A DNA stretch of 64,000 nucleotides from Gluconacetobacter azotocaptans (GTDB lineage Bacteria > Pseudomonadota > Alphaproteobacteria > Acetobacterales > Acetobacteraceae). Under the pieces are notes generated by a model. It worked only from the letters and a program-made list of their open reading frames with translations, had not been told where the DNA came from and did not search any database. The stretch spans positions 62,001 through 126,000 of the forward strand of contig NZ_JABEQF010000002.1 of assembly GCF_014174355.1 (NCBI RefSeq), given 5' to 3'. This document shows, one piece after another, positions 1-64,000 of this stretch. The translations under genes were made by a program, and so were the position numbers. The first letter of the stretch is position 1. Each line of letters starts with the position of its first letter.

Positions 1-362
1 TCCCAGGCGTCCCAGTGCCGCCCGGCGGGCAGGCCGGCGGCATCGAACATCCCGTCCTGTTCCAGGTGCGACAGAGGGGACATCCGCAGACGCATCCGGG
101 CGACGGGACGGCCGGCGCGATGCGGGGCGTGGCCTTCTTCGAGCAGGCGGCTGAAGGCCTCCAGCGTCGTGCCGGTGGCGTCCAGCGCCCGCGCCAGGCT
201 TTCGGTGCCGGGCCAGCGCGGCCGGCCGGACGGCGTCATGCGCTTGGACGGGTTGAAGGCGGTGACGTCCAGCCCCGCCGCACGCGCCAGGCCCGACGGT
301 GTCAGCCCCCGTTCCGCCGCCAGGGTGTCCAGCGCCTGCCACAGATCGTGGTGCCGGATCAT
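1..362 (-). CDS. Helix-turn-helix regulator, N-terminal part (cut by window edge)
   Basis: The reading frame runs off the left edge, so only about 120 N-terminal residues are visible. It starts MIRHHDLWQALDTLAAERGL and continues with a lambda-repressor-type helix-turn-helix (LTPSGLARAAGLDVTAFN, then PSKRMTPSGRPRWPGTESLA). This arrangement is typical of S24/LexA-like repressors of Acetobacteraceae. The peptidase part, if present, lies outside the window. The ATG overlaps the stop codon of the upstream small gene as ATGA, so the two are probably translationally coupled. The DNA-binding call is good; the S24 assignment is inference. Confidence 0.7.
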   Translation of the reverse strand, partial: MIRHHDLWQALDTLAAERGLTPSGLARAAGLDVTAFNPSKRMTPSGRPRWPGTESLARALDATGTTLEAFSRLLEEGHAPHRAGRPVARMRLRMSPLSHLEQDGMFDAAGLPAGRHWDAW

Positions 363-574
363 CGGGGGTTCAGGATCTCGTCATCGTGGCGCGCCACGCC
401 GGCGGCGGTGGCGTGATAGCGGCCCGCCTGGTCCCGTTCCACCAGCCCCATGCGTTCCAGCCGTTCCAGGCAGGGTTGGTCCTTCAGGCCGGGCGGGCGC
501 CCCGCCGGGCCGCACAAGGTCAGGCGATGCAGCGCCGACCGGCAGCAGGTTTCCAGATAGGGTTGTGTCCACAT
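359..574 (-). CDS. Small 71-aa protein with winged-helix-like C-terminus, unknown function
   Basis: I do not recognise a named family. The second half (CLERLERMGLVERDQAGRYH) reads like the recognition helix and wing of a winged-helix domain, and the first half carries two adjacent cysteines. Its stop codon overlaps the start of the helix-turn-helix gene (ATGA), which argues that both belong to one operon. The ribosome binding site is weak. Codon use matches the GC-rich neighbours. It could be a small regulator accompanying the downstream repressor. Confidence 0.45.
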   Translation of the reverse strand: MWTQPYLETCCRSALHRLTLCGPAGRPPGLKDQPCLERLERMGLVERDQAGRYHATAAGVARHDDEILNPR

Positions 575-642
575 CGGCCGAGGATCGACAATTCGGCGGC
601 CGGTTGCAACGGGCGTATGTCCGGCGAGGCCCTAGGCCCCGA

Positions 643-705
643 CTCTTACGATTGGTTTCCAAAGGCGACCGCCTTTGGCGGGTGCGGGGCAGCGTCCTGC
701 CGCTA
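643..705 (+). repeat. Dispersed intergenic palindrome, family A, copy 1
   Basis: CCAAAGGC-gacc-GCCTTTGG forms an 8-bp hairpin at 659-678 and is followed by CGGGTGCGGGGCAGCG. The same order of elements recurs at 6285-6360 (inverted), in part near 32017-32046, and at 56715-56800. It lies between the small winged-helix gene and the end of the dioxygenase gene. Confidence 0.65.
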
Positions 706-716
706 CGGGAAGGGCC

Positions 717-1790
717 TTATACGGTCTCGGTCCGGGTAGCCGCCGCGCGATTGGCCTTCTTCAGTTCGGCGGCGGCGTCGTCATAGACGAACGGCAGGCA
801 GGCGAAGCGGCGCCCCCGCGTCACCGGGGCAACGGCGTGCAGCAGCCCGCAGGAGAAGATCAGCGCGCCGCCCGCCGGGGGGCAGAAGCCGGGGCCGCCG
901 AATTCCGGAAAGGACAATTCGCCGCCCTCGAAATCGTCATTGAGGGTGATGGACACGGCGAAGCGCCGATGCGCCGCCGCCGCCACGGTGTTGTCGCGAT
1001 GCGCGCCGAAGCAGCCGCGATCCGATGAATCGTAGCACGCCAGGATCAGCCGTTCCATCTGCGTGGCGTTGAACTGGAACACCTTATGGATCTCGGGGGC
1101 GACGCGGCGGATGATGCGGGCCTGCACCTGTCCGACCAGTGTGCGGTCCGCCAGCGTGCAGTCGCGCCGGCGCTTGAACCCCAGATCGGTCACCGGCACC
1201 GACTGGCCGGGCTGGCGTTCGGTGAAGATCGCCGATTGCCGGGTCTCCTGCGCGGTGTAATAGGCGATCAGCCGCTGGCAGAATTCCGGTTCGAATACGT
1301 CCGGCAGCATCAGGGCCGGGACGGGGATGTTGGGCGACCGGGTCGTAACCGGCGGGACGCGGCGCAGCAGGTCCATCACCTGCCGGGCAACGCCGGGGGC
1401 GTCGATCCAGGTCGCGCTGATCCGCAGCATCGGATCGAGGATGAACCAGCGTGGTGCGTCCCCGGGCGACAGGCCATACAGGTCCGTGGCCTTGCGGTCG
1501 CCGTCGCGGAAGAAGCGGATACCCGGCAGGGTTTCGTGCAGGCGGTCCTCGTCGGCGGGGTCGGTCGAGATTCCGAAGAAATGGCAATTCGCCCCATCCA
1601 TGATGGCGCGGTCGCGCATCACGGCCTCCAGCGCCGCCGCGACGGCCGGCTCGGTCGAGGACGCGAAGAAGAACAGGACGATATACCGCCCCGCCGCCAT
1701 ATCGAAGCTGTAGGTCCCGAACGGCGTGGTGCACCGCTGGGTGAACCAGGGGGCCGGGTCTCCGACAAAGAGGGGCCGGGCGGATGACAT
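717..1790 (-). CDS. Fusion of a thioredoxin-fold domain with a 2OG-Fe(II) dioxygenase domain
   Basis: This 357-aa protein has two parts. Residues 1-145 resemble the peroxiredoxin (AhpC/TSA) fold, but the peroxidatic cysteine position reads FFASSTEP, so no catalytic Cys is present there. Residues 155-340 form a prolyl-4-hydroxylase-type jelly roll with Fe ligands His264, Asp266 (AHRDN) and His318 (LLHAV) and the 2-oxoglutarate Arg at about 328 (RGRR). The expected reaction is hydroxylation coupled to 2-oxoglutarate decarboxylation; the substrate is unknown. The start is chosen at the ATG directly before SSARPLFVGD, because upstream in-frame residues look non-coding and overlap the divergent gene. 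It could be a cytosolic protein hydroxylase whose redoxin part only binds partners. Confidence 0.8.
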   Translation of the reverse strand: MSSARPLFVGDPAPWFTQRCTTPFGTYSFDMAAGRYIVLFFFASSTEPAVAAALEAVMRDRAIMDGANCHFFGISTDPADEDRLHETLPGIRFFRDGDRKATDLYGLSPGDAPRWFILDPMLRISATWIDAPGVARQVMDLLRRVPPVTTRSPNIPVPALMLPDVFEPEFCQRLIAYYTAQETRQSAIFTERQPGQSVPVTDLGFKRRRDCTLADRTLVGQVQARIIRRVAPEIHKVFQFNATQMERLILACYDSSDRGCFGAHRDNTVAAAAHRRFAVSITLNDDFEGGELSFPEFGGPGFCPPAGGALIFSCGLLHAVAPVTRGRRFACLPFVYDDAAAELKKANRAAATRTETV

Positions 1791-1907
1791 GCTGGGGCCT
1801 CGTGACTGTATGGACCGGACGCGCGATTCGGGGCAGCGTAACACTTTCCCGGCCGGGTGAAACGGGAAGGGGATCGCCCACCCGGGTGGTCCCATGCAGG
1901 GGGTAGC

Positions 1908-2294
1908 ATGCTGACGATCGACGATCCCGCCATCGTGGCGGAAGTAACCGCCATGTCCGACCGGTACGAAGCCGCATTGATGGCCAACGACCTGGACGAA
2001 CTGGACGCGCTGTTCCGCGACGCGCCCGAGACGATCCGCTATGGGGTGGGCGAGGTGTTGTACGGGTTCGCCGAGATCGCGGCCTTTCGCAAGGGCCGCA
2101 CCGGCGGTTCGCCCCAGCGGCGCGTCCTGCGGCGGGTCGTCACCGCGCTGGGGCATGATGTCGCGACGGTGAACCTGGAATTCCAGCGCGAAGGCGGCAC
2201 GCGGATCGGACGGCAGAGCCAGACCTGGATCCGGACCGACGCCGGCTGGAAGATCTCCTGCGCCCATGTCTCGCTGATGGCCGACATCTCATAA
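1908..2294 (+). CDS. hpxZ: HpxZ/AtzH-like protein (DUF3225)
   Basis: At 128 aa it has the usual length of the oxalurate-catabolism HpxZ family, an NTF2-like cone fold. Diagnostic stretches are RYGVGEVLYGFAEIAAFRKG in the middle and GRQSQTWIRTDAGWKISCAH near the C-terminus. The ATG at 1908 is preceded by GCAGGGGG, a good ribosome binding site. In other bacteria this family is encoded beside amidases or allantoin/oxalurate genes; here the next gene is an exported amidohydrolase and no hpx cluster is visible. It is transcribed divergently from the dioxygenase fusion. The family call is firm; a role in purine degradation is not shown here. Confidence 0.8.
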   Translation: MLTIDDPAIVAEVTAMSDRYEAALMANDLDELDALFRDAPETIRYGVGEVLYGFAEIAAFRKGRTGGSPQRRVLRRVVTALGHDVATVNLEFQREGGTRIGRQSQTWIRTDAGWKISCAHVSLMADIS

Positions 2295-2422
2295 GGTCCG
2301 TCCCCTGCTTCGTGGCGGCCCTGAAGGCCGCTCCAGCCTCTGTGGTTCAGGCTCCCGGTCATCTTGACAGTGCGGAATCCTTCTTCTCCATCCTGATTCC
2401 GCAACGTCTTCGAGGTTTCATC

Positions 2423-4237
2423 ATGGGTGTGTTCCTTCGCCATGTCGCCGGCATGGCCACCGTTCTGGCTGCCGCCGCGCCGGCCGTGGCACGTCAGGCC
2501 CCGGCCGATATCGTCTTCACGAACGGCTATGTCTACAGCGTGGACAGCAAGGATCACGTGTTCCAGGCGCTGGCCGTTCGCGGGGGGCGCATCGTCTATA
2601 TCGGGGATGACGGCGGGGCGGCGTCCTATGCGGGGCCGAAGACAAGGCGCATCGACCTTAAGGGGCACATGATGATGCCGGGCCTGGTCGACGGGCATAT
2701 GCATCCGCTGGAAGGCGGACAGAATCTGATCGGCTGCTCGCTGGACTATCTGCCGCTGACGGTCGGCGGGTTCAGCGACCGCGTCCGCGCCTGCGCGGCC
2801 GATCCATCGTTCAGGAATACCAGTGGCGGGCTGGTGGTGCGCAACTGGTTTCAGGAGGCGATGAAGCCCGTCGGAACGCGCCTGACGAAGCAGGTGCTGG
2901 ACGCGATCGACGCCACGCATCCGATCGTCGTGCGGTCGTCCTTCGGCCATTCGGCGCTGCTGAATTCGGCGGCGCTGCGCCTGGCCGGGATCACCGCCAC
3001 CACGCAGGCCCCGCCGGGCGGCGAGATCGTGCATGACGCGGCGGGACAGCCCACCGGCATGCTGGAGGACGAGGCGCAGAACCTGATCGCGCCGGTGGAT
3101 CCGCCCTCGACGCCGCAGGAGGACGTGCGGGCGGCGGCGGCGTCGCTGGCGGCGATGCGGGCGCAGGGCGTCACCGGCTTTCTCGACGCCTGGGCGCTGG
3201 ACAAGGATCTGGCCGCCTATGCGGCGTTGCAGCGGCAGGGTGCCCTGACGGCCCGCGCCCATTTCGCCCCGCTGGTCGATCCTGCCCATGCCGCGGATAT
3301 CGCGGGCAATGTCGGGCGACTGAAAGCAATCGCCGCGCGCTACGATCAGGGACCGATCGGCGTCGCGCCGTCGGTGACGGTGCGCAACGTCAAGCTGTTC
3401 ATGGACGGGGTGATCACCGCGCCGGCGATGACGGGGGTGCTGCTGGCGCCCTATCGCGTCAATCGCGGCACGGCCGCCGCGCCGCGCTGGGAGCCCGGTC
3501 CGTCCTCGGGGCCGGCGCCGTATTTTCCGCCGGCGGTGCTGGGGCCGCTGCTGCAGGGGCTGGTGACGGCCGGGTTCGATCCGCACATGCACGCCGATGG
3601 CGATGGCGCGGTGCGGATTGCGCTGGATGGCGTGCAGGCGATGCGCGCGGCCTTGCCGCAGGCGGATGCCCGCCCCGCCATAGCCCATGACGAACTGGTC
3701 GACCCAGCCGATCGCCCCCGATTCAAGGCGCTGGGCGCCGTGCCCGTGCTGTCCTTCCAGTGGGAAAAGCAGGCCCCGGATACGGTCGAGGGGGCGCGGG
3801 ATTACCTCGGCCCCGACCGCGTCCGCGATATCGAACCCGCGTCGTTGCTGGCACAGGCGGGCGCGCGGATCGCCTATGGCAGCGACTGGCCGGTCGACCC
3901 GCTGAACGAATGGTTCGCGCTGAAGGTCGGTGTCACGCGCACCAACGCGCCCGAGGCCGGGCCGCGCTATGCGCACCCGCTGGGTGACGAGCCCGGCCTG
4001 TCGCGCGCCGAGGTACTGCGCGCCATCACCATGAATTCGTCGTGGGAATTGCGCTCCGATACCCAGACCGGCTCGCTGGAACCCGGCAAGCTGGCGGACC
4101 TGATCGTCCTCGACCGCAACGTGATGCAGGTCCCGGCGAACGATATCGCGAACACCAAGGTGCTTGTGACCATGGTCGGGGGCCGGATCGTCTACAGCAC
4201 GGGCGCGCTTGCGCCCAAGGCGAACGGCCCGGGCTGA
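2423..4237 (+). CDS. Exported amidohydrolase, YtcJ-like
   Basis: This 604-aa protein begins with a signal peptide (MGVFLRHVAGMATVLAAAAP, cleavage probably after AVAR). A composite amidohydrolase domain follows: the N-terminal beta domain (ADIVFTNGYVYSVDSKDHVF), the first metal motif DGHMHP, a second histidine region FDPHMHADGDGA, and the late YGSDWPVDP carrying the catalytic Asp. The C-terminal GSLEPGKLADLIVLDRN is characteristic. The family hydrolyses amides or cyclic imides in the periplasm; the substrate cannot be read from sequence. The start at 2423 is preferred over an upstream in-frame ATG because only this one gives a proper signal peptide. Confidence 0.88.
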   Translation: MGVFLRHVAGMATVLAAAAPAVARQAPADIVFTNGYVYSVDSKDHVFQALAVRGGRIVYIGDDGGAASYAGPKTRRIDLKGHMMMPGLVDGHMHPLEGGQNLIGCSLDYLPLTVGGFSDRVRACAADPSFRNTSGGLVVRNWFQEAMKPVGTRLTKQVLDAIDATHPIVVRSSFGHSALLNSAALRLAGITATTQAPPGGEIVHDAAGQPTGMLEDEAQNLIAPVDPPSTPQEDVRAAAASLAAMRAQGVTGFLDAWALDKDLAAYAALQRQGALTARAHFAPLVDPAHAADIAGNVGRLKAIAARYDQGPIGVAPSVTVRNVKLFMDGVITAPAMTGVLLAPYRVNRGTAAAPRWEPGPSSGPAPYFPPAVLGPLLQGLVTAGFDPHMHADGDGAVRIALDGVQAMRAALPQADARPAIAHDELVDPADRPRFKALGAVPVLSFQWEKQAPDTVEGARDYLGPDRVRDIEPASLLAQAGARIAYGSDWPVDPLNEWFALKVGVTRTNAPEAGPRYAHPLGDEPGLSRAEVLRAITMNSSWELRSDTQTGSLEPGKLADLIVLDRNVMQVPANDIANTKVLVTMVGGRIVYSTGALAPKANGPG

Positions 4238-4244
4238 ACGGGGG

Positions 4245-4532
4245 TCAGCGACCGCGACCGCCGCGCCGGGTCCGGACGATTGTGCAGGCCAGCGCGGTCA
4301 GAAGGGCGGCGAGGCTGAGCTGGCCGATCCAAGCGATCAGCGTCCGGGTCACGTCGCCGTCCCCCATCGCGAGGACAAACCCGGTTCCGAGCAGCAGGAA
4401 CCCCATTCCGCGCAGGACCCGCTGCCGCGTCGCGCCCAGCGGGGCGGCAAACAGTTCCGCCGCCTGGCGCGGCGTGCCGATGGCCAGCAGCGGCACGGCG
4501 ACCAGTCCGATGAGCGCGAGGACGAGGGACAT
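4245..4532 (-). CDS. DUF3325 small membrane protein of an iron-uptake operon
   Basis: This 95-aa protein contains three hydrophobic segments: residues 2-20, about 39-58 and about 67-85. It ends in an Arg/Gly-rich tail. It matches the DUF3325 pattern, a family regularly placed after PepSY-TM and DUF3649 genes beside siderophore receptors. It starts one base after the PepSY stop codon, so the three genes are one transcription unit. It probably acts in the inner membrane with the PepSY protein; the exact role is unknown. Confidence 0.78.
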   Translation of the reverse strand: MSLVLALIGLVAVPLLAIGTPRQAAELFAAPLGATRQRVLRGMGFLLLGTGFVLAMGDGDVTRTLIAWIGQLSLAALLTALACTIVRTRRGGRGR

Positions 4533-4533
4533 G

Positions 4534-5991
4534 TCAACGACCGTGTCGTCGTAAGAGGGACCGGGATGCGGCGGCGCCGAACCCGGCCGCCAGGGCGAGT
4601 GCGACGAACGTCACGCCCTGCGTGACGCGATCGTCCGGCACGCCGCCCGCAAGTGCGATGCCGAGGCAGGCCAGGGCGGACAGGCCCAGCAGTTCGCCCC
4701 AGGCGCGTGCGGGTGTGCGCAGCGCGCCGACGATCAGGACGATGGCCCATGTGATGAAGACCGACCGGACCTCCAAGGCCGATCGGCCCGCCATATCCGC
4801 CGGGATCAACCGGTTTGCCAGGAAGAAAGCGGCGAAGGCGGCGGGCGTGCCGGCGATGACGCCCACGTTCAGCCGTTCCACCAGCGCCGTCCCCACCCCG
4901 GGGTCGCGGTGGTGCCGCTTGATCGTCCACAGCCGCAATCCGCTGCCGATCAGGCCGGCCAGCATGATCCCCGAAAGGAAATACAGCCAGCGCGTCACGC
5001 GCGGCGCAAAATGGGCGACGTGAAGGCCGTAGAGAAAATTGAAGAGGCTCATGGCCGGCCGTCCTTCGACATGTTCGGCGAGGATCCGGCCGGTGACGCC
5101 GTCGAAGCTGAGCACATGATGGTCGACGCCGATCGCGCCCCCGCCGCCGGCGACCATGGTGACGACCGACGCGGCGTCGCCGGGGTTGAGGATGGTCACC
5201 GGCCCCAGGCCGGCCGGCCCGAAACGCCGTTCGGCCTCGCGCAGCATCGGCACGATCGGCGCGGGCGTTCCCGGGTGGCCGGTGGCGGGGCGATCGATCG
5301 CCGCCGGATTCAGCTCCTGCTGCACGGCCGACATATCGGAATGGTAGAGCGCTGCGGCGCCCCACGGCATCAGCAGGTTGGCCAGCGTGACCGCGCCGGT
5401 AAAGGCGATCATCAGATGAAACGGCAGGGCGACAACGCCGAGCATGTTATGGGCATCGAGCCAGCTGCGCTGGCCTTTGCCGGGCCTGAACGTGAAGAAA
5501 TCGGCGAAGAAACGCCGATGCGCGACGATCCCGGTCAGCAGCCCCAGCACCAGGACCATCGCGGCCACCGCCGCCAGCAGGCGGCCCCACGGGTAGGACA
5601 GTTGCAGTTCGAAATGGAAGCGGTAGAAGAATTCGCCCCCCAATGTGTCGCGTATCGAGGCCGGGCTGCCGCTCCGCGGGTCGAGCGCGCGCTGCACGTA
5701 CTCCCCGCCCTCGGCCCAGAGGGCCTTCGTATAGGGGGCGCGGTCGCTGGCGACGTCCAGATACCAGGCGGGCGAATGCGCGGCATGAACCGACAGCCAC
5801 CGGATCGCGGCGTCGGTCGCGGTAACGGGGTCGGCGGTGCGGCCCAGTATTTCAGGCCGCATCCATGCGCCGATTTCCGGTCGAAAGACGCTGAGCGTGC
5901 CCGACAGCACGATCGCGAAGAGCAGCCAGCCCGTCACCAGGCCCGACCAGCCATGCAACCATGCCATCGCGGCTCGGAAGCCGGGCCTCAT
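4534..5991 (-). CDS. PepSY-associated TM protein (putative siderophore-iron reductase)
   Basis: The protein has 485 aa with PepSY_TM organisation. A first TM segment contains MAWLHGWSGLVTGWLLFAIV, a periplasmic PepSY region follows, then paired TM helices with haem-ligand-like histidines (LDAHNMLGVVALPFHLMIAF; LYGLHVAHFAPRVTRW), and three or four further TM segments lie at the C-terminus. Proteins of this type are thought to reduce ferric siderophores at the inner membrane. It is preceded by DUF3649 with ATGA overlap and followed by DUF3325 after one base. The start was set at the ATG inside that overlap; the longer in-frame extension is non-coding in character. Confidence 0.85.
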   Translation of the reverse strand: MRPGFRAAMAWLHGWSGLVTGWLLFAIVLSGTLSVFRPEIGAWMRPEILGRTADPVTATDAAIRWLSVHAAHSPAWYLDVASDRAPYTKALWAEGGEYVQRALDPRSGSPASIRDTLGGEFFYRFHFELQLSYPWGRLLAAVAAMVLVLGLLTGIVAHRRFFADFFTFRPGKGQRSWLDAHNMLGVVALPFHLMIAFTGAVTLANLLMPWGAAALYHSDMSAVQQELNPAAIDRPATGHPGTPAPIVPMLREAERRFGPAGLGPVTILNPGDAASVVTMVAGGGGAIGVDHHVLSFDGVTGRILAEHVEGRPAMSLFNFLYGLHVAHFAPRVTRWLYFLSGIMLAGLIGSGLRLWTIKRHHRDPGVGTALVERLNVGVIAGTPAAFAAFFLANRLIPADMAGRSALEVRSVFITWAIVLIVGALRTPARAWGELLGLSALACLGIALAGGVPDDRVTQGVTFVALALAAGFGAAASRSLLRRHGR

Positions 5992-6263
5992 GGACGCCAC
6001 CCCGCCAGCATCGCGGCCCCGCCCAGCAGAAGTGCGGCAAGGATGATGCCCATCCACGCACGGGTGGCGCTGCGGGCGTAAAAGCAGGCCATCACGATCG
6101 GCGGCCATACCAGCAGGCCCAGCATCGCGCCAGCGCTGGCGGCATCCGCCCTGGACATCGGCAACCCGTAGGCGGCGGCGACGGCCACCAGCGACGCCAC
6201 GCCGTAGCCCCCGCCCGCACCCGCCGCAATCCGCGCGACGATGGCCAGGTGCCCGCGCGTCAT
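5988..6263 (-). CDS. DUF3649 small membrane protein (iron uptake)
   Basis: This 91-aa protein has three hydrophobic helices. The LVWPPIVMACFYARSATRAW stretch in the middle is typical of DUF3649 iron-uptake proteins. Its stop codon overlaps the PepSY start codon. Upstream lies a repeat and then the end of the siderophore receptor gene on the same strand, so receptor, DUF3649, PepSY and DUF3325 form an ordered iron-uptake block. The biochemical role of the family is not established. Confidence 0.8.
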   Translation of the reverse strand: MTRGHLAIVARIAAGAGGGYGVASLVAVAAAYGLPMSRADAASAGAMLGLLVWPPIVMACFYARSATRAWMGIILAALLLGGAAMLAGWRP

Positions 6264-6284
6264 GGGGTTATACCAATCCGCCTT

Positions 6285-6360
6285 ATGGATGATGCGCCGG
6301 TGGCAAGCCTCGGGGCGCTACCCTGAAACCCGCCAAAGGGCATTGCCCTTTGGAAATCCG
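6285..6360 (-). repeat. Dispersed intergenic palindrome, family A, copy 2 (inverted)
   Basis: CCAAAGGGC-att-GCCCTTTGG at 6333-6353 is a perfect 9-bp hairpin. Read on the minus strand it is followed by CGGGTTTCAGGGTAGCGCCC, the same order as in copies 1 and 4. It sits between the receptor stop codon and the DUF3649 start, and may also act as an attenuator. Confidence 0.7.
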
Positions 6361-6372
6361 GTCGTTGGCCCA

Positions 6373-8571
6373 TTACCAACTGAATCCGACCGACGCCTGG
6401 GCCGCACGACGTTCCCCGTACCAGCACCATTCGTCATACGGGGCATAGCCATAGCAGCTTGCGACATAGCGCTTGTTGAACAGGTTGCGCACGCTGGCCT
6501 GGACCTTCCAGCCCTTGAAGGCATGGCCGAGATTGGCAAGGTCGTAGCTCGCCGTGGCGTCGAACAGGGTGTAGCTGGGTACCGTGACGTCACCATAGGA
6601 CGCCGTGCCGCCATAGGAACTGGCGACATGGCGCAGGCCGCCGCCGAAGCCCAGCCCCTTCAGCGGAGTCGACTGCATCGTGTAGAAGGCGAACAGCGAT
6701 TCGCCGCCCTTGCCGACCTGGACCAGCGGCTTGTGGGTGGAAAGATCACGCACCTTCTGCGTGCTGACCGTGGCGACCACCGTCAGGCCCTTGTAGACAT
6801 TGACATGCGCCTCGAACTCGAAACCGTCGGAACGGACCTTGCCGTTTTCGACGCTGTAGTTCGCGTTGGGCACCGCCGTCAGGACATTCGTCTGCTCGAT
6901 ATGGAAGCCCGCGGCGGTCAGCAGGATCGGCAGGCCGGGGATCTGGTATTTCACGCCCCCTTCAAGCTGCTTGCCCATCGTCGGGTCCGCCTGGCGCGTT
7001 GTGCGGCCGCCATTGTCGGACGTTATGCCGGATTGCGGCTGGAAGGAGGTCGAATAGCTGATGTACGGGGCAAGGCCGAAATTGAAATGGTACAGCCCCG
7101 AGGCCCGCCAGGTGATCTGTTCCGGGCTCTGGCTGGAGCTGCTGCCGCCGATGTAGTCCTGCTGATGGCTGCGGTACCAGTCGTTGCGCAGGCTTCCCGT
7201 CAGGTGGAAGTTCCTGATGTCGATCTGGTCCTGCGCGTACAGGCCGATCTGGTGCTGGTCGGTGATATAGTGGTTGGAAATCGCCGGCGGCGTGATCGTC
7301 TGGCCATAGACCGGCTGCAGGACGTTGATGGACGGCGCGGACCCGAACCCGTCGTACTCGGTTGCCCGGCTCTGCTGATAGTCGAAGCCCATCATGACGG
7401 AATGGTGCAGGATGCCGGTCGAAAAACGGCCGGTAAACTGGTTGTCGAATGCCAGGTTTTTCAGGCGTTCATTGGCATAGGCCGTGCCGCGGCTGAAATT
7501 GCCTAGGGCCTCCTGCTCGAAATCGCGGACATAATCGGCGTCCATATAGACGCCCTCGCTGTAGACGCTTTCATAGATGGTCTTTACGTCGTCGTACCGG
7601 CCGCGCGACGAGAAGGCCCAGTTGCTGTTGAACCTGTGATTGAAAATATACGTCGTCGCCCAATGCTTGCGGTTGAATTCCTCGAAATTGGGATCGCCGT
7701 CGTAGAAATCCTGCTTGATGCGACCGAAGGCGGCCCGTCGCAGGGACCCTGCCAGGGGGACCGATCCATAGGAGGCATTCTGCGGATCGTCCTGGTAATT
7801 GCCCAGCAGGGTCAGCGTCGTGTCGCCGTCGCCGCCGATCGTGACCGCCGGGCTGATGCTGTAGCGGCGGCTTTTGGTCTGGCTGAGCTGGCTGTGCGAT
7901 CCGTTGACGGTGCCATAGAGCCGGTAGCGCACGAAGCCGTCGCGCGTCAGCGACCCCCCGACATCGCCGTCCACGCGATAGAGGTCGAAACTGCCGCCCG
8001 TCGCCGTCAGGCTTCCGTAGGATTGCGCGCTGGTCGGCAGCCTGCTGGACATCGCGACAAGGCCGCCCGGGCTGGATTGCCCGTACAGCGCCGAGGCCGG
8101 CCCCTTCAGCACCTCGATTCGGTCCAGCCGCGAGGTGTCGATCTGCGCCGTCGCGTAGCCGGTGGGGCTGTCCTGCAGCTTGAGGCCGTCGAGAAAGTTC
8201 GGAACCGTAAAGCCACGCAACGCGAACTGGTCGTACCGTGTCGCCGTGGAGCCGCGCTGATCCGGCGTAATCCCGGCCGTGTACCGCACCGCCTGGCTGA
8301 GGCTGAGAACCCCGCGCATGTCGAGTTCATGGCGATCGATGACCGTGATCGACTGGGCGGTGTCGATCAGGGGGGTGTCGCTCTTGGTTCCCGATGACGC
8401 CACGGCCGCGGATTTCCGCCCTTTGACGACGATGCTCTCGGCCTTGACCTTGGTCTTGATTGTTTTTGGGTCGGCGGTGGGTGGGGTTTCCGCCGCATGC
8501 GCCGTTCCGACGGCGACCAGAAAACCCGCCAAGGTGAGGGCGAGAGAGGGATGAAGACGTGCGGATTTCAT
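6373..8571 (-). CDS. TonB-dependent siderophore receptor (FhuA/FoxA-like)
   Basis: The protein has 732 aa with a signal peptide (MKSARLHPSLALTLAGFLVA, AHAAE). A plug domain follows (SITVIDRHELDMRGVLSLSQ; YDQFALRGFTV; RIEVLKGPASALYGQSSPGG), then a 22-strand barrel ending in an aromatic residue (ASVGFSW). Two cysteines in a late loop (ASCYGYAPYDEWCWYGERR) match the conserved pair of ferric hydroxamate receptors. It transports ferric siderophores across the outer membrane using TonB. A perfect 7-1-7 Fur box lies 37 bp upstream of the ATG, and iron-uptake membrane proteins follow downstream. The hydroxamate preference is inference. Confidence 0.92.
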   Translation of the reverse strand: MKSARLHPSLALTLAGFLVAVGTAHAAETPPTADPKTIKTKVKAESIVVKGRKSAAVASSGTKSDTPLIDTAQSITVIDRHELDMRGVLSLSQAVRYTAGITPDQRGSTATRYDQFALRGFTVPNFLDGLKLQDSPTGYATAQIDTSRLDRIEVLKGPASALYGQSSPGGLVAMSSRLPTSAQSYGSLTATGGSFDLYRVDGDVGGSLTRDGFVRYRLYGTVNGSHSQLSQTKSRRYSISPAVTIGGDGDTTLTLLGNYQDDPQNASYGSVPLAGSLRRAAFGRIKQDFYDGDPNFEEFNRKHWATTYIFNHRFNSNWAFSSRGRYDDVKTIYESVYSEGVYMDADYVRDFEQEALGNFSRGTAYANERLKNLAFDNQFTGRFSTGILHHSVMMGFDYQQSRATEYDGFGSAPSINVLQPVYGQTITPPAISNHYITDQHQIGLYAQDQIDIRNFHLTGSLRNDWYRSHQQDYIGGSSSSQSPEQITWRASGLYHFNFGLAPYISYSTSFQPQSGITSDNGGRTTRQADPTMGKQLEGGVKYQIPGLPILLTAAGFHIEQTNVLTAVPNANYSVENGKVRSDGFEFEAHVNVYKGLTVVATVSTQKVRDLSTHKPLVQVGKGGESLFAFYTMQSTPLKGLGFGGGLRHVASSYGGTASYGDVTVPSYTLFDATASYDLANLGHAFKGWKVQASVRNLFNKRYVASCYGYAPYDEWCWYGERRAAQASVGFSW

Positions 8572-8607
8572 ACGATGGTTCCTTTGACGGCGCGACCATC
8601 TTACATA

Positions 8608-8622
8608 TGCGAATGATTCGCA
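8608..8622. promoter_or_regulatory. Fur box (perfect 7-1-7 inverted repeat)
   Basis: TGCGAATgATTCGCA is a perfect 7-1-7 palindrome of the Fur type. It lies 37 bp upstream of the siderophore receptor start and between two divergent genes. A related, less perfect site (12 of 15 bases identical) is upstream of the second receptor at 13847. Confidence 0.8.
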
Positions 8623-8696
8623 ATATCGGAGTTGAGAATCGGGAGGCCTACGGGCCCACCGTTGAAATCGGACCTGGGGCGGCCCATGTGGGGGCC

Positions 8697-9086
8697 ATGG
8701 TTCAGGCTGGCATATTTACTGGCGACGTCCTGCCTCCGATGGGGGCCGATGTCGCGCGCCGCTTGCTGCGTATAAAGCGCCTGGCGTGGGTGCTGGACGC
8801 GGCGTTTCGGGTGCCGGGCACGAAGTTTCGAGTCGGGCTGGACGCGCTGATTGGCCTGTTTCCCGGCGGGGGCAGCGCGCTGATGGGGCTGGTGTCGCTC
8901 TATATCGTCTGGGAGGCCTGGCGCATGGGCGTGTCGCGGGGCGTGCTGGCGCGCATGGTGGCCAATGTCGTCCTGGAAACGGCGGTCGACACCGTGCCGG
9001 TGGCGGGCGATATCTTCGACGCCGCCTTCAAGGCCAATCTGCGCAATGTCGCGCTGATCGAACGCGAACTGAACGGTCGCCGATAG
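8697..9086 (+). CDS. DUF4112 membrane protein
   Basis: This 129-aa protein contains RLAWVLDAAFRVPGTKFRVG, the Gly-rich LFPGGGSALMG before a hydrophobic helix, and the signature DTVPVAGDIFDAAFKANLRN, all diagnostic of DUF4112. The family has unknown function and two predicted membrane helices. The start is uncertain: the ATG at 8697 has a poor ribosome binding site and the one at 8739 is also possible. Upstream in-frame codons overlap the Fur box region and are unlikely to be translated. Confidence 0.75.
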   Translation: MVQAGIFTGDVLPPMGADVARRLLRIKRLAWVLDAAFRVPGTKFRVGLDALIGLFPGGGSALMGLVSLYIVWEAWRMGVSRGVLARMVANVVLETAVDTVPVAGDIFDAAFKANLRNVALIERELNGRR

Positions 9087-9113
9087 GGGGCGCCGATAGG
9101 GGGCGCCGATAGG
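9078..9113. repeat. 13-bp tandem repeat across the DUF4112 stop codon
   Basis: The unit CGCCGATAGGGGG occurs twice in full and a third time as CGCCGATAGG. The first copy contains the last two codons and the TAG stop of the DUF4112 gene. Confidence 0.85.
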
Positions 9114-9148
9114 ACGGTGGGGGATTCGCGTCGCGCGCCGCCCCGGCG

Positions 9149-9808
9149 TCAGGTGGTGGTCCGGTCGCGGCCGGGCTGGAAGCTGTTGAGGAAGACCCGC
9201 ACCGCCAGCCGGGCGATGGCTTCGATATGCGCGGGGTCGGAATCGACGGGCAGTTGCAGGCGCTTGCGCCCGGTGATCCGTGTCTGGCACAGCGCGTAGA
9301 ACAGTTCCGCCGCCAGAACCGGGTCGGGCACGTCCAGCACCCCTTCGCGCGTCCGTTCGGCCAGCCAGCCGGCGAAGATGTCGATCGCCTTCTGCGGGCC
9401 GTTCTGCCAGAACGTCTCGGCCAGATGCGGAAAGGCCGCGGCCTCGGACACGATGATCCGGTGCAACATCAGCGGCACCGGCGAGACGGTCAGGCGGATC
9501 ATCGCCGTCGCGATCCCCACCAGGGTTTCCTCGGGCGTGCGTTTCTCGCCGATCGGCTCGAACAGGCGCGGCAGGTTCTGGCAGGCGCTCTGCTGCACGA
9601 AGGCCGAGAACAGGGTCGCCTTGCTGTCGAAGTAGTTATACAGCGTTCCCTTGGACACGCCAGCGTCGCGGGCGATCTGCGACATGCTGGCGCCCTCGTA
9701 CCCATGGGCGGCGAAGATCCGGGCGGCGCCTTCCAGGATCTGCTGCCGCTTGGCGGCCGACGCCCCAGGCAGATCCGGCGCGGCGGGGGACGACGGGGCG
9801 GGTAACAT
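9149..9808 (-). CDS. TetR/AcrR family transcriptional regulator
   Basis: In this 219-aa protein the N-terminal helix-turn-helix spans about residues 22-68 (ILEGAARIFAAHGYEGASMS; DAGVSKGTLYNYFDSKATLF). The C-terminal ligand domain resembles AefR-like regulators (PLMLHRIIVSEAAAFPHLAE). It is divergent from an outer-membrane efflux lipoprotein, and a perfect 8-5-8 inverted repeat in the spacer is the likely operator. The expected role is repression of the efflux gene and of itself until a small molecule binds. The ATG has CAGGAG upstream. Confidence 0.9.
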   Translation of the reverse strand: MLPAPSSPAAPDLPGASAAKRQQILEGAARIFAAHGYEGASMSQIARDAGVSKGTLYNYFDSKATLFSAFVQQSACQNLPRLFEPIGEKRTPEETLVGIATAMIRLTVSPVPLMLHRIIVSEAAAFPHLAETFWQNGPQKAIDIFAGWLAERTREGVLDVPDPVLAAELFYALCQTRITGRKRLQLPVDSDPAHIEAIARLAVRVFLNSFQPGRDRTTT

Positions 9809-9880
9809 GGCACAGGCTCCTGCGGTGGTTTCCCCGCCCGGGTGGATTGACCCGGTGAGGAAAGCCGATAGGGTAATGTT

Positions 9881-9901
9881 CTGACCGAACGGGTCGGTCA
9901 G
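9881..9901. promoter_or_regulatory. Probable TetR operator
   Basis: CTGACCGA-acggg-TCGGTCAG is a perfect inverted repeat with 8-bp arms and a 5-bp spacer. It lies between the divergent TetR gene and the efflux lipoprotein gene. Sites with this arm sequence are common for TetR efflux repressors. Confidence 0.75.
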
Positions 9902-9983
9902 TTTCGGTGAATAATGTCATAATGGACCCTGTCATGTCGATAGGGGCGATGACGGGGTCGAGGGCGACAGGGGGCCGGTTCTG

Positions 9984-11570
9984 GTGCGTAGGGGATATTC
10001 ATGGCGGGCCGCCATCGTCGGGCTGTCGGTGGTCGCGACCGGATGCGCGGTAGGACCCGATTTCCGTAAACCCGCCCCATGGACGCCGCCGCACTGGGCG
10101 GGGCCGGGGGAATTGTCCGCCAGGGCCCCCAAGGGACCGGTGGCCAACGACATTATGGATGCGACCCCCGATCCGGCCTGGTGGGACGTGTTTCACGACG
10201 CCGAACTGTCCGCGCTGGAACGGCGTGTGGCGTCGGAAAACCTGTCGGTCGCCATCGCCACCGCCCGGTTGGCGCAAAGCCGATCGCAATTGCGCATCGC
10301 CGGGGCCGAACGCTATCCGGGCCTCAGCGCCGCCGGGTCGTACACCCGGTCGCAATACAGCACCAAGACGCTGCAGCGCATCGTCAGCGAGGTCGGCAAG
10401 TCCCAGAACCTGCAACTGAACGGCACCAACCTGTCCGACCTGTCGGGGCAGTTCACCATCCCGCTGCTGGACCAGTGGCGCGACAGCATCGACGCGACGT
10501 GGGAGGTCGATCTGTGGGGCCGCGTCCGTCGGCAGTACGAGGCCGCGTCGGCCGACCTCGACACTTCGGTCGAGGAACGGCGCGGCGTGCTGACCGCCCA
10601 GATGGCCGAGGTTGCGCGCGATTATGTCGCCCTGCGCGAGGCGCAGGCCCAACTGCACATCCTGATGGACAATCGTGACACCGCCGCCCACACGCTGGAG
10701 CTGAGCCAGCAGCGTAACAGCGCCGGCCTGGTGACCGAACTGGACGTGCAGAGCGCCCAGTCGCAACTGGAGGCCGTCAACGCGCGCATCCCGCAGATGG
10801 AGCAGCAGATCGCCCTGCAGGTGAATGCGTTGAGCCTGCTGCTGGGCGCGCCGCCGGCCGCCCTGGCGGGCGAATTGCTGAAGGATACCGACATTCCGCC
10901 GGTGCCGCCGCGCGTGCCCGTGGGCGTGCCCTCCGAACTGGCGCGCCGCCGCCCCGACATCCGCCAGGCGGAGGCGCAGCTGCACGCCGCCACCGCTCAG
11001 GTCGGCGAAGCCGTGGCCGAATTCTATCCCCGGGTGACCATCGACGCCGGCTTCGGGTTCCAGTCGCTGTCGTTCCGCGACCTGGGGTTCTGGAACGCGC
11101 GGGCCTGGAATGTCGGCCCGTCGATCAGCCTGCCGATCTTCCAGGGCGGGCGCCTGCGCGGACAGCTGGAACTGCGCAAGGCGGCTCAGCAGGAGGCCGC
11201 GATTTCCTATCGCCGCACGGTCCTGGGCGCCTGGCACGAGGTGGACAACGCCCTGACCGCCTATCGCGACGAACAGGCGCGCCGTGACAGCCTGGCACGC
11301 CAGGCCGCCGCCGACGGACGGTCGCTGGATCTGGCGCGCGATCAGTACCGTCACGGCATGGTGACCTTCCTGACCGTGCTGGATGCGGAACGGCGCGTCC
11401 TGGGGGCGCAGACCGACCTTACGGCCAGCACCGCCGCCCTGTCGACAGACCTGGTGCAGCTCTATGCCGCTTTGGGCGGCGGCTGGGAAACCGCCTTTCC
11501 CGACCCCGCCGCAGCACCCGCCCGGGTGGCGACGCTGCCGCAATCCACCGCGATTCGCGGGCCGGGCTGA
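9984..11570 (+). CDS. RND efflux outer-membrane lipoprotein (OprM/NodT family)
   Basis: This 528-aa protein has a lipoprotein signal with lipobox VVATGC (Cys at residue 21) followed by AVGPDFRKP, the standard start of OprM-type factors. Two OEP repeats are visible, with EVDLWGRVRRQYEAASADLD in the first, and GVPSELARRRPDIRQAEAQL and QGGRLRGQLELRKAAQQEA later. It should form a trimeric outer-membrane/periplasmic channel. Translation begins at GTG 9984, about 9 bases after AGGGGG. No membrane-fusion protein or RND pump is adjacent, so it is an orphan channel that must pair with a pump encoded elsewhere. It is divergent from the TetR gene. Confidence 0.9.
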   Translation: MRRGYSWRAAIVGLSVVATGCAVGPDFRKPAPWTPPHWAGPGELSARAPKGPVANDIMDATPDPAWWDVFHDAELSALERRVASENLSVAIATARLAQSRSQLRIAGAERYPGLSAAGSYTRSQYSTKTLQRIVSEVGKSQNLQLNGTNLSDLSGQFTIPLLDQWRDSIDATWEVDLWGRVRRQYEAASADLDTSVEERRGVLTAQMAEVARDYVALREAQAQLHILMDNRDTAAHTLELSQQRNSAGLVTELDVQSAQSQLEAVNARIPQMEQQIALQVNALSLLLGAPPAALAGELLKDTDIPPVPPRVPVGVPSELARRRPDIRQAEAQLHAATAQVGEAVAEFYPRVTIDAGFGFQSLSFRDLGFWNARAWNVGPSISLPIFQGGRLRGQLELRKAAQQEAAISYRRTVLGAWHEVDNALTAYRDEQARRDSLARQAAADGRSLDLARDQYRHGMVTFLTVLDAERRVLGAQTDLTASTAALSTDLVQLYAALGGGWETAFPDPAAAPARVATLPQSTAIRGPG

Positions 11571-11644
11571 TGCTGGTCCGGGGTCGTTTCGATGCGAATC
11601 GCCCGGATTCGGGCGGATTGCGGCGATTTTAAGGTATCTTCGAC

Positions 11645-11673
11645 TTGGCGGACAGCAGTCGGCAGCGTATAAG
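11645..11673 (+). promoter_or_regulatory. Sigma-70-like promoter of dksA
   Basis: TTGGCG and TATAAG are separated by 17 bp, about 70 bp upstream of the dksA start. This is the best housekeeping-type promoter in the 172-bp gap. Confidence 0.55.
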
Positions 11674-11742
11674 CCGCCCGTTTCGCGGCGGGCCCCTGTC
11701 CGGCGAAGTCTCGTCCGGGGGCGAAGTTCAAGGACGCGTATC

Positions 11743-12156
11743 ATGATCACACTGCCCCCCGATTACCGCCCCTCGGAAGCTGAGGAATTCATGAATCCCC
11801 TTCAGGTGGAATATTTCCGCCAGAAGCTGCTGAAATGGCGGGCCGACCTGTTGAAAGAGGCGGACGAGACGCTGGCCAGCCTGTCCGAAGGCGGCATTCA
11901 CGAGGCCGACATCACCGACCGCGCCAGTGTCGAGACCGACCGGGCGCTGGAACTGCGCACCCGCGACCGCGCCCGCAAGCTGATTTCCAAGATCAACCAG
12001 GCGCTTCTGCGGGTCGAGAACGGCACCTACGGCTATTGCGAGGAAACGGGCGAGCCGATCGGCCTGAAGCGGCTGGAGGCGCGTCCCATCGCCACCTTGT
12101 CGATCGAGGCCCAGGAACGGCATGAGCGGATGGAAAAGATCCACCGCGACGACTGA
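11743..12156 (+). CDS. dksA: RNA polymerase-binding transcription factor DksA
   Basis: The 137-aa protein has the DksA coiled coil (residues about 20-90) with the tip acidic pair and alanine (DITDRA, Asp56, Asp59, Ala61), which enters the RNA polymerase secondary channel. The C-terminal globular domain follows (GYCEETGEPIGLKRLEARPI). Of the four zinc cysteines of the E. coli protein only Cys99 remains; the others are Thr102, Ser120 and Ala123. This is usual in alphaproteobacteria. It acts with ppGpp on stable RNA and biosynthetic promoters. The start at 11743 was chosen from alignment to family length. A promoter-like element lies upstream, and the next gene is a tRNA. Confidence 0.93.
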   Translation: MITLPPDYRPSEAEEFMNPLQVEYFRQKLLKWRADLLKEADETLASLSEGGIHEADITDRASVETDRALELRTRDRARKLISKINQALLRVENGTYGYCEETGEPIGLKRLEARPIATLSIEAQERHERMEKIHRDD

Positions 12157-12201
12157 TTCCCACCCGGGAGCGGGACATGCCGATTTCCAGAAGCAGGGGG
12201 C

Positions 12202-12230
12202 TTGCAACCTGCGGACAGAGACGGTAGGAA
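12202..12230 (+). promoter_or_regulatory. Possible tRNA-Thr promoter
   Basis: TTGCAA and TAGGAA are separated by 17 bp, ending 17 bp before the tRNA. The -10 element is weak. Confidence 0.35.
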
Positions 12231-12247
12231 GCGCCCGTCCCCACGTT

Positions 12248-12322
<75 letters not shown>

Positions 12323-12414
12323 TGATTTCCTATATTTTGCCGATCGGCCGTCCGGCTTCATTCTGGTCCACGCGAATCAGGGAACACGGATAGCGCGTCC
12401 GCCGCACGCTTGAG

Positions 12415-12628
12415 TCATTGCGGACTGTGGTACCCATAGACGCGCTCGACCATCTCGAGGCTGTTGCCCAGGTATTTGGCCACCCACCATCCAGGCGGTG
12501 CATGTGTGTCGCAATGAATGCGGCGTCACTCCGGCCAAGCCGGTAGCCTTCATGCGCTTGGACGAGGCGCTATCATGGGGCCAGTTCCTCGACGGAACGC
12601 AAAGGCACCTGCGCAGGGTCGTGAACAT
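12415..12628 (-). pseudogene. Tyrosine recombinase (phage integrase) remnant
   Basis: The frame reading GVTPHSLRHTCTAWMVGG carries the conserved Arg and His box (HSLRHT). It then loses the family sequence. The next frame continues with VAKYLGNSLEMVERVYGYHS, which contains the C-terminal region with the catalytic Tyr. A frameshift therefore lies near 12478, and the N-terminal half of the enzyme is missing. The remnant starts about 90 bp after tRNA-Thr and points toward it, as integrases at tRNA sites often do. Downstream at 12629-12823 I see only short open stretches without a start. Confidence 0.75.
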
Positions 12629-12823
12629 GAGGCCGATCGTGCATCCGATTTCGCAGATGCATCAGTGATCATGGAACCAGATCGGCACGAAGGTTGGTGT
12701 CAGCAATCATACGGCAAAGGCCTGGCACCGAGTGGCTGTCGAGACGATCGCAAAAAACGCGCAACCTGAATTTTTCACTTCCAACATTTCCAATGTTTCC
12801 ATATTTAAATCCTCATAATAAGG

Positions 12824-12857
12824 CGGCGTGCATCCTTCGGGGGCCACGCCGTTTTTT
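12824..12857 (+). terminator. Stem-loop followed by T run upstream of the HNH gene
   Basis: CGGCGTG...CACGCCG forms a 7-bp stem with a 14-nt loop and is followed directly by six T. It ends 23 bp before the HNH start, so it may terminate incoming transcription. Confidence 0.55.
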
Positions 12858-12880
12858 ATTCCCGAAAATCAGGTCTGCCT

Positions 12881-13219
12881 ATGTCCGTTCACGCCCTCGC
12901 CCGTCGCCAGATCTGGCAGAAGACTGCCGACGACAGCCGAAAGGCCCGCGACGAGAAGCGCAAGGCAGCGCATCAGCCTCGGCGTGACGTCGCATGGGAA
13001 CGCGTCCGGCAGGAGCACCTGACGCGATATCCCCTCTGTCGCATGCCTGGCTGCCGGACGCCGGGCGATCACCCGGACGCGGACCACATCCTCGGCGCGC
13101 AGGAAGCACCCAACCGCCGCCTCGACCCGACGAACCTTCAGACGCTGTGTCTGTCCTGCCAGTCTGCCCGGTCCTGCCGGGATCACTTCTCGACCGTGCT
13201 GGGGCCGCGTCGCCCCTGA
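12881..13219 (+). CDS. Phage-type HNH nuclease-like protein with altered last HNH residue
   Basis: This 112-aa basic protein has a four-cysteine zinc knuckle (Cys53, Cys58, Cys90, Cys93), the first HNH element Asp68-His69 (DADHI) and Asn85 (PTNLQTLCLSC). The position after Cys93, normally the metal-binding His (CHxxK), is Gln94 (CLSCQSARS). Small HNH proteins of this length are usual in prophages, where they act with terminase. The location behind a tRNA and an integrase remnant fits a degraded mobile element. Because of the His-to-Gln change, nuclease activity is doubtful. Confidence 0.75.
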   Translation: MSVHALARRQIWQKTADDSRKARDEKRKAAHQPRRDVAWERVRQEHLTRYPLCRMPGCRTPGDHPDADHILGAQEAPNRRLDPTNLQTLCLSCQSARSCRDHFSTVLGPRRP

Positions 13220-13464
13220 AATATTTGCTCTGGTCCCCAGGAAGAACGCGAAGACAACCAACAGCGCGGCGCTCATCCCCAAAAATCCGCTTCGATTCGC
13301 TCTGGTCCGGTCAGTCGGCTGCTCATTCGTCCCTGGCTGCCGAAGCGGTCTCGAACGGCGTGGCTTGAGCGCCTGAAAATCGCAGGTTTCTCAGGGCGAC
13401 GGCCCTTGCAGCGCCCCTGCGGCCGCCTAATCTCCTGTCCACACCCCAGCCCAAGGAGGGCACC

Positions 13465-13638
13465 ATGGACAGACGAAAGGGCCACACCTCTCCAAACCGC
13501 GGACATGGCAGGAAGGCCGAGACGGCGTCTGCGAAGACGAAGACGCAAGCGCATGCCGACATTGCCCAGGGCAAGGACCCGAAGGAACCTCCGGCTCCCG
13601 GGCAGCCGCCAAGGCATACGCCTGGCGCCACGAAGTGA
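13465..13638 (+). CDS. Small basic 57-aa protein, unknown function
   Basis: This short gene has a strong ribosome binding site (AAGGAGGG, 4 bases before ATG) and is followed 17 bases after its stop by a clear Rho-independent terminator, which together support expression. The product begins MDRRKGHTSPNRGHGRKAE, is rich in Lys, Thr and Pro, and ends in PRHTPGATK; it is probably disordered. No family recognised. It is likely cargo of the degraded island behind tRNA-Thr. Confidence 0.6.
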   Translation: MDRRKGHTSPNRGHGRKAETASAKTKTQAHADIAQGKDPKEPPAPGQPPRHTPGATK

Positions 13639-13654
13639 GGCGAACGCTTCGAAG

Positions 13655-13682
13655 AAACCCGGCTACGCGCCGGGTTTTCTTT
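13655..13682 (+). terminator. Rho-independent terminator
   Basis: AAACCCGGC-tacgc-GCCGGGTTT is a 9-bp stem with a 5-nt loop and continues into TCTTTT. It closes the small 57-aa gene. Confidence 0.85.
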
Positions 13683-13846
13683 TGCCCAAATCCCATGACA
13701 TCCGTGCCGGTTGGGCGTCCCCTGCCGTAGAGGGCCGTCGCAGAGGCGGAGGGTCCGTGTGGCTCTGTGGCATCAGCCTTTCTCTGACATTCTTTGTCAT
13801 GAACGAATTGCTTGACGATTCGGTTTCGTCATGAGCAGATCGCAAC

Positions 13847-13861
13847 TGCGATTTGTTCGCA
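13847..13861. promoter_or_regulatory. Imperfect Fur-like box
   Basis: TGCGATTtGTTCGCA keeps five of seven pairs of a 7-1-7 repeat and is identical to the 8608 Fur box at 12 of 15 positions. It lies 31 bp upstream of the piuA-like start. Confidence 0.5.
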
Positions 13862-13892
13862 TTTGCGTTTTGTAATAAGAGGTTTCGAGGGA

Positions 13893-16220
13893 ATGGGTGT
13901 CACTGGAAAATGGCGTGTCGCGCATGTTGTGACGCCCCGGCGTGGCCAGACATTAGGTGGTCTGGCCCTGGCCATGCTCGGAACCCAGGGGTTGACCGCC
14001 ACCCCCGGCCTAGCGGCACCGGACAAGCTGTCGGACGACGAGAAGAAGAAGGCCCACCAGGACCGGCCGGCCCCCCGGCACGAGCATATCGAGGTCGTCG
14101 GTCTGTGGCATGAAGCCTCTCCCAAATTCACCGCCCCCCTGCTGGATACGCCCAAGAGCGTGTCGATCATCTCGCGCCAGTTGCTGACCCAGACCGGGTC
14201 GAACACGCTGGCCGATGCGTTGCGCAACGTGCCGGGTATCACGATGGGCGCGGGCGAGGGGGGCAATCCGGTCGGCGATCGGCCGTTCCTGCGGGGCTAT
14301 GACGCGCAGTCGAGCACCTTCGTCGACGGGTTGCGCGATGTCGGCGCGCAATCGCGCGAGACGTTCAATGTGGAATCGGTCGAGGTCATCAAGGGCGATA
14401 CCGGCGCCTTCGCCGGACGGGGCGGCGCCGGCGGGGCGATTTATATCAACAGCAAGATGCCAACCCTGAAGAACGCGATCGACGCCAGCCTCGGGTTCGG
14501 CAACGCCGACTACAAGCGGGGCACGTTCGACGGCAACTGGAGAGTCAGCCCGACCGGCGCGTTCCGCCTGAACCTGATGGGAGACGACCAGGGCGTGGCC
14601 GGACGCGGACCCACCCATTACCGCCGCTTCGGCGTGGCGCCGTCCCTGTCGTTCGGGTTGGGCACACCCAATCGCGTCACCGTGATGTATTATCACATGC
14701 AGAATGACGATCTGCCCGATGTCGGCATTCCCTACAACAATCCCACCTTCAATGCGCGGTCCGACGGCGCCGCGCGGGTGCTGGCGACGGGAAGCGGTGC
14801 GCCGGTGAAGGTGCCGTTCGATACCTGGTACGGGTTGAAAAACCGTGATGCCAACCAGGACGGCATCGACATGGGCACGTTGCGGCTGGAACATGATTTC
14901 AGCAGCAACCTGCATATCCGCAATACCACGCGCTATTCCGAGACCACCCAGAACGATCGGTGGACGATGCCGGACGACAGCCAGGGCAACATCTATTACG
15001 GTTATGTCTATCGTCGTCTGAACAGCCGCATTTCCACGCTGGACACGGCGACCAACCAGACCGATTTCTACGGGTCGTTCCACCTGCTGGGCTTCAAGAA
15101 CCAGTTTGCCTCGGGCACCGAATTCACGCGCGAGCAGGGCAAGAACGATAACTACACCGCCACCGTGAACGGGCAGAACGTGACCTCGGGCACCGCTTTC
15201 ACCCGGTGTGCGACGGCGCTGGCCTTTTCGTCCTTTACCTGCACCTCGCTGACCAATCCGAACCCGAACGATCTCTGGTCCGGCGACCTCAAGCATACAG
15301 GCAACCCGAACAGCACGCGCTTCGACACCAAGGCGGTGTATCTGTTCGACACGATTACGCTGCTGCGCCAGCTTCAGGCCAATTTCGGCGTGCGCTACGA
15401 CAATGTGCAGAGTACCTACCGTTCGGCGGCGGGCGAATACGGGCGGGGCGACAATCTGTTCACCTACCAGGGTGGGCTGGTGTACAAGCCGCGAGACAAC
15501 GGGTCGATCTATGCGTCCTACGCCACCTCGGCCATTCCGCCGGGCAATTCCGTGGGGCAGGGTTCGGACGACATCAGCCTCGGCGCGGACCGCACCGGCA
15601 ATATCGGCAGCGTCCTGAAACCGGAACACGACCGCACGATCGAGGTCGGCACCAAATGGAACCTGCTGCATAACCGCATGCTGCTGACCGGTGCGCTGTT
15701 CCAGATCGACAGCACCAATTTCAAGATCACCACAGCGACGGGCGGCATCGCCAATGGCGGCACCAAGCGGGTCCGTGGCTTTGAAATCGGCCTGAACGGG
15801 CAGATCACCCGCGACTGGTCGATCAACGGCGGCTACACCTACCTGGACGCGCGGCTGCTCAATGCCGGCGGGGCCGGGGCCGCGGCCGGGCTGATGGACG
15901 GGCGGCGTGCGCCGAACACGCCGGAGAACAGCCTGGCGCTGTGGACGACCTATCGGATCGTCAAGCCGCTGACGGTGGCGGCGGGCGTGTATTACATGAG
16001 CAAGGTGTATGGCACGGATTCGCCCACTGCGCCGAAATTCGTGCCCAGCTACTGGCGCTTCGACTTCATGGCGAATTACAAATTCCGCCGTAACTACAGC
16101 CTGCAGCTCAACATGCAGAATCTGGCCAACATGCGGTATTTCACCCAGGCTTACACGACGCATTACGCCACGCAGGCACCCGGTCGGACCGCCTTCGTGA
16201 CCCTGAACGCCCATTTCTGA
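13893..16220 (+). CDS. piuA: Catecholate siderophore TonB-dependent receptor (Fiu/PiuA-like)
   Basis: The protein has 775 aa. A long signal region (LALAMLGTQGLTATPGLAAP) precedes a TonB-box-like EHIEVVGLW. The plug follows (LLDTPKSVSIISRQLLTQTG; DRPFLRGYDAQSSTFVDG; SVEVIKGDTGAFAGRGGAGG), then the barrel, ending in Phe (TAFVTLNAHF). The plug signature and the following sel1 and piuC genes match the fiu-ybiX and piuA-piuC loci, which import monocatechol iron complexes. The start at ATG 13893 has GAGG six bases upstream; an upstream in-frame ATG would run through the Fur-like site and is rejected. Confidence 0.9.
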   Translation: MGVTGKWRVAHVVTPRRGQTLGGLALAMLGTQGLTATPGLAAPDKLSDDEKKKAHQDRPAPRHEHIEVVGLWHEASPKFTAPLLDTPKSVSIISRQLLTQTGSNTLADALRNVPGITMGAGEGGNPVGDRPFLRGYDAQSSTFVDGLRDVGAQSRETFNVESVEVIKGDTGAFAGRGGAGGAIYINSKMPTLKNAIDASLGFGNADYKRGTFDGNWRVSPTGAFRLNLMGDDQGVAGRGPTHYRRFGVAPSLSFGLGTPNRVTVMYYHMQNDDLPDVGIPYNNPTFNARSDGAARVLATGSGAPVKVPFDTWYGLKNRDANQDGIDMGTLRLEHDFSSNLHIRNTTRYSETTQNDRWTMPDDSQGNIYYGYVYRRLNSRISTLDTATNQTDFYGSFHLLGFKNQFASGTEFTREQGKNDNYTATVNGQNVTSGTAFTRCATALAFSSFTCTSLTNPNPNDLWSGDLKHTGNPNSTRFDTKAVYLFDTITLLRQLQANFGVRYDNVQSTYRSAAGEYGRGDNLFTYQGGLVYKPRDNGSIYASYATSAIPPGNSVGQGSDDISLGADRTGNIGSVLKPEHDRTIEVGTKWNLLHNRMLLTGALFQIDSTNFKITTATGGIANGGTKRVRGFEIGLNGQITRDWSINGGYTYLDARLLNAGGAGAAAGLMDGRRAPNTPENSLALWTTYRIVKPLTVAAGVYYMSKVYGTDSPTAPKFVPSYWRFDFMANYKFRRNYSLQLNMQNLANMRYFTQAYTTHYATQAPGRTAFVTLNAHF

Positions 16221-16251
16221 ATCTTCGCGCGGGACCTGGGGTGAAACCGGC

Positions 16252-16905
16252 ATGCGGGGCGAGTGGCAGGGCAGTGTCGCGGATGGCGTCGAGGCGATCT
16301 GCGCCCTCGCGGGGGCGGGGCAGGCCGATGCGCAGCTGATGCTGGGGCAGATATTGCTCGACGGCCGGTTCCTGCCCCGTGACGAGGGGGCGGCGCTCGG
16401 CTGGTTTCTTGCCGCGGCCCGGCATGGTCATCCGATGGGACACAATATGGTCGGGCGCTGCTGCGAACTGGGGTGGGGCCTGGCGCCCGCCCCGGCCGAG
16501 GCGCTGCGCTGGTATCGCGCCGCCGCGTGCGCCGGTCTGGACTGGGGCATGTACAACTATGCGACGGGGCTGAGCCTGGGCTGGGACGGGCCGCCCGACC
16601 ACGTCCGGGCGTTGGCGTGGTTCCGGCGGGCCGCAGCTCGTGGTCATTGCAAATCCTTCAACATCATCGGCGGGTTTTACGAAGACGGCTGGGCCGTGGC
16701 GCGCGACCTGGACCAGGCGAGGGCCTGGTACGTCCGGGCCGCCGAGGGCGGGGATTTCCGCGGGCATTTCAATTTCGGCCGCTTCCTGCTGGCGGAAGGC
16801 CGGCACGCCCAGGCGCGGCGTCATTTCGACATCGCACGCCGGACCGGCACGCCCGCATTCCGGGCTCAGATGGAACGATTCCTTGCGGAAAGTGAGGTCA
16901 GGTGA
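16252..16905 (+). CDS. Sel1-repeat protein of the piu operon
   Basis: This 217-aa protein is made of tandem Sel1-like helical repeats, for example AQLMLGQILLDGRFLPRDEG, GHNMVGRCCELGWG and SFNIIGGFYEDGWAVARDLD. Such repeats mediate protein-protein contacts. It begins 31 bases after the receptor and overlaps the piuC start by one base (TGATG), so it is cotranscribed. A Sel1 protein occupies the same place in the Pseudomonas piu locus; the partner is unknown. No signal peptide is visible, so it is probably cytosolic. Confidence 0.87.
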   Translation: MRGEWQGSVADGVEAICALAGAGQADAQLMLGQILLDGRFLPRDEGAALGWFLAAARHGHPMGHNMVGRCCELGWGLAPAPAEALRWYRAAACAGLDWGMYNYATGLSLGWDGPPDHVRALAWFRRAAARGHCKSFNIIGGFYEDGWAVARDLDQARAWYVRAAEGGDFRGHFNFGRFLLAEGRHAQARRHFDIARRTGTPAFRAQMERFLAESEVR

Positions 16906-17591
16906 TGCTGCTGCATATCCCCGAACTGTTGAGCCGTGACGAACTGGCCCATTGCCGCACCGTGCTGGCCCAGGCCGACTGGGGCGACGGGCGCGTCACC
17001 GCCGGTCCGCAATCGGCGCAGGCCAAGCACAATCTTCAGTTGCCGCTCAATCATCCGGACCATCGCGCGTTGGCCGATCTGGTCCTGGGTGCGCTGGCGC
17101 GCAACGCGCTGTTCACCAGTGCGGCCGTGCCGCATCGCACCGTACCGCCGCTGTTCAACCGGTATGATGTCGGCATGGAATTTGGCGCCCATGTCGACAA
17201 TGCCATCCGCTACATCCCCGGCTCCGACGGGCTACGGATCAGGACCGACATATCCGCGACATTGTTCCTGACCGAGCCGGAGGAATATGACGGTGGCGAA
17301 CTGCTGGTCCATGACGCAAGCGGCACGCAGGCCGTCAAGCTGCCGGCCGGCGACATGATCGTCTACGACACGACAGTGCTGCACAGCGTGGCGCCGGTGA
17401 CGCGCGGCAGCCGCTGGGCGTCGTTCTTCTGGACCCAATCCCTGATCCGCGAAGGAAGCCTGCGCCGCATCCTGTTCGACCTCGACCGGACCATCATGGG
17501 CCTGCGGGCCCGGCTGCCGGATGACGATCCGGATATACTGGGCCTGGTCAATTGCTATCATAACCTCATGCGGCAATGGTGCACGCTGTGA
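16905..17591 (+). CDS. piuC: PKHD-type 2OG-Fe(II) hydroxylase PiuC/YbiX
   Basis: This 228-aa protein has the usual PiuC length. Fe ligands are His96 and Asp98 (FGAHVDNAIR) and His160 (TTVLHSVAPV), with the 2-oxoglutarate Arg at about 170 (TRGSRWASFFW). The C-terminal PiuC helical domain is present (DDPDILGLVNCYHNLMRQW). The family is Fe(II)- and oxygen-dependent and associated with catecholate iron uptake; its substrate is not settled. The ATG overlaps the Sel1 stop by one base; a GTG directly before it is in frame and could be used instead. Confidence 0.92.
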   Translation: MLLHIPELLSRDELAHCRTVLAQADWGDGRVTAGPQSAQAKHNLQLPLNHPDHRALADLVLGALARNALFTSAAVPHRTVPPLFNRYDVGMEFGAHVDNAIRYIPGSDGLRIRTDISATLFLTEPEEYDGGELLVHDASGTQAVKLPAGDMIVYDTTVLHSVAPVTRGSRWASFFWTQSLIREGSLRRILFDLDRTIMGLRARLPDDDPDILGLVNCYHNLMRQWCTL

Positions 17592-17700
17592 AGCCTCTGT
17601 TCGAAAAAACCATGAAACAGGGCGGGTATTGCCCGAACCCGTTCCTAACCCCGATTGGAATGACCTGCATGATGTGCATGATGATGCGCGGGGACGCGTG

Positions 17701-18816
17701 ATGCGGATCCTGCGCAAACTGCATCGCTGGATCGGGCTGGCCCTGGCGATTCCCTTCGCCCTTCAGGGCCTGACCGGGTTTCTGATGGTCGTGCTGCCGC
17801 AGGAGACATCGGGGCGGCCGCAGATTATCCAGTCCGGCCCCCCACTGCCGGCGAGCCAACTGGTCGAAGCCGCCCGTGCGGCGGCGCCCGCCGGGTCCAG
17901 CGCGCTGCGCTATGCGCCGTCGCAGGGCCCCCATGACCCGGCCAGCGTCGGGTTCGGCCGGGCGGGCGGGCGTCGGCCCGACCTCGATATCCTGGTCGAT
18001 CCGTCGTCCGGCCATGTGGTCGGCACGCAGAAGCGCAGCACCCTCTACGGCTTCGCCATGCGGCTGCATACGGCGTTGCTGCTGCTGCCGGTCGGACGGG
18101 GGCCGATGGGGTGGGTCGGCGTCTTCCTGGTCGGGATGGCGGTCAGCGGCGTCGTGCTCTGGTGGCCGCGCAGCCATCTGTGGCAATCGGGATTATGGCG
18201 GCGCGGCCTGATGATTTCGCGCAAGGCGCGCGGGCTGAGGCTGTGGCGGGAAACACATCTGGCGGTGGGAGCGTGGACGTTCCTGTTTCTCGCCTTCATG
18301 GCCGGCAGCGGGGTGATGATCTGCTATCCGGACATGTTCCCTGGTGGCGGAGCGGGGCAGCGGCGCCCGCCGGGCGCGATGGCGGACGGGCAGCGCGACC
18401 ACCGCCATGCGTCCGCCACGGATGCGGGACCGATGGAGGAGGACGGGCTGGACATGGCGCTGGCGACGATCCGCCAGGGCCGGCCGCAGGATACGATCAG
18501 CGACGTTCAGTTGGGAATGCCGCGAGGTCCCTTCACTGTGCGCGTCGTGCAGCCGGGATATGGCGCGAACCGGCCGACTACCCTTCGCGTCGACCGCCAC
18601 ACGGGTGCCATGACGGTGACGGCTGACCCGGGCACGCAAAGCGTGGGGCAGCGCCTGTATGTCTGGATTCGGATCCTGCATCAGAACCGGCTGGCCGCGA
18701 CGTGGGCCGGCGACCTGTGGAGCGTGCTTATCGGGCTGAACGGCCTGGCGCTGTGCCTGTTTTCGGTGACGGGTGTTGCGATGTGGCTGTTGCGGCGGGC
18801 ACGGACCAGAGCGTGA
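17701..18816 (+). CDS. PepSY-TM iron reductase-like membrane protein
   Basis: This 371-aa protein has four main TM segments: residues about 12-34 (WIGLALAIPFALQGLTGFLM), 135-160, 190-215 and 335-365. Between the first two and the last two lie periplasmic PepSY segments. Histidines near the membrane faces (LRKLHRWIG, AMRLHTALLLL, RETHLAVGAW, ILHQNRLAATW) are typical of haem-binding PepSY ferric reductases such as PiuB and FoxB. It follows piuC after 109 bp and is likely part of the same iron-regulated block. A His/Asp/Gly-rich insert lies around residues 215-250. Confidence 0.85.
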   Translation: MRILRKLHRWIGLALAIPFALQGLTGFLMVVLPQETSGRPQIIQSGPPLPASQLVEAARAAAPAGSSALRYAPSQGPHDPASVGFGRAGGRRPDLDILVDPSSGHVVGTQKRSTLYGFAMRLHTALLLLPVGRGPMGWVGVFLVGMAVSGVVLWWPRSHLWQSGLWRRGLMISRKARGLRLWRETHLAVGAWTFLFLAFMAGSGVMICYPDMFPGGGAGQRRPPGAMADGQRDHRHASATDAGPMEEDGLDMALATIRQGRPQDTISDVQLGMPRGPFTVRVVQPGYGANRPTTLRVDRHTGAMTVTADPGTQSVGQRLYVWIRILHQNRLAATWAGDLWSVLIGLNGLALCLFSVTGVAMWLLRRARTRA

Positions 18817-18843
18817 CGCCGCGGCCCGGCCGTGCGCGGCGGG

Positions 18844-19011
18844 TCAGTTGCCGGTCGCGCGGTCCACGGCGCGTCCGGCCTTTTCGACAGGTCCCTTGGG
18901 GGGATCGACCGTGTCGCGGACCTTCTCGCCGAAGGTGCGGTGGTGTGTGCAGGCGGTCAACGGCGCGGCGGCGACCAGCAGCGCCAGGAAGGCGGCAAAA
19001 GCACGTGTCAT
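18844..19011 (-). CDS. Small lipoprotein, 55 aa
   Basis: The product MTRAFAAFLALLVAAAPLTA is followed by Cys and a hydrophilic tail (THHRTFGEKVRDTVDPPKGP). The lipobox LTAC predicts lipidation at Cys21. The ribosome binding site AAGGA precedes ATG by about 7 bases. It resembles entericidin-size lipoproteins only in layout; no family is recognised. It is the last of three small exported proteins encoded in series on this strand. Confidence 0.6.
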   Translation of the reverse strand: MTRAFAAFLALLVAAAPLTACTHHRTFGEKVRDTVDPPKGPVEKAGRAVDRATGN

Positions 19012-19083
19012 GAATCATCCTTGAGGTTTTGGACGAAACGTGAGAACGCGGTGCCGGTTTCGTTGTTCTGTAACGGCGCCTTC

Positions 19084-19416
19084 TCAGCCGACGCCGCCTT
19101 GCGGCGGGGGCGGTACCGTTCGATGGGGCTGTCTGGCCGGCTTTTCCTTGGACGTCGGGGTGTTTTCAGGTGGAGGCCGGTGCTCGGGCGGTGGGCCGAG
19201 CATGTTCTGATGGCTGCAGCGCGACGGCGACATTTCGCTGGCGCAGTGCATCTGCGGCATGTCGCCCATCCGTTCGGCCGGTGTCCTGGTATGCGGATTT
19301 GCCGGGGGCGGCAGAGGGGGCGGGGTGGGCTGGGCCAGGGATATGGCGGGGTTGGCCAGTACGGCCAGTAATGCCAGCACGGCCTGTCTGGTCGCGTGTC
19401 GGGCGGAGCGTCCCAT
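19084..19416 (-). CDS. Secreted Pro-rich protein, 110 aa
   Basis: A signal peptide is clear (MGRSARHATRQAVLALLAVL, cleavage after SLAQ). The mature part is Pro-rich with two Cys that may form a disulfide (MHCASEMSPSRCSHQ) and ends PPPPQGGVG. GGAGG precedes the ATG by 6 bases. The family is not recognised. It is probably periplasmic or secreted and disordered. Confidence 0.6.
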   Translation of the reverse strand: MGRSARHATRQAVLALLAVLANPAISLAQPTPPPLPPPANPHTRTPAERMGDMPQMHCASEMSPSRCSHQNMLGPPPEHRPPPENTPTSKEKPARQPHRTVPPPPQGGVG

Positions 19417-19482
19417 CGCATTCCTCCATCGAGGCGCCTGTGTGGGCAGCGAACGACTGGGCGCGTTGGGAGTTGCACTTTC

Positions 19483-19525
19483 CCCGGGGCGGGTGGGGAC
19501 GCCTGTTGCCCCGCCCCGCCCCGGG
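19483..19525. terminator. Strong GC hairpin between two small secreted-protein genes
   Basis: CCCGGGGCGGG pairs with CCCGCCCCGGG (11 bp, 21-nt loop). There is no T run. It lies just after the stop codon of the 63-aa gene on the minus strand and may stop transcription or protect the RNA end. Confidence 0.4.
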
Positions 19526-19548
19526 ACCCTTGCGGGACTACGCCGCGA

Positions 19549-19740
19549 TCAGCCCGGCGTCGCCGGAACGGCGGGACATTTGGTGAATTTTCCCTTGGCG
19601 TCGCGGCATTTTTCCGGTTTCGGCTTGGGGCAGGTGACGAACTTGCCTTTGGCGTCCCGGCAGGGGGCGGCCGAGGCGGTGGCCGCTGCCCCCATCAGGG
19701 CGACGACGGACAGCGCGGACAGGAACAGACGGATACGCAT
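19549..19740 (-). CDS. Secreted 63-aa protein with duplicated CRDAKGKF motif
   Basis: After the signal peptide (MRIRLFLSALSVVALMGAAA, cleavage after ASA) the mature part is only about 40 aa. It consists of two copies of the unit C-RDAKGKF-x2-CP separated by a Lys/Pro linker, so the four Cys can form two identical loops. The ribosome binding site GAAGGAG is good. I know the motif as recurrent in small exported proteins of acetic acid bacteria, but no function is assigned. Confidence 0.7.
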   Translation of the reverse strand: MRIRLFLSALSVVALMGAAATASAAPCRDAKGKFVTCPKPKPEKCRDAKGKFTKCPAVPATPG

Positions 19741-19955
19741 GGCGGGAAGCTCCTTCGCGGATGCAGACGTGTCAGCATGCGCGCCGGCGCCCGTGTCCGG
19801 CAAGGGGCGGGCGCATTCTTCCGGGGAGGAAGCCGTGGAAAGGGGACCGATCGTGCGGTTGTGACCAATTGTGTCCCTGCGGCGTCTTGCCGCCCTGCCC
19901 GGGGCGCCCATCTGCAGGGGGTCGAGAAACCGCCTCGGGAATAAAGGGGGCATCC

Positions 19956-20090
19956 ATGACCGATATTCTTGCACGCCGGCTGTCCACAACGCGTGGCCAT
20001 TCGATCGGATACTGGTCCGTGATGATCGTGGGCATCGCGGGGATCATCGCGCTTTATGCCTGTGCGCTGATCTTCGGCGCGGCTTGGTAG
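19956..20090 (+). CDS. Single-TM 44-aa protein
   Basis: The protein starts MTDILARRLSTTRGHSIGYW and continues with one hydrophobic helix (SVMIVGIAGIIALYACALIF). AAAGGGGG lies 6 bases before the ATG. The family is unknown. The short amphipathic N-terminus plus one TM helix is the layout of small inner-membrane regulators. It is divergent from the 63-aa secreted protein. Confidence 0.5.
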   Translation: MTDILARRLSTTRGHSIGYWSVMIVGIAGIIALYACALIFGAAW

Positions 20091-20105
20091 CGCGTTATCC
20101 ATGAC

Positions 20106-20160
20106 CGGAGTCCAGGGCCTCGGGCCCTGATGGGTTCGGCCAAGCCCGACCTTAGGCTGG
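20106..20160 (+). repeat. Dispersed intergenic palindrome, family B, copy 1
   Basis: TCCAGGGCCTCGGGCCCTGA is followed by TGGGTTCGGCCAAGCCCGAC. The same pair of adjoining hairpins recurs at 24986-25112 and 31953-32006. Confidence 0.7.
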
Positions 20161-20211
20161 GGCTCGCCGCCACGGGTAATCTTGCCCGACAGAACGAATT
20201 TTAAAGCAGCC

Positions 20212-21789
20212 TTACATGTGCCGGGCGGCCCCGGGGGATGGGTCACCGCGGGCCTGGCGTGTCTCGTCGCCCAGCCAGCCGCCGGAGAAGCCGGCGCGCG
20301 CCAGGCCGGCGCGGATGTAGGGGTTCTTCTTCATCGTGGCCCAGACCAAGCCAGTGCGCCAGTTCTCGATCATCAGCAGGATCGGCCCCTGGTCGATGCC
20401 GAACTGTTCGGTATCGGCCCAGTAGGACGCGCCGGACGGAAAGCTGGGGTTGAAGGCGTCGACGAAGCCGTAGCGGTCGTAGATGCGCGAGCCGTAGCGG
20501 TCTTTCATTTCTTCCAGCGCCGGAAAGACGATTTCCGGAGCGAAGGCGATGGAGCCACCCGCCGCCGTCGGCGCGATGGTGCCGTCGTCCGAGACATAGT
20601 CGCGGCCGGCGCCGCGTGCGCTGTAGGCCTGGAAGCTGCGCGCGCGGCCATCGACCGTCAGCGTGACGATGCCGGGGCCGTTGCAGGCCGTCAGCCCCCA
20701 GACATTCGTGCCGTAATCGCGCCAGCCGCCGGGATTGGCCTGGGCGTAGGTGCGCTGGGCATAGGTGGCGCGGCGACTGTTCTCGAAATAATCGACGTCG
20801 TGCGCGCGGCTCCACGCATCGCGGATACCCCGGAAATCAACCCAGGAATGGCTGTACTGATGTCCGAACAAGGGTGCGAAATTCAGCAGCGTCTGACCCT
20901 GGAACGTGCCCCATTGCCGCGCATAGGTCGCGGTCCAGGCCTGCCAGGTGTCGGCCGGTACCGGATGGGTGGGCGAGGCCAGCGCCAGCAGGTAGATCAG
21001 CATCCCCTCGCTGTAGCCGTCCCAGTCATTGCGCAGGAACCCGCCGGCCGGGGTCCAGCCCATGTCCAGCAATGGCGCGTGGGCCCGCATCCAGGACCAG
21101 TCCACCCGACGGTACAGGGCGTCCGCCAGCCGCCGGATTGTGCGTTCGCGGGGGGTGTCGCGATCGTAATAGGATTGTGCGAACAGCACGCCGCCCAGCA
21201 GCAGGGTGGTGTCCACGCTGGACAGTTCCGACCAGCGGGCGAAGCGCGTGCCGCGTCGGGGGTCGAGAAAATGGTAGTAGAAGCCGTGATAGCCGGCGGC
21301 CCCGTCCTCGGCCGCGTTCTGCGGCGCGCGATACAGGAAGCGCAGGGTGGCCAGCGTGCGTGCCGCAGCCTGGTCCCGCGTGACGTAGCCGCGTTGCGCC
21401 CCGATGCCATAGGCGGTCAGGCCGAAGCCCACGGCGGCGATGCTGGCGAAATGGTCGGGCGAGGGATAATGGTCGGGGATCAGCCCGTTTCTGGGGTTCG
21501 CCGCATCCCAGAACCAGGTGAAGGTCCGTCGTTCCAGATCCTCGACGAAACGGAAATCCTCGGGACGCGGGGCGGGGGACGGCGCGATATCGGATGTCGC
21601 CCCGAGGGACGGCATGACGGGGGCCACGGCCGGGGGGCTGGTGGCGTGCGCCGCTTCGGCGTCCGGCGGCGCGGCCGGCGCCGCGACAATGGCCAGCAGC
21701 AGGGCGGCACCTGTCCGGCGGCGTGCGGCCCCGTTCCGCCCAACCTGCGCGGGGCGCGCGCGGAGTTCGTTGCTGGGGTCGATCGTCAT
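20212..21789 (-). CDS. Exported glucoamylase-like glucanase (GH144/PF10091 type)
   Basis: This 525-aa protein has a long basic N-terminus leading into a hydrophobic export segment (GAALLLAIVAAPAAPPDAEA). The (alpha/alpha)6 domain shows family hallmarks: RRTFTWFWDAANPRNGLIPD, WSELSSVDTTLLLGGVLFAQ, LFGHQYSHSWVDFRGIRD, GLTACNGPG and GPILLMIENWRTGLVW. Members act on beta-1,2-glucans in the periplasm, either endo-acting or releasing sophorose; the exact linkage cannot be read here. It stands alone, with no glucan synthase visible nearby. The downstream region contains a family B repeat. Confidence 0.87.
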   Translation of the reverse strand: MTIDPSNELRARPAQVGRNGAARRRTGAALLLAIVAAPAAPPDAEAAHATSPPAVAPVMPSLGATSDIAPSPAPRPEDFRFVEDLERRTFTWFWDAANPRNGLIPDHYPSPDHFASIAAVGFGLTAYGIGAQRGYVTRDQAAARTLATLRFLYRAPQNAAEDGAAGYHGFYYHFLDPRRGTRFARWSELSSVDTTLLLGGVLFAQSYYDRDTPRERTIRRLADALYRRVDWSWMRAHAPLLDMGWTPAGGFLRNDWDGYSEGMLIYLLALASPTHPVPADTWQAWTATYARQWGTFQGQTLLNFAPLFGHQYSHSWVDFRGIRDAWSRAHDVDYFENSRRATYAQRTYAQANPGGWRDYGTNVWGLTACNGPGIVTLTVDGRARSFQAYSARGAGRDYVSDDGTIAPTAAGGSIAFAPEIVFPALEEMKDRYGSRIYDRYGFVDAFNPSFPSGASYWADTEQFGIDQGPILLMIENWRTGLVWATMKKNPYIRAGLARAGFSGGWLGDETRQARGDPSPGAARHM

Positions 21790-21977
21790 GGGGTTCCGTC
21801 ACATTCGCGTCATCTGGCACGGTCACTTAACCATTGCGATTCGGGATTTGCAAACCCCCGCGGGCGGCACATGACGAAGCCCCATGCCATCCGCGTCGCG
21901 GCGGGCTTTTCATTTGCGCGCAACCTGCCCACTCTGCGATCGTTGATCGACCATCGCATCATGGAGCCGCGGTCCGG

Positions 21978-22679
21978 ATGAAACATCGTTTGAAGGCCGC
22001 CCTGACGGTTCTGGCGCTGGGGGGCATGGCGTCCCCGGCACTGGCGGCCCCCGGCGTTATTGTAGGCGGGACAGACGTTTTCGCCGGTCCGTCGCCGAAC
22101 TATCCCGTGGTCGGGTCGCTGCCGCCGGGTACGCCGATTGATATTTTCGGGTGCGAGCCGGGATGGGGCTGGTGCGACATCGCCGACGGTCCCTATCGGG
22201 GATGGGCGCCGCAGGACCGGATTCAGGTCCTGTACAATGGCGGGGCGGGGCCGCTGGCAACCTATGGTCCCATGGTGGGCCTGCCCTTGGCCGGCTTCGT
22301 GTTCAGCAATTACTGGGGCGCGCATTATCGTGGCCGTCCGTGGTTTTCCGACCGTGATCGCTGGGGCGGTAGTGGTCGGGGCGGACCCGGACGGGACGGA
22401 GGGAACAGGCCGGGCCGGCCGCCGCCCTTCTATGGTCCCGATCACGGCGGTGGTGATCGCGAGGGCAGCCGTCCCGGGGGCGGGTTCAATGCCGGCGGCG
22501 GCCAGGGTGGAAGGGATCGCGGCTGGCATGGTGGCGGCCCCGGCGGAGGCGGTCATGGACCCGGCGGTGGTGGCCCCGGTGGCCCCGGCGGCGGCGAGCA
22601 TGGGGGCGGGGGCCCCGGTGGTGGCGGCCATGGCGGTGGCGGGCATGGCGGAGGCGATCACGGCGGCCATTCGGGGTAG
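21978..22679 (+). CDS. Secreted SH3-domain protein with Gly/His-rich tail
   Basis: The protein has 233 aa with a signal peptide (LTVLALGGMASPALAAPG). A bacterial SH3-like domain follows at about residues 25-85 (VFAGPSPNYPVVGSLPPGTP; GWCDIADGPYRGWAPQDRIQ). From about residue 130 the sequence is a low-complexity tail of Gly-Gly-His and Gly-Gly-Pro. The SH3 part suggests binding to the cell envelope, and the His-rich tail may bind metal; both are inference. No operon partner is evident. Confidence 0.8.
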   Translation: MKHRLKAALTVLALGGMASPALAAPGVIVGGTDVFAGPSPNYPVVGSLPPGTPIDIFGCEPGWGWCDIADGPYRGWAPQDRIQVLYNGGAGPLATYGPMVGLPLAGFVFSNYWGAHYRGRPWFSDRDRWGGSGRGGPGRDGGNRPGRPPPFYGPDHGGGDREGSRPGGGFNAGGGQGGRDRGWHGGGPGGGGHGPGGGGPGGPGGGEHGGGGPGGGGHGGGGHGGGDHGGHSG

Positions 22680-22759
22680 GGCGCATCGCCGTCCGGACGG
22701 GAACCTTGAGGCTGTCTGCCAGTTTTTTTGTGAGACCCGATGAGGGGAGGACTCGATCA

Positions 22760-22984
22760 ATGAGTCACGCAGCTGGTATCATCGGTCATATCCTCGTCAG
22801 CGAGTGGATGGCCACAAGGGGCGAACGGACGCGCGTTCCCCCCGGCGCGCAGCGCCGGTTGCGCGGGGCATGGCCGATGCGCCGGACCGGCCTGCGGGCG
22901 CCGGCGTGGCCGGGCTATGTCGCGTCGGTCCGGCATGTATCCGCGGGCCTGTCGCGGCGGGTGGCCTTCCGCCGGCAGCGATAG
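22760..22984 (+). CDS. Possible small Arg-rich protein, 74 aa
   Basis: The frame starts MSHAAGIIGHILVSEWMATR and becomes Arg-rich. GGGAGGA lies about 9 bases upstream of the ATG. The composition is close to that of random GC-rich DNA and no family is recognised, so this may not be a gene. It fills most of the 395-bp gap between two confident genes. Confidence 0.25.
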   Translation: MSHAAGIIGHILVSEWMATRGERTRVPPGAQRRLRGAWPMRRTGLRAPAWPGYVASVRHVSAGLSRRVAFRRQR

Positions 22985-23074
22985 ACCCTTCGTCGGGGCT
23001 GGCGGCCTGGCCCATGCCGTCGCCCCGTTCGACCGTCGCGAGGTCGAGGACGCGGTCAATCGGCTTCGTGTGAA

Positions 23075-23362
23075 TCAGAAATGCGTTGTGGCGGGCAAGC
23101 CTGTCGTCGCGAACACGGCGTGTGCCAGCATCATGATCAGGATTGCGCTGATCAGTACGGCGAAGATGCCGCCGAACATGCGGAAGGCACCCACGATCAG
23201 GCCGGCCAGCAGGATGACCAGCAGCGCGGTCTGCAATTCGCCGACGATGCCGACGCTGGCCAGGATATTCCGGGCGAACTGCTCGATCACCGTGATGGCC
23301 GCCACGATCAGGCCGAACAGGCCCAGCAGGAAACCGGTGACGATGGCGATGGCGTGGTCCAT
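23075..23362 (-). CDS. Small membrane protein, 95 aa
   Basis: Three hydrophobic segments are evident: residues 5-25 (IAIVTGFLLGLFGLIVAAIT), 45-65 (ALLVILLAGLIVGAFRMFGG) and 68-88 (FAVLISAILIMMLAHAVFAT). The start at 23362 gives the compact form; longer in-frame extensions are unlike protein. The family is not recognised. Ile/Val/Leu composition in GC-rich DNA supports real coding. Confidence 0.65.
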   Translation of the reverse strand: MDHAIAIVTGFLLGLFGLIVAAITVIEQFARNILASVGIVGELQTALLVILLAGLIVGAFRMFGGIFAVLISAILIMMLAHAVFATTGLPATTHF

Positions 23363-23512
23363 GCCAGGAATCCTTCGCGATGGGCAGGATACATATCGTA
23401 GCAGGACTGCCCCGCTGCGCGCCACCCGGTTGCGGCTCAGTCGCGGTGACCCTTGGGGCCCGCGGGCCTGTTCACCGGCGGACCATATCGATATCGGAAT
23501 CAGTTGAACTGG

Positions 23513-23536
23513 TCGGATATCGGCTACAATATCCGA
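23513..23536. promoter_or_regulatory. Perfect inverted repeat upstream of the aminotransferase
   Basis: TCGGATAT-cggctaca-ATATCCGA has 8-bp arms and an 8-bp spacer and ends 45 bp before the aminotransferase start. It has operator layout. The regulator is unknown; the nearby GntR protein is one candidate. Confidence 0.5.
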
Positions 23537-23581
23537 TATGCCATCACGCCGATGCGCCGCCACAGGGAATACGCCCAGATC

Positions 23582-24945
23582 ATGACCGACAAGACCGAGG
23601 ACACCGCGACCGAGATGCGGGACGCGCGCTACGTCATGCATCAGCTGACCGATGCGCGCGCGAACCTGCAAAGCGGGTCGCTGATCATCGACCGGGGCGA
23701 GGGCATTCATGTCTACGACCTGGCCGGCAACCGCTATATCGAGGCGATGGCCGGCCTGTGGAGCGTCGGTCTGGGCTTCAGCGAGCCTCGTCTGATCGAG
23801 GCGGCGATGCGGCAGATGACGCGTCTGCCCTATTACCACACAAGGGGCACGGCCCCATGGTCGATCTGGCGGAAATGCTGGTCACGATGGCGCCTGTGCC
23901 GATGAGCAAGGCCTTCTTCACCAATTCGGGGTCCGAGGCGAACGATACCGTCATCAAGATGCTCTGGTACCGCGCCAACGCGCTGGGCCAGCCCCAACGC
24001 AAGAAGATCATCAGCCGCCACCGCGCCTATCACGGCATCACCGTCGCGTCGGGCAGCCTGACCGGGATCACGGCCAACCACACGTCGTTCGACCTGCCGC
24101 TGCCCGGCTTCCTGCATCTGACCACCCCCCATTACCGCCGCGAGGCGCGGCCCGGCGAAAGCGAGGAGGATTTCGCCACCCGCCTGGCGCAGGAACTGGA
24201 GGACATGATCCAGCGCGAAGGGTCGGAAACGATCGCGGCCTTCTATGGCGAGCCCGTGATGGGCGCCGGCGGGGTGATCGTGCCGCCCGCGACCTATTGG
24301 GAGAAGATCCAGGCGGTGCTGGCCCGCCATGACATTCTGCTGGTGGCGGATGAGGTGATCACCGGCTTCGGGCGCACCGGGCGCATGTTCGGGTGCGAGA
24401 CGTACGGGATCAAGCCCGACATCATGGTGCTGTCCAAGCAGATCTCATCCTCCTACCTGCCGATTTCCGCCATTCTGCTGAACGAGAAGGTGTTCGAGCC
24501 GATCGCCGACCAGACCCATGCGATCGGCACGTTCGGCCATGGCTTCACCGGCGGCGGGCACCCGGTGGCCGCCGCCGTGGCGATCGAGACCATCCGCATC
24601 ATCCGCGAACGCGACCTGGTGGCCCATGTCGCCGAGACCGGCGCGTGGATGCAGGACCGCCTGGCCAGCCTGGCCGATCATCCGCTGGTGGATGAAATCC
24701 GGGGCGTCGGGCTGGTGGCGGCGGTCGAACTGAGTGCGGCCAAGCTGTCGCCCGCCGTCCCCCTGGCGGCCGGGGCGCTGGGGAAGCGGGCGGCGCTGCA
24801 TCTGCAGAATGGCGGGGTGATTTCCCGCGCCATGGGCGATGCGCTGGCCCTCTGCCCGCCGATGATCATCGACCGCGACGGGATCGACGCCATCGTCGCC
24901 GCCCTGCGCCACGCCCTGGATCGCTGCCTGGAGGAACTGGCCTGA
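23582..24945 (+). pseudogene. Class III (omega) aminotransferase, broken by a frameshift
   Basis: The first frame encodes about 87 residues of an intact N-terminus (HVYDLAGNRYIEAMAGLWSV) up to RLPYYHT near 23845, then drifts into unrelated sequence and stops at 23905. The next frame carries the rest from HKGHGPMVDLAEML. It has the PLP-enzyme hallmarks FTNSGSEANDTVIKMLWYRA, LLVADEVITGFGRTG and the Schiff-base region DIMVLSKQISSSYLPISAIL. Family proteins read YYHTF-x-HKGHGP here, so about 10 bp between two CAC repeats seem to be lost; this is inferred. The intact enzyme would transfer amino groups from amines or beta-amino acids to pyruvate. It sits beside D-amino-acid and dimethylamine genes. 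A sequencing error cannot be excluded. Confidence 0.85.
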
Positions 24946-24985
24946 CGGCCGGCCTGCGGCACGCACCACGGCTGCAAGAATGCAA

Positions 24986-25112
24986 GAAGGAAGGTCGGGC
25001 TCCGCCCCAGCCCGGCAAGGGCCTCGGCCCTTGCCTCCCGTTCGTTTGTCCCAGTGATCGGGGTCCAGGGCCTCAGGCCCTGGTGGGTTCGGGCGAAGCC
25101 CGCCTGTGCTGC
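24986..25112 (+). repeat. Dispersed intergenic palindromes, family B, copies 2-3
   Basis: Two adjoining modules are present. AAGGTCGGGCTCCGCCCCAG with CAAGGGCCTCGGCCCTTG comes first, then GGTCCAGGGCCTCAGGCCCT with GGTTCGGGCGAAGCCCGCC. They separate the convergent aminotransferase and EamA genes and can form strong bidirectional hairpins. Confidence 0.75.
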
Positions 25113-25121
25113 CCGTTGGTA

Positions 25122-26084
25122 TTATGCCCCCCGGCGCATCATCAACGCGATGCTGCCCAGCACCACGGCCATGCCCGCCATTGCCAGCGCGGCCGGTCGT
25201 TCCCCCAGCACCATCCAGCCCAGCAGGACGCCGACGACCGGATTGACGTAGGCGAAGGTGGACGCCATTTCGGGCGAGAAGCTGCGCAGGACGACGATAT
25301 AGGACGCCGGTGCGACGACCGAGCCGAAGATGACCAGGAAGGCGAAGGATGCGGCCTGCGTCGCCCCGACATGGGCGGGGACGGACCATCCGCCGGCCGA
25401 GGACGCGCCCCCCAGAATCAGCGCCGCCACCCCCATCTGGATGGCCGCCGTCCAACCGGGCCGCAGCCGGCCGGCCAGCCGGCGCTGCAGCACCGTGCCC
25501 AGCGCCCAGGTGACGGCCGCCAGTTGCAGCACCAGCACCACGACCACCGGATGGCGGGTGACGATGGCGCCCTGGCCCGACAGGGCCGGCGCCACCACCA
25601 TGACCAGCCCGCCCAGCCCCAGCGGCAGCGCCGCCAGCACCCGGGGTGTCGGCCTGGCGCGGTTCAGCACGCAGTCGAGCAGCGTGCACCACAGGGGGAT
25701 CGTCCCCATCGCCATGACGATGAAGCCGGAATGCGCATAGGGCGCGCAGGACGTCGCCAGCGCGTTGCCGCCCACCCACATCAGGATGCCCGTCAGCGCG
25801 CACAGGCCGGCCTCGCGCCAGCTCAGACGGCCCGGCCCGCCATGCCGCACGGCAGTGATGCAGGCCAGCAGCAGCGCGCCGCAGCCCTCGCGCAGCACCT
25901 GCAGATGCAGCGGCGAGAGCGGCGCCGGCCCGGACAGGCACAGTTTCACCGCCAGATAGGTGCTGCCCCAGATCAGGTAGATCGCCAGCAGATGTCCGTA
26001 CGCGCCCATCGGGCCACGCGCGCGTGCCGGCCGGCCCGTTGCGGTTGCGGTCTGAAGGGTCAATGGTGGAGCCTCGGGGGCCAT
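25122..26084 (-). CDS. EamA/DMT-family transporter
   Basis: This 320-aa protein has ten TM segments in two EamA repeats, with the family sequences LLAIYLIWGSTYLAVKL near the start and AYVNPVVGVLLGWMVLGER near the end. Such permeases export amino acids or related metabolites. It is the last gene of an operon: RidA ends 14 bp upstream and the racemase and amino-acid dehydrogenase precede that. This suggests export of, or relief from, an amino acid handled by those enzymes. The start is set at the ATG before APEAPPLTLQ; the Arg-rich in-frame upstream stretch overlaps the ridA gene. Confidence 0.88.
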   Translation of the reverse strand: MAPEAPPLTLQTATATGRPARARGPMGAYGHLLAIYLIWGSTYLAVKLCLSGPAPLSPLHLQVLREGCGALLLACITAVRHGGPGRLSWREAGLCALTGILMWVGGNALATSCAPYAHSGFIVMAMGTIPLWCTLLDCVLNRARPTPRVLAALPLGLGGLVMVVAPALSGQGAIVTRHPVVVVLVLQLAAVTWALGTVLQRRLAGRLRPGWTAAIQMGVAALILGGASSAGGWSVPAHVGATQAASFAFLVIFGSVVAPASYIVVLRSFSPEMASTFAYVNPVVGVLLGWMVLGERPAALAMAGMAVVLGSIALMMRRGA

Positions 26085-26098
26085 TTTCAGACGGACTC

Positions 26099-26452
26099 TC
26101 AGCGCGCGGCGACGATGCCGATTTCCACCGTGAACTGCGGCGCCGCCAGGCGCGATTCGACGCAGGCCCGGGCTGGCGTCGCCCCGGGGATTACCCAGGC
26201 GTCCCATATGGCGTTCATCTCGTCGAAATCCGTCATGTCGGCCAGCCAGATCGTGGCGGTCAGCAGCTTCGTCTTGTCGCTGCCGGCCTCGGCCAGCAGG
26301 GTGTCGATGCGGGCCAAGATGTCGGCCGTCTGGGCGGCGACGGGCTGGCCCGGCGCGTCCAGGGCGACCTGCCCCGCCAGATAGATCGTGTCGCCATGAA
26401 TGACGGCCTGGCTCATTCTCGGGCCGGATTGGATGCGGGTGACGCTGGTCAT
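26099..26452 (-). CDS. RidA-family imine/enamine deaminase
   Basis: This 117-aa protein has full RidA length. It contains the N-terminal GPRMSQAVIHGDTIYLAGQV, the central QTADILARIDTLLAEAGSDK and, near the C-terminus, ARACVESRLAAPQFTVEI with the substrate-binding Arg and Glu region. RidA proteins hydrolyse reactive imines formed by amino-acid oxidising enzymes. The D-amino-acid dehydrogenase two genes upstream would generate such an imine, so the context explains its presence. Spacing to neighbours is 28 bp upstream and 14 bp downstream. Confidence 0.9.
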   Translation of the reverse strand: MTSVTRIQSGPRMSQAVIHGDTIYLAGQVALDAPGQPVAAQTADILARIDTLLAEAGSDKTKLLTATIWLADMTDFDEMNAIWDAWVIPGATPARACVESRLAAPQFTVEIGIVAAR

Positions 26453-26480
26453 TGCCGTGCTCTTTCGTGGGAAGGTGATG

Positions 26481-27260
26481 TCAGAGGCGGAACAGGCGCC
26501 CGGCGCCCGGACGCGGATCGGCGATGCCGGCCAGGCGCAGCATGTGCCAGGCCATCGCATGGTTGCTGGAGGTCACGGGAAGGCCGATCCGGCGTTCGAT
26601 CCGCTCGACGGCCTCGGCCACCCGCAGGCTGGTGCAGGAGACGAACAGCGCGTCGACGGCGCCGGACCGGGCCATGCGCGCGGCCGCATCCTCGATATCC
26701 GCCACCGAGATCCGCGCGGCGTCGCGGTCGTCCACCCGGTCGAAGGTCGCCGTCGCCGCGATATGCACGCCCCGACCGGCGAAATATGCAGCGATGCGCC
26801 GGTTGATGTCGGGGCGATAGGGCGTCAGCAGGCCGATCCTACAGGCACCGAAGGCGGCGAACGCCGCCAGCGCGCCGGTGATCGGCGTGGTGCAGGCCAC
26901 GCCGGGCCGGGCCTTGCGGAGTTCGGCGAACACCGCGTCCTCGCCCAGCACCATGGTGGCGGAGGTGCAGCCGAACGCCACGACGTCCAGCGGGCAGCCG
27001 GGCAGGAGTAGGGCCGCGCCATCGGTCAGGCGCGCGCCGATGGCCTGCAGGGTGGCGGGCGTGATGTCCGCGTCGTTGAACACCCGCGCCACGTAGAAGG
27101 CGACCCCCGGGAAGGTCGGCCCATCCAGCAGGAAGCGGAATTCATGTTCCAGCGTCTGGTCGGTGGCCAGCACCACGACGCCCAGCGCCGCCCGCGCTGC
27201 CAGGCCGCCATCCAGGGCCGAGTCCATGACCCCCAGGTCGAGGGGCGGTGCCTGTGTCAT
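26481..27260 (-). CDS. Asp/Glu racemase superfamily protein (maleate isomerase/EutA-like)
   Basis: This 259-aa protein carries the paired catalytic-type cysteines of the superfamily: Cys98 (AFGCTSATMV) and Cys209 (VSCTSLRVAE), with PITGALAAFAAFG and RIGLLTPYRPDINRRI between them. The family includes arylmalonate decarboxylase, maleate isomerase, hydantoin racemase and EutA. With an amino-acid dehydrogenase and RidA in the same operon, a racemase feeding the dehydrogenase is the simplest reading, but the substrate is unknown. The start overlaps the dadA-like stop by 4 bp (ATGA). Confidence 0.8.
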   Translation of the reverse strand: MTQAPPLDLGVMDSALDGGLAARAALGVVVLATDQTLEHEFRFLLDGPTFPGVAFYVARVFNDADITPATLQAIGARLTDGAALLLPGCPLDVVAFGCTSATMVLGEDAVFAELRKARPGVACTTPITGALAAFAAFGACRIGLLTPYRPDINRRIAAYFAGRGVHIAATATFDRVDDRDAARISVADIEDAAARMARSGAVDALFVSCTSLRVAEAVERIERRIGLPVTSSNHAMAWHMLRLAGIADPRPGAGRLFRL

Positions 27261-28516
27261 GGTGCATGCCCCGCCCGCGTGGCCAGCAATCCGTCCATGG
27301 GCAGGGCGGGCCGCCGGCCGGCGATCAGGTCCGCCGTGATGCGGGCCGAGCCATGCGACATCGTCCAGCCGATGTGGCCGTGACCGGTGTTGAGATACAG
27401 ATTGCGGTATCGAGCCCGTCCGAACAGCGGAAGGTTCGTCGGCGTCATCGGGCGTAGCCCCGCCCACATCTGCGCCCGCGCATAGTCCGCGCCGTCCGGA
27501 TACAGGTTGCGGACGACGTCCGTCATGAAGGTGAAGTCGGACGGTTTGTGGCTGACGTCATAGCCCGAGAACGCGGCCGTGGCGGTGACGCGGAGGCGGT
27601 CGCCGAACCGCGAGATCGCGACCAGATGATGTTCGTCGACCGATGCGATGGCGGGCGGATGGGCATGGCCGCCGATCGGGATGGTCAACGCGTAGCCCTT
27701 GATGGGATAGATCGGCAGGCGGATGCCGATCCGGCGCGCCAGGATGGGGCTGTATGACCCCAGCGCCAGCACATAGGCGTCGCCCGTGACGCGCCCGCCG
27801 CCGGTCCGGATGCCGGTCACGGCGCGCCCGTCGGTTTCGATGCCCGTGATCGTCGTCCGGGTCGCGATCTCGCCGCCGCGCGCGGCGACCAGGCCGGCCA
27901 GGGCGCGGGTGAACAGGGCCGGGTCGCCGGTCTCGTCGGTCGGGCAATGGATGGCGCCGACCACGCCCGGCGCCGCCCCCAGTACCGGGTCGAGCGCGGC
28001 GAGGCCCGTACGGTCCAGCACCCGCACGACCTGCCCGTCGGATTCCAGCAGGCGCATCTGCGCGATGCCGCGTTCCAGCGCCTGGGCGCTGCGATGGACA
28101 TACAGGATGCCACGGTCGCTGCGGTCGTAGACGATGGTCTCGCGCCCCAGCACCTCGTGCAGCACCGATTGCGAATAGGCGGCCAGCCGATGCTTCAGCA
28201 GCGTGTTGCGCCGTGCCCTGTCTGCCGTGCACTGCGCGAGAAAGCGCAGCGACCAGGCATAGAGATGCGGATCGGCCGAAAAGCGGAACCGCAGCGCCTG
28301 GTCGCGCAGGAACAGCGATTTCAGCAGGGTCATCGGTGCGGCCGGCGACGACCAGACGAAGGAATGGCCGGGGGCGACCATGCCCGCATTGCCCCAACTG
28401 GTTTCGGCCGCCACCTCGGCGCACCGGTCCAGCACGACGACCTCATGCCCGTCCCGCTGCAACTGGTAGGCGGTGGTGACGCCCACGACGCCGCCGCCCA
28501 GGATGACGATCCTCAT
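27257..28516 (-). CDS. FAD-dependent D-amino-acid dehydrogenase (DadA-like)
   Basis: The 419-aa protein has an N-terminal FAD-binding Rossmann motif (MRIVILGGGVVGVTTAYQLQ). The DadA-typical AETSWGNAGMVAPGHSFVW, IYPIKGYALTIPI and the C-terminal TGHGHIGWTMSHGSARITAD that closes the flavin site follow. It oxidises D-amino acids to 2-imino acids and passes electrons to the respiratory chain at the inner membrane. It overlaps both neighbours by 4 bp (GntR upstream, racemase downstream), so translation of the three is probably coupled. The substrate may differ from D-alanine. Confidence 0.88.
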   Translation of the reverse strand: MRIVILGGGVVGVTTAYQLQRDGHEVVVLDRCAEVAAETSWGNAGMVAPGHSFVWSSPAAPMTLLKSLFLRDQALRFRFSADPHLYAWSLRFLAQCTADRARRNTLLKHRLAAYSQSVLHEVLGRETIVYDRSDRGILYVHRSAQALERGIAQMRLLESDGQVVRVLDRTGLAALDPVLGAAPGVVGAIHCPTDETGDPALFTRALAGLVAARGGEIATRTTITGIETDGRAVTGIRTGGGRVTGDAYVLALGSYSPILARRIGIRLPIYPIKGYALTIPIGGHAHPPAIASVDEHHLVAISRFGDRLRVTATAAFSGYDVSHKPSDFTFMTDVVRNLYPDGADYARAQMWAGLRPMTPTNLPLFGRARYRNLYLNTGHGHIGWTMSHGSARITADLIAGRRPALPMDGLLATRAGHAP

Positions 28517-29184
28517 GCCACGGCCCGCGCGTAGATGCGCGCCAGCCCGTCGCGGACGCCGGCGCCGGCCTGGGCGGCGCTGTCGCCCAGATGGGCCAGC
28601 ATCAGCGCCGCTGCCTCCTCGCCATCGCCCCGCGCCACCGCGTCGGCGATGGCGACATGGTCGGTCAGCGAGCGCAGCGTCCGCGCCGGCCGTTCCAGAT
28701 TGATCTGCCGGACGAAGCGGATGCGCGCGTTTGCGTTTTCCAGGATGCGCACCCTTTCCACATTGCCGGCCAGCCGCGCCAGTTCCCGGTGGAAGGCCTC
28801 GTCACGCGCGATCAGCGTGTCGATGTCCAGCCCGTCCGCCGCCGCGACCAGGGACGCGGCGGCGGCTCGCAGGTCGGACAGGGCGCGGGCATCGCCCTGC
28901 CGGGCCGCGGCGCGGACCGATGCGGCCTCCAGGTCGCCCCGGACCTCGTACAGGGCCTCGATTTCCGAGATGCTGAGCTGGCGGCAGAAGAAGCCCTGGC
29001 CGGGGACGACCGTCAGCAGGCCCTCGCTGGCCAGCCGGTTCATCGCCTCGCGCACCGGGGCGCGGCTCATGCCCAACGTGCGGGACACCGTGCCCTCGTT
29101 CAACCGTTCGCCGGGCTTGAACGCGAAGCCGACCGCCATGCGGCGCAGGCTGTCATAGGCGCGTTCCACGCTGCTTTCGGACAT
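28513..29184 (-). CDS. GntR family regulator, FCD (FadR) subfamily
   Basis: In this 223-aa protein the winged helix-turn-helix is at residues 8-72 (GERLNEGTVSRTLGMSRAPV; REAMNRLASEGLLTVVPGQG). The FCD ligand domain follows with metal-type residues (DEAFHRELARLAGN; SLTDHVAIADAVARGDGEEA). It is the first gene of the dadA-racemase-ridA-eamA operon and divergent from the dmmABC-like operon. A GGTATACC palindrome 35 bp upstream is the likely operator, so it may control both directions. Confidence 0.9.
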   Translation of the reverse strand: MSESSVERAYDSLRRMAVGFAFKPGERLNEGTVSRTLGMSRAPVREAMNRLASEGLLTVVPGQGFFCRQLSISEIEALYEVRGDLEAASVRAAARQGDARALSDLRAAAASLVAAADGLDIDTLIARDEAFHRELARLAGNVERVRILENANARIRFVRQINLERPARTLRSLTDHVAIADAVARGDGEEAAALMLAHLGDSAAQAGAGVRDGLARIYARAVA

Positions 29185-29218
29185 GTGCCGTCCCGCCACC
29201 GTCTTCTGTCGACAGGAC

Positions 29219-29226
29219 GGTATACC
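29219..29226. promoter_or_regulatory. Probable GntR operator in the divergent spacer
   Basis: AATGGTATACCGT (read on the minus strand) contains the perfect palindrome GGTATACC, a core found at operators of FCD-type GntR proteins. It lies 35 bp before the GntR start and about 158 bp before the dmmA-like start. Confidence 0.55.
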
Positions 29227-29383
29227 ATTGCGTTTTCGTTGTGAATACGGATTCGGTTTTGCAATGGGTCGTGGAGGGGGCGATTGATTTCCGGTTGAAG
29301 CGTCCGCTACGATCCGGGACCGAATCGTCGCGGACCGGGCGTGTGCCGGCCGGACGGACAAGACCGTTCGGACAGGGGCCGCC

Positions 29384-29965
29384 ATGACGCACGAGGCAGG
29401 ACATCCGTCGGCTGAGACGGGGCGGGAACATCGCCGGTTCGTGCCGTCCGCCACCACCAACCTGCCGCGCTGGCCGGCCTCGGCCCCGGGGATCGATCCG
29501 CAGGGGCGGGGCTTTGTCCTTATGGGCCTGGGGCCGGCGGCGGCAGGGACGCTGGCCCGCTGGTCCGCCGATGTCACAGCGGCCGGCCATCCCTGCCGGC
29601 AGCGCCTTGATGCCTCTGCGCCGGCGGACGACGACGACATGCTGGCCTGGCTGGACGACGCCCTGGGCGCGGCGCGGGTAGGGTGGCGGTTGATGCTGGC
29701 CGGCCCGGCGGGCGATATCCTGATGCTGGCGGCCCGGGCGCGGGCGGCCGGCATGATCGAGGCCGAGATCCGCTGCCACGCCGTGGGCCAGGGGCCGGCC
29801 CGCCTGCAATGCGTCCATTGCAAGACCCTGTTCCGCGCGGCGGCCGGTCCAGGGTCGCACGTCGCCTGCCCCGGCTGTGGCCGCATGCTGGTCGTGCATC
29901 AGCACCTGTCGCGCCGGCTGGCGGCGCTGGTCGCCTTCAGCGTGGATGCCGAGGTGTCGGCGTGA
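29384..29965 (+). CDS. dmmA: Dimethylamine monooxygenase subunit DmmA-like
   Basis: This 193-aa protein has a C-terminal zinc ribbon with two Cys pairs (LQCVHCKTLF and VACPGCGRML), followed by VVHQHLSRRLAALVAFSVDA, the conserved tail of DmmA proteins. The middle region (GWRLMLAGPAGDILMLAARA) resembles a reductase-type nucleotide region. It is the first gene of a three-gene operon with a flavin/2Fe-2S reductase and a haem-domain protein, the order dmmA-dmmB-dmmC. The complex should oxidise dimethylamine to methylamine and formaldehyde. Its stop overlaps the next start (GTGA). The function is assigned by domain and order, not by active-site residues. Confidence 0.72.
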   Translation: MTHEAGHPSAETGREHRRFVPSATTNLPRWPASAPGIDPQGRGFVLMGLGPAAAGTLARWSADVTAAGHPCRQRLDASAPADDDDMLAWLDDALGAARVGWRLMLAGPAGDILMLAARARAAGMIEAEIRCHAVGQGPARLQCVHCKTLFRAAAGPGSHVACPGCGRMLVVHQHLSRRLAALVAFSVDAEVSA

Positions 29966-30909
29966 GCGCGCCGGCCGGCGATCTGGCCCTGCGGGTGGAG
30001 CGGATCGTCGATGTGACGCCCTCGGTCCGAGGGTTCGTCCTGCGGCCGGCCGATGGCGGGGGGCTGCCGTCCTATGCGCCCGGCAGCCATCTGGTGGTGG
30101 CATGCGGCGACCGCCGCAACGCCTATTCCCTGACGGGGGAAGGTCATGCACCCGACAGCTACGCGATTTCGGTCCTGCACCGGCCCGACGGGCAGGGGGG
30201 ATCGGCCTGGCTGCATGGGGTCCGTCCCGGGCAGGTCCTGCGGTGCGGCCGGCCGCGCGATGCGTTCGCGCCCGTGGCGACGGCGCGGCATCACCTGCTG
30301 ATCGCAGGCGGCATCGGCATCACCCCGTTCCTGTCGCACCTGTGGGCCGCGCGGCGCTGGGGGCGTCGGGTCAGCGTGCTCTACGCCGTGGGTGCGGGGG
30401 CGCCGGTGCCCCATCACGCGGAACTGACGGCGTTGGCCGGGGACGGGCTGCGGATCCTGCGCGGGCGTGCCGCCATGCAGGCGGCGATGGATCAGGCCTT
30501 GCGGACGCAGGCCCTGGGCACGCACCTGTATGTCTGCGGCCCGGACGGATTGATGGATTCGGCGCTGGCTCTGGCGCGGGGGCATGGCTGGCCCGACGAA
30601 CGCTGCCATGCCGAACGGTTCGGCGGGGTCGACGCCGCCGAGGGCGCGCCCTTTACCGTGCGGCTGCGCCGGACGGGCCGCGATATCGCGGTGGCCGCCG
30701 ATGCCAGCCTGCTGGACGCGCTGGCGGCGGCGGGGGTGGAATGGCCCGCGATGTGCCGGCGCGGCGTGTGTGGCGAATGCCGTATGGACAACGCGGCAGG
30801 GACGATCCTGCATCGCGACCTGGTGCTGTCGCCGGCCGAACGCGCCGCACAGTCCTGCCTGATGCCCTGCGTGTCGCGGGCCGAGGGTGTCCTGAGCCTC
30901 GATCTGTAG
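29962..30909 (+). CDS. dmmB: PDR/VanB-type reductase, DmmB-like
   Basis: The protein has 315 aa in three modules. An FAD/FMN-binding barrel comes first (GSHLVVACGDRRNAYSLTGE), then an NAD(P)-binding domain (LLIAGGIGITPFLSHLWAAR; YVCGPDGLMDSALALA), and last a C-terminal plant-type 2Fe-2S ferredoxin with ligands in MCRRGVCGECRM and a fourth Cys in QSCLMPC. It passes electrons from NAD(P)H to the terminal oxygenase. It starts at GTG 29962 overlapping the dmmA-like stop by 4 bp. The next gene follows 16 bp downstream. General family is certain; the partner is inferred from the operon. Confidence 0.85.
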   Translation: MSAPAGDLALRVERIVDVTPSVRGFVLRPADGGGLPSYAPGSHLVVACGDRRNAYSLTGEGHAPDSYAISVLHRPDGQGGSAWLHGVRPGQVLRCGRPRDAFAPVATARHHLLIAGGIGITPFLSHLWAARRWGRRVSVLYAVGAGAPVPHHAELTALAGDGLRILRGRAAMQAAMDQALRTQALGTHLYVCGPDGLMDSALALARGHGWPDERCHAERFGGVDAAEGAPFTVRLRRTGRDIAVAADASLLDALAAAGVEWPAMCRRGVCGECRMDNAAGTILHRDLVLSPAERAAQSCLMPCVSRAEGVLSLDL

Positions 30910-30925
30910 GGAGCCCGTGAGGCAT

Positions 30926-31903
30926 ATGGTCCAGACGATGTCCGACCCCGTCCGCGCCGCATGCATCCGGCGCTTTCCCTGGCCGTTCACCGGCGACCGC
31001 TATGCCTACAGCGCCAATGTCGAGCCCGCGCCGGGGGCGCGCCGCACGCTCGTGGGGGAATGGGGACGCACGATCCTGGACCCGGACGAAACCTATGCGG
31101 CCGAGCTGGCGGAACGGCGCGACATCCTGGCGCGCGATCCGTCCCGCCATGTCGAACTGCCGCATATGCGGGCCGCCAGTTGGGACGCCTTGCTGTGGGG
31201 GCTGCGGGAACTGGCGGCCACCGACCCGGCCATGACGCTGGACCGCCAGGGCGACGGCCATGTGTGGACGAACCGGCGGCTGGGCACGCGCCAGGCGTTC
31301 CGCTACGGCGACGATGCGTCGCTGCCGATGGGACCGCTGATGTTCCTGGGGAGCCAGATCCAGGAGGACATCGTCCTGCTGGACCAGCGCGAGGACCGGT
31401 TGTGGGCGGATGCGGGGTGCGTCACCTTCGCCTCCAACTGGTCGATGGCCTTTACCGCCGGCATGTCGTTCATGGAGATCCACGGGCCGGTGCCGCGTGA
31501 TTTCGCCGACGGTGCGATCCCGCGGGCCGAGCGCTTCCTGATACGGTTGCCGGCGGGGCAGGCCTATCGGCGGATAAACTGGACCTCGACCGCCGGGTAC
31601 CGGCTGGATACCGCGCTGGACAGCTATGCCGACTGGGGCGCATCCCGCGCCCGCATGGCCGATTGCGACGATTTCGCCGATGTTTTCCATATGCGTGTCG
31701 AGGTGCAGCATCTGGTGCGCCTGCCCGAAAGCGGGGCGATCGTGTTCCTGATCCGCACCTATCTTCTGCCGCTGGCCGATATCCTGACGGTGCCGGGCTG
31801 GCGGACGCAGTTCGCGTCGGTGCTCACGCATCTGCCCGACGATATCATTCAGTACAAGGGACTGGCGACGCTGCGGCCGCGCCTGCTGGCGCATCTGGGT
31901 TGA
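30926..31903 (+). CDS. dmmC: Haem-dependent oxidative N-demethylase family protein (DUF3445), DmmC-like
   Basis: This 325-aa protein belongs to DUF3445, recognised from RRFPWPFTGDRYAYSANVEP, EDIVLLDQREDRLWADAGCV, the Trp-containing ASNWSMAFTAGMSFMEIHGP and late FHMRVEVQHLVRLPESGAIV. The family contains a PAS-like haem domain and catalyses oxidative demethylation. As the third gene after a DmmA-like and a reductase gene it is probably the oxygenase component for dimethylamine. I placed the start at ATG 30926 with GAGG upstream; GTG 30917 and ATG 30938 are in frame and also possible. Confidence 0.8.
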   Translation: MVQTMSDPVRAACIRRFPWPFTGDRYAYSANVEPAPGARRTLVGEWGRTILDPDETYAAELAERRDILARDPSRHVELPHMRAASWDALLWGLRELAATDPAMTLDRQGDGHVWTNRRLGTRQAFRYGDDASLPMGPLMFLGSQIQEDIVLLDQREDRLWADAGCVTFASNWSMAFTAGMSFMEIHGPVPRDFADGAIPRAERFLIRLPAGQAYRRINWTSTAGYRLDTALDSYADWGASRARMADCDDFADVFHMRVEVQHLVRLPESGAIVFLIRTYLLPLADILTVPGWRTQFASVLTHLPDDIIQYKGLATLRPRLLAHLG

Positions 31904-31952
31904 GCGGGGGAAGTCCTATGTGCGCGAGGGCAACCCGAAGGGGAGTGTAAGG

Positions 31953-32060
31953 AAGGTCGGGCTTTGCCCGAGCCCACCAGGGCCTGAGGCCCTGGACCCC
32001 GATCATGGATAACAGATTGGTTCCAAAGGGCGCAGCCCTTGACCCGCCCAGGGGTCAAGC
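31953..32060 (+). repeat. Intergenic repeats: family B followed by partial family A
   Basis: AAGGTCGGGCTTTGCCCGAG and CCAGGGCCTGAGGCCCTGG (31953-31995) repeat the modules at 24986-25112. They are followed by CCCCGATCATGGATAACAGA and CCAAAGGGCGCAGCCCTT (32017-32040), the family A start. A short further palindrome GACCCGCCCAGGGGTC follows. Confidence 0.7.
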
Positions 32061-32095
32061 CCTTTGCAAACGCAGAACTTCATAACGAAGGGGAT

Positions 32096-32142
32096 GCAAG
32101 GGCCGAGGCCCTTGCCGGGTTCGGGCAGCGCCCGACTTCCCT
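32096..32142 (-). repeat. Dispersed intergenic palindrome, family B, copy 5
   Basis: AAGGGCCGAGGCCCTTGCCG and GGTTCGGGCAGCGCCCGAC adjoin directly before the stop codon of the aminopeptidase gene, where the hairpins could serve as its terminator. Confidence 0.65.
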
Positions 32143-32143
32143 C

Positions 32144-34789
32144 TTACTGGTGGCCGGGCAGCCAGGTAGTCAGCGCCGTCCGGGCCCGCGTCGCGATATC
32201 GGCGTTCGCGGCGATCAGGTCGGCGGCCTTCTTCGCCTCGATGGTAGCGCCGGTGGTGGCCTTGGTGGACGGGTCGTCCAGCAGGGCCTGGGCGATGGCC
32301 GGGTTGACCGACTGGCCGGCGACCACGGCCAGCAGGGACGATTGCGACCAGGGGGCCAGATGCGCGCGGATCTGCTTCTGCGTCTGCGGGGCCTGCACCA
32401 GCGACCACACGTGGTCCGGATTGTCGCTGCCGGCGGCAATGGCTGCCAGCATGTGGACGATGCGGCCGTTCGGGATTGCGCCGCTATAGGCCAGGCGGAC
32501 CGACTGCGCGACCAGCGCCGGATCTTGCGAGGCCGCCAGGGCGCGGAAGAAGCGCAGCTTCTGCTCGGTGTCGGTCGAACTGCGGACCAGGCCGGCCAGC
32601 GTGGCGTAGGTGGCCGGATCGGCATGACGGCCGACGATCCAGCTCACCGGATCCAGCAGGCTGGGCGCCAGCGTCGACGGCGTCTTGCGCCAGGCGGCGA
32701 AGCGCGCCTGGGCCTCGGCCACCACGGCCTGATCGTCGAACTGGCCCAGGGCGGCAATCAGCTCGGGACGCAGCAGCGTGTCCAGGAAGGATTCGCCGTC
32801 ACGCGGCGTCCAGCCCAGCCGGGCCAATTGCGGCGCCAGCAGGGCGCGCGCGAAGGCCCGGAAGGCCGGACGCTGCGGGCTGCCGCGTTCCATCGTGTCC
32901 AGTTGCCGCAGGTGCGCAATCGTGTCCTGCCAGACAGCGATGCTGGTTTCCTTCTGGTCCGACAGGCCGGCAACCAGGTCCAGATAGGCCGCGAGCGGAG
33001 CCTGCCCGGCCTGGAACAGCGCGAACTGGTCGCCCAGCAGGTTGGCGCGGTCGGTCGCGTCCAAGTGGCTGAATGCCGTCCCCAGCGCCGCCAGAGACGT
33101 GGCGTCGTAAGCGGTGCGGTAATAGCCGTTTTCGCCCAGATTGGCCTTCAGCGCCTGGTTGCAGCCGGAAAAGGTCAGGGTCGCGGGCGTATCCGGCCGC
33201 AGGATGACGCGCTGCGCCGTCATGTTGGGACCACCGACGGTGACGGGGATGTTCCACCGCGCGGGCAGCGGGTGCGGGTCGTGGATGGTGAAGCGGCCCT
33301 CGGTCAGGGTCAGCACGGTTTTGCCGGCGTCGCACCGGCGCGCCACGTCGACCAGCGGAATGCCCGGCTGTTCGGTGAAGCTGCGCGCGACGGTGGCGAC
33401 ATCCTGGTGCGAGACCTGCGACAGCGCGGCCCAGAGGTCGGCGCTGGTGGTGTTGCCGTAGGCGTGGGCCTTCATGTAGGCGCGCATGCCGTTGCGAAAC
33501 GTGTCGGCGCCCAGCCAGTCCTCGGTCATGCGGATGACCTGCTCGCCCTTCTGGTAGCTGATCCGGTCGAAGGCGGTATTGGCCTCGCTGACGTCGTGGA
33601 TCACCAGCTGGATCGGGTGGGTGGTCGGATGGGCGTCCTGCGCCATCGCCTGTTCGCGGTCGGCATGCTGGCGCGGCCAGATCTGCCAGGTGGGGTTGAA
33701 ATGATCGGTGGCCTTGGTCTCCATCCAGGTCGCGAACCCTTCATTGAGCCAGATATTGTCCCACCACCCCATCGTGACCAGATCGCCCGACCATTGGTGC
33801 GCCATTTCATGGGCCACCACCAGATACACCAGTTCGCGCGTGCTGGGCGCGCTGGTGCGGGGGTCGAACAGCAGATCGTCGTCGATGAAGGTGATGGCGC
33901 CCCAGTTTTCCATCGCTCCGGCCTCGTAATTTCCGGGAATGGCAAGAAGGTCCAGCTTCGGCAGCGGGTAGGACACGCCGAAATAGTCGTTGTAGTACGG
34001 CAGAATCGCGGACGCTGCCTGCAGGGCATAGGCGCCGTTCTGCTGCACGCCGGTGGGGGCGTACACATTGATCGGCGTCGCGCCGCCGGTGCCGCTGACG
34101 GCGGAGATGTCGCCGGCGACCAGGGCCAGCAGGTAGGTGGACATGCGTGGCGTGGTGCCGAAGACCACGCGCTTGGCATGACCACCCAGCGGCGTGGACG
34201 AGGTCACGGGCATGTTGCTGACGGGCACGTAGCTGTCGGGCAGGGTCGCGGTCAGTTGGAAGGTGGCCTTGAAGGCCGGCTCGTCCCAGCCGGGGAACAT
34301 GCGGCGGGCGTCGGCGACCTCGAACTGCGTGACCAGCATCCGGTGGGTCTGGCCCGACGGGGTGCGGTAATCGTCGTAATAGATGCCGTTCGGCGTCGCC
34401 GGGATCGGGCCGCTGTACTCGATGACCAGCGTGTGGGGGCCGGCCGCGACCGCATGCGGCAGGGTCAGGGTGGCGGTCTGCGCCGCGTCGTCCTGGGTGA
34501 TGGCGGCGGCAAGTCCGTCCAGCTTCGCCGACAGCAACTTCAACCCTGCCTGGTTCAGCGTGATGCTGGCGGTGGGTGCGGTAACGGTGACGTCGATGCT
34601 TTCATGCCCGCCCAGGGTCAGGCGCTTCATGTCGGTGGCGATGTCGATCCGGTATGCGCTGGGGACCACGGTCTTGGGCAACTGGCCGGGGGCGTGGGCG
34701 AAATCGAAGGGGGCTTCGCCATGCGCCGGGCCCGGCAGCAGGGCAACGCCCGCCAGCAGGAGGGTGGCGATGGTGGGTATATGCCGCAT
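32144..34789 (-). CDS. Exported M1-family zinc aminopeptidase
   Basis: This 881-aa protein has a signal peptide (MRHIPTIATLLLAGVALLPG, cleavage after AHG). The exopeptidase motif GAMENWG lies near residue 292. The zinc motif HEMAHQ with the downstream Glu (WLNEGFATW) lies near residues 326-350. A C-terminal ERAP1-like helical domain occupies about residues 530-881. It removes N-terminal residues from peptides, probably in the periplasm. A large TonB receptor gene lies just upstream on the same strand, which suggests joint use of peptides. The start is set at the ATG that gives the signal peptide; the longer in-frame form is rejected. Confidence 0.92.
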   Translation of the reverse strand: MRHIPTIATLLLAGVALLPGPAHGEAPFDFAHAPGQLPKTVVPSAYRIDIATDMKRLTLGGHESIDVTVTAPTASITLNQAGLKLLSAKLDGLAAAITQDDAAQTATLTLPHAVAAGPHTLVIEYSGPIPATPNGIYYDDYRTPSGQTHRMLVTQFEVADARRMFPGWDEPAFKATFQLTATLPDSYVPVSNMPVTSSTPLGGHAKRVVFGTTPRMSTYLLALVAGDISAVSGTGGATPINVYAPTGVQQNGAYALQAASAILPYYNDYFGVSYPLPKLDLLAIPGNYEAGAMENWGAITFIDDDLLFDPRTSAPSTRELVYLVVAHEMAHQWSGDLVTMGWWDNIWLNEGFATWMETKATDHFNPTWQIWPRQHADREQAMAQDAHPTTHPIQLVIHDVSEANTAFDRISYQKGEQVIRMTEDWLGADTFRNGMRAYMKAHAYGNTTSADLWAALSQVSHQDVATVARSFTEQPGIPLVDVARRCDAGKTVLTLTEGRFTIHDPHPLPARWNIPVTVGGPNMTAQRVILRPDTPATLTFSGCNQALKANLGENGYYRTAYDATSLAALGTAFSHLDATDRANLLGDQFALFQAGQAPLAAYLDLVAGLSDQKETSIAVWQDTIAHLRQLDTMERGSPQRPAFRAFARALLAPQLARLGWTPRDGESFLDTLLRPELIAALGQFDDQAVVAEAQARFAAWRKTPSTLAPSLLDPVSWIVGRHADPATYATLAGLVRSSTDTEQKLRFFRALAASQDPALVAQSVRLAYSGAIPNGRIVHMLAAIAAGSDNPDHVWSLVQAPQTQKQIRAHLAPWSQSSLLAVVAGQSVNPAIAQALLDDPSTKATTGATIEAKKAADLIAANADIATRARTALTTWLPGHQ

Positions 34790-34984
34790 TGGGGGCAACT
34801 CCGGAACGATGGGTTCGGGATCCGCGGAAGGGCGGGAGTATGGTCCGATGATGACGGTCGGATAGCGCATGGCCGGCCCCGGCGTCTAAACCTGACAGGC
34901 GATGTATCCCTGATGGGGAGAAGGCGCTGCCCGGCCGCGCGCAGGCAGCCTGGCCTGGTGTGCCCGGTTGTCCCGGACATGAGT

Positions 34985-35013
34985 CCGGGAGAGCCGCAGG
35001 GCGGCTCTCCCGG
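34985..35013. terminator. Perfect 13-bp hairpin after the TonB receptor gene
   Basis: CCGGGAGAGCCGC-agg-GCGGCTCTCCCGG has a 3-nt loop and no clear T run. It begins 16 bp beyond the receptor stop codon on the minus strand. Confidence 0.55.
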
Positions 35014-35028
35014 TTGTGCAGGCGCGTA

Positions 35029-37950
35029 TCAGAAGTGCGTGGACGTACGCAGGAAGTAGTAGCGTCCCATGTAGTCATAGACGCTGGTGTCGGTGTTCCA
35101 GTACTGCCCGATGGCGAAATACTGGGGAATCTTGCCGCCAACGTTGTTGATGCCGGCCGTCACGTCGAAGTGGTTGCCGTGATACATGATCATGATGTCG
35201 TGGTAGAACACCATGTTCGTGTGGTAAAAGCGCGTCGTTTCGGCGTTGTAGCTGGACTGCGGATAGTAATCCATGCCGTCGATGAAGCGCATCGTGTAGT
35301 TGAATGTCCAGCGCCCGTGCGTGAAGGCGGCGTTGGCATTGGCCTTCCAGCGCGGAATGGCGAAGGTGCCGGGGGACGTCGGGGTCTGCGGCGGTCCGTC
35401 GGTGCCCAGGAAGTTGATGTAGGGCTGGCCGGGCTCGTTCTGCGCCGTGTAGCCGATGATATCCGAGATATCAGCACCCAGGTTGATCGAGTTGAGCGGG
35501 TCGATGCGGTAGAGATAGCTGCCGTTGATATCCAGGCCGCTGGTGCGCAGGCCGCCCATGTTCATGGTGGTGTCGTTGAACGCGAGCAACTGGTGGCTGG
35601 CGTCACGCGCCGGGCTGCCCAGGTTGGAGCAGGTCGGACCTTTCAGGCCCGCGCTGTCGTAGCACGAATCCAGCAGATCCTGCGCCGGGAAGGTGCCGAT
35701 CTGGTGGGTGATCGACGTGTGGTAGTAATCGACCGTGAAGGACAGGTTCGGGATGAAGTGCGGGTGGATGACGGTGCCGATCGTGTAGGTGCGCGAAATT
35801 TCCGGCTGCACCTTCGGATTGCCGCCGATCAACGCGCGGACCTGACCGGCACTGGTCTGGTTGATGCCGCCAGCGGGAACGCCCTGCGACATGCAGTTCG
35901 CCATGCGGGTCGCGTTGGCGCCGATCAGATCGCTCGAGCACGGGTCATACGCGCTCTGGAACGAAACCTGCTGGCCGGAATACAGGTCCGAGATCGTGGG
36001 CTGGCGGAACCCCGTGCCGTAATTGACGCGGAACGAGATGTCGTTGACCGGCGACCAGGTCAGGCCGCCCGACCAGTTGTACGTCTCGCCGAACGTATTG
36101 TAGTGCGAGAATCGGCCGGCGACGTTCGCGGCCAGGTTCTGCGCGCCCGGCAGGTCGCGCAACAGGGGAAGGCTGAGTTCGCCGTAGACTTCGGTGGCGT
36201 TATAGCCGCCGGAGGTCGGGTTCGAGACCGTGTTCAGCGCATACCCGTTCATGTTCAGCGGATCGGTCGTCGACCCGGCATCGAGGCTGCGATGCTCGAC
36301 GCCGAACGCCATGCCCGCCGGCCCATAGGGCATGCGGAACAGATGGTTGTTGCGCAGCAGAAGCTGCACGTCGCGCATCTCGTTCGAGAACGATTCGCCG
36401 TTATTGTAGGTAATGAACTTGCGGGCCTGGTCGCTGATCCCCGAGTTCGTGTTGAACGGGTTGATCAGGGCGCAGCCGGCGGCGGAGGAGCAGACGGACG
36501 GGTCGTAGACGCCCTGGTCGAGCGAGCCGGGCAGGCCGGTCTGGCGGAAACCCAGCGCCTGTTCCAGCGCCACGCCGTTGACCGAGCCCGGCATGGACGA
36601 CGTCTGCACGTCCTTTCCGAAGGAATAGTACAGATCCCACGTCCAGCCATTGCTGTGCGGAATGTCGCCGCGCGCGCCGACGGTGATCTGGTACTGGTCG
36701 TCCGCGTACTGCTGGTTGCGGTTGCCCAACCCGGCGGGCCGGCCATACCAGCCGACGTCCTGGCCGAAGGGGTTGCCGGGCAGGCCGGCCGGAATGATGA
36801 CGGCGTCGGGCAGGTTCGCCGCCTCGGACGAGGGGTTGGCGATCGGGTCGCCGGACAGCTGCGCCAGCGTATCGGTGTGCGTCCAGGTCCCCAGCATATA
36901 GAGCTGCACATGGTCGGTCAGGTCGTAGCGACCGTTCGCCGTGATGCTTTCGAACTGGTTCTGGTCCGCCATCCAGGTGTCTTTGGCGTAGTCGTAACGA
37001 TCCTGGGGGGTGAAGGGGCGATAGCTGCCGCCGGTACCGCCGTTCGTGTACAGCCCGCCGCCATCTGCCCCGGGGAACAGTGGATCGCCGCTCATGGAAT
37101 AGAAGGCCCCGCCCGGGGTCAGGATCGAACCGCTCTGGGGAATCGCCTCGCCCGGTCCGGGCATGACGATGCCGCTGTGCTGGGCCCAGGGACGGTTCGT
37201 GGCCAGGGTCGGCGCCTGGTAGTTGTAGGTGCCGTTCAGGGTGATGTTGCCACGGTCGTGGTCGAAATTGAATCCGTGCGTGATCGACGCGGTAGCCTGC
37301 GGGCTGTCACCGTCATAACCGCTGATACCGCCGTTGAAGTTCACGGTGGTGCCCGAATAGTTCTTCTTCAGGATGATGTTCAGCACGCCCGACACGGCGT
37401 CGGCGCCGTAGAGCGAGGACGCCCCATCCTTCAGGAACACCACGCGATCGACCATTTCCATGGGGATGGCGTTGATGTTCGCGCAGCCGTTGGGGCCGCT
37501 GACGATGCGGCGTCCGTCAACCAGGACCAGCAGGCGGTCGACGCCCATCGAACGGAAGTCGGTGCACGAGGAACCGCCGCCGCCATTGACGTTGCTGCGA
37601 TAGGTGCCGCCGAAACCCATGGACGGGATGTTGTGCAGCGCCATTTCGAGGTTCGTCGCCGACGAATTCTGCAATTGTTGCGCCGTGATCGTCGTGATCG
37701 GCGCAATTTCCGCAGTCGCCCGATTGGCGAGATGGGACCCGGTAACCTGGATCTCCTCGGTGCCGTTCGAGGTGTGGCTGGTGGTTGCGCCCTGCCGGTG
37801 GAGGGAGCTGAGCAGCGAGCCGGACGACGTGGCCGGCTGCGAGATCAACTGCGCATGCGCGGTGCCCGCGGCCATCGACCCGGCACCCAGTGCAAGAAGG
37901 CTGCAGAACGCGCGCAATCTTGTCTTTTCGGGAACCTTCAAAGTTCTCAT
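35029..37950 (-). CDS. Large TonB-dependent receptor (non-siderophore type)
   Basis: The protein has 973 aa with a signal peptide (FCSLLALGAGSMAAGTAHAQ). A TonB-box-like EEIQVTGSHL precedes the plug (ATAEIAPITTITAQQLQNSS; FRSMGVDRLLVLVDGRRIVS; RVVFLKDGASSLYGADAVSG). The very long barrel ends YYFLRTSTHF. The plug with paired Cys (SSCTDFRS, GCANIN) belongs to the long CirA/OMR-like receptors associated with peptides, polymers or iron complexes rather than with classic siderophores. The M1 aminopeptidase gene follows on the same strand, so peptide uptake is a plausible role but unproven. AAGGA precedes the ATG, and a long AT-rich region lies upstream. Confidence 0.88.
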   Translation of the reverse strand: MRTLKVPEKTRLRAFCSLLALGAGSMAAGTAHAQLISQPATSSGSLLSSLHRQGATTSHTSNGTEEIQVTGSHLANRATAEIAPITTITAQQLQNSSATNLEMALHNIPSMGFGGTYRSNVNGGGGSSCTDFRSMGVDRLLVLVDGRRIVSGPNGCANINAIPMEMVDRVVFLKDGASSLYGADAVSGVLNIILKKNYSGTTVNFNGGISGYDGDSPQATASITHGFNFDHDRGNITLNGTYNYQAPTLATNRPWAQHSGIVMPGPGEAIPQSGSILTPGGAFYSMSGDPLFPGADGGGLYTNGGTGGSYRPFTPQDRYDYAKDTWMADQNQFESITANGRYDLTDHVQLYMLGTWTHTDTLAQLSGDPIANPSSEAANLPDAVIIPAGLPGNPFGQDVGWYGRPAGLGNRNQQYADDQYQITVGARGDIPHSNGWTWDLYYSFGKDVQTSSMPGSVNGVALEQALGFRQTGLPGSLDQGVYDPSVCSSAAGCALINPFNTNSGISDQARKFITYNNGESFSNEMRDVQLLLRNNHLFRMPYGPAGMAFGVEHRSLDAGSTTDPLNMNGYALNTVSNPTSGGYNATEVYGELSLPLLRDLPGAQNLAANVAGRFSHYNTFGETYNWSGGLTWSPVNDISFRVNYGTGFRQPTISDLYSGQQVSFQSAYDPCSSDLIGANATRMANCMSQGVPAGGINQTSAGQVRALIGGNPKVQPEISRTYTIGTVIHPHFIPNLSFTVDYYHTSITHQIGTFPAQDLLDSCYDSAGLKGPTCSNLGSPARDASHQLLAFNDTTMNMGGLRTSGLDINGSYLYRIDPLNSINLGADISDIIGYTAQNEPGQPYINFLGTDGPPQTPTSPGTFAIPRWKANANAAFTHGRWTFNYTMRFIDGMDYYPQSSYNAETTRFYHTNMVFYHDIMIMYHGNHFDVTAGINNVGGKIPQYFAIGQYWNTDTSVYDYMGRYYFLRTSTHF

Positions 37951-38628
37951 TGCGAATCCTTATTGTTGAATTTCGCAAGGTTTTAATGAACGCGTGTTCG
38001 TCGTCGAGAAAAAACGTTACAGTCAGTTGCAGGTTGAGATGGTTTGATACAGGCTGTGGCAATTCGGCAACGTAGCTCGCTCGCGCTTTTTTTTGGATGG
38101 TTATGGTTTTCCCAAGGATTCCAAACGGATTTTTGCTATAACAAGACAACTCGTGAAAGCGAGGGGCGTTTGCGCATGCGTTTTATGATGCGTACATGCC
38201 ACAGCTCTGGCGCACGTTCGACGTCGTGCGCGGCATCTTGCATTGTTATGATTATTTCTTGAAAAAAACAAACAGACGGGTGTTCTGCTCGAAAAGAGGA
38301 GGTTTCCTGGCGTGTCGTAAGTCTATGTTATGGAGTGAATTTATTTTTATAATTATCTCAGAATGATGGAGCATTTTTCATCATTCCGGGGGGGCAGCGC
38401 AAGGGGGCGTGGCAGTTTTTTTGAACGTTTGGTCAAAAAAATATGATATTTCAATGAAATTTAAGATAGGTTTTCATATATTTCTTAAAAAGACATGAAT
38501 AGGTGATAAATGAAAATTCTGGATCGCCGCGTTCAGGAGAGCCCGGCCCGCGCGGGCCGGGCCGCGACGGCGTCCATATGTATTGAAATATAGAGAATGG
38601 GAACGTGCTGCCGTGCGGGCTACCGGGC
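37951..38628. other. AT-rich intergenic region, 678 bp, no gene seen
   Basis: This gap has clearly lower GC than the flanking genes, with many A/T runs (for example TTGAAAAAAACAAACAG). It holds a stem-loop GAATGATG...CATCATTC at 38361-38386 and a GC palindrome at 38541. Short frames in it lack ribosome binding sites. It must contain the promoter of the large receptor gene. It may also be a remnant of foreign DNA or carry an RNA gene, neither of which I can show. Confidence 0.6.
38541..38562. terminator. 22-bp perfect palindrome downstream of the hydroxyacid dehydrogenase
   Basis: GCCCGGCCCGC and its exact complement adjoin with no spacer. It lies about 66 bp beyond the stop codon of the dehydrogenase gene on the minus strand. 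No T run follows. Confidence 0.4.
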
Positions 38629-39564
38629 TCAGTAGCCGCGTGACAGGTCGATCGCGTCCAGGACGGGCTGCCCGTCGCGGATGCGCAGGATATTGTCGGC
38701 GATCTGCGGGGTGGCCGAGGCCGGCAGCGCGACCGAGGCGACGTGGGGCGTGATCAGGACATTATCCAGACTCCAGAGCGGATCGCCCTCGGGCAGGGGT
38801 TCGTGCTGGAAGACATCCAGCACCGCCTGTCCGATTCGCCCTGCCCGCAGGGCCTCGACCAGCGCCGCTTGATCGACGATGGCACCGCGCGCGACATTGA
38901 CGAACCCGGCCCCGTGGGGCAGCAGCGCCAGCCGTTCGGCATTCAGCAGGCCGATGGTCTGGGGCGTTTTCGGCAGCAGGCAGACCAGGATGTCGCAGCC
39001 CGACAGGAAATCCGCCAGGCCGTCCATGCCGGAATAGCACACGATATCCGGGTCCGATTTCGGGCTGCGCGACCATCCGCGCACCTGAAAGCCCTGTCGC
39101 GCACATTCCTTCGCCGCGCGCAGGCCCAGTTCGCCCAGGCCCATCACCCCCACCCGCGTCAGATCCAGCGGCCGGGGTTCGATGAAGGCCCAGCGTCCCT
39201 GCCGTTGCGCGGCCTCGAAGGCCGGGATGTCGCGCGCCAGGCGCAGCACCGCGAACAGGACGTAGCTGGCCATCATCCGCGCCATCAGCGGGTCGTGCAG
39301 GCGGGTGATGGCCACCCCCGGCGGCAGGTCGTCGCGTGCGACCAGCGCGTCGACCCCCGCACCCAGATTGACGATCAGCCGCAAATTGGGAAAGCGGTTG
39401 AAAAAGCCGCGCGGCGGGTTCCAGACCAGAGCGTACCGGACCAGTTCAGGGTCGAACTGGTCGTCGGCCAGCACGAAGGTCACGTCCGGCACCGCGGCGG
39501 TCAGGGCCGCGCGCCAGGGCTCTGGCGTGTCGACCGCGCTGTAGAAGACCATGGCGTCCGTCAT
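38629..39564 (-). CDS. Glyoxylate/hydroxypyruvate reductase A-like 2-hydroxyacid dehydrogenase
   Basis: This 311-aa protein has GhrA-family length. The NAD(P)-binding motif is GVMGLGELGLRAAKECARQG. Catalytic residues are visible as Arg in NVARGAIVDQAALVEAL, Glu in DVFQHEPLPEGDPLW and His in ITPHVASVALP. It reduces glyoxylate or hydroxypyruvate with NADPH. The ATG at 39564 follows a GGGGGG ribosome binding site; a GTG two codons earlier is less likely. A palindrome ATCGG-tat-CCGAT lies 34 bp upstream. Confidence 0.88.
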   Translation of the reverse strand: MTDAMVFYSAVDTPEPWRAALTAAVPDVTFVLADDQFDPELVRYALVWNPPRGFFNRFPNLRLIVNLGAGVDALVARDDLPPGVAITRLHDPLMARMMASYVLFAVLRLARDIPAFEAAQRQGRWAFIEPRPLDLTRVGVMGLGELGLRAAKECARQGFQVRGWSRSPKSDPDIVCYSGMDGLADFLSGCDILVCLLPKTPQTIGLLNAERLALLPHGAGFVNVARGAIVDQAALVEALRAGRIGQAVLDVFQHEPLPEGDPLWSLDNVLITPHVASVALPASATPQIADNILRIRDGQPVLDAIDLSRGY

Positions 39565-39666
39565 GTGCACCCCCCCGGCATAACGATCCGGAAGTGTATC
39601 GGTATCCGATCCCGTATGAAAAGGCCGCTTTATCGTGATGTCGTCCGGGAGGGCCTCGTCGGAGGG

Positions 39667-40367
39667 CTATTCCATCTCGTCATCGTCGGAGGTCGCGATC
39701 GCCGTCACGCCAGGAATGTCCGACAGGTCGGCGATCAGGTGAGCGACACGCCGCCGGCCTGGGATGGGCCGCCCCGGATGCCGTCGCGTTCGACGCGGAC
39801 ATGGTCGATCGCAAAGCGCAGACGTGTGCACGTCACCAGGATCAGCCGCAATATGCCCTGCCCCTCGATATATGAGACGGCCAGGGTCGTGGTGGTCCGC
39901 CGCGCATGCGGCACGAAGCGCAGCAGCCGGGGAAAGACGAACATGATGATGAAATGGCCCAGCGTGGTGGCGACCGCCAGCGCCAGCAGGCCCGCGCCGC
40001 ACGCCATGCCCAGGGCCGCCGTCAGCCAGACCGACGCCGCTGTGGTCAGGCCCCGCACGACGTTGCGCCGCATGAAGATGACGCCGCCGCCGATGAAGCC
40101 GATGCCAGAGGCCAACTGCGCCGGGACCCGCGACGGGTCCAGCACGACGCGGCCGCTGTCCAGGACGTTGGTGAACCCGTATTTCGAAACCAGCGTGAAC
40201 AGCGCGGCGGCGACGCCGACCAGAGTATAGGTCCGCAATCCCGCGCTTTTCTAACGAATCTCGCGTTCCAGCCCGACCAGGCCGGACAGGGCGAACGCCA
40301 GCGCCAGTTCACCCAGTTGCAGCATCTCCTGTCCGGGCAGGTTGGATACGGCCATGATCCACGTCAT
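39667..40367 (-). pseudogene. MgtC/SapB family membrane protein, inactivated by a stop codon and a frameshift
   Basis: The N-terminus (GELALAFALSGLVGLEREIR) runs into an in-frame TAG at about 40251 and resumes in the same frame with KSAGLRTYTLVGVAAALFTL. Functional homologues have Gln at the stop position (REIRQKSAGLRTYTL), so one C-to-T change explains it. The membrane core is otherwise preserved (GIGFIGGGVIFMRRNVVRGL; TTAASVWLTAALGMACG). Near 39737 the frame ends after GGVSLT, while the next frame gives LIADLSDIPGVTAIATSDDD, the expected C-terminal domain, so one base is missing. MgtC proteins modulate ATP synthase and magnesium-limited growth. Confidence 0.85.
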
Positions 40368-41278
40368 CTCCCTCTTTATATCCTCCGATTGGTCCAGTTC
40401 CTCTACGTGCGGGGGAGAGGCGGGTTGGTCCCCGGGCACGGAGGGCTTCGTCTTCTCCCGGAACGACCGGCATTTCGCGGACACTGTCGAACTGTTTGTA
40501 CCGCAGGACCACTTCGGCCAGAGCGACGACCCTGCCGAACTCGGCGCCCTGCTGCTGAAGCGCAAGGGTCTCTCTTTGCATGGGGAATTGATGTTCACGC
40601 GGCCGTTCGGCGCGGCGGACATCGCAAACCAGGGGCGGCGGTCCAAGGTTGGGGAAAATTAACCCCGACGTGCCGGGGAGTCCTTGTAACATTAAGACAC
40701 AGAATTTTACTATCGGATATGGTCGGTGGTTCGGTGTCCGCCCCGGTCCCGGCTAGACGCCGCGGGCTGGAATCGCGGCAGGCCCGCGCCGGTCCGTCCA
40801 GCCCCGCCTCGCTGGCGGCGAGAGGTGGGATATGCTTGTGCTGTCTATGGATTTCGGGATCCGCAAGCTTCTTGCGCCAGGGGGATGGAGGGGCGGGTTT
40901 CGTGCGCGCGGCCGACCTTGCCGGCAGGGCCGGCGAGCAGCCCGAAAGCGGGCGTGGACCGGCGGCGGGACGGCAGGATCGTGTTACAGATCAAGGTGTA
41001 ATGCGAAGCGGCCGCCGCCGGCTATGGCCAAGGAGCAGGGCATGGGGGGCGGATCTTGATTTTACTGTGGTTTTCCGAGATGGTGCGCTGCCAGCGTCAC
41101 AGGAGGCTTTGAGGTTTTGGCGGTCCGGACCCGGGAAGCTGACCGGTTCATTATGGGCCGCGCCGCGTGACCTTCGGCGGGTCTTTCCAGACGGACATTC
41201 TGCACATCGAAGCGTGTCGGCCAGACGAGCGGCCGGGCACGAAGCCCTTTTGCACGGTATAGAGACACGGGATAGATT
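40368..41278. other. 911-bp region without a convincing gene
   Basis: A plus-strand frame at 40342-40662 contains a stretch that looks moderately protein-like (GFVFSRNDRHFADTVELFVP) but lacks a ribosome binding site, overlaps the mgtC remnant and matches nothing I know. The rest up to the ino1 start shows mixed composition without codon structure. The ino1 promoter must lie here; no clear -35/-10 pair stands out. The region follows a pseudogene and may itself be decaying coding DNA. Confidence 0.45.
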
Positions 41279-42406
41279 ATGACGACTGAAGGCGGCATCC
41301 GTATCGCGATCGCGGGCGTAGGCAATTGTGCAAGCGCGCTGATACAGGGCATTCATTTTTATACCCCCGAACGGTGCCGCGAGGAGGTCGTCGGCCTGAT
41401 GCACGAGGCGGTCGGCGGCTATCGTCCCTGCGACATCAAGGTGGTGGCGGCGTTCGACGTCGATGCCCGCAAGGTCGGCACGGATGTGCATCGTGCCATC
41501 TTCGCCCGTCCCAACTGCGTCGTCGTCTTCCAGAAGGACATTCCCGACGCCGGCGTGACCGTGCAGATGGGTCCGGTGCTGGACGGCGTGTCCGAGCATA
41601 TGTCCGCCTATGACGAGGAGCGCAGCTTCGTGCCGTCCTCGGTGCCGGAGTTGACGAAGGCGCAGGTGGTGGACGAGCTGAAGCGCAGCGGGGCCGAGAT
41701 CCTGCTGAACTACCTGCCCGTGGGGTCCGAGAAGGCCGCGCGTTTCTACGCCGAATGCGCGCTGGAGGCCGGGGTCGGCTTCATCAACAACATTCCCGTG
41801 TTCATTGCCAGCGACCCGGATTTCGCGGGGCGCTTCGCCGCCCGCAACCTGCCGATCATCGGTGACGACATCAAGTCGCAGCTGGGCGCGACCATCGTGC
41901 ACCGCGTGCTGACCGACCTGTTTGCCAAGCGCGGGGTCAAGCTGCTGCGGACCTACCAGTTGAACACCGGCGGCAACACCGACTTCCTGAACATGAAGAA
42001 TCAGGAACGCCTGGCGTCCAAGAAAACCTCGAAGACCGAGGCCGTGCAGGCGGTCGCCAAGACGCGGATGGAAAACACCACCATCCATGTCGGGCCCAGC
42101 GATTACGTGCCCTGGCAGAACGACAACAAGGTGGCGTTCATCCGCATGGAGGGCCAGCTGTATGGCGACGTGCCGATGGAACTCGAACTGCGCCTGTCGG
42201 TACAGGATTCGCCCAACTCCGCCGGTGTCGCCATCGACATGATTCGCTGCTGCAAGCTGGCGCTGGATCATGGCGTCGGCGGCGTGCTGGCGGGGCCCAG
42301 CGCCTATTTCTGCAAGCATCCGCCCGTCCAGTACACCGATGACGAGGCCTATGAAATGGTCGAGTCCTTCATCCACGGGCACGCGGCGGACGCCGTCCCC
42401 GTCTGA
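41279..42406 (+). CDS. ino1: Myo-inositol-1-phosphate synthase (Ino1, short actinobacterial/archaeal type)
   Basis: At 375 aa this is the short prokaryotic form. Motifs are the NAD-binding [87 protein letters not shown] and [20 protein letters not shown]. It converts glucose-6-phosphate to inositol-1-phosphate (L-myo-inositol 1-phosphate). The stop overlaps the start of the nucleotidyltransferase gene by one base (TGATG), linking it to CDP-inositol formation. Confidence 0.95.
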
Positions 42407-43122
42407 TGAAATGCCTGATCGTTGCCGCGGGGCAGGGCAGCCGCCTGCGGGACAAGGGGCCGTTGAAGCCTCTGGTCCCGATCCGGGGGCGCCCCCTGAT
42501 CGCGCATGTCATCGAGCGGGCACGGCGCGGCGGGATCGGCGAATTCGTCGTCGTCAACGGCTATCGCGGCGACGAACTGCAACGCGAGCTTGACGCGCTG
42601 GCGGCCGGCGAGGGCGTCGGGATCACCCATGTGCACAATCCGGCATGGGATCGCGCCAACGGCGTGTCCGTGCTGTGCGCCAAGCCGTACCTGGACGGAC
42701 CGTTCCTGCTGACGATGTGCGACCATCTGCTGGACCCGCAGATCAACCATCTGATGGTGTCCACGCCGCATCGGCCGGACACTGTCACGCTGGGCGTCGA
42801 TTTCGACATCGACCGCATGCTCAACGATCCGGACGATGTGACCCGTGTCAAATGCACCGACGGGCGCATCGAGCGGATCGGCAAGTCGATCGAGGATTAT
42901 AACGCCTTCGACACCGGCATCTTCCTGTGCACGCCGATCATGTTCGACGCGCTGGAAAGCAGCCAGGCGGAAGGCGAGGACAGCATTTCCGGCGCCATGA
43001 ACACGCTGGCGCGCTGGCGGCGGGCGCATGTGCTGGATATCGGCGACCGGCTGTGGATCGACGTCGACGATCCGATCGCCTACGACAAAGCCGACCGGCT
43101 GATGGCGCAGGGGCGCCTCTGA
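42406..43122 (+). CDS. CTP:inositol-1-phosphate cytidylyltransferase-like nucleotidyltransferase
   Basis: This 238-aa protein has the nucleotidyltransferase signature [20 protein letters not shown] with KPLVPIRGRPLIAHVIERA, then FVVVNGYRGDELQRELD, the metal-binding LLTMCDHLLDPQI and a C-terminal WIDVDDPIAYDKAD. This arrangement matches the cytidylyltransferase half of IPCT/DIPPS enzymes, which make CDP-inositol from CTP and inositol-1-phosphate. Its position between ino1 (1-bp overlap) and a CDP-alcohol phosphotransferase (30-bp gap) supports that substrate. Use of another sugar phosphate cannot be excluded from sequence alone. Confidence 0.82.
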   Translation: MKCLIVAAGQGSRLRDKGPLKPLVPIRGRPLIAHVIERARRGGIGEFVVVNGYRGDELQRELDALAAGEGVGITHVHNPAWDRANGVSVLCAKPYLDGPFLLTMCDHLLDPQINHLMVSTPHRPDTVTLGVDFDIDRMLNDPDDVTRVKCTDGRIERIGKSIEDYNAFDTGIFLCTPIMFDALESSQAEGEDSISGAMNTLARWRRAHVLDIGDRLWIDVDDPIAYDKADRLMAQGRL

Positions 43123-43152
43123 CGCGCCCCGATCCGTCGGACGGGGACCTGC

Positions 43153-44082
43153 ATGAAGCGAAGGTCCGGAATCGTGGACATTTCTGAGCCCGTCCGGCGA
43201 ACGTCGGAGATCGAGGAGATTACCAATCTCCACGTCATTCATCCGATTTCGTCTTACCTGACGTTGCGTTTCGCCCGGCTGGGCATCACGCCCAATGCCG
43301 TATCGATCAGCGGGATGGCGTCGGGCATGCTGGCCGGCCTTGCCTACCACCAGTATCGCGACCCGCGCTGCGCCGTGGCCGGGTTCGTGCTGATGGTCGT
43401 CTGGCATGTGCTGGACGGCGCGGACGGGCAGTTGGCCCGCCTGACGAACAGCCAGTCGCATACGGGCAAGATCCTGGACGGGATCTGCGATTACGTCACC
43501 TTCATCGCGGTCTATTGCGGCCTGGCGCTGGCGCTGGCGCGTGACCACGGGACGTGGGTCTGGGCCGTGGTCGCCCTGGCCGGACTGTGCCACGCGGTGC
43601 AGTCCGCGGCGTACGAGATGCAGCGCCAGGAATATAATTTCTGGGGGTGGGGTCGTGGATCGTCCACCATTCCGAAGCTGGCGGTTTCGCGCCGAAGCGG
43701 CCCGGGGGACGTCCTATTCAGGGTCTATGCGCGGGTGCAGCATCTGACGGCACGTGGCGCGGTGGCGCTGCATCGCCGCCTGTCGGCCGCCCTGGCTGCC
43801 CATCCGGACCGCGCGGCGATGATTCGGCTGCGTTATCGCCAGAATTTCGCGCCGCTGGTGCGGCGCTGGTCGATCCTGTCGGCCAACTACCGCACGATCG
43901 GCATCTTCGTCTGCGTGTTGGCCCGGATGCCGTTGCTCTATTTCGGGATCGAGATCGTGGGGCTGAGCCTGATCCTGCTGGCCCTGATGCTGCGGCAGCG
44001 CGCGGGCGAGGCGGCGTTCGGCACCGAACTGGCGGCGCTGGAACAGCGGCCCGGCCCGGTTCCTACCCCCGCGTGTGTATGA
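43153..44082 (+). CDS. CDP-alcohol phosphotransferase, probably inositol phosphodiester synthase
   Basis: This 309-aa membrane protein contains the complete family motif D88-G-A-D91-G92-x2-A95-R96-x8-G105-x3-D109-x3-D113 (LDGADGQLARLTNS; GKILDGICD), whose aspartates bind the metals. Several TM helices follow, but a long hydrophilic arm (residues about 165-245) separates them. After an IPCT-like gene the likely donor is CDP-inositol. The acceptor could be inositol-1-phosphate, as in di-myo-inositol-phosphate synthesis, or a lipid alcohol. The last 20 bp overlap the 3' end of lptG on the other strand. Confidence 0.85.
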   Translation: MKRRSGIVDISEPVRRTSEIEEITNLHVIHPISSYLTLRFARLGITPNAVSISGMASGMLAGLAYHQYRDPRCAVAGFVLMVVWHVLDGADGQLARLTNSQSHTGKILDGICDYVTFIAVYCGLALALARDHGTWVWAVVALAGLCHAVQSAAYEMQRQEYNFWGWGRGSSTIPKLAVSRRSGPGDVLFRVYARVQHLTARGAVALHRRLSAALAAHPDRAAMIRLRYRQNFAPLVRRWSILSANYRTIGIFVCVLARMPLLYFGIEIVGLSLILLALMLRQRAGEAAFGTELAALEQRPGPVPTPACV

Positions 44083-45136
44083 ACAGATAGGCGGCCGAAA
44101 TCATCAGCAATGCCGCAGGCGTCAGCGCCGTCAGCGCCGGGTTCAGGTCGAACAGCACGCCCAGCCGGCTGGTGATTTCCTGCCCCAGCGAGAAGACGAT
44201 GGCGATCGCCACCCCGACCGCCATCCGGTAGCCGATATTCTGCGATCGCGGCGGCCCGAACACGAACGGTGCGGCGCAGGCGATCAGCCCGATCATCGCG
44301 AACGGGATGCTGATTCGGGTCCAGAGTTCCTGCTCGTAACGCGTGGCTGGCTGATGCGACCGTTTCAACTGGCGGATATAGCGATAGAGCGCCACCGGCG
44401 GCACGCTTTCCGGCGGCAGGGTCAGGAAGTGGATCTGCTGCAATGTCAGGAACGAATGCCACGGCAGCGTGTCCAGACGATCGGTATGGAACAGCTCCGA
44501 CGCGATGTCCTTGCGTGTCACGTCATGCAGCAGCCATGTCCCGTCCACCCCGATATCGGCGTTCCGGGCATGAATGGCCTGCCGCAGGCCGCCATCCGTG
44601 CCGAAGGCGTAGATGTCGATATCCTCGGGCATGGTGTCGTTGCGGAAGTTGCGGACGCTGAGGAATTCCTGATTGCCGCCATGCGCCCAGAACGCGTCGC
44701 CGTCCGCCGCCGTCTCCACGGACGACAGGGCGGCGGAACGCCTGGCTTGCGCCAGTTGCTGGGCGGGTGGAACCACGAACTGCGCGACCAGGAACAGCAC
44801 GGCGACGATCGGCACGACCAGGCGCAGCGCGGCCCCTACGATCCTGGATTCGGACAGGCCGATGCTTTGCAGCGCCGTCAGTTCCGAATGTTTCGCCAGC
44901 CCGCCCAGGCCCAGCAGACAGGCCAGCAGTATCGAGATCGGCGTGACCTGCATGAACCGCGCCGGGACCTGCAGCAGGGTATAGATGAAGGCGTCGCCCA
45001 CCCGGTAATGGCCCTGGCCGACGAACGCCATCTGGTCGACGAATTCCAGCAGGCTGAACAGTGCGACCAGCCCCGTCGCCACTAGCAGGAAGGCCCGCAG
45101 GGTGACGAGCTGGATATAGCGGTCGAACCGTTTCAT
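44063..45136 (-). CDS. lptG: LPS export permease LptG
   Basis: This 357-aa protein has LptF/LptG topology: two N-terminal TM segments, a periplasmic beta-jellyroll and three or more C-terminal TM helices (FAMIGLIACAAPFVFGPPRS; NPALTALTPAALLMISAAYL). It begins MKRFDRYIQLVTLRAFLLVA. With LptF and LptB it extracts LPS from the inner membrane. The start overlaps the LptF stop by 4 bp (ATGA). It converges with and overlaps the CDP-alcohol phosphotransferase gene by 20 bp. Confidence 0.92.
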   Translation of the reverse strand: MKRFDRYIQLVTLRAFLLVATGLVALFSLLEFVDQMAFVGQGHYRVGDAFIYTLLQVPARFMQVTPISILLACLLGLGGLAKHSELTALQSIGLSESRIVGAALRLVVPIVAVLFLVAQFVVPPAQQLAQARRSAALSSVETAADGDAFWAHGGNQEFLSVRNFRNDTMPEDIDIYAFGTDGGLRQAIHARNADIGVDGTWLLHDVTRKDIASELFHTDRLDTLPWHSFLTLQQIHFLTLPPESVPPVALYRYIRQLKRSHQPATRYEQELWTRISIPFAMIGLIACAAPFVFGPPRSQNIGYRMAVGVAIAIVFSLGQEITSRLGVLFDLNPALTALTPAALLMISAAYLFIHTRG

Positions 45137-46284
45137 GACGCGCCGGTGCCGGGGGTGGCCCGGATGCGCGCCGGCAGCCAGGTCCGGGGATGGGGAATGA
45201 AATCCCGCGCGACGACCAGGGTGACGACGGCCAGCATGGCCGGCGCCCACCAGATGCCGGGCACCGTTCCCACCATGCCATGCTGCACCCATGTCCGCGC
45301 CGAGGTATAGAGCAGGTAGTACACGAAGAAGATCAGGATCGCCGTCCCCAGCTTGCCGTAGCGGTTCTGGCGGGGCTTGCCCCGGCCCAGCGGCACCGCC
45401 AGCATGGCCAGCAGCAGGGTGGTCATGGCGGTGGACAGCCGCCACTGGATCTCGGCGACGTCCGCCGGTGCGTGCGAGCGGGCGATCCGCCAGGTGCTGG
45501 CGGCGACGGAACTGTATCCCAGCGGTTCGGTGTCGTGGCTGCTGGGGTCCTCGGTGACCTCGCGCACGTTCAGAACCTGGTCGTGCATGCCCGACTTGCG
45601 CGCGATGTTGTAGACATGGGCGTTCTTCAGGCGGACATCGACATCGGCATGCCGGCCTGCGCCCGCATCCATCAGCGGATAGGCCAGTTGCGCGTGGATA
45701 ATCTGGGTATAATCGGCGTGCCGGACCTGCACGAAGACGTCCCGCGCCGGGCTGCCCGGTCCGCGGCGTTCCGCCAGGTAGATCACGCGCGCGCCGTGCC
45801 GGACGATATAGAACGTCCCGGCCTGCATCGCATCGACATCCAGCGACAGTTCCGCCTCCTGGGACAGTTCGTGCAACCGGTGATAGGCCCATGGCCTGAC
45901 GACCAGCGACAGCACGGCCACCGTCAGTGCGACGCAGGCGCCCAGCGTCAGCACCGTCCGCATGATCATCGGCGGCGTCACCCGCAGCGCGTGCAGGGCG
46001 GTGAATTCGGAATTGCCGTACAGCGTGCCGAATGCCAGGACGATCGACAGGTACAGCGATACCGGGACCAGGACCTCCAGCCCGATCAGGACCTTCAGCG
46101 CCACCAGTTCCATGATGGTGTTGGTCGACAGCAGCCCGTTGACCGCATCCGACAGAAAGTCGGCGGCGCTGTAGCCGGCAAACAGGGCGATGCAGATGGC
46201 CAGCATGGCGGCCATCGGCTTGCCGATTTCGCGAAACAGATAATTCCGGATGATCAAGGCGGAATATGGTCCATTCGTGGACAT
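45133..46284 (-). CDS. lptF: LPS export permease LptF
   Basis: In this 383-aa protein, N-terminal YSALIIRNYLFREIGKPMAA, the following TM pair with PVSLYLSIVLAFGTLYGNSE, a periplasmic domain and C-terminal LPLGRGKPRQNRYGKLG-type turn (VPLGRGKPRQNRYGKLGTAI) are all standard for LptF. It pairs with LptG for LPS transport. The ATG at 46284 was chosen over a longer in-frame form because it places the first conserved segment near the N-terminus. It is divergent from the radical SAM gene, with 242 bp between them. Confidence 0.93.
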   Translation of the reverse strand: MSTNGPYSALIIRNYLFREIGKPMAAMLAICIALFAGYSAADFLSDAVNGLLSTNTIMELVALKVLIGLEVLVPVSLYLSIVLAFGTLYGNSEFTALHALRVTPPMIMRTVLTLGACVALTVAVLSLVVRPWAYHRLHELSQEAELSLDVDAMQAGTFYIVRHGARVIYLAERRGPGSPARDVFVQVRHADYTQIIHAQLAYPLMDAGAGRHADVDVRLKNAHVYNIARKSGMHDQVLNVREVTEDPSSHDTEPLGYSSVAASTWRIARSHAPADVAEIQWRLSTAMTTLLLAMLAVPLGRGKPRQNRYGKLGTAILIFFVYYLLYTSARTWVQHGMVGTVPGIWWAPAMLAVVTLVVARDFIPHPRTWLPARIRATPGTGAS

Positions 46285-46526
46285 GCGGTCCCATGCGCGG
46301 CCTGCGGACAGGGGCTGGGACCCGTCCATCCGGGCGCCGCGGCCATCACGGCACCCGCCCCATCCGGACGTGCGGGTACTATATTCAGCCCCTCCGCCAC
46401 GGTCAAATGCTCAACCGTGGCCGGTCGCTGCCGGTGCCCGGTACCTATCGCCCGCAGGCCGGGACGGCTAATATCGCGTTCCCTGCTTCAATTTGCCTGT
46501 CCGAAGGCTTCAGCGCGGTATCCCAT

Positions 46527-47540
46527 ATGTCCGAGAGTTCCCTGTCCCGTCGCCTTGCTACCCTGCGTGACGGCGTGCGTTTCCTGTCGCGGGCGGTAGG
46601 GTCGCGCTATACGCCCCTGCTGGCCCAGGTCGTCGTCACCCGGCGTTGCAACCTGGCTTGCGGCTATTGCAATGAATATGACGATTTTTCCCCGCCGGTG
46701 CCGCTGGCGGACCTGCTGGCGCGGGTCGATCATCTGGCGTCGCTGGGGACCGCCTCGATCACCTTCACGGGGGGCGAGCCGCTGCTGCATCCGGACCTGG
46801 ACAAGGTGATCCGGGCGGCGCGGCGCCACGGCATGATCGTGACCATGATCACCAACGGCTTTCGCCTGTCGCGCGGCTGGATCGAGCGGCTGAACGCCGC
46901 CGGACTGCAGGGCATGCAGATCAGCATCGACAATCTGAAACCCGACGAGATCTCGATGAAGAGCCTGTCGTCGGTGGAAAACCGCCTGGGGCTGCTGTCG
47001 AAGCATGCGCGCTTCAAGGTCAACGTGAATTCGGTGCTGGGCGTCAGCGGCGAGCGCACGCAGGATGTCATCACCGTGGCGGAAACGGCGGCCAGGTACG
47101 GCCTGCAGCATTCCGTGGGCGTGCTGCACGACCACCACGGGACGCTCAAGCCCCTCAGCGCGGCGCAGATGCAGGCCTACGACACGGTGACGAAGATCTC
47201 GCCGTCGGTGGTGCATACCCTGAATTACCGCCTGTTCCAGAAGAACCTGATGCATGGCCGGTCCAATGACTGGAAATGCCGCGCCGGCGCACGCTACCTC
47301 TACGTCACCGAGGACGGGGGCGTGCATTGGTGTTCGCAGCAGCGGGGCTACCCCGCCATCGCGCTGCTGGATTACACGCGCGAGGACATCAAGCGCGAAT
47401 ACCATACCGAAAAATCATGCAGCCCGACCTGCACGCTGAGCTGCGTGCATCAGGTCAGCCTGTTCGATCGCTATCGCGGACGGCAGAACATCCCCGACCC
47501 GACCGCCGCCCGGCACGCACTCGCCGCGGCGGCCGAATAA
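46527..47540 (+). CDS. Radical SAM enzyme of unknown substrate
   Basis: In this 337-aa protein the 4Fe-4S cluster motif CxxxCxxC is Cys41, Cys45, Cys48 (TRRCNLACGYCNEYD). TFTGGEPLLHPDL binds SAM, and ITNGFRLSRGWIERLNAAGL and MQISIDNLKPDE follow. The C-terminal region has further cysteines (WKCRAG, WCSQQRG, KSCSPTCTLSCVHQVS) resembling an auxiliary-cluster or SPASM-like domain. Related proteins modify peptides, sugars or lipids. No peptide precursor gene is visible. Neighbours are lptFG, a GT4 glycosyltransferase and the inositol genes, so envelope lipid or glycan modification is the leading but unproven idea. Confidence 0.82.
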   Translation: MSESSLSRRLATLRDGVRFLSRAVGSRYTPLLAQVVVTRRCNLACGYCNEYDDFSPPVPLADLLARVDHLASLGTASITFTGGEPLLHPDLDKVIRAARRHGMIVTMITNGFRLSRGWIERLNAAGLQGMQISIDNLKPDEISMKSLSSVENRLGLLSKHARFKVNVNSVLGVSGERTQDVITVAETAARYGLQHSVGVLHDHHGTLKPLSAAQMQAYDTVTKISPSVVHTLNYRLFQKNLMHGRSNDWKCRAGARYLYVTEDGGVHWCSQQRGYPAIALLDYTREDIKREYHTEKSCSPTCTLSCVHQVSLFDRYRGRQNIPDPTAARHALAAAAE

Positions 47541-47590
47541 GGAGGTCGGGTTCCGTCCGAACGCGGCAGGGGCCGAGGCCCTTGCCTTTC
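47541..47590. repeat. Dispersed intergenic palindrome, family B, copy 6
   Basis: AGGTCGGGTTCCGTCCGAAC and AGGGGCCGAGGCCCTTGCC fill the whole 50-bp gap between the convergent radical SAM and glycosyltransferase genes, probably acting as a shared terminator. Confidence 0.65.
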
Positions 47591-48832
47591 CTATGTCCCC
47601 GACAGGTCGGGCGGCAGGACCAGCGACCCTGTGCGGGCCAGATGTGCCAGCCAGCGCCAGGACTGGCGCAGCCAGGCGCGGTACTGGGCGCGGCCCCATG
47701 CCTGGGGGGGGGCGGGCGGGGCCGCCAGCCGGTTCTGGATGGCGGCGGTGATGTGACGGGCGCGGGCGGCCCAGGTCAGATCGACGCTTTCGGCCAGCGC
47801 CGTCGCCGCCAGGCGCGCCGACAGGGCCGGGTCGGCGGTCAGGGCGGCCAGCCCGTCGATCAGCGCCCGGGGGGAATCCGGCGCGCACAGGAACGCGTTT
47901 TCGCCATGGCGCAGAACCTCGCGCACATCGGGGGTGTTGCCGGCCAGGATGGGGCGGCCCGACGCCATGTAGAAGAACAGCTTCAGCGGCAGGACCGTCG
48001 ATCCGTAACGTGCCAGAGGCTGCAACGACGGCGGAATCAGCAGCACGTCGGCGGCATGGATATACCGGGTTAGCGTTTCCGGCGGCTGGAACGGCACGAT
48101 CCGGACGTTGGGCACCGACCGGGCCATGTCCTCGATCGGGCCATGGCCGTACGACCCGACCAGCACGAACAGCAGGTCGGGCAGGGCCCTGGCGGCCTCG
48201 ATCACCAGGGGCAGGCCCTTCTTGTGATTGACGCGGCCGGTATAGACCACGGTCCTGCGGTCGGGGGGGATGCCGACGGCGCGCTTGGCGTCGTCCATCG
48301 CAACCGGGGCCTGCAGCCGGTCGGGTTCGAAGCCGTTGCGGATGCAGCGCAGCTTGTCCGCCGGAACGTCCAGATCCAGATACGTCCGCCGCGTATAGTC
48401 GGAATGGCAGATATTCAGCAGGAAGCGCGGGTTGCACATCAGGCGGTGCAGCCATCGCCGCAGGGGCGGAATCTGGTCGGGCCACGGGCGATAATGGTCG
48501 AACACCACCCGCTGGCCGAACAGGATCGCCATCCATGCGATCCACAGGTTGCGGGTATAGACGAAATCGGCCTGGCGGAACGCACGGCGCCAGACCAGGG
48601 TGAGGCCGCAGAACACGTGCCGCGCCAGCGCGGGCCGGACCGGCGCCCAGGCGCGCAACGGTGACAGGCCGGTCGTCCCGGCCAGCGTCGGGCATCCGGC
48701 CTTATCGCGCATGGGCACATGCAGCCATGCCTGCGACGCCTGCCGCCCCAGGTAGCGCGCGGTGGTCACGAAGACTTCGGCATCCGCCTCGGTGCTGGGC
48801 AGGGCATTTTCGAAGGCGAAGAGGATCTTCAT
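47591..48832 (-). CDS. Glycosyltransferase family 4 protein
   Basis: In this 413-aa protein, N-terminal MKILFAFENALPSTEADAEV and DFVYTRNLWIAWMAILFGQR form the acceptor half. The nucleotide-sugar half contains VVYTGRVNHKKGLPLVIEAA, VGSYGHGPIED, LLIPPSLQPLARYGSTVLPL and KLFFYMASGRPILAG, the GT-B signature with the usual conserved Glu replaced by sequence around SLQPLARYG. A membrane association is likely. It converges on the radical SAM gene. Substrates are unknown; the neighbourhood suggests envelope glycolipid or LPS work. Confidence 0.87.
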   Translation of the reverse strand: MKILFAFENALPSTEADAEVFVTTARYLGRQASQAWLHVPMRDKAGCPTLAGTTGLSPLRAWAPVRPALARHVFCGLTLVWRRAFRQADFVYTRNLWIAWMAILFGQRVVFDHYRPWPDQIPPLRRWLHRLMCNPRFLLNICHSDYTRRTYLDLDVPADKLRCIRNGFEPDRLQAPVAMDDAKRAVGIPPDRRTVVYTGRVNHKKGLPLVIEAARALPDLLFVLVGSYGHGPIEDMARSVPNVRIVPFQPPETLTRYIHAADVLLIPPSLQPLARYGSTVLPLKLFFYMASGRPILAGNTPDVREVLRHGENAFLCAPDSPRALIDGLAALTADPALSARLAATALAESVDLTWAARARHITAAIQNRLAAPPAPPQAWGRAQYRAWLRQSWRWLAHLARTGSLVLPPDLSGT

Positions 48833-49203
48833 CGTGGCGCCGGTGCCTGTGCGACGGGGGGCAGGGCCGCCGCCGGTCCGGACCCCGCGTGTCGTCATCA
48901 TCGTCGCAATCCGCTTTCCGTCTCGGGTGGGCCGGGGGTGTGGCGGCATATGACCGGGAACGTCCCGTTCTGTCCAGAAGCGCGCCGATCTTGCGGTTCG
49001 GACGGGGGGCCGGGGTGACGACCGCATAACGGCGCAGGAAAATGGCGTTGGCGGCGGGGCCGCGGACGAAATCAGAACAATCCATGCAAACGCATCTGTT
49101 TTGGCAACCGCGTCGGTTTCACATTGTCATCGAACCTTCACGCACATGGTGCCCGGTGTCGCCTACCAGATGTGCAAATTTTAATCTTTCTCCAAGGGTT
49201 CGA
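48833..49203. other. 371-bp divergent promoter region
   Basis: This lies between the divergent glycosyltransferase and TonB receptor genes. The part next to the receptor is less GC-rich (AAATTTTAATCTTTCTCCAA) and should contain its promoter. No gene, operator palindrome or Fur-type box was found. Confidence 0.5.
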
Positions 49204-51594
49204 ATGTCGACCATGACCTGCCGCAATCGGATGCGCCGTGCTGCCTTGTGGGTGTTCTGCTCTCCGCTGGCCCTGGCGACGGCCCACGCCGCACCGGCTG
49301 GGGTGACGGTCGCCCCTCCAGCCCCGCACCGGGCGGCCCATCGCGCTCCGGCCGTCCGCCCCGGCCCGGCGGCGGAGCAGATCGTCGCGACCGCCCGCCA
49401 TACCCGATCGGAACAGAGCGTCGGGCACCTGGAGATGCAGCGTATCCTGCCCGGCATCAGCCCGGTCAAGGCGCTGGAAATCCTGCCCGGCGTGGTCTTC
49501 AACAATGCCGATCCATGGGGCAACAACGAACAGAATTCGTCCCTGTTCATCCACGGCTTCAACCAGAACCAGCTGGGCTACACGCTGGATGGCGTGCCGC
49601 TGGGCGACCAGGCGTACGGCAATTTCAACGGCCTGTCGCCGCAACGCGCGGCCATCAGTGAAAATATCGGCGCGGCCTCGGTGGCCACCGGCGCCGGCGC
49701 GCTGGGCACGGCGTCCACCAGCAATCTGGGCGGTACGCTGCAATTCCTGACCCAGGATCCGTCCCATCGTGCCGGCGGTCAGTTGAGCCAGACCTTCGGC
49801 AGTTGGTCGACCTTCCGGACGTTCGCACGCATCGACACCGGCGATTTCGGCAACGGCAACGCGGCCTATGTGTCGTGGGCGCGGCAGGATGCGCGGGCGT
49901 GGGATTTCGCCGGCCATCAGGGCGGCAATCAGGTCAATGCGAAATTCGTGCATCAGGGCAACGCGGATAAGGTGACGGCGTTCTTCGACTGGTCGGACAA
50001 GGTCGAACCCAACGAAGACGGCATCGTGATGCCGAACGGCGCCGGTTTGTACAAACGCCCGTTCCTGTACCCGGATTTCAAGGCGGCGGAGACGTACCTG
50101 ACCTCCGGCGCGTCGTCGGCGGCGGGCCTGAACTATCGCAATTACTATTCCGACGCCCAGCGCCAGGATTTTCTGTCCTATGTGTCCTGGGCGCACGATT
50201 TCGGCACCAACCTGCATTGGGACAACCAGATCTACTATCATCACGATCTGGGCGAAGGCATCGTGGCGGGGCCGATTTCGGCCGCCGGCCTGCCGGCGCT
50301 GTTTGCCGCCTATTTTCCCGGCCAGGATTTGCAATCGGTGTTCGGCGGCTCGGGCTATGCGACCCGGACCACGGAGTACTGGGACAATCGCGGGGGCATT
50401 TCGTCCACACTGCGCTATCATCTGGGGAATCATCATATCGAGTTGGGCGGGTGGTACGAACGCAACAACAATACGCAAGCCCGGCGGTGGTATCCCTTCT
50501 TTGCCGATGCCCCGTCCACGCCCTACGATCGGCAGCATGATCCGCTGATCCATCAATATACCAACTATTTCTATACCAACACCTGGGTCACGCATCTGCA
50601 GGATTCCTGGCAGGTTTCGCGGAATTTCAGCCTGTCCGCCGGCTTCAAGTCCGAACTGGTCTATACCAACGGCACCCTGCCGGTGGCGGGGCTGCCGGGC
50701 TCGCTGTCGCCCAAGACCGCCATAACGGTGCCCGGCGGCACCATCGCCGCCGTCCGGCCGTTCCTGCCGGCGTTCGGCGCGTTGTGGAACATCACGCCGC
50801 ACGAACAATGGTTCGCGAATATTCAGGAAAACATGCGGTCGTTCCAGGATGCCGGATATGGCAACGCGACCCCCTGGGGGGTCACCAGCCAGCAGGCGTT
50901 CGAGGATTTCAAGCAGCATGGCAAGCCGGAGACGTCCTGGACGTACGAAACCGGTTTCCGGACGAACCGTCCGGTCAATCTCGGTCCGCTGACGAATATC
51001 AGCGGTCAGATCGAATATTATCACGTGCATTTCTCCAACCGCCTGCTGGCGGTCGCGACGACGCAGGTCCTGTCCTCGATCGTCGGCAGCGCCACCATTC
51101 TGACCAATGTGGGGTCGGTGACCACCGACGGCATGGATTTCTCGTTCACCACGCAGTTCGGGCGGCATTTTTCGTTCTATAACGCGCTGTCCTATAACAA
51201 GTCGGTCTATAACGACAATTACACCACGGGGTCGACGCTGGTGCATACCGCCGGGCGGAACGTGGCCGGCGTGCCCGACTGGACCGAGAAATTCGTGGCC
51301 TCGACGAACTGGGGCGATTTTTCCGCCCAGCTCATCGGCGATGTGATCGGCAAGCGCTACGCCACCTTCACCAACGATCTGTGGGCCTCGCCCTACGCGC
51401 TGTTCAGCGTCAATGCAGGATATGAGATCCGTGGCATTCCCCATATCAGGGGCCTGAAAATCCAGGGCAACATCACCAACCTGACCAATGAACGGGGGTG
51501 GTCCACCTTGAATATCAGTCAGGCTTCGGGACAATATACCGCTTTCCCGATCGCGCCGCGCATGTTCTTCCTGACGCTTGGCGCGACGTTCTAA
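49204..51594 (+). CDS. TonB-dependent receptor linked to glpQ
   Basis: The protein has 796 aa with a signal peptide (LWVFCSPLALATAHAAPAGV). The plug region includes VKALEILPGVVFNNADPWGN, SLFIHGFNQNQLGYTLDGVP and NIGAASVATGAGALGTASTS. The barrel ends MFFLTLGATF. The plug differs from catecholate or hydroxamate receptors. The periplasmic phosphodiesterase gene begins 10 bp after its stop, so the transported substrate may be a glycerophosphodiester or another phosphorylated compound. A ribosome binding site (CCAAGGG) lies 9 bases before the ATG. No Fur box is visible. Confidence 0.88.
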   Translation: MSTMTCRNRMRRAALWVFCSPLALATAHAAPAGVTVAPPAPHRAAHRAPAVRPGPAAEQIVATARHTRSEQSVGHLEMQRILPGISPVKALEILPGVVFNNADPWGNNEQNSSLFIHGFNQNQLGYTLDGVPLGDQAYGNFNGLSPQRAAISENIGAASVATGAGALGTASTSNLGGTLQFLTQDPSHRAGGQLSQTFGSWSTFRTFARIDTGDFGNGNAAYVSWARQDARAWDFAGHQGGNQVNAKFVHQGNADKVTAFFDWSDKVEPNEDGIVMPNGAGLYKRPFLYPDFKAAETYLTSGASSAAGLNYRNYYSDAQRQDFLSYVSWAHDFGTNLHWDNQIYYHHDLGEGIVAGPISAAGLPALFAAYFPGQDLQSVFGGSGYATRTTEYWDNRGGISSTLRYHLGNHHIELGGWYERNNNTQARRWYPFFADAPSTPYDRQHDPLIHQYTNYFYTNTWVTHLQDSWQVSRNFSLSAGFKSELVYTNGTLPVAGLPGSLSPKTAITVPGGTIAAVRPFLPAFGALWNITPHEQWFANIQENMRSFQDAGYGNATPWGVTSQQAFEDFKQHGKPETSWTYETGFRTNRPVNLGPLTNISGQIEYYHVHFSNRLLAVATTQVLSSIVGSATILTNVGSVTTDGMDFSFTTQFGRHFSFYNALSYNKSVYNDNYTTGSTLVHTAGRNVAGVPDWTEKFVASTNWGDFSAQLIGDVIGKRYATFTNDLWASPYALFSVNAGYEIRGIPHIRGLKIQGNITNLTNERGWSTLNISQASGQYTAFPIAPRMFFLTLGATF

Positions 51595-51604
51595 GGATTG
51601 GTTG

Positions 51605-52708
51605 ATGCTGACACGCAGGCATATTCTCGGGGCCGCCGGCGCGGCGGCGGCCTGGGGGGCGACCCCGGCGCGGGCCGCCGCGTCGCTGGCCCCCCGGCCG
51701 CTGGTGTTCGGCCACCGCGGCGCGTCGGCGCTGCGGCCGGAACATACGCTGGCGTCCTATGCCAAGGCGATCGCCGACGGTGCCGATTATATCGAACCCG
51801 ATCTGGTGCCGACCCGCGACGGGGTTCTGGTCGCGCGCCATGAAAGCGATATTACCGGCACCACCGACGTGGCCGACCGGCCCGAATTCGCCGCGCGCCG
51901 CCGCACGCTGGTCATCGACGGCGCGCGCAAGACCGGGTGGTTCACCACCGATTTCACGCTGGCGGAACTCAAGACCCTGCGGGCGCGCGAACGCCTGCCC
52001 GCCATCCGGCCCCAGAACACGCGCTATGACGGGCATTTCGATATCCCGACCTTCGAGGAGATCATTGATTTCGTCGCCGCCGAATCCGCGGCGCGCGGCC
52101 GGGTGGTCGGGCTGATTCCGGAAATCAAGAATTCGACCCATTTTCATACGCTGGGCCACACGCCGGAGGAGACGTTCCTGCGCGTGATCGCCGCGCATGA
52201 CTACACGCGCTTCGCCCCGCTGGAGGTCCAGTCGTTCGAAACCACCAATTTGCGCATGCTGCGTGGCCGGGTCCAGGCGATCAACCCGCAGGCGCGGCTG
52301 ATGCTGCTGATGGGCGAGCGGCAGGAGGTTCCGCCTGACCTGGCGGCGCGGGGCCAGCAGACACATTTCGGCGACCTGATGACCCCTGACGGGTTGCGTG
52401 AGGTCAGGACCTATGCCGATGTCATCGGGCCGTCCAATACCGATCTGATCCCCCGCGACGCCACCGGCGCGTGGCAGGCGCCCTCGACACTGGTTGACGA
52501 CGCGCACCGGGCGGGCCTGCTGGTCCATTCCTATACCTGCCGGCCGGAGAATCACTTCCTGCCCCGGCAACTGCGCAATGACGCGGCGGAGAACGCCCGC
52601 AACCCGGCGGGCGCGATTGCCGAGATCAGGCGGTATCTCGATCTGGGCCTGGACGGATTCTTTACCGACGATCCGGCGATCGGTCGGCTGGCGGTCGACG
52701 GGGCGTAG
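51605..52708 (+). CDS. glpQ: Periplasmic glycerophosphodiester phosphodiesterase
   Basis: This 367-aa protein has a Tat-type signal (MLTRRHILGAAGAAAAWGAT). The GDPD barrel shows the catalytic PLVFGHRGASALRPEHTLAS, metal ligands in YIEPDLVPTRDGVLVARHES, the GlpQ-type insertion DFTLAELKTLRARERLPAIR, PEIKNSTHFHTLG and C-terminal LDGFFTDDPAIGRL. It hydrolyses glycerophosphodiesters to glycerol-3-phosphate and an alcohol. It is 10 bp behind a TonB receptor gene, which suggests uptake followed by periplasmic hydrolysis. Confidence 0.93.
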   Translation: MLTRRHILGAAGAAAAWGATPARAAASLAPRPLVFGHRGASALRPEHTLASYAKAIADGADYIEPDLVPTRDGVLVARHESDITGTTDVADRPEFAARRRTLVIDGARKTGWFTTDFTLAELKTLRARERLPAIRPQNTRYDGHFDIPTFEEIIDFVAAESAARGRVVGLIPEIKNSTHFHTLGHTPEETFLRVIAAHDYTRFAPLEVQSFETTNLRMLRGRVQAINPQARLMLLMGERQEVPPDLAARGQQTHFGDLMTPDGLREVRTYADVIGPSNTDLIPRDATGAWQAPSTLVDDAHRAGLLVHSYTCRPENHFLPRQLRNDAAENARNPAGAIAEIRRYLDLGLDGFFTDDPAIGRLAVDGA

Positions 52709-52792
52709 GCCGGGAACCATTCGCCTCGCAGGGCGATAGGGGCTGGATAGCGGGGTCGTCCACGACGCCCCGCCGTTCCGGAGAACACGGCC

Positions 52793-53071
52793 ATGGCTGA
52801 TCTGACTTCCATCGAGATCCTGTCGCATCTGACCGCGCTGCGCGCGCAGGTTTCGGGCCTGCATTCGGCCCTGATCGCCCGACCCGACCACACGCCCCCC
52901 GCGACCGAAACGCTCAGCGTCAGTCTGGGGGAACCCGTGCTGGACCTAGTCGATTCCTGGCGGACCCGGCAGTTGGACGTACCCACCCGCTCGGTGGCGG
53001 TGGAACGCATGGTCGAGGCTTTCCTGGATCTGGACGCCTGGACCCGCGACCGGGAAGAGGATTTGCCCTGA
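52793..53071 (+). CDS. 92-aa protein with ribbon-helix-helix-like C-terminus
   Basis: The N-terminus (SIEILSHLTALRAQVSGLHS) is helical. The C-terminal half (SVSLGEPVLDLVDSWRTRQL; SVAVERMVEAFLDLDAW) has the strand-helix-helix pattern of small RHH DNA-binding or antitoxin-like proteins. No toxin gene is adjacent. The family is not certain. GGAGAAC lies 8 bases before the ATG. Confidence 0.55.
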   Translation: MADLTSIEILSHLTALRAQVSGLHSALIARPDHTPPATETLSVSLGEPVLDLVDSWRTRQLDVPTRSVAVERMVEAFLDLDAWTRDREEDLP

Positions 53072-53623
53072 CCCGCACGCGGCGGGCGGTGCCCGCTGGT
53101 CGGCGTCCTGACCGCCGGGCGGTTTCGGACTTTGAGGGCACGGGCACGTCGCAACAACGCGTGGGTCCATCGGCCGCACGGCAGGGCGGCCTGCCTGTTC
53201 ACGTTGAAGGGCCTACCCGGGCGGCAAGATATTGACCTTGCCCGGTTTCACGATGGACCATGCGGCGCGGTACGAACTGCGCCGCATCATTTACGTCATT
53301 CCGTTTCACCCATCATCGAGCAGACCGCACGCCGGGTCATGGCGCTGCGCGCGCGTCGCGTCGGAAAAATCACCGGTAGTGCAAAAAATTCCGGCCTTGC
53401 GCGACGGCAGCAGAGGCCGCGTGCGCACAGGCCTCTGCCCCAGAAGCGGTTTTACCATCTATGGGCGGTCACGATCAGCAATAAGTAAATATACAATTAA
53501 TATATTCTTCCTTATTGTTGATTTCACGAGATAAACAACGGCGATATTCTGGTTTAATCGTTTGACTCCGGGTGTTGTTTGTATTTTTCTATCAATGCAG
53601 CGACCCCAGAGAGGAAGAAGTCC
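53072..53623. other. 552-bp intergenic region, no gene recognised
   Basis: The first 400 bp are GC-rich with inconsistent open frames. The last 120 bp turn AT-rich (AAATATACAATTAATATATT) and probably hold the promoter of the Hint-domain gene. No repeat of families A or B is present. Confidence 0.45.
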
Positions 53624-55387
53624 ATGACGGCTTTGGTCAGCATTAACGCCGGTACCGCGACCGTATACAGCTCGGGTGATCTGTCCGGCGTGATCGGGCT
53701 CAGCGCGGTCAGCGCCATTGTCGTCACAAAAACTGCCGACACGCCGGCCGGGGATCCTGTCGTCGTCAATCTGACCAATCTCACCGGCATCAACGCGCTG
53801 TCGTCGGTTACTGTCGAAAACGGCGCCACGGCACAGGTTGGTGGTGGCCTGATCGGGGTGGGCGCCGCCACCAACCTGACCGTGGACGGCGGTATCCTGG
53901 AAATCGAGGGCAGTGCGATCGGCGCGGGGGCCCTCAATACCATCACCGTCGGACCCGCCGGAGGGGAGATCAAGGTCGATCCCACGGGACTGTCTCTGGG
54001 GGTCCTGAATATTCCAGTTGATTTCGTGGATGCGAGCGGAAATCCGACCACCACGATTCCCCCCAATTTCGAGATGGATTTCCCCCCCACCGTTAACCTG
54101 CTCGGTCAGACCGTCACGCTGACGAGTATTGCCGCGTCATATGACGTGGCGTCCAATACCACCACCATCGGCGATGGCGTCAGCCTGCTCGGAATTCTGG
54201 GCGTGGGACGGACCATTACGTTGCAGGGCGATCCGTTCGATCTGGCGGGAACCGGAACGGCTCATAAGGATATTTTTGGGAACATAACAAGTTATTCGAA
54301 GAGTTTTACCAAATCTGACGGCGCCAACGGCATTATTACCTGCTTCCTGCCCGGCACACTGGTGAGTACGCCCGACGGGACATGCGCCGTCGAGCACATG
54401 CGGGTCGGTGATGCGGTTCTGGCCCATGTCGACGGGCGGGATGTCGTTCGGACGATTGTCTGGGTCGGCACGCAGCGTGTGACGGCGCATGATCGGGACG
54501 ATTATCCGGTGCGCATTCGCAAGGACGCTTTCGCCGACGGGGCGCCGTTCATGGATCTGCTGGTGACGCCGGAGCATTGCCTGTATGTCGACGGCCGGCT
54601 GGTCCCGGCCCGCATGCTGGTCAACGGGCGCTCGATCACTGCCGAGACCTCCATGGGCAGTTTCGATGTCTACCACATCGAGACGGAGGAGCATTCCATC
54701 GTCACGGCCAACGGCATGCTGACCGAAAGCTATCTGGACACCGGCAACCGCCGGTCCTTCCGTCCCGTCCAGGATGGCAGCGTGGTTGTCGGCCTGTTTG
54801 GCCCGCGCAAGACATGGGAGCATGATGCCGCGGCCCCGCTCTGCGTCGCGCGCGAAACGGTGGAGCCGCTGTTCCGCCGGATCGAGGACCGTGCGGTCGC
54901 CTTGGGCCTTTCCTCCGTGACAGGCGTGCCGGAGACGACGCAGGAGGCCGGGCTGCACCTGGTGACGGAAACCGGCCGGATCATCCGCCAGACGCGCGAG
55001 GCCAATGGCCATGCCGTGTTCATGATCCCGCCCGAGGTCGGGCACGTCCACCTCGTCTCGCGCACCAGCAGGCCGTCGGACGTCGTGGGGCCGTTCCTCG
55101 ACGACCGTCGGGAACTGGGGGTATTGGTGGGAGAGGTCATGTTGTTCGACGCCGATATCACCCGCCGGATCGACGCCCATCTGACGACCGGCGATCTTGC
55201 CGGATGGGACGTGCGGGAAAGCGCGCCCTGCCGCTGGACGAACGGCAATGCGCTTCTGCCGCTGGGTGCGCGCCGGCCCAGCACCATCGGACTGCTGGCG
55301 GTGAATATCCTGGCGGCTGGTCCATATCTCGTTCGGGGCGGCGAGGGACTGCCCACGCCGGCTGACCGTCGGGCTGACAGGCGCTAG
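53624..55387 (+). CDS. Hint-domain (autoprocessing) surface-type protein
   Basis: In this 587-aa protein, residues 1-235 are a Ser/Thr/Gly/Val-rich beta repeat passenger (ALSSVTVENGATAQVGGGLI; LNTITVGPAGGEIKVDPTG) without a signal peptide. A Hint_2 domain begins at Cys240 (GIITCFLPGTLVSTPDGTCA) and runs to about 385. It includes RVGDAVLAHVDGRDVVRTIV, LLVTPEHCLYVDGRLVPARM and YHIETEEHSIVTANGM. A C-terminal region of about 200 aa follows. Hint domains cleave the peptide bond before the Cys, so the passenger may be released or attached elsewhere. Such proteins are frequent in Acetobacteraceae and often secreted by non-Sec routes. GAGGAAGAAG precedes the ATG. Confidence 0.85.
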   Translation: MTALVSINAGTATVYSSGDLSGVIGLSAVSAIVVTKTADTPAGDPVVVNLTNLTGINALSSVTVENGATAQVGGGLIGVGAATNLTVDGGILEIEGSAIGAGALNTITVGPAGGEIKVDPTGLSLGVLNIPVDFVDASGNPTTTIPPNFEMDFPPTVNLLGQTVTLTSIAASYDVASNTTTIGDGVSLLGILGVGRTITLQGDPFDLAGTGTAHKDIFGNITSYSKSFTKSDGANGIITCFLPGTLVSTPDGTCAVEHMRVGDAVLAHVDGRDVVRTIVWVGTQRVTAHDRDDYPVRIRKDAFADGAPFMDLLVTPEHCLYVDGRLVPARMLVNGRSITAETSMGSFDVYHIETEEHSIVTANGMLTESYLDTGNRRSFRPVQDGSVVVGLFGPRKTWEHDAAAPLCVARETVEPLFRRIEDRAVALGLSSVTGVPETTQEAGLHLVTETGRIIRQTREANGHAVFMIPPEVGHVHLVSRTSRPSDVVGPFLDDRRELGVLVGEVMLFDADITRRIDAHLTTGDLAGWDVRESAPCRWTNGNALLPLGARRPSTIGLLAVNILAAGPYLVRGGEGLPTPADRRADRR

Positions 55388-55434
55388 GGGGGCGGCCTGC
55401 TGAACGGGGCCGGTTTCCGAAAACCGCTTCGGGC

Positions 55435-56022
55435 ATGCATCATTTCATTCTCCAGCCTGGCCAGATCTGGATGCCCGCCGGCTCTGGCGCCCGGTCGCGG
55501 GTCGTCGTCGATGTGCTGCGCGACGGCGTGTTGTATCGCGAGCAGGGAGACGGACCGGGTGCGGGCCTGTCGCGGGTCGGCAAGGGCGGCTTCCGACAAT
55601 GGATCAGGCGGACCGAGGCCCGGTTGCAGGGCATCGATCCGGATACCGGCCGGAAGGCCTCGCCCAGCGCCGAACTGGGCAAGCGCATCCGCATCTTGCG
55701 GAAAATCGCGGGACTCAGTCAGCAGCAATTGGCCGATGGGCTGGGCCTGTCGCGTTCGGCCATCGCGTTCTGGGAAACCGGGCGCGAGGGCGGTATCCAG
55801 AAACATCTTGCCGTGTTGGCGCGGATCCTGGGCGTGGAGGCCGAGGCGCTGCTGACAGGCATGGCCGATGAAAAGATCCCCGTCACTCTGTCGCCGGACG
55901 AGAACGACCTTGTGATGCTCTATCGCAGGCTCGACCCGGCGGGAAAGATCAACGCACAGAAATGGATCGAACGTCAGACCCGGAACGCGGCCCTTCCCGC
56001 CGAATCCGGAGACACGTCATAA
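55435..56022 (+). CDS. XRE-family regulator with N-terminal extension
   Basis: This 195-aa protein has about 80 residues of unassigned sequence (MHHFILQPGQIWMPAGSGAR onward) before a Cro/C1 helix-turn-helix at about 82-135 (RIRILRKIAGLSQQQLADGL; GLSRSAIAFWETGREGGIQK). A helical tail of unknown role follows. It lies 47 bp after the Hint-domain gene on the same strand, and the 98-aa gene starts 32 bp after its stop. The N-terminal basic region may be a second nucleic-acid contact. Confidence 0.8.
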   Translation: MHHFILQPGQIWMPAGSGARSRVVVDVLRDGVLYREQGDGPGAGLSRVGKGGFRQWIRRTEARLQGIDPDTGRKASPSAELGKRIRILRKIAGLSQQQLADGLGLSRSAIAFWETGREGGIQKHLAVLARILGVEAEALLTGMADEKIPVTLSPDENDLVMLYRRLDPAGKINAQKWIERQTRNAALPAESGDTS

Positions 56023-56054
56023 CCGGCCGATGTCGCGTGTGCCTTGTCCCCGAC

Positions 56055-56351
56055 ATGGAACAGGATGGATCCGGCATCGTCGGAGAGAGCAGGGTGGATT
56101 CGGAAAATTGCACGATTGCCGACCTTGAGGCACGCCTGACCACTGTCGAGCGGACGCTGGATGAAATCGTCGCTTCCCTCGAACAACACAATCCCAAAAA
56201 CGTGGAGCGGCGGGTCAGGCTTCTTGCCGCCATTGTCGGCGGCATGGCCGGCAGCCTGCGCACCCTGACGTCGCGGGTCGATGCGACGCGGACACCCGGG
56301 CATGGCGCCGGACAGGCAGGTCGCGTTCAGGGCGAAGGGCGGAGTGGGTAG
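56055..56351 (+). CDS. Small coiled-coil protein, 98 aa
   Basis: The central part TIADLEARLTTVERTLDEIV predicts a coiled coil, followed by VRLLAAIVGGMAGSLRTLTS and a disordered Gly-rich tail. The family is unknown. Its position directly after the XRE regulator suggests a shared transcript. No clear ribosome binding site is seen, which lowers confidence. Confidence 0.5.
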   Translation: MEQDGSGIVGESRVDSENCTIADLEARLTTVERTLDEIVASLEQHNPKNVERRVRLLAAIVGGMAGSLRTLTSRVDATRTPGHGAGQAGRVQGEGRSG

Positions 56352-56405
56352 AATGGAGCGCACCCCTACGGAACAAAGGTGCGCGGTCCCGTGGATCGTC
56401 TGTCG

Positions 56406-56588
56406 TCATCGGGGCAGGCATGGTTCCCGCACTCGCCAGTCTTCAGGGCCCTGTTCGACCAGGCGGACAAGATCGGGCGGGATGGGTTCATCGGCCACCG
56501 CGTCGAACAGCATATGGAGTTCTCGCCGCAGCCAGAGATCGAACGGCACATCGTCATCCTGCGTGTGCCGATGATGTGTGATTTGCAT
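56406..56588 (-). CDS. NepR-like anti-sigma factor, 60 aa
   Basis: The segment VPFDLWLRRELHMLFDAVAD followed by EPIPPDLVRLVEQ matches the NepR core, which is two helices with a conserved hydrophobic face and an EPIP turn. NepR proteins hold the general-stress sigma factor EcfG until PhyR sequesters them. No ecfG or phyR gene is visible in the window, so this would be an orphan. GGTGGAG lies 5 bases before the ATG. The conserved core is short, so another small helical protein is possible. Confidence 0.5.
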   Translation of the reverse strand: MQITHHRHTQDDDVPFDLWLRRELHMLFDAVADEPIPPDLVRLVEQGPEDWRVREPCLPR

Positions 56589-56714
56589 GTCTCCACCGGT
56601 CAATGGGTTAAGATGGATTGACGATGCTGTATGAACGAGTTGTGTCCGCAAAGGTTGACATGCGCGGCTGACAAGGTTCTGTGACGGCGGTCCGGCAAGG
56701 CAGATCGTGTTTTG

Positions 56715-56800
56715 CCCGAACCCCGATCATGGATCAACAGACTGGCTTCCAAAGGCGGCTGTCTTTGGCGGGTTTCAGGACAGCGCCCTGAGGCATGCCC
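56715..56800 (+). repeat. Dispersed intergenic palindrome, family A, copy 4
   Basis: CCCCGATCATGGATCAACAG, CCAAAGGC-ggct-GTCTTTGG and CGGGTTTCAGGACAGCGCCC occur in this order, as in the copies at 643-705 and 6285-6360. The first element is shared with 32000-32017. Confidence 0.7.
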
Positions 56801-56906
56801 CCGAAGAGTCATTCATAGCCTGGACGGGCATAAGATTGGACCGAGGGGAAACCAGCGCGGCGACCATTCCCGGACATGGCACGATGGTCCGACGTGCCGC
56901 GGCGGA

Positions 56907-57761
56907 TTACGCCCCGGGCGTGCTGCGCGCCATGCCGCGCAGGCGGCTACCGGCGTGGGGGTTGGCGTAATGAAACAGGGCAGTTGCCCGGGTCTTGTCA
57001 TGATCGCACGGTTCGTTTGCGTGAACCGAGCGATAGCCCCAGAAGAAATAGACGTTCCCCGGCAGCATGCGCACCCGGGTGGGGCGCAGATATCCCGAGT
57101 GGATCAGCCGCTTCAGCGCGACCTGCGTCAATCTGTTGTCGAGCAGGATCTTGTCGAGCAGATTGAGGAAATAGCTCGACCTGATCCCGCGCGTATTGGG
57201 CAGCATGATCAGGTCGCCGCGCTTGCCGTCCTTCGGCATGATGACCGGGACGAGTGCGGTGATGACGTAGGAATCGTAATGAAAGAGAAAGGCGTGCTGT
57301 TCGCCGGTCTTTCCGGAAAGGCACCGCAGGACCTGGTAGAAAGGCACCGTCGGCGGGGCCTTTCCGGTGCCTTTCCGATAGATCGTCTGGCAGGCCTGCA
57401 TGAATTCGGGTGACAGGCCCAGGGTATCGAGGAAAGTCCCTCTGACACTCTCGCGACCGGCGAATGCGATATACTCGCCGCCGGCGGCCGCGACCTTATG
57501 TTCGATGAAGGTCCGCAGCGCGGACAGATCGTCGGCGTGGATGCAATCGGTTGCGACGCCGAACCCTTGCCGGTTCATGTCATCGGCAATGCGGGCCAGC
57601 ATGTCGTCCGGCAGCGATGGAAAGGCGACCCTGGCTTCGGCCGCCGTGACAAGATCGATATGCGCGTGTACGTCCCGGGGGGGCGAAACGTTTGGCGACG
57701 CGATGCTGGGCAATGTCAGCGGTGTATCGTCTCCTGTTATTTCGGAGAACTCCTTGTTCAT
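56907..57761 (-). CDS. 2OG-Fe(II) dioxygenase-like protein, standing alone
   Basis: In this 284-aa protein the Fe ligands can be placed at His161 and Asp163 (FLFHYDSYVITALVP) and His247 (YRSVHANEPC), with a 2-oxoglutarate Arg at about 258 (DKTRATALFHYANPH). This is the jelly-roll arrangement of phytanoyl-CoA-like dioxygenases. Unusual is the long helical insert between the sites (SSYFLNLLDKILLDNRLTQV). The substrate is unknown and no biosynthetic partners adjoin. A family A repeat lies beyond its 3' end and an AT-rich region upstream. It is probably cytosolic, since no signal is present. Confidence 0.72.
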   Translation of the reverse strand: MNKEFSEITGDDTPLTLPSIASPNVSPPRDVHAHIDLVTAAEARVAFPSLPDDMLARIADDMNRQGFGVATDCIHADDLSALRTFIEHKVAAAGGEYIAFAGRESVRGTFLDTLGLSPEFMQACQTIYRKGTGKAPPTVPFYQVLRCLSGKTGEQHAFLFHYDSYVITALVPVIMPKDGKRGDLIMLPNTRGIRSSYFLNLLDKILLDNRLTQVALKRLIHSGYLRPTRVRMLPGNVYFFWGYRSVHANEPCDHDKTRATALFHYANPHAGSRLRGMARSTPGA

Positions 57762-58115
57762 ATTACTAACTCCCGGTGGCGGGTCATTTAGATTTTTGGT
57801 ATGGAAGATTGTTAAGTAAAATTCGGGAATCTCGGCAGGATATTTTGCGAGCCCGAAGAAAAATCACGCCCATTAAAGTGTCTGAACCAAATAAAATTAG
57901 GATAATATTGGTTTCATAAAATAAATTTTATAATATAAATATATGTTAATGATAAATGGCAGATTCAAAAAAGAGCAAGACAAAACATGTCGGCCCGTCA
58001 CGCGATCACTTCGTGTTGATAGGAGTACCGTCGGGGCCTGCGCCCCCTGCATTCCGGTCGGTGGATGCCCACTGTCAGGGGGTGCCGCATGTATGCGATC
58101 GGGGAAAAGGGGCCC
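57762..58115. other. 354-bp AT-rich divergent intergenic region
   Basis: The centre (57880-57960) is strongly AT-rich (AATTTTATAATATAAATATA) and sits between the divergent dioxygenase and esterase genes, so it probably holds both promoters. A frame starting MADSKKSKTKHVGPSRDHF at 57956 resembles the start of small stress proteins but loses that character after 20 residues and is not called. Confidence 0.5.
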
Positions 58116-59459
58116 ATGATGGCCGATACATCCTTCCGTGGCGGGGGTCGCCTTGACGGTTTCGCCGGCCTGGTCGCGGCATTGCGCGATCAGGGCGAGC
58201 CGCTGCCGGGTCTGGACCACGCCGAGGCGTTCGGTGCGGCGTTCGATCGCTTCGGCGATGCCCGGGTGGTGCTGCTGGGCGAGGCGACGCATGGCACGTC
58301 GGAATTCTATCGGGCGCGCGCCGCCATTACGCGCCGGCTGATCGAACATCATGGCTTTACCGTCGTCGCGGTCGAGGCCGACTGGCCCGACGGCGCGCGG
58401 ATCGACGATTATGTCCGGCATCGGGCGCCCCGGCCGTGGCGTGGGCCGGCGTTCTCCCGTTTTCCGACCTGGATGTGGCGTAACGAGGACGTGGCTGCCT
58501 TAGTGCATTGGCTGCATCGCCACAACGAAACCCGCGCGGAGGCCGAGCGCGTGTCGTTTCACGGGCTCGATCTGTACAGCCTGGGGGAATCAATCCACGC
58601 TGTACTGGCCTATCTGGACCATGTCGATCCTGACGCGGGGGCGTCCGCCCGGCGGCGCTATGCCCGCCTGACGCCGTGGCAGGACGATCCGGCCCGCTAT
58701 GGACGGGCGGTGGCGGGGCAGGGACAGGACAGTTGCGAGGACGCGGTCGTGGCGCAACTGCGCGACCTGCTGGTCCATCGCCTGCGCTACCTGCACCGCG
58801 ATGGCGAAGCCTGGTTCGATGCCGTGCAGAATGCGCGCATCGTCCGTGCCGCCGAACTGTATTACCGGATCATGTATCGCGGCGCGACCGAAAGCTGGAA
58901 CCTGCGGGACCGGCACATGTTCGGCACCATCCAGGCGCTGCTGGCCCATCGGGGCGATGCGGCGAAGGCGGTGATCTGGGCGCATAATTCGCATGTCGGC
59001 AACGCGGCCGCGACCGCGATGGGATGGGAGGGCCAGTTCAACATCGGCGAACTCTGCCGCATGGCCCATGGCGACGAGGCCGTCCTGATCGGCTTCGGCA
59101 CCGACCGCGGCACCGTCGCGGCTGCCAGCGACTGGGACGGAGACATGGAAGTGAAGACCGTGCGCCCGGCGCGGTTCGACAGCTATGAACATGCTTTCGC
59201 CCGCGCGGGCCATCCCACGAGCCTGACGGATTGGCGGGACAGCCGGGCGGCGCTGAGGGCGCATCTGCGCGGGCCGCTGCGCGAACGGGCGATCGGCGTG
59301 ATCTATCGCCCCGAAACCGAACTGGCGAGCCATTATTTCGAGGCGTCGCTGGCCGAGCAGTTCGATGCCTGGGTCTGGTTCGAGGAAACGCGGGCCGTCA
59401 TGCCGCTGGGGCATGCGCCTGCCCACGGTGCCCCTGAAACCTGGCCCTTCGGCCTGTGA
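58116..59459 (+). CDS. Erythromycin esterase-like family hydrolase
   Basis: In this 447-aa protein the family signature is clear: VVLLGEATHGTSEFYRARAA with the metal/catalytic Glu and His, VVAVEADWPDGARIDDYVRH, FHGLDLYSLGESIHAVLAYL, VIWAHNSHVGNAAATAMGWE and RAIGVIYRPETELASHYFEA. Only some members hydrolyse macrolides; many, including those paired with a phosphoribosyltransferase, have unknown roles. The phosphoribosyltransferase gene follows after 15 bp. The start is set at ATG 58116 after AAAGGGG; 58119 and 58089 are alternatives. Confidence 0.88.
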   Translation: MMADTSFRGGGRLDGFAGLVAALRDQGEPLPGLDHAEAFGAAFDRFGDARVVLLGEATHGTSEFYRARAAITRRLIEHHGFTVVAVEADWPDGARIDDYVRHRAPRPWRGPAFSRFPTWMWRNEDVAALVHWLHRHNETRAEAERVSFHGLDLYSLGESIHAVLAYLDHVDPDAGASARRRYARLTPWQDDPARYGRAVAGQGQDSCEDAVVAQLRDLLVHRLRYLHRDGEAWFDAVQNARIVRAAELYYRIMYRGATESWNLRDRHMFGTIQALLAHRGDAAKAVIWAHNSHVGNAAATAMGWEGQFNIGELCRMAHGDEAVLIGFGTDRGTVAAASDWDGDMEVKTVRPARFDSYEHAFARAGHPTSLTDWRDSRAALRAHLRGPLRERAIGVIYRPETELASHYFEASLAEQFDAWVWFEETRAVMPLGHAPAHGAPETWPFGL

Positions 59460-59474
59460 CCCGGTACAGGACCC

Positions 59475-60164
59475 ATGACGATGTCCGACCGTCGAGAGCC
59501 GTTTCGCGACAGGGAGGAGGCGGGGCGCGCGCTGGCCGCTGTCCTTCTGCCGTATGCCGCGTCCCATCCCCTGGTGCTGGCGTTGCCGCGGGGCGGCGTT
59601 CCGGTGGCGTTCGAGGTCGCGCGGGCGCTCGATACCGACATGGACCTGCTGTTCGTGCGCAAGATCGGTATGCCGGGGCATGAGGAATACGGCCTGGGGG
59701 CGGTCGTGGACGGCGCCGCGCCGCGCATCGTCCTGGATCGGGTGCGGGTTGGGGAATTCGGGGTCGGAACCTCCACCATCCGGGAGATCGTGCAGCGCCA
59801 GCTTGGCGAGATCGCACGCCAGCGACGGCTGTATCTGAAGGGACGGCCGCCGCTGCCGGTAGCGGGGCGGGTCGTCATTGTCGTCGATGACGGGATTGCG
59901 ACGGGGGGTACCATGCGGGCGGCGTTGCAGGCCGTGCGCGGGGCGCAGCCCGCGCGCCTGATCCTGGCGGTGCCGGTGGCGCCACCCGACAGTATCGCGG
60001 ACCTTGCCGCCGAATGCGACGAGGTCGTCTGTCTGATGCGACCGAACCCGCTTTATGCCGTCGGCGCCTATTATCGCGATTTTGCGCAGGTCGAGGATCA
60101 GGAGGTGATCCGCCTGGTCGCCCAGGCGGAACGCCCAGTCCCTGGCGACCGGAGGGCAGGGTAG
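59475..60164 (+). CDS. Phosphoribosyltransferase-like protein
   Basis: This 229-aa type I PRTase fold has PLVLALPRGGVPVAFEVARA near the start and the PRPP-binding loop VVIVVDDGIATGGTMRAALQ. In other bacteria the same domain is encoded next to or fused with erythromycin esterase-like proteins, as here. It is likely cotranscribed with the esterase. Whether it transfers phosphoribose or hydrolyses an ester is unknown. Confidence 0.88.
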   Translation: MTMSDRREPFRDREEAGRALAAVLLPYAASHPLVLALPRGGVPVAFEVARALDTDMDLLFVRKIGMPGHEEYGLGAVVDGAAPRIVLDRVRVGEFGVGTSTIREIVQRQLGEIARQRRLYLKGRPPLPVAGRVVIVVDDGIATGGTMRAALQAVRGAQPARLILAVPVAPPDSIADLAAECDEVVCLMRPNPLYAVGAYYRDFAQVEDQEVIRLVAQAERPVPGDRRAG

Positions 60165-60231
60165 GGCGTCGGCCCGTATGGACCAGGCGGGCCGGGCGGC
60201 CACACGGCCCCCCGGCCCCGTGGGCATGGCA

Positions 60232-60495
60232 TCAGTGACCGCTGCCGTGGCCGTGCCGGCCGTGGGTATGGCCGGCTTGCGCCGCCTTGTCGCGATCCTG
60301 CATGGGGGTGGCGGGTATATCTCCGGCCGTGGCGCCCGCATGGCTGTGCCGCCCGCCCTGCTGTGCGGGGGACGCCGCCTTTTCCCGATCCTGGGCGAAT
60401 TTGCCGGGATGATGTCGCGCCTTGCCCGCACCATGGCCGCGCTCGGCCATGCGGTCGATCAGATCATCGGAAAAATCAAGAAAAAAACGAGTCAT
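60232..60495 (-). CDS. Small His-rich protein, 87 aa
   Basis: It starts MTRFFLDFSDDLIDRMAERG and continues with a His/Gly/Ala-rich disordered tail ending THGRHGHGSGH. A GAGAAGGA ribosome binding site lies 8 bases before the ATG. The His clusters could bind metal. No family recognised. It converges on the phosphoribosyltransferase gene. Confidence 0.5.
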   Translation of the reverse strand: MTRFFLDFSDDLIDRMAERGHGAGKARHHPGKFAQDREKAASPAQQGGRHSHAGATAGDIPATPMQDRDKAAQAGHTHGRHGHGSGH

Positions 60496-60847
60496 GATCG
60501 AAATCCTTCTCCGTTCCGGGGCGCGTTCCGCCCAAGTATGGGGAGAATTGAGAGCGTACGTCGAATTTCAATACGCGGAGTGGGATTCCTGATGCGTGGG
60601 GGTATGAAAAAAATTGTGAAAATGAAAGATATAACAATTAACGATCATAATTATCCGTTTGAAACGGCGGGTTGTCGGGGCGGTCGATCTATGGGTGGGA
60701 AATTTCCAGATTTCGTATTTCACGTGTTCGTCAAAAGGCCTTTACTTCCTGCCATCTCGGGATGACCTTCCCCTTCAGGGCACGCAGCATGCCCTGGTTG
60801 TCGCAACGGAAGCCGTCAGGCATTCCGGCCAGACAGGAGGACAGACC
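60496..60847. other. 352-bp intergenic region, partly AT-rich
   Basis: A stretch at 60600-60660 is A-rich (GAAAGATATAACAATTAACG). Short frames here have no ribosome binding site or family features. It should contain the promoter for the ferritin-like gene and, divergently, for the His-rich protein. Confidence 0.45.
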
Positions 60848-61351
60848 ATGGGACTCTTTACACGGGACATCCATTCGATGAACGACCTGTTCATCCATCA
60901 GCTGAAGGACATCCTTTATGCTGAAAAGAGAATCGTGAACACGCTGCCGGCGATGATCGACAAGGCGTCGTCGATGGATCTCAAGACGGGGCTGCGCGAC
61001 CATCTCGACCAGACACGCACGCATATCGCGCGGCTGGAGCAGGTGTTCCAGATGCACGGTATAGCGCCCTCGACCGTCAAATGTCCGGCGATCGACGGCA
61101 TCCTCGACGAAGCCGACGATATATCGGGCGAGGTCGACGACAAGAGCGTTCTCGACGCGGCAATCGTCTCGTCCGCCCAGGCGGTCGAGCATTACGAGAT
61201 TACGCGGTATGGCACGCTGGTCGCCTGGGCGAAGGAACTCGGCCGTCCGGACTGCGCGGCCATCCTCCACGAAACGCTGGAGGAAGAGAAGGATGCCGAC
61301 AGGAAATTGTCGACCATTTCCGAGGAACGGCTGACCCATATGGCCGCCTGA
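60848..61351 (+). CDS. DUF892 ferritin-like protein (YciE/YciF family)
   Basis: This 167-aa protein has the usual family length. It begins with MNDLFIHQLKDILYAEKRIV, continues with LRDHLDQTRTHIARLEQVFQ, SAQAVEHYEITRYGTLVAWA and ends ETLEEEKDADRKLSTISE. The Glu and His residues in these four helices form a di-iron site of the ferritin-like type. The family is induced by osmotic and general stress. GGAGGACAGACC precedes the ATG. A terminator follows at 61470. Confidence 0.9.
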   Translation: MGLFTRDIHSMNDLFIHQLKDILYAEKRIVNTLPAMIDKASSMDLKTGLRDHLDQTRTHIARLEQVFQMHGIAPSTVKCPAIDGILDEADDISGEVDDKSVLDAAIVSSAQAVEHYEITRYGTLVAWAKELGRPDCAAILHETLEEEKDADRKLSTISEERLTHMAA

Positions 61352-61469
61352 CGCGATCGGCGAACGGCGCCTGCCCGGCATGGTCCGGGTGGGCGCCGTC
61401 GTCGTTTTCAGGGGGCGGTGCATGGGGCCCGTTCGATCGGGCACGGCGCCGCCAAGGGCCGAGGCCCGT

Positions 61470-61497
61470 GCCGGGTTCGGGCCGAACCCGGCTTTTT
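61470..61497 (+). terminator. Rho-independent terminator
   Basis: GCCGGGTTCG-ggc-CGAACCCGGC followed by TTTTT is a 10-bp stem with a T run, downstream of the ferritin-like gene. The bases before it (CAAGGGCCGAGGCCCGTG) belong to repeat family B, so this terminator was built from, or co-opted from, a repeat. Confidence 0.8.
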
Positions 61498-61506
61498 CAC
61501 CGAACC

Positions 61507-61854
61507 TTACTGTTGGGGCGGCATGGTGGTTCGCGGCTGGACCGTCGTGCCGGGCACGGTGTTCGTGCCCGGGATGGTGTGGCGCGCGCGCCGCTTCGCC
61601 TGTTCGGAGGACAGCGGCTGTTTCTGGGTGCCCGGCGATGCCGGTGTGGGGGAAACCTGTTCGCGTTTCTGGTTGGACCAGGTCGGCAGTTTTTCCGACG
61701 GCGGAACGCTCTCCCGATTTGGCCCGGCAGGAGATGACGGGGCAGATGGCGTGTGGGTTAAGGGGGATGTATTGGCGGGCTGCGCGGATGCAGTCGCGCC
61801 TCCTGCGACGAGGCCCGCCAGGACCAGGATCGCGACGGGGTGGAAACGGGCCAT
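61507..61854 (-). CDS. Secreted Pro/Ser/Thr-rich protein, 115 aa
   Basis: The signal peptide is evident (MARFHPVAILVLAGLVAGGA, cleavage after ASA). The mature part is low-complexity, with many Pro, Ser and Thr (TSPLTHTPSAPSSPAGPN; TIPGTNTVPGTTVQPRTTMP) and no cysteine. It ends next to a terminator on the opposite strand. GAGGAGAG lies 5 bases before the ATG. No family recognised. Confidence 0.62.
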   Translation of the reverse strand: MARFHPVAILVLAGLVAGGATASAQPANTSPLTHTPSAPSSPAGPNRESVPPSEKLPTWSNQKREQVSPTPASPGTQKQPLSSEQAKRRARHTIPGTNTVPGTTVQPRTTMPPQQ

Positions 61855-62100
61855 TGCGGCTCTCCTCTATCCGGAAGGCGGTCCGGTCGGGAGTGGCCGG
61901 GCGACACCTGCCTCATGACCCGAACCGGATGCGGATATCTTGGTTCCGGACGAACGATGAGGGTCACACATGCGTGACGGCAGGGCCGGTGTGATGCCCC
62001 CCGCAGGGCAACCCGTTCCATCGCGTCACGTTATTCCCCGATGATGGGGCACCAGGTGCGGGCTCCGGCCCGCCAGCCCGACCGAACCGGAGAACCATTC

Positions 62101-64000
62101 ATGACCGCGAAAACACCGGATCATGGCCGCACGCGCGCCAGCATCGGAACAGAAAACATCCAGCGTGGCGCGGGCGGCGAAACCCACCAGGGGGCCGGCG
62201 GCGACGTTCCGGTCCTGACCACCCAGCAGGGCACGCCGGTCGCGGACGACCAGAATTCGCTGAAGGCGGGCGCGCGCGGGCCGACTCTTCTGGAAGATTT
62301 CCATTTCCGGGAAAAGATTTTCCATTTCGACCATGAGCGTATTCCCGAGCGCGTGGTCCATGCGCGGGGGTATGGCGCGCATGGATTCTTCGAACTGACG
62401 GATTCGCTTTCGGACGTGACGCGCGCCGATGTCCTGCAACGGCCTGGCGAGCGGGTGCCGGCCTTCGTGCGGTTTTCCACCGTCGCCGGCAGCAAGGGAT
62501 CGTTCGACCTGGCGCGCGATGTGCGTGGGTTCGCGGTCAAATTGTACACGAAGGAGGGAAACTGGGATATCGTCGGCAACAATATCCCGGTCTTCTTCAT
62601 CCAGGACGCCATCAAATTTCCCGATGTCATACATTCGGTGAAGCCGGAGCCCGACCGGGACTTTCCGCAGGCGCAATCCGCGCACGACAATTTCTGGGAT
62701 TTCATCTCGCTGTCGCCGGAAAGCGTCAACATGGCGCTGTGGGTCATGTCGGATCGCGCGCTGCCCCGGTCGTTCCGCTTCATGGAGGGGTTTGGCGTCC
62801 ATACGTTCCGCCTGGTCAACGCGGCCGGGCACTCGCGTTTCGTCAAGTTCCACTGGAAGCCGAAGATGGGCCTGCAATCGGTGGTCTGGAACGAGGCGGT
62901 CAAGATCAATGGCGCGGATCCGGATTTTCATCGCCGTGACCTGTGGAACGCGATCAGGAGCGGGAATTTCCCGGAATGGGAGCTGGGCGTCCAGCTGTTC
63001 GACGACGATTTTGCCGACAGTTTCGATTTCGACGTGCTCGACGCCACCAAGCTGATCCCCGAGGAACTGGTCCCGGTGCGCCCTGTGGGGCGCCTGGTGC
63101 TGGACCGCATGGTCGATAATTTCTTTGCCGAGACCGAACAGGTTGCGTTCTGCACCCAGAATATCGTGCCGGGCGTGGACTTCACCAATGATCCGCTGTT
63201 GCAGGGGCGGAATTTTTCCTACCTCGATACCCAGATCAAGCGCCTGGGCAGCCCGAATTTCACGCATATCCCGATCAACGCGCCGAAATGCCCGTTCCAT
63301 AATTTCCAGCAGGACGGACACATGGCGATGCACAATCCGAAGGGCCGGGCGAATTACGAACCCAATTCCTGGGGCGGCGCGCAGGGCGGCCCGCGTGAGG
63401 ATGCCGCCAAGGGGTTCACGACCTTTCCGGCGCAGGAGGACGGTGCAAAGACGCGCATGCGGTCCGAACTGTTCGGCGATCACTACAGTCAGGCTCGGCA
63501 GTTCTACCTGAGCCAGACGACGACCGAGCAGGTCCATATCCAGCAGGCCTTCACCTTCGAATTGAGCAAGGTCGAGACCCTGGCCATCCGTCAGCGCATG
63601 GTGGGTCATCTTATTCATGTGGACCACGACCTGGCCACCGCGGTCGCGCAGGGGCTGGGCCTGGACAGCCTGCCGGATGCCCCGGCCCCGGCGCGACCGG
63701 TGCTGGACGGCCTGCCCCCATCGCCCGCGTTGAGCATCCTGAAGAACGGGCCGGCCGATTTCGCCGGCCGCAAGTTCGGTGTGCTGGTGACGGACGGCGT
63801 CGACGCGGCCCTGCTGGACGCGGTCACGACGGCGGCGAAAGACGAAGGGGCGGATGTGGAACTGGTCGCGCCACAGGTGGGCGGCGTGACGACCAGCGCC
63901 GGCGTGCAGATCCCCGCGGGACAGAAGATCAAGGGTGCCCCGTCGGTGCTGTATGATGCGGTGGTCCTTCTGCCCTCCGCCGAAGGGACAACGGTGCTGT
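62101..64000 (+). CDS. katE: Large-subunit (clade 2) catalase, C-terminus cut by the window edge
   Basis: At least 633 residues are visible. The haem-site residues are His87 ([14 protein letters not shown]), Asn161 ([16 protein letters not shown]) and the proximal Tyr374 ([14 protein letters not shown]). The wrapping domain with [20 protein letters not shown] is present. From about residue 555 a flavodoxin-like C-terminal domain starts ([20 protein letters not shown]), which defines the large KatE/HPII type. It disproportionates hydrogen peroxide in the cytoplasm. GGAGAACC lies 4 bases before the ATG. The stop codon is beyond position 64000. Confidence 0.95.

Follow-up and report, generated by a model that had tools for sequence, protein, structure and literature searches.

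The window, i.e. the whole stretch of 64,000 nucleotides that was analysed (positions 62001-126000 of contig C2 in genome G000), harbors a dmmABC operon whose DmmC, judged by its phylogeny, is not an ordinary one but belongs to a deeply separate clade of an enzyme already known. We consider it likely that the encoded enzyme converts dimethylamine into methylamine and formaldehyde, thereby feeding the N-methylglutamate route and glutathione-linked formaldehyde oxidation. According to the reading of the ORFs, the three genes are adjacent on the plus strand of the window:

29384..29965, plus strand: dmmA, small subunit with an N-terminal alpha/beta domain and a C-terminal Cys4 ribbon (NF041259, PF22289)
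29962..30909, plus strand: dmmB, NAD(P)H-flavin-[2Fe-2S] reductase of the phthalate dioxygenase reductase type (Fer2, NAD_binding_1, 2PIA)
30926..31903, plus strand: dmmC, haem (PAS-fold) oxidative N-demethylase catalytic subunit of the divergent clade (PF11927, 5LTE, tree)

The ORF coordinates bear out the gene order, the 4-bp overlap and the 16-bp gap described in an earlier note on this DNA. DmmB starts with GTG at 29962 and DmmA ends at 29965, resulting in the overlap GTGA; the gap lies between the end of DmmB at 30909 and the ATG of DmmC at 30926, and an alternative dmmC start (GTG, 30917) would reduce it to 7 bp. The same order dmmA-dmmB-dmmC is present in the loci L097 to L108. Because automatic gene calling overlooked dmmA and dmmB as well as the window's EutA-like gene, and predicted an antisense ORF over dmmB, family searches and tblastn were used.

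The family and structure matches agree with the earlier description of a Cys4 protein, a flavin/2Fe-2S reductase and a DUF3445 haem protein. DmmA exceeds the cut-offs of the NCBIfam model NF041259 (102.1 vs. 60 bits) and of the Pfam model for the DmmA C-terminus (PF22289; 44.5 vs. 27.4 bits), and its four cysteines C143, C146, C162 and C165 are invariant in 32 sequences. The AlphaFold model of DmmA (pLDDT 89) retrieved weak fold matches (best E 0.027), several of which are FNR-type NAD domains, and the modelled N-terminal domain may be loosely described as FNR-NAD-like. In DmmB, Fer2, NAD_binding_1 and PF22290 are all above their Pfam cut-offs and no NCBIfam model is above its own; the protein matches phthalate dioxygenase reductase 2PIA (E=6e-40) and is 66% identical to its counterparts in L097 and L098. 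DmmC scores 186.6 bits with PF11927 (Pfam cut-off 25), the family called DUF3445 in plasmid records, and has no NCBIfam match. It resembles the haem N-demethylase HODM of Pseudomonas mendocina both in sequence (5LTE, E=2e-74) and in its predicted fold: the AlphaFold model (pLDDT 88.6) matches 5LTE and 5LTH in Foldseek with a TM score of 0.90 (5LTE, E=3e-33) and 41% identity in the fold alignment. The title of entry 5LTH names dimethylamine. A histidine of the HxPVP motif (H186 of the window protein) is common to all three groups compared below, as it is kept in at least 95% of the DmmC and at least 80% of the generic PF11927 sequences, and our guess is that it serves as a haem ligand. In the proposed reaction, DmmB would relay electrons from NAD(P)H via flavin and its 2Fe-2S cluster to the DmmC haem, which would activate O2 and oxidise one N-methyl group, and the oxidised product would split into methylamine and formaldehyde, with DmmA as a putative accessory subunit.

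The phylogenetic tree of DmmC comprises 71 of 144 rows, the copy of a Mycobacterium plasmid being left out, and membership of the three groups (divergent, canonical and generic) had initially been assigned by how closely a sequence matches the window protein. Divergent and canonical DmmC together are separated from generic PF11927 by a split with a support of 100/100. The window DmmC is located in a deep clade (98/90) that is the sister group of the canonical DmmC clade, which holds HODM (99/98). To our knowledge, HODM is the sole characterised row of the tree, and we know of no assayed or characterised member of the divergent clade. The window DmmC is 37-43% identical to ten canonical DmmC, namely nine alphaproteobacterial ones from a sample of 385 genomes of the class, plus the second copy in genome G587, which are 55-82% identical among themselves; for published DmmC pairs, the identities are 62% and 66% (PMC5520151, PMC4543880). 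A scan of named genomes yielded at least 548 confirmed relatives. Among the 80 best of them, the closest DmmC kin are those of Antarcticirhabdus aurantiaca (L097, 73%) and an Aurantimonadaceae MAG (L098, 71%), and the same 80 include nine Arthrobacter, Paenarthrobacter or Cryobacterium proteins (51-55%) and that of Arthrobacter mangrovi (47%). On a plasmid of Candidatus Mycobacterium methanotrophicum, a DmmC relative (51%) stands in the order EutQ-like, DmmA, DmmB-like, DmmC, permease.

The gene neighborhoods correspond to the split in the tree. DmmB lies nearby in all 13 divergent and all 77 canonical loci but in none of the 50 generic ones; the figures for DmmA are 13/13, 74/77 and 0/50, respectively. 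The 13 divergent loci are L097 to L108 plus L065, including L105 with DmmA and DmmB matching in pieces, and the generic loci are the best-scoring 30 from a search of the host family and 20 from the class sample, i.e. not a random sample, with a flank of at most about 1.5 kb. The window protein accordingly falls outside the DUF3445 proteins found in other contexts, and the dmmABC-like interpretation proposed earlier for the three genes is supported by a phylogeny that sets the DmmABC type apart. That the DUF3445 protein represents a generic PF11927 member of other function, located beside a reductase gene by chance, is hardly conceivable. Such proteins are common in the host's family (55 of 200 genomes), where the 30 loci taken were all of the generic kind, but the tree split and the adjacency counts contradict this explanation, and a generic DUF3445 function was ruled out on the same grounds.

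The operon shares its gene order and subunit types with the dmmDABC systems of Ruegeria pomeroyi, Paracoccus aminophilus and Methylocella silvestris (PMC5520151, PMC4543880), but it differs in the low identity of its DmmC and in dmmD, the gene for a GcvT-type H4F-binding protein, which was not found. A dmmD gene is missing from the window operon and from all 12 divergent loci, vs. its presence in 62 of 79 canonical loci. HODM has a GcvT-type subunit, whereas the window DmmC belongs to a separate clade and a PF01571 search detected no DmmD-type GcvT in G000; genomes G587 and G588 each have one. According to PMC5520151, dmmABC by itself gives activity in E. coli.

Genes for the use of methylamine or formaldehyde lie near most loci of the divergent clade. 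Seven of the 12 loci have one or more of HxlA, copper amine oxidase, Tmm, GmaS and Mgs (8 of 12 if HxlB alone is accepted), as determined with queries derived partly from L104, L105, L107 and L108 themselves and with neighbor families verified on L104, L105 and L107. The counts per gene are nine for the EutQ-like cupin, six for HxlB, five for HxlA, four for amine oxidase and one each for GmaS and Tmm; Tmm is found nearby in 45 of 79 canonical loci. One example is L107 with HxlA/HxlB for formaldehyde fixation, a permease and an EutQ-like cupin upstream and a primary-amine oxidase downstream, which L099, L100 and L106 resemble in tblastn searches. Another example is L104, which contains a type III glutamine synthetase of the GmaS kind (568.7 vs. 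469.6 bits) and MgsABC-like genes (MgsC 82%; MgsA and MgsB named by eye). In L105, a trimethylamine monooxygenase above its cut-off is located directly downstream; visual inspection served to name the transposase of this locus and the ABC genes in L097.

These clusters correspond to a gap in the literature on Gram-positive methylamine users. A study from 2015 (PMC5023230) reports that no separate dimethylamine monooxygenase was found, guesses that Tmo oxidises dimethylamine, and proposes a ferredoxin/flavodoxin-type gene as trimethylamine N-oxide (TMAO) demethylase ‘Tmd’; the term ‘dmm’ does not occur in the paper. Table 2 of the same paper, by our reading, places Mao at gene number n, Tmd at n+2 and EutQ at n+4 in four of five strains (31Y: 2723, 2725, 2727), which fits the order EutQ-DmmA-DmmB-DmmC-Mao of L099, L100, L106 and L107. 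On the basis of these published gene numbers, the ‘Tmd’ candidate is probably the DmmB of the divergent clade. The Arthrobacter and Mycobacterium clusters differ from the window, where dmm is not flanked by EutQ, Mao or RuMP genes. Taken literally, the proposal of 2015 would make the enzyme a TMAO demethylase, which we regard as very improbable. The location of ‘Tmd’ between Mao and EutQ, equivalent to that of DmmB in 4 of 12 clade loci, and the Tmm gene directly downstream in L105 are compatible with it, but no TMAO-making Tmm was found in G000, a reductase by itself is not a demethylase, DmmC is homologous to HODM, which was solved with dimethylamine according to the title of 5LTH, and a separate Tdm is present in G587 and G588. 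The family assignment is not wholly new, since dmmABC is annotated by KEGG number in Nesterenkonia (PMC8875376) and the name DmmA is present in the annotation of the Mycobacterium plasmid. A further paper (PMC11446756) concerns Paenarthrobacter with dimethylamine. In the open-licence literature, we found no paper that calls the divergent clade a dimethylamine monooxygenase in Arthrobacter or in acetic acid bacteria.

The genomic context of the window operon differs from these clusters, and dmmA is preceded by a divergently oriented cassette:

25122..28516, minus strand: cassette genes for a DadA-like dehydrogenase, an EutA/arylmalonate-decarboxylase-like protein, RidA and an EamA transporter (family searches)
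28513..29184, minus strand: GntR/FCD regulator, divergent from dmmA and first gene of the DadA cassette (PF00392 and PF07729 above cut-off)
29206..29215, no strand: palindrome of 10 bp, CTGTCGACAG, between the divergent genes, conserved in the sister genome (L065 alignment)

The palindrome is a candidate GntR operator, and a pattern scan of the intergenic region revealed no sigma-70-like promoter. The GntR-DadA-EutA-like-RidA-EamA genes look like a cassette separate from the demethylase system, which may share the 199-bp intergenic region with dmmABC, and GntR may also regulate the operon. Window positions 25111-34813 are collinear with L065 at 90-91% DNA identity. Among the other 13 genomes of the genus, a 94% match to GntR is present only in G587 and the remainder are at most 40%; close orthologues of both GntR and the EutA-like protein (92-94%) are thus limited to the window genome and G587 (2 of 14), and EutA-like matches at 27% occur in G042 and G587.

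This arrangement raises the question of a different substrate. The divergent clade, or only the branch of the window and the Aurantimonadaceae, could be a haem N-demethylase of another secondary or tertiary N-methylamine, e.g. an N-methylated amino acid or a dimethylamino compound, feeding the DadA/EutA-like/RidA cassette. We judge this to be unlikely, albeit the most serious of the alternatives. It would account for the divergent placement beside GntR and the cassette, for the block shared with G587 at about 90% DNA identity and for the restriction of the close GntR and EutA-like orthologues to two genomes; moreover, L097 has an amidohydrolase rather than methylamine genes beside dmm, a similar ORF is present in L098, and an N-methyl-tryptophan-oxidase-like gene is located near L104 and L108. 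Against it, DadA lies within about 1.5 kb in 19 of the 24 loci with an EutA-like relative in the class and Dmm in none, L097 and L098 carry Dmm without the cassette, and the two DmmC clades have 53 positions in common that reach a conservation of at least 95% in each, with only three clade-fixed differences passing the thresholds applied (two DmmC-DmmD fusion rows removed). A functional tie between dmm and the DadA/EutA-like cassette was rejected because the DadA-EutA-like pair is common without Dmm. Some observations count against dimethylamine as the substrate. Methylamine markers are absent from L097 (16.9-kb stretch), L098 (12.3-kb stretch), L102, which has EutQ and a permease, and L108; the amino-acid cassette abuts the operon; the methylamine genes of the host are located on another contig; and neither a DmmD-type GcvT nor Tmm was found in G000.

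The favored conversion of dimethylamine requires an outlet for both products, and genes for each are present in the genome, which has no second DmmC match. The earlier note had stated that no gmaS or trimethylamine gene was visible and that the use made of methylamine was open. The former is correct for the window and, with respect to Tmm, for the whole genome, but a search for methylamine genes elsewhere, as the note had suggested, located gmaS-mgsC-mgsB-mgsA of the N-methylglutamate pathway on contig C9 (about 39.0-43.3 kb), with proteins 63-83% identical to those of the G588 cluster. The use of methylamine is hence no longer open, as GmaS, MgsABC and an MgdABCD-type complex are encoded there. 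GmaS matches the solved GmaS 7CQL (E=9e-186) and retains, in an alignment with 7CQL read by eye, the seven methylamine-site residues named in PMC7948447. The same contig carries mgdB-D-A together with a weak C-like match and genes for LysR and XRE (L209; about 84.8-91.7 kb). The mgdB match is at 87.6% identity, and LysR (77.5%) and XRE (83.5%) resemble the regulators of the gmaS-mgs cluster of G588. NCBIfam names the L209 proteins as sarcosine oxidase family, and a second soxBDAG-like set is present in L210; the putative name MgdABCD rests on homology and on the likeness of the regulators to those of G588. Methylamine would be converted by GmaS to gamma-glutamylmethylamide, by MgsABC to N-methylglutamate and further by the MgdABCD-type dehydrogenase. 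Oxidation by a copper amine oxidase was rejected, as none is present in the 14 genomes of the genus. Adjacent genes on contig C8 encode a GSH-dependent formaldehyde dehydrogenase (611 vs. 543.95 bits) and an S-formylglutathione hydrolase (409 vs. 281.7 bits); formaldehyde would be oxidised to formate by the S-(hydroxymethyl)glutathione dehydrogenase and then the hydrolase. Provided that the MgdABCD-type set has been identified correctly, the genes on the three contigs would form one pathway from dimethylamine to glutamate and formate.

The distribution of the system within the genus is scattered. A DmmA-family gene is present in three of 14 genomes, namely G000, G587 (two copies) and G588, and a GmaS match of at least 66% in four including these three, with the query taken from G588, one of the three DmmA genomes. 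The fourth, G585, has GmaS but no DmmA-family gene, showing that the methylamine route does not need Dmm; the GmaS match of G580 is 38%. Genome G587 harbors a locus orthologous to that of the window (DmmC 93%) and, in addition, a canonical dmmDABC adjoining gmaS and mgs. In G588, DmmD, DmmA and DmmB are located with gmaS and mgs, and the canonical DmmC is found on a separate contig beside Tmm and Tdm. The divergent operon is present in two of 14 genomes and has kin in Actinomycetota as well as Aurantimonadaceae, a patchy pattern that suggests an acquisition by transfer. The earlier label of an acetic acid bacterium fits indirectly: among the DmmC proteins of the genus, two others cluster with that of Acetobacter sicerae (100/100), and of eight listed plasmid matches (from a total of 29), Komagataeibacter provides the longest, with 75% over 1.9 kb.

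On balance, we lean towards the view that the clade represents the hitherto unassigned dimethylamine monooxygenase with which Gram-positive bacteria (Arthrobacter, Cryobacterium, Mycobacterium) use methylamines, and which would be independent of DmmD and horizontally transferred to a few Alphaproteobacteria including this one. If true, the gene put forward in 2015 as a TMAO demethylase would be the DmmB reductase of the divergent clade, and the dimethylamine step of Arthrobacter-type methylotrophs, a gap left by PMC5023230, would have a concrete candidate. The haem N-demethylase family gains a second deep branch, and a route from dimethylamine to glutamate would be placed in a probable acetic acid bacterium.

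The genome that holds the window dmm operon also carries, on contig C9, genes that may bear on another methylated compound:

G000:C9:106000-119000, gene group with a second soxBDAG-like set (L210)

Choline-dehydrogenase-like (assigned by eye), soxBDAG-like, GbcA-like and reductase genes lie together here, and their predicted functions suggest that G. azotocaptans may also degrade glycine betaine; the GbcA-like protein scores 430.7 bits, under the family cut-off of 670. A further gene lies within the window itself:

23380-24945 of the window, class III aminotransferase gene

Its N-terminal part is found in a different reading frame until about 23840, and the gene is thus frameshifted, either genuinely or as an artefact of assembly. 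The aminotransferase has no match at the orthologous locus of G587, a second genome of the genus.

Two other loci of the divergent DmmC clade, from Antarcticirhabdus aurantiaca (L097) and Paenarthrobacter (L105), contain the following features:

L097:5057-6358, amidohydrolase (Amidohydro_3), divergent from dmmA
L105:5007-7947, apparently interrupted dmm copy, Paenarthrobacter sp. PH39-S1

The Antarcticirhabdus amidohydrolase, beyond which lies an ABC transporter gene (assigned by eye), may free dimethylamine from a larger compound. The Paenarthrobacter copy looks broken, because DmmA and DmmB are matched piecewise in differing frames on either side of a 405-aa ORF, which by eye resembles a transposase.

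In Hyphomicrobium (L149, L156), DmmC (about residues 7-346) and a DmmD-type GcvT protein (373-732) share one 737-aa open frame, representing a demethylase naturally linked to its H4F subunit. G587 harbors both a divergent (L065) and a canonical (L066) dmm set and therefore offers a natural comparison of the two enzyme types.
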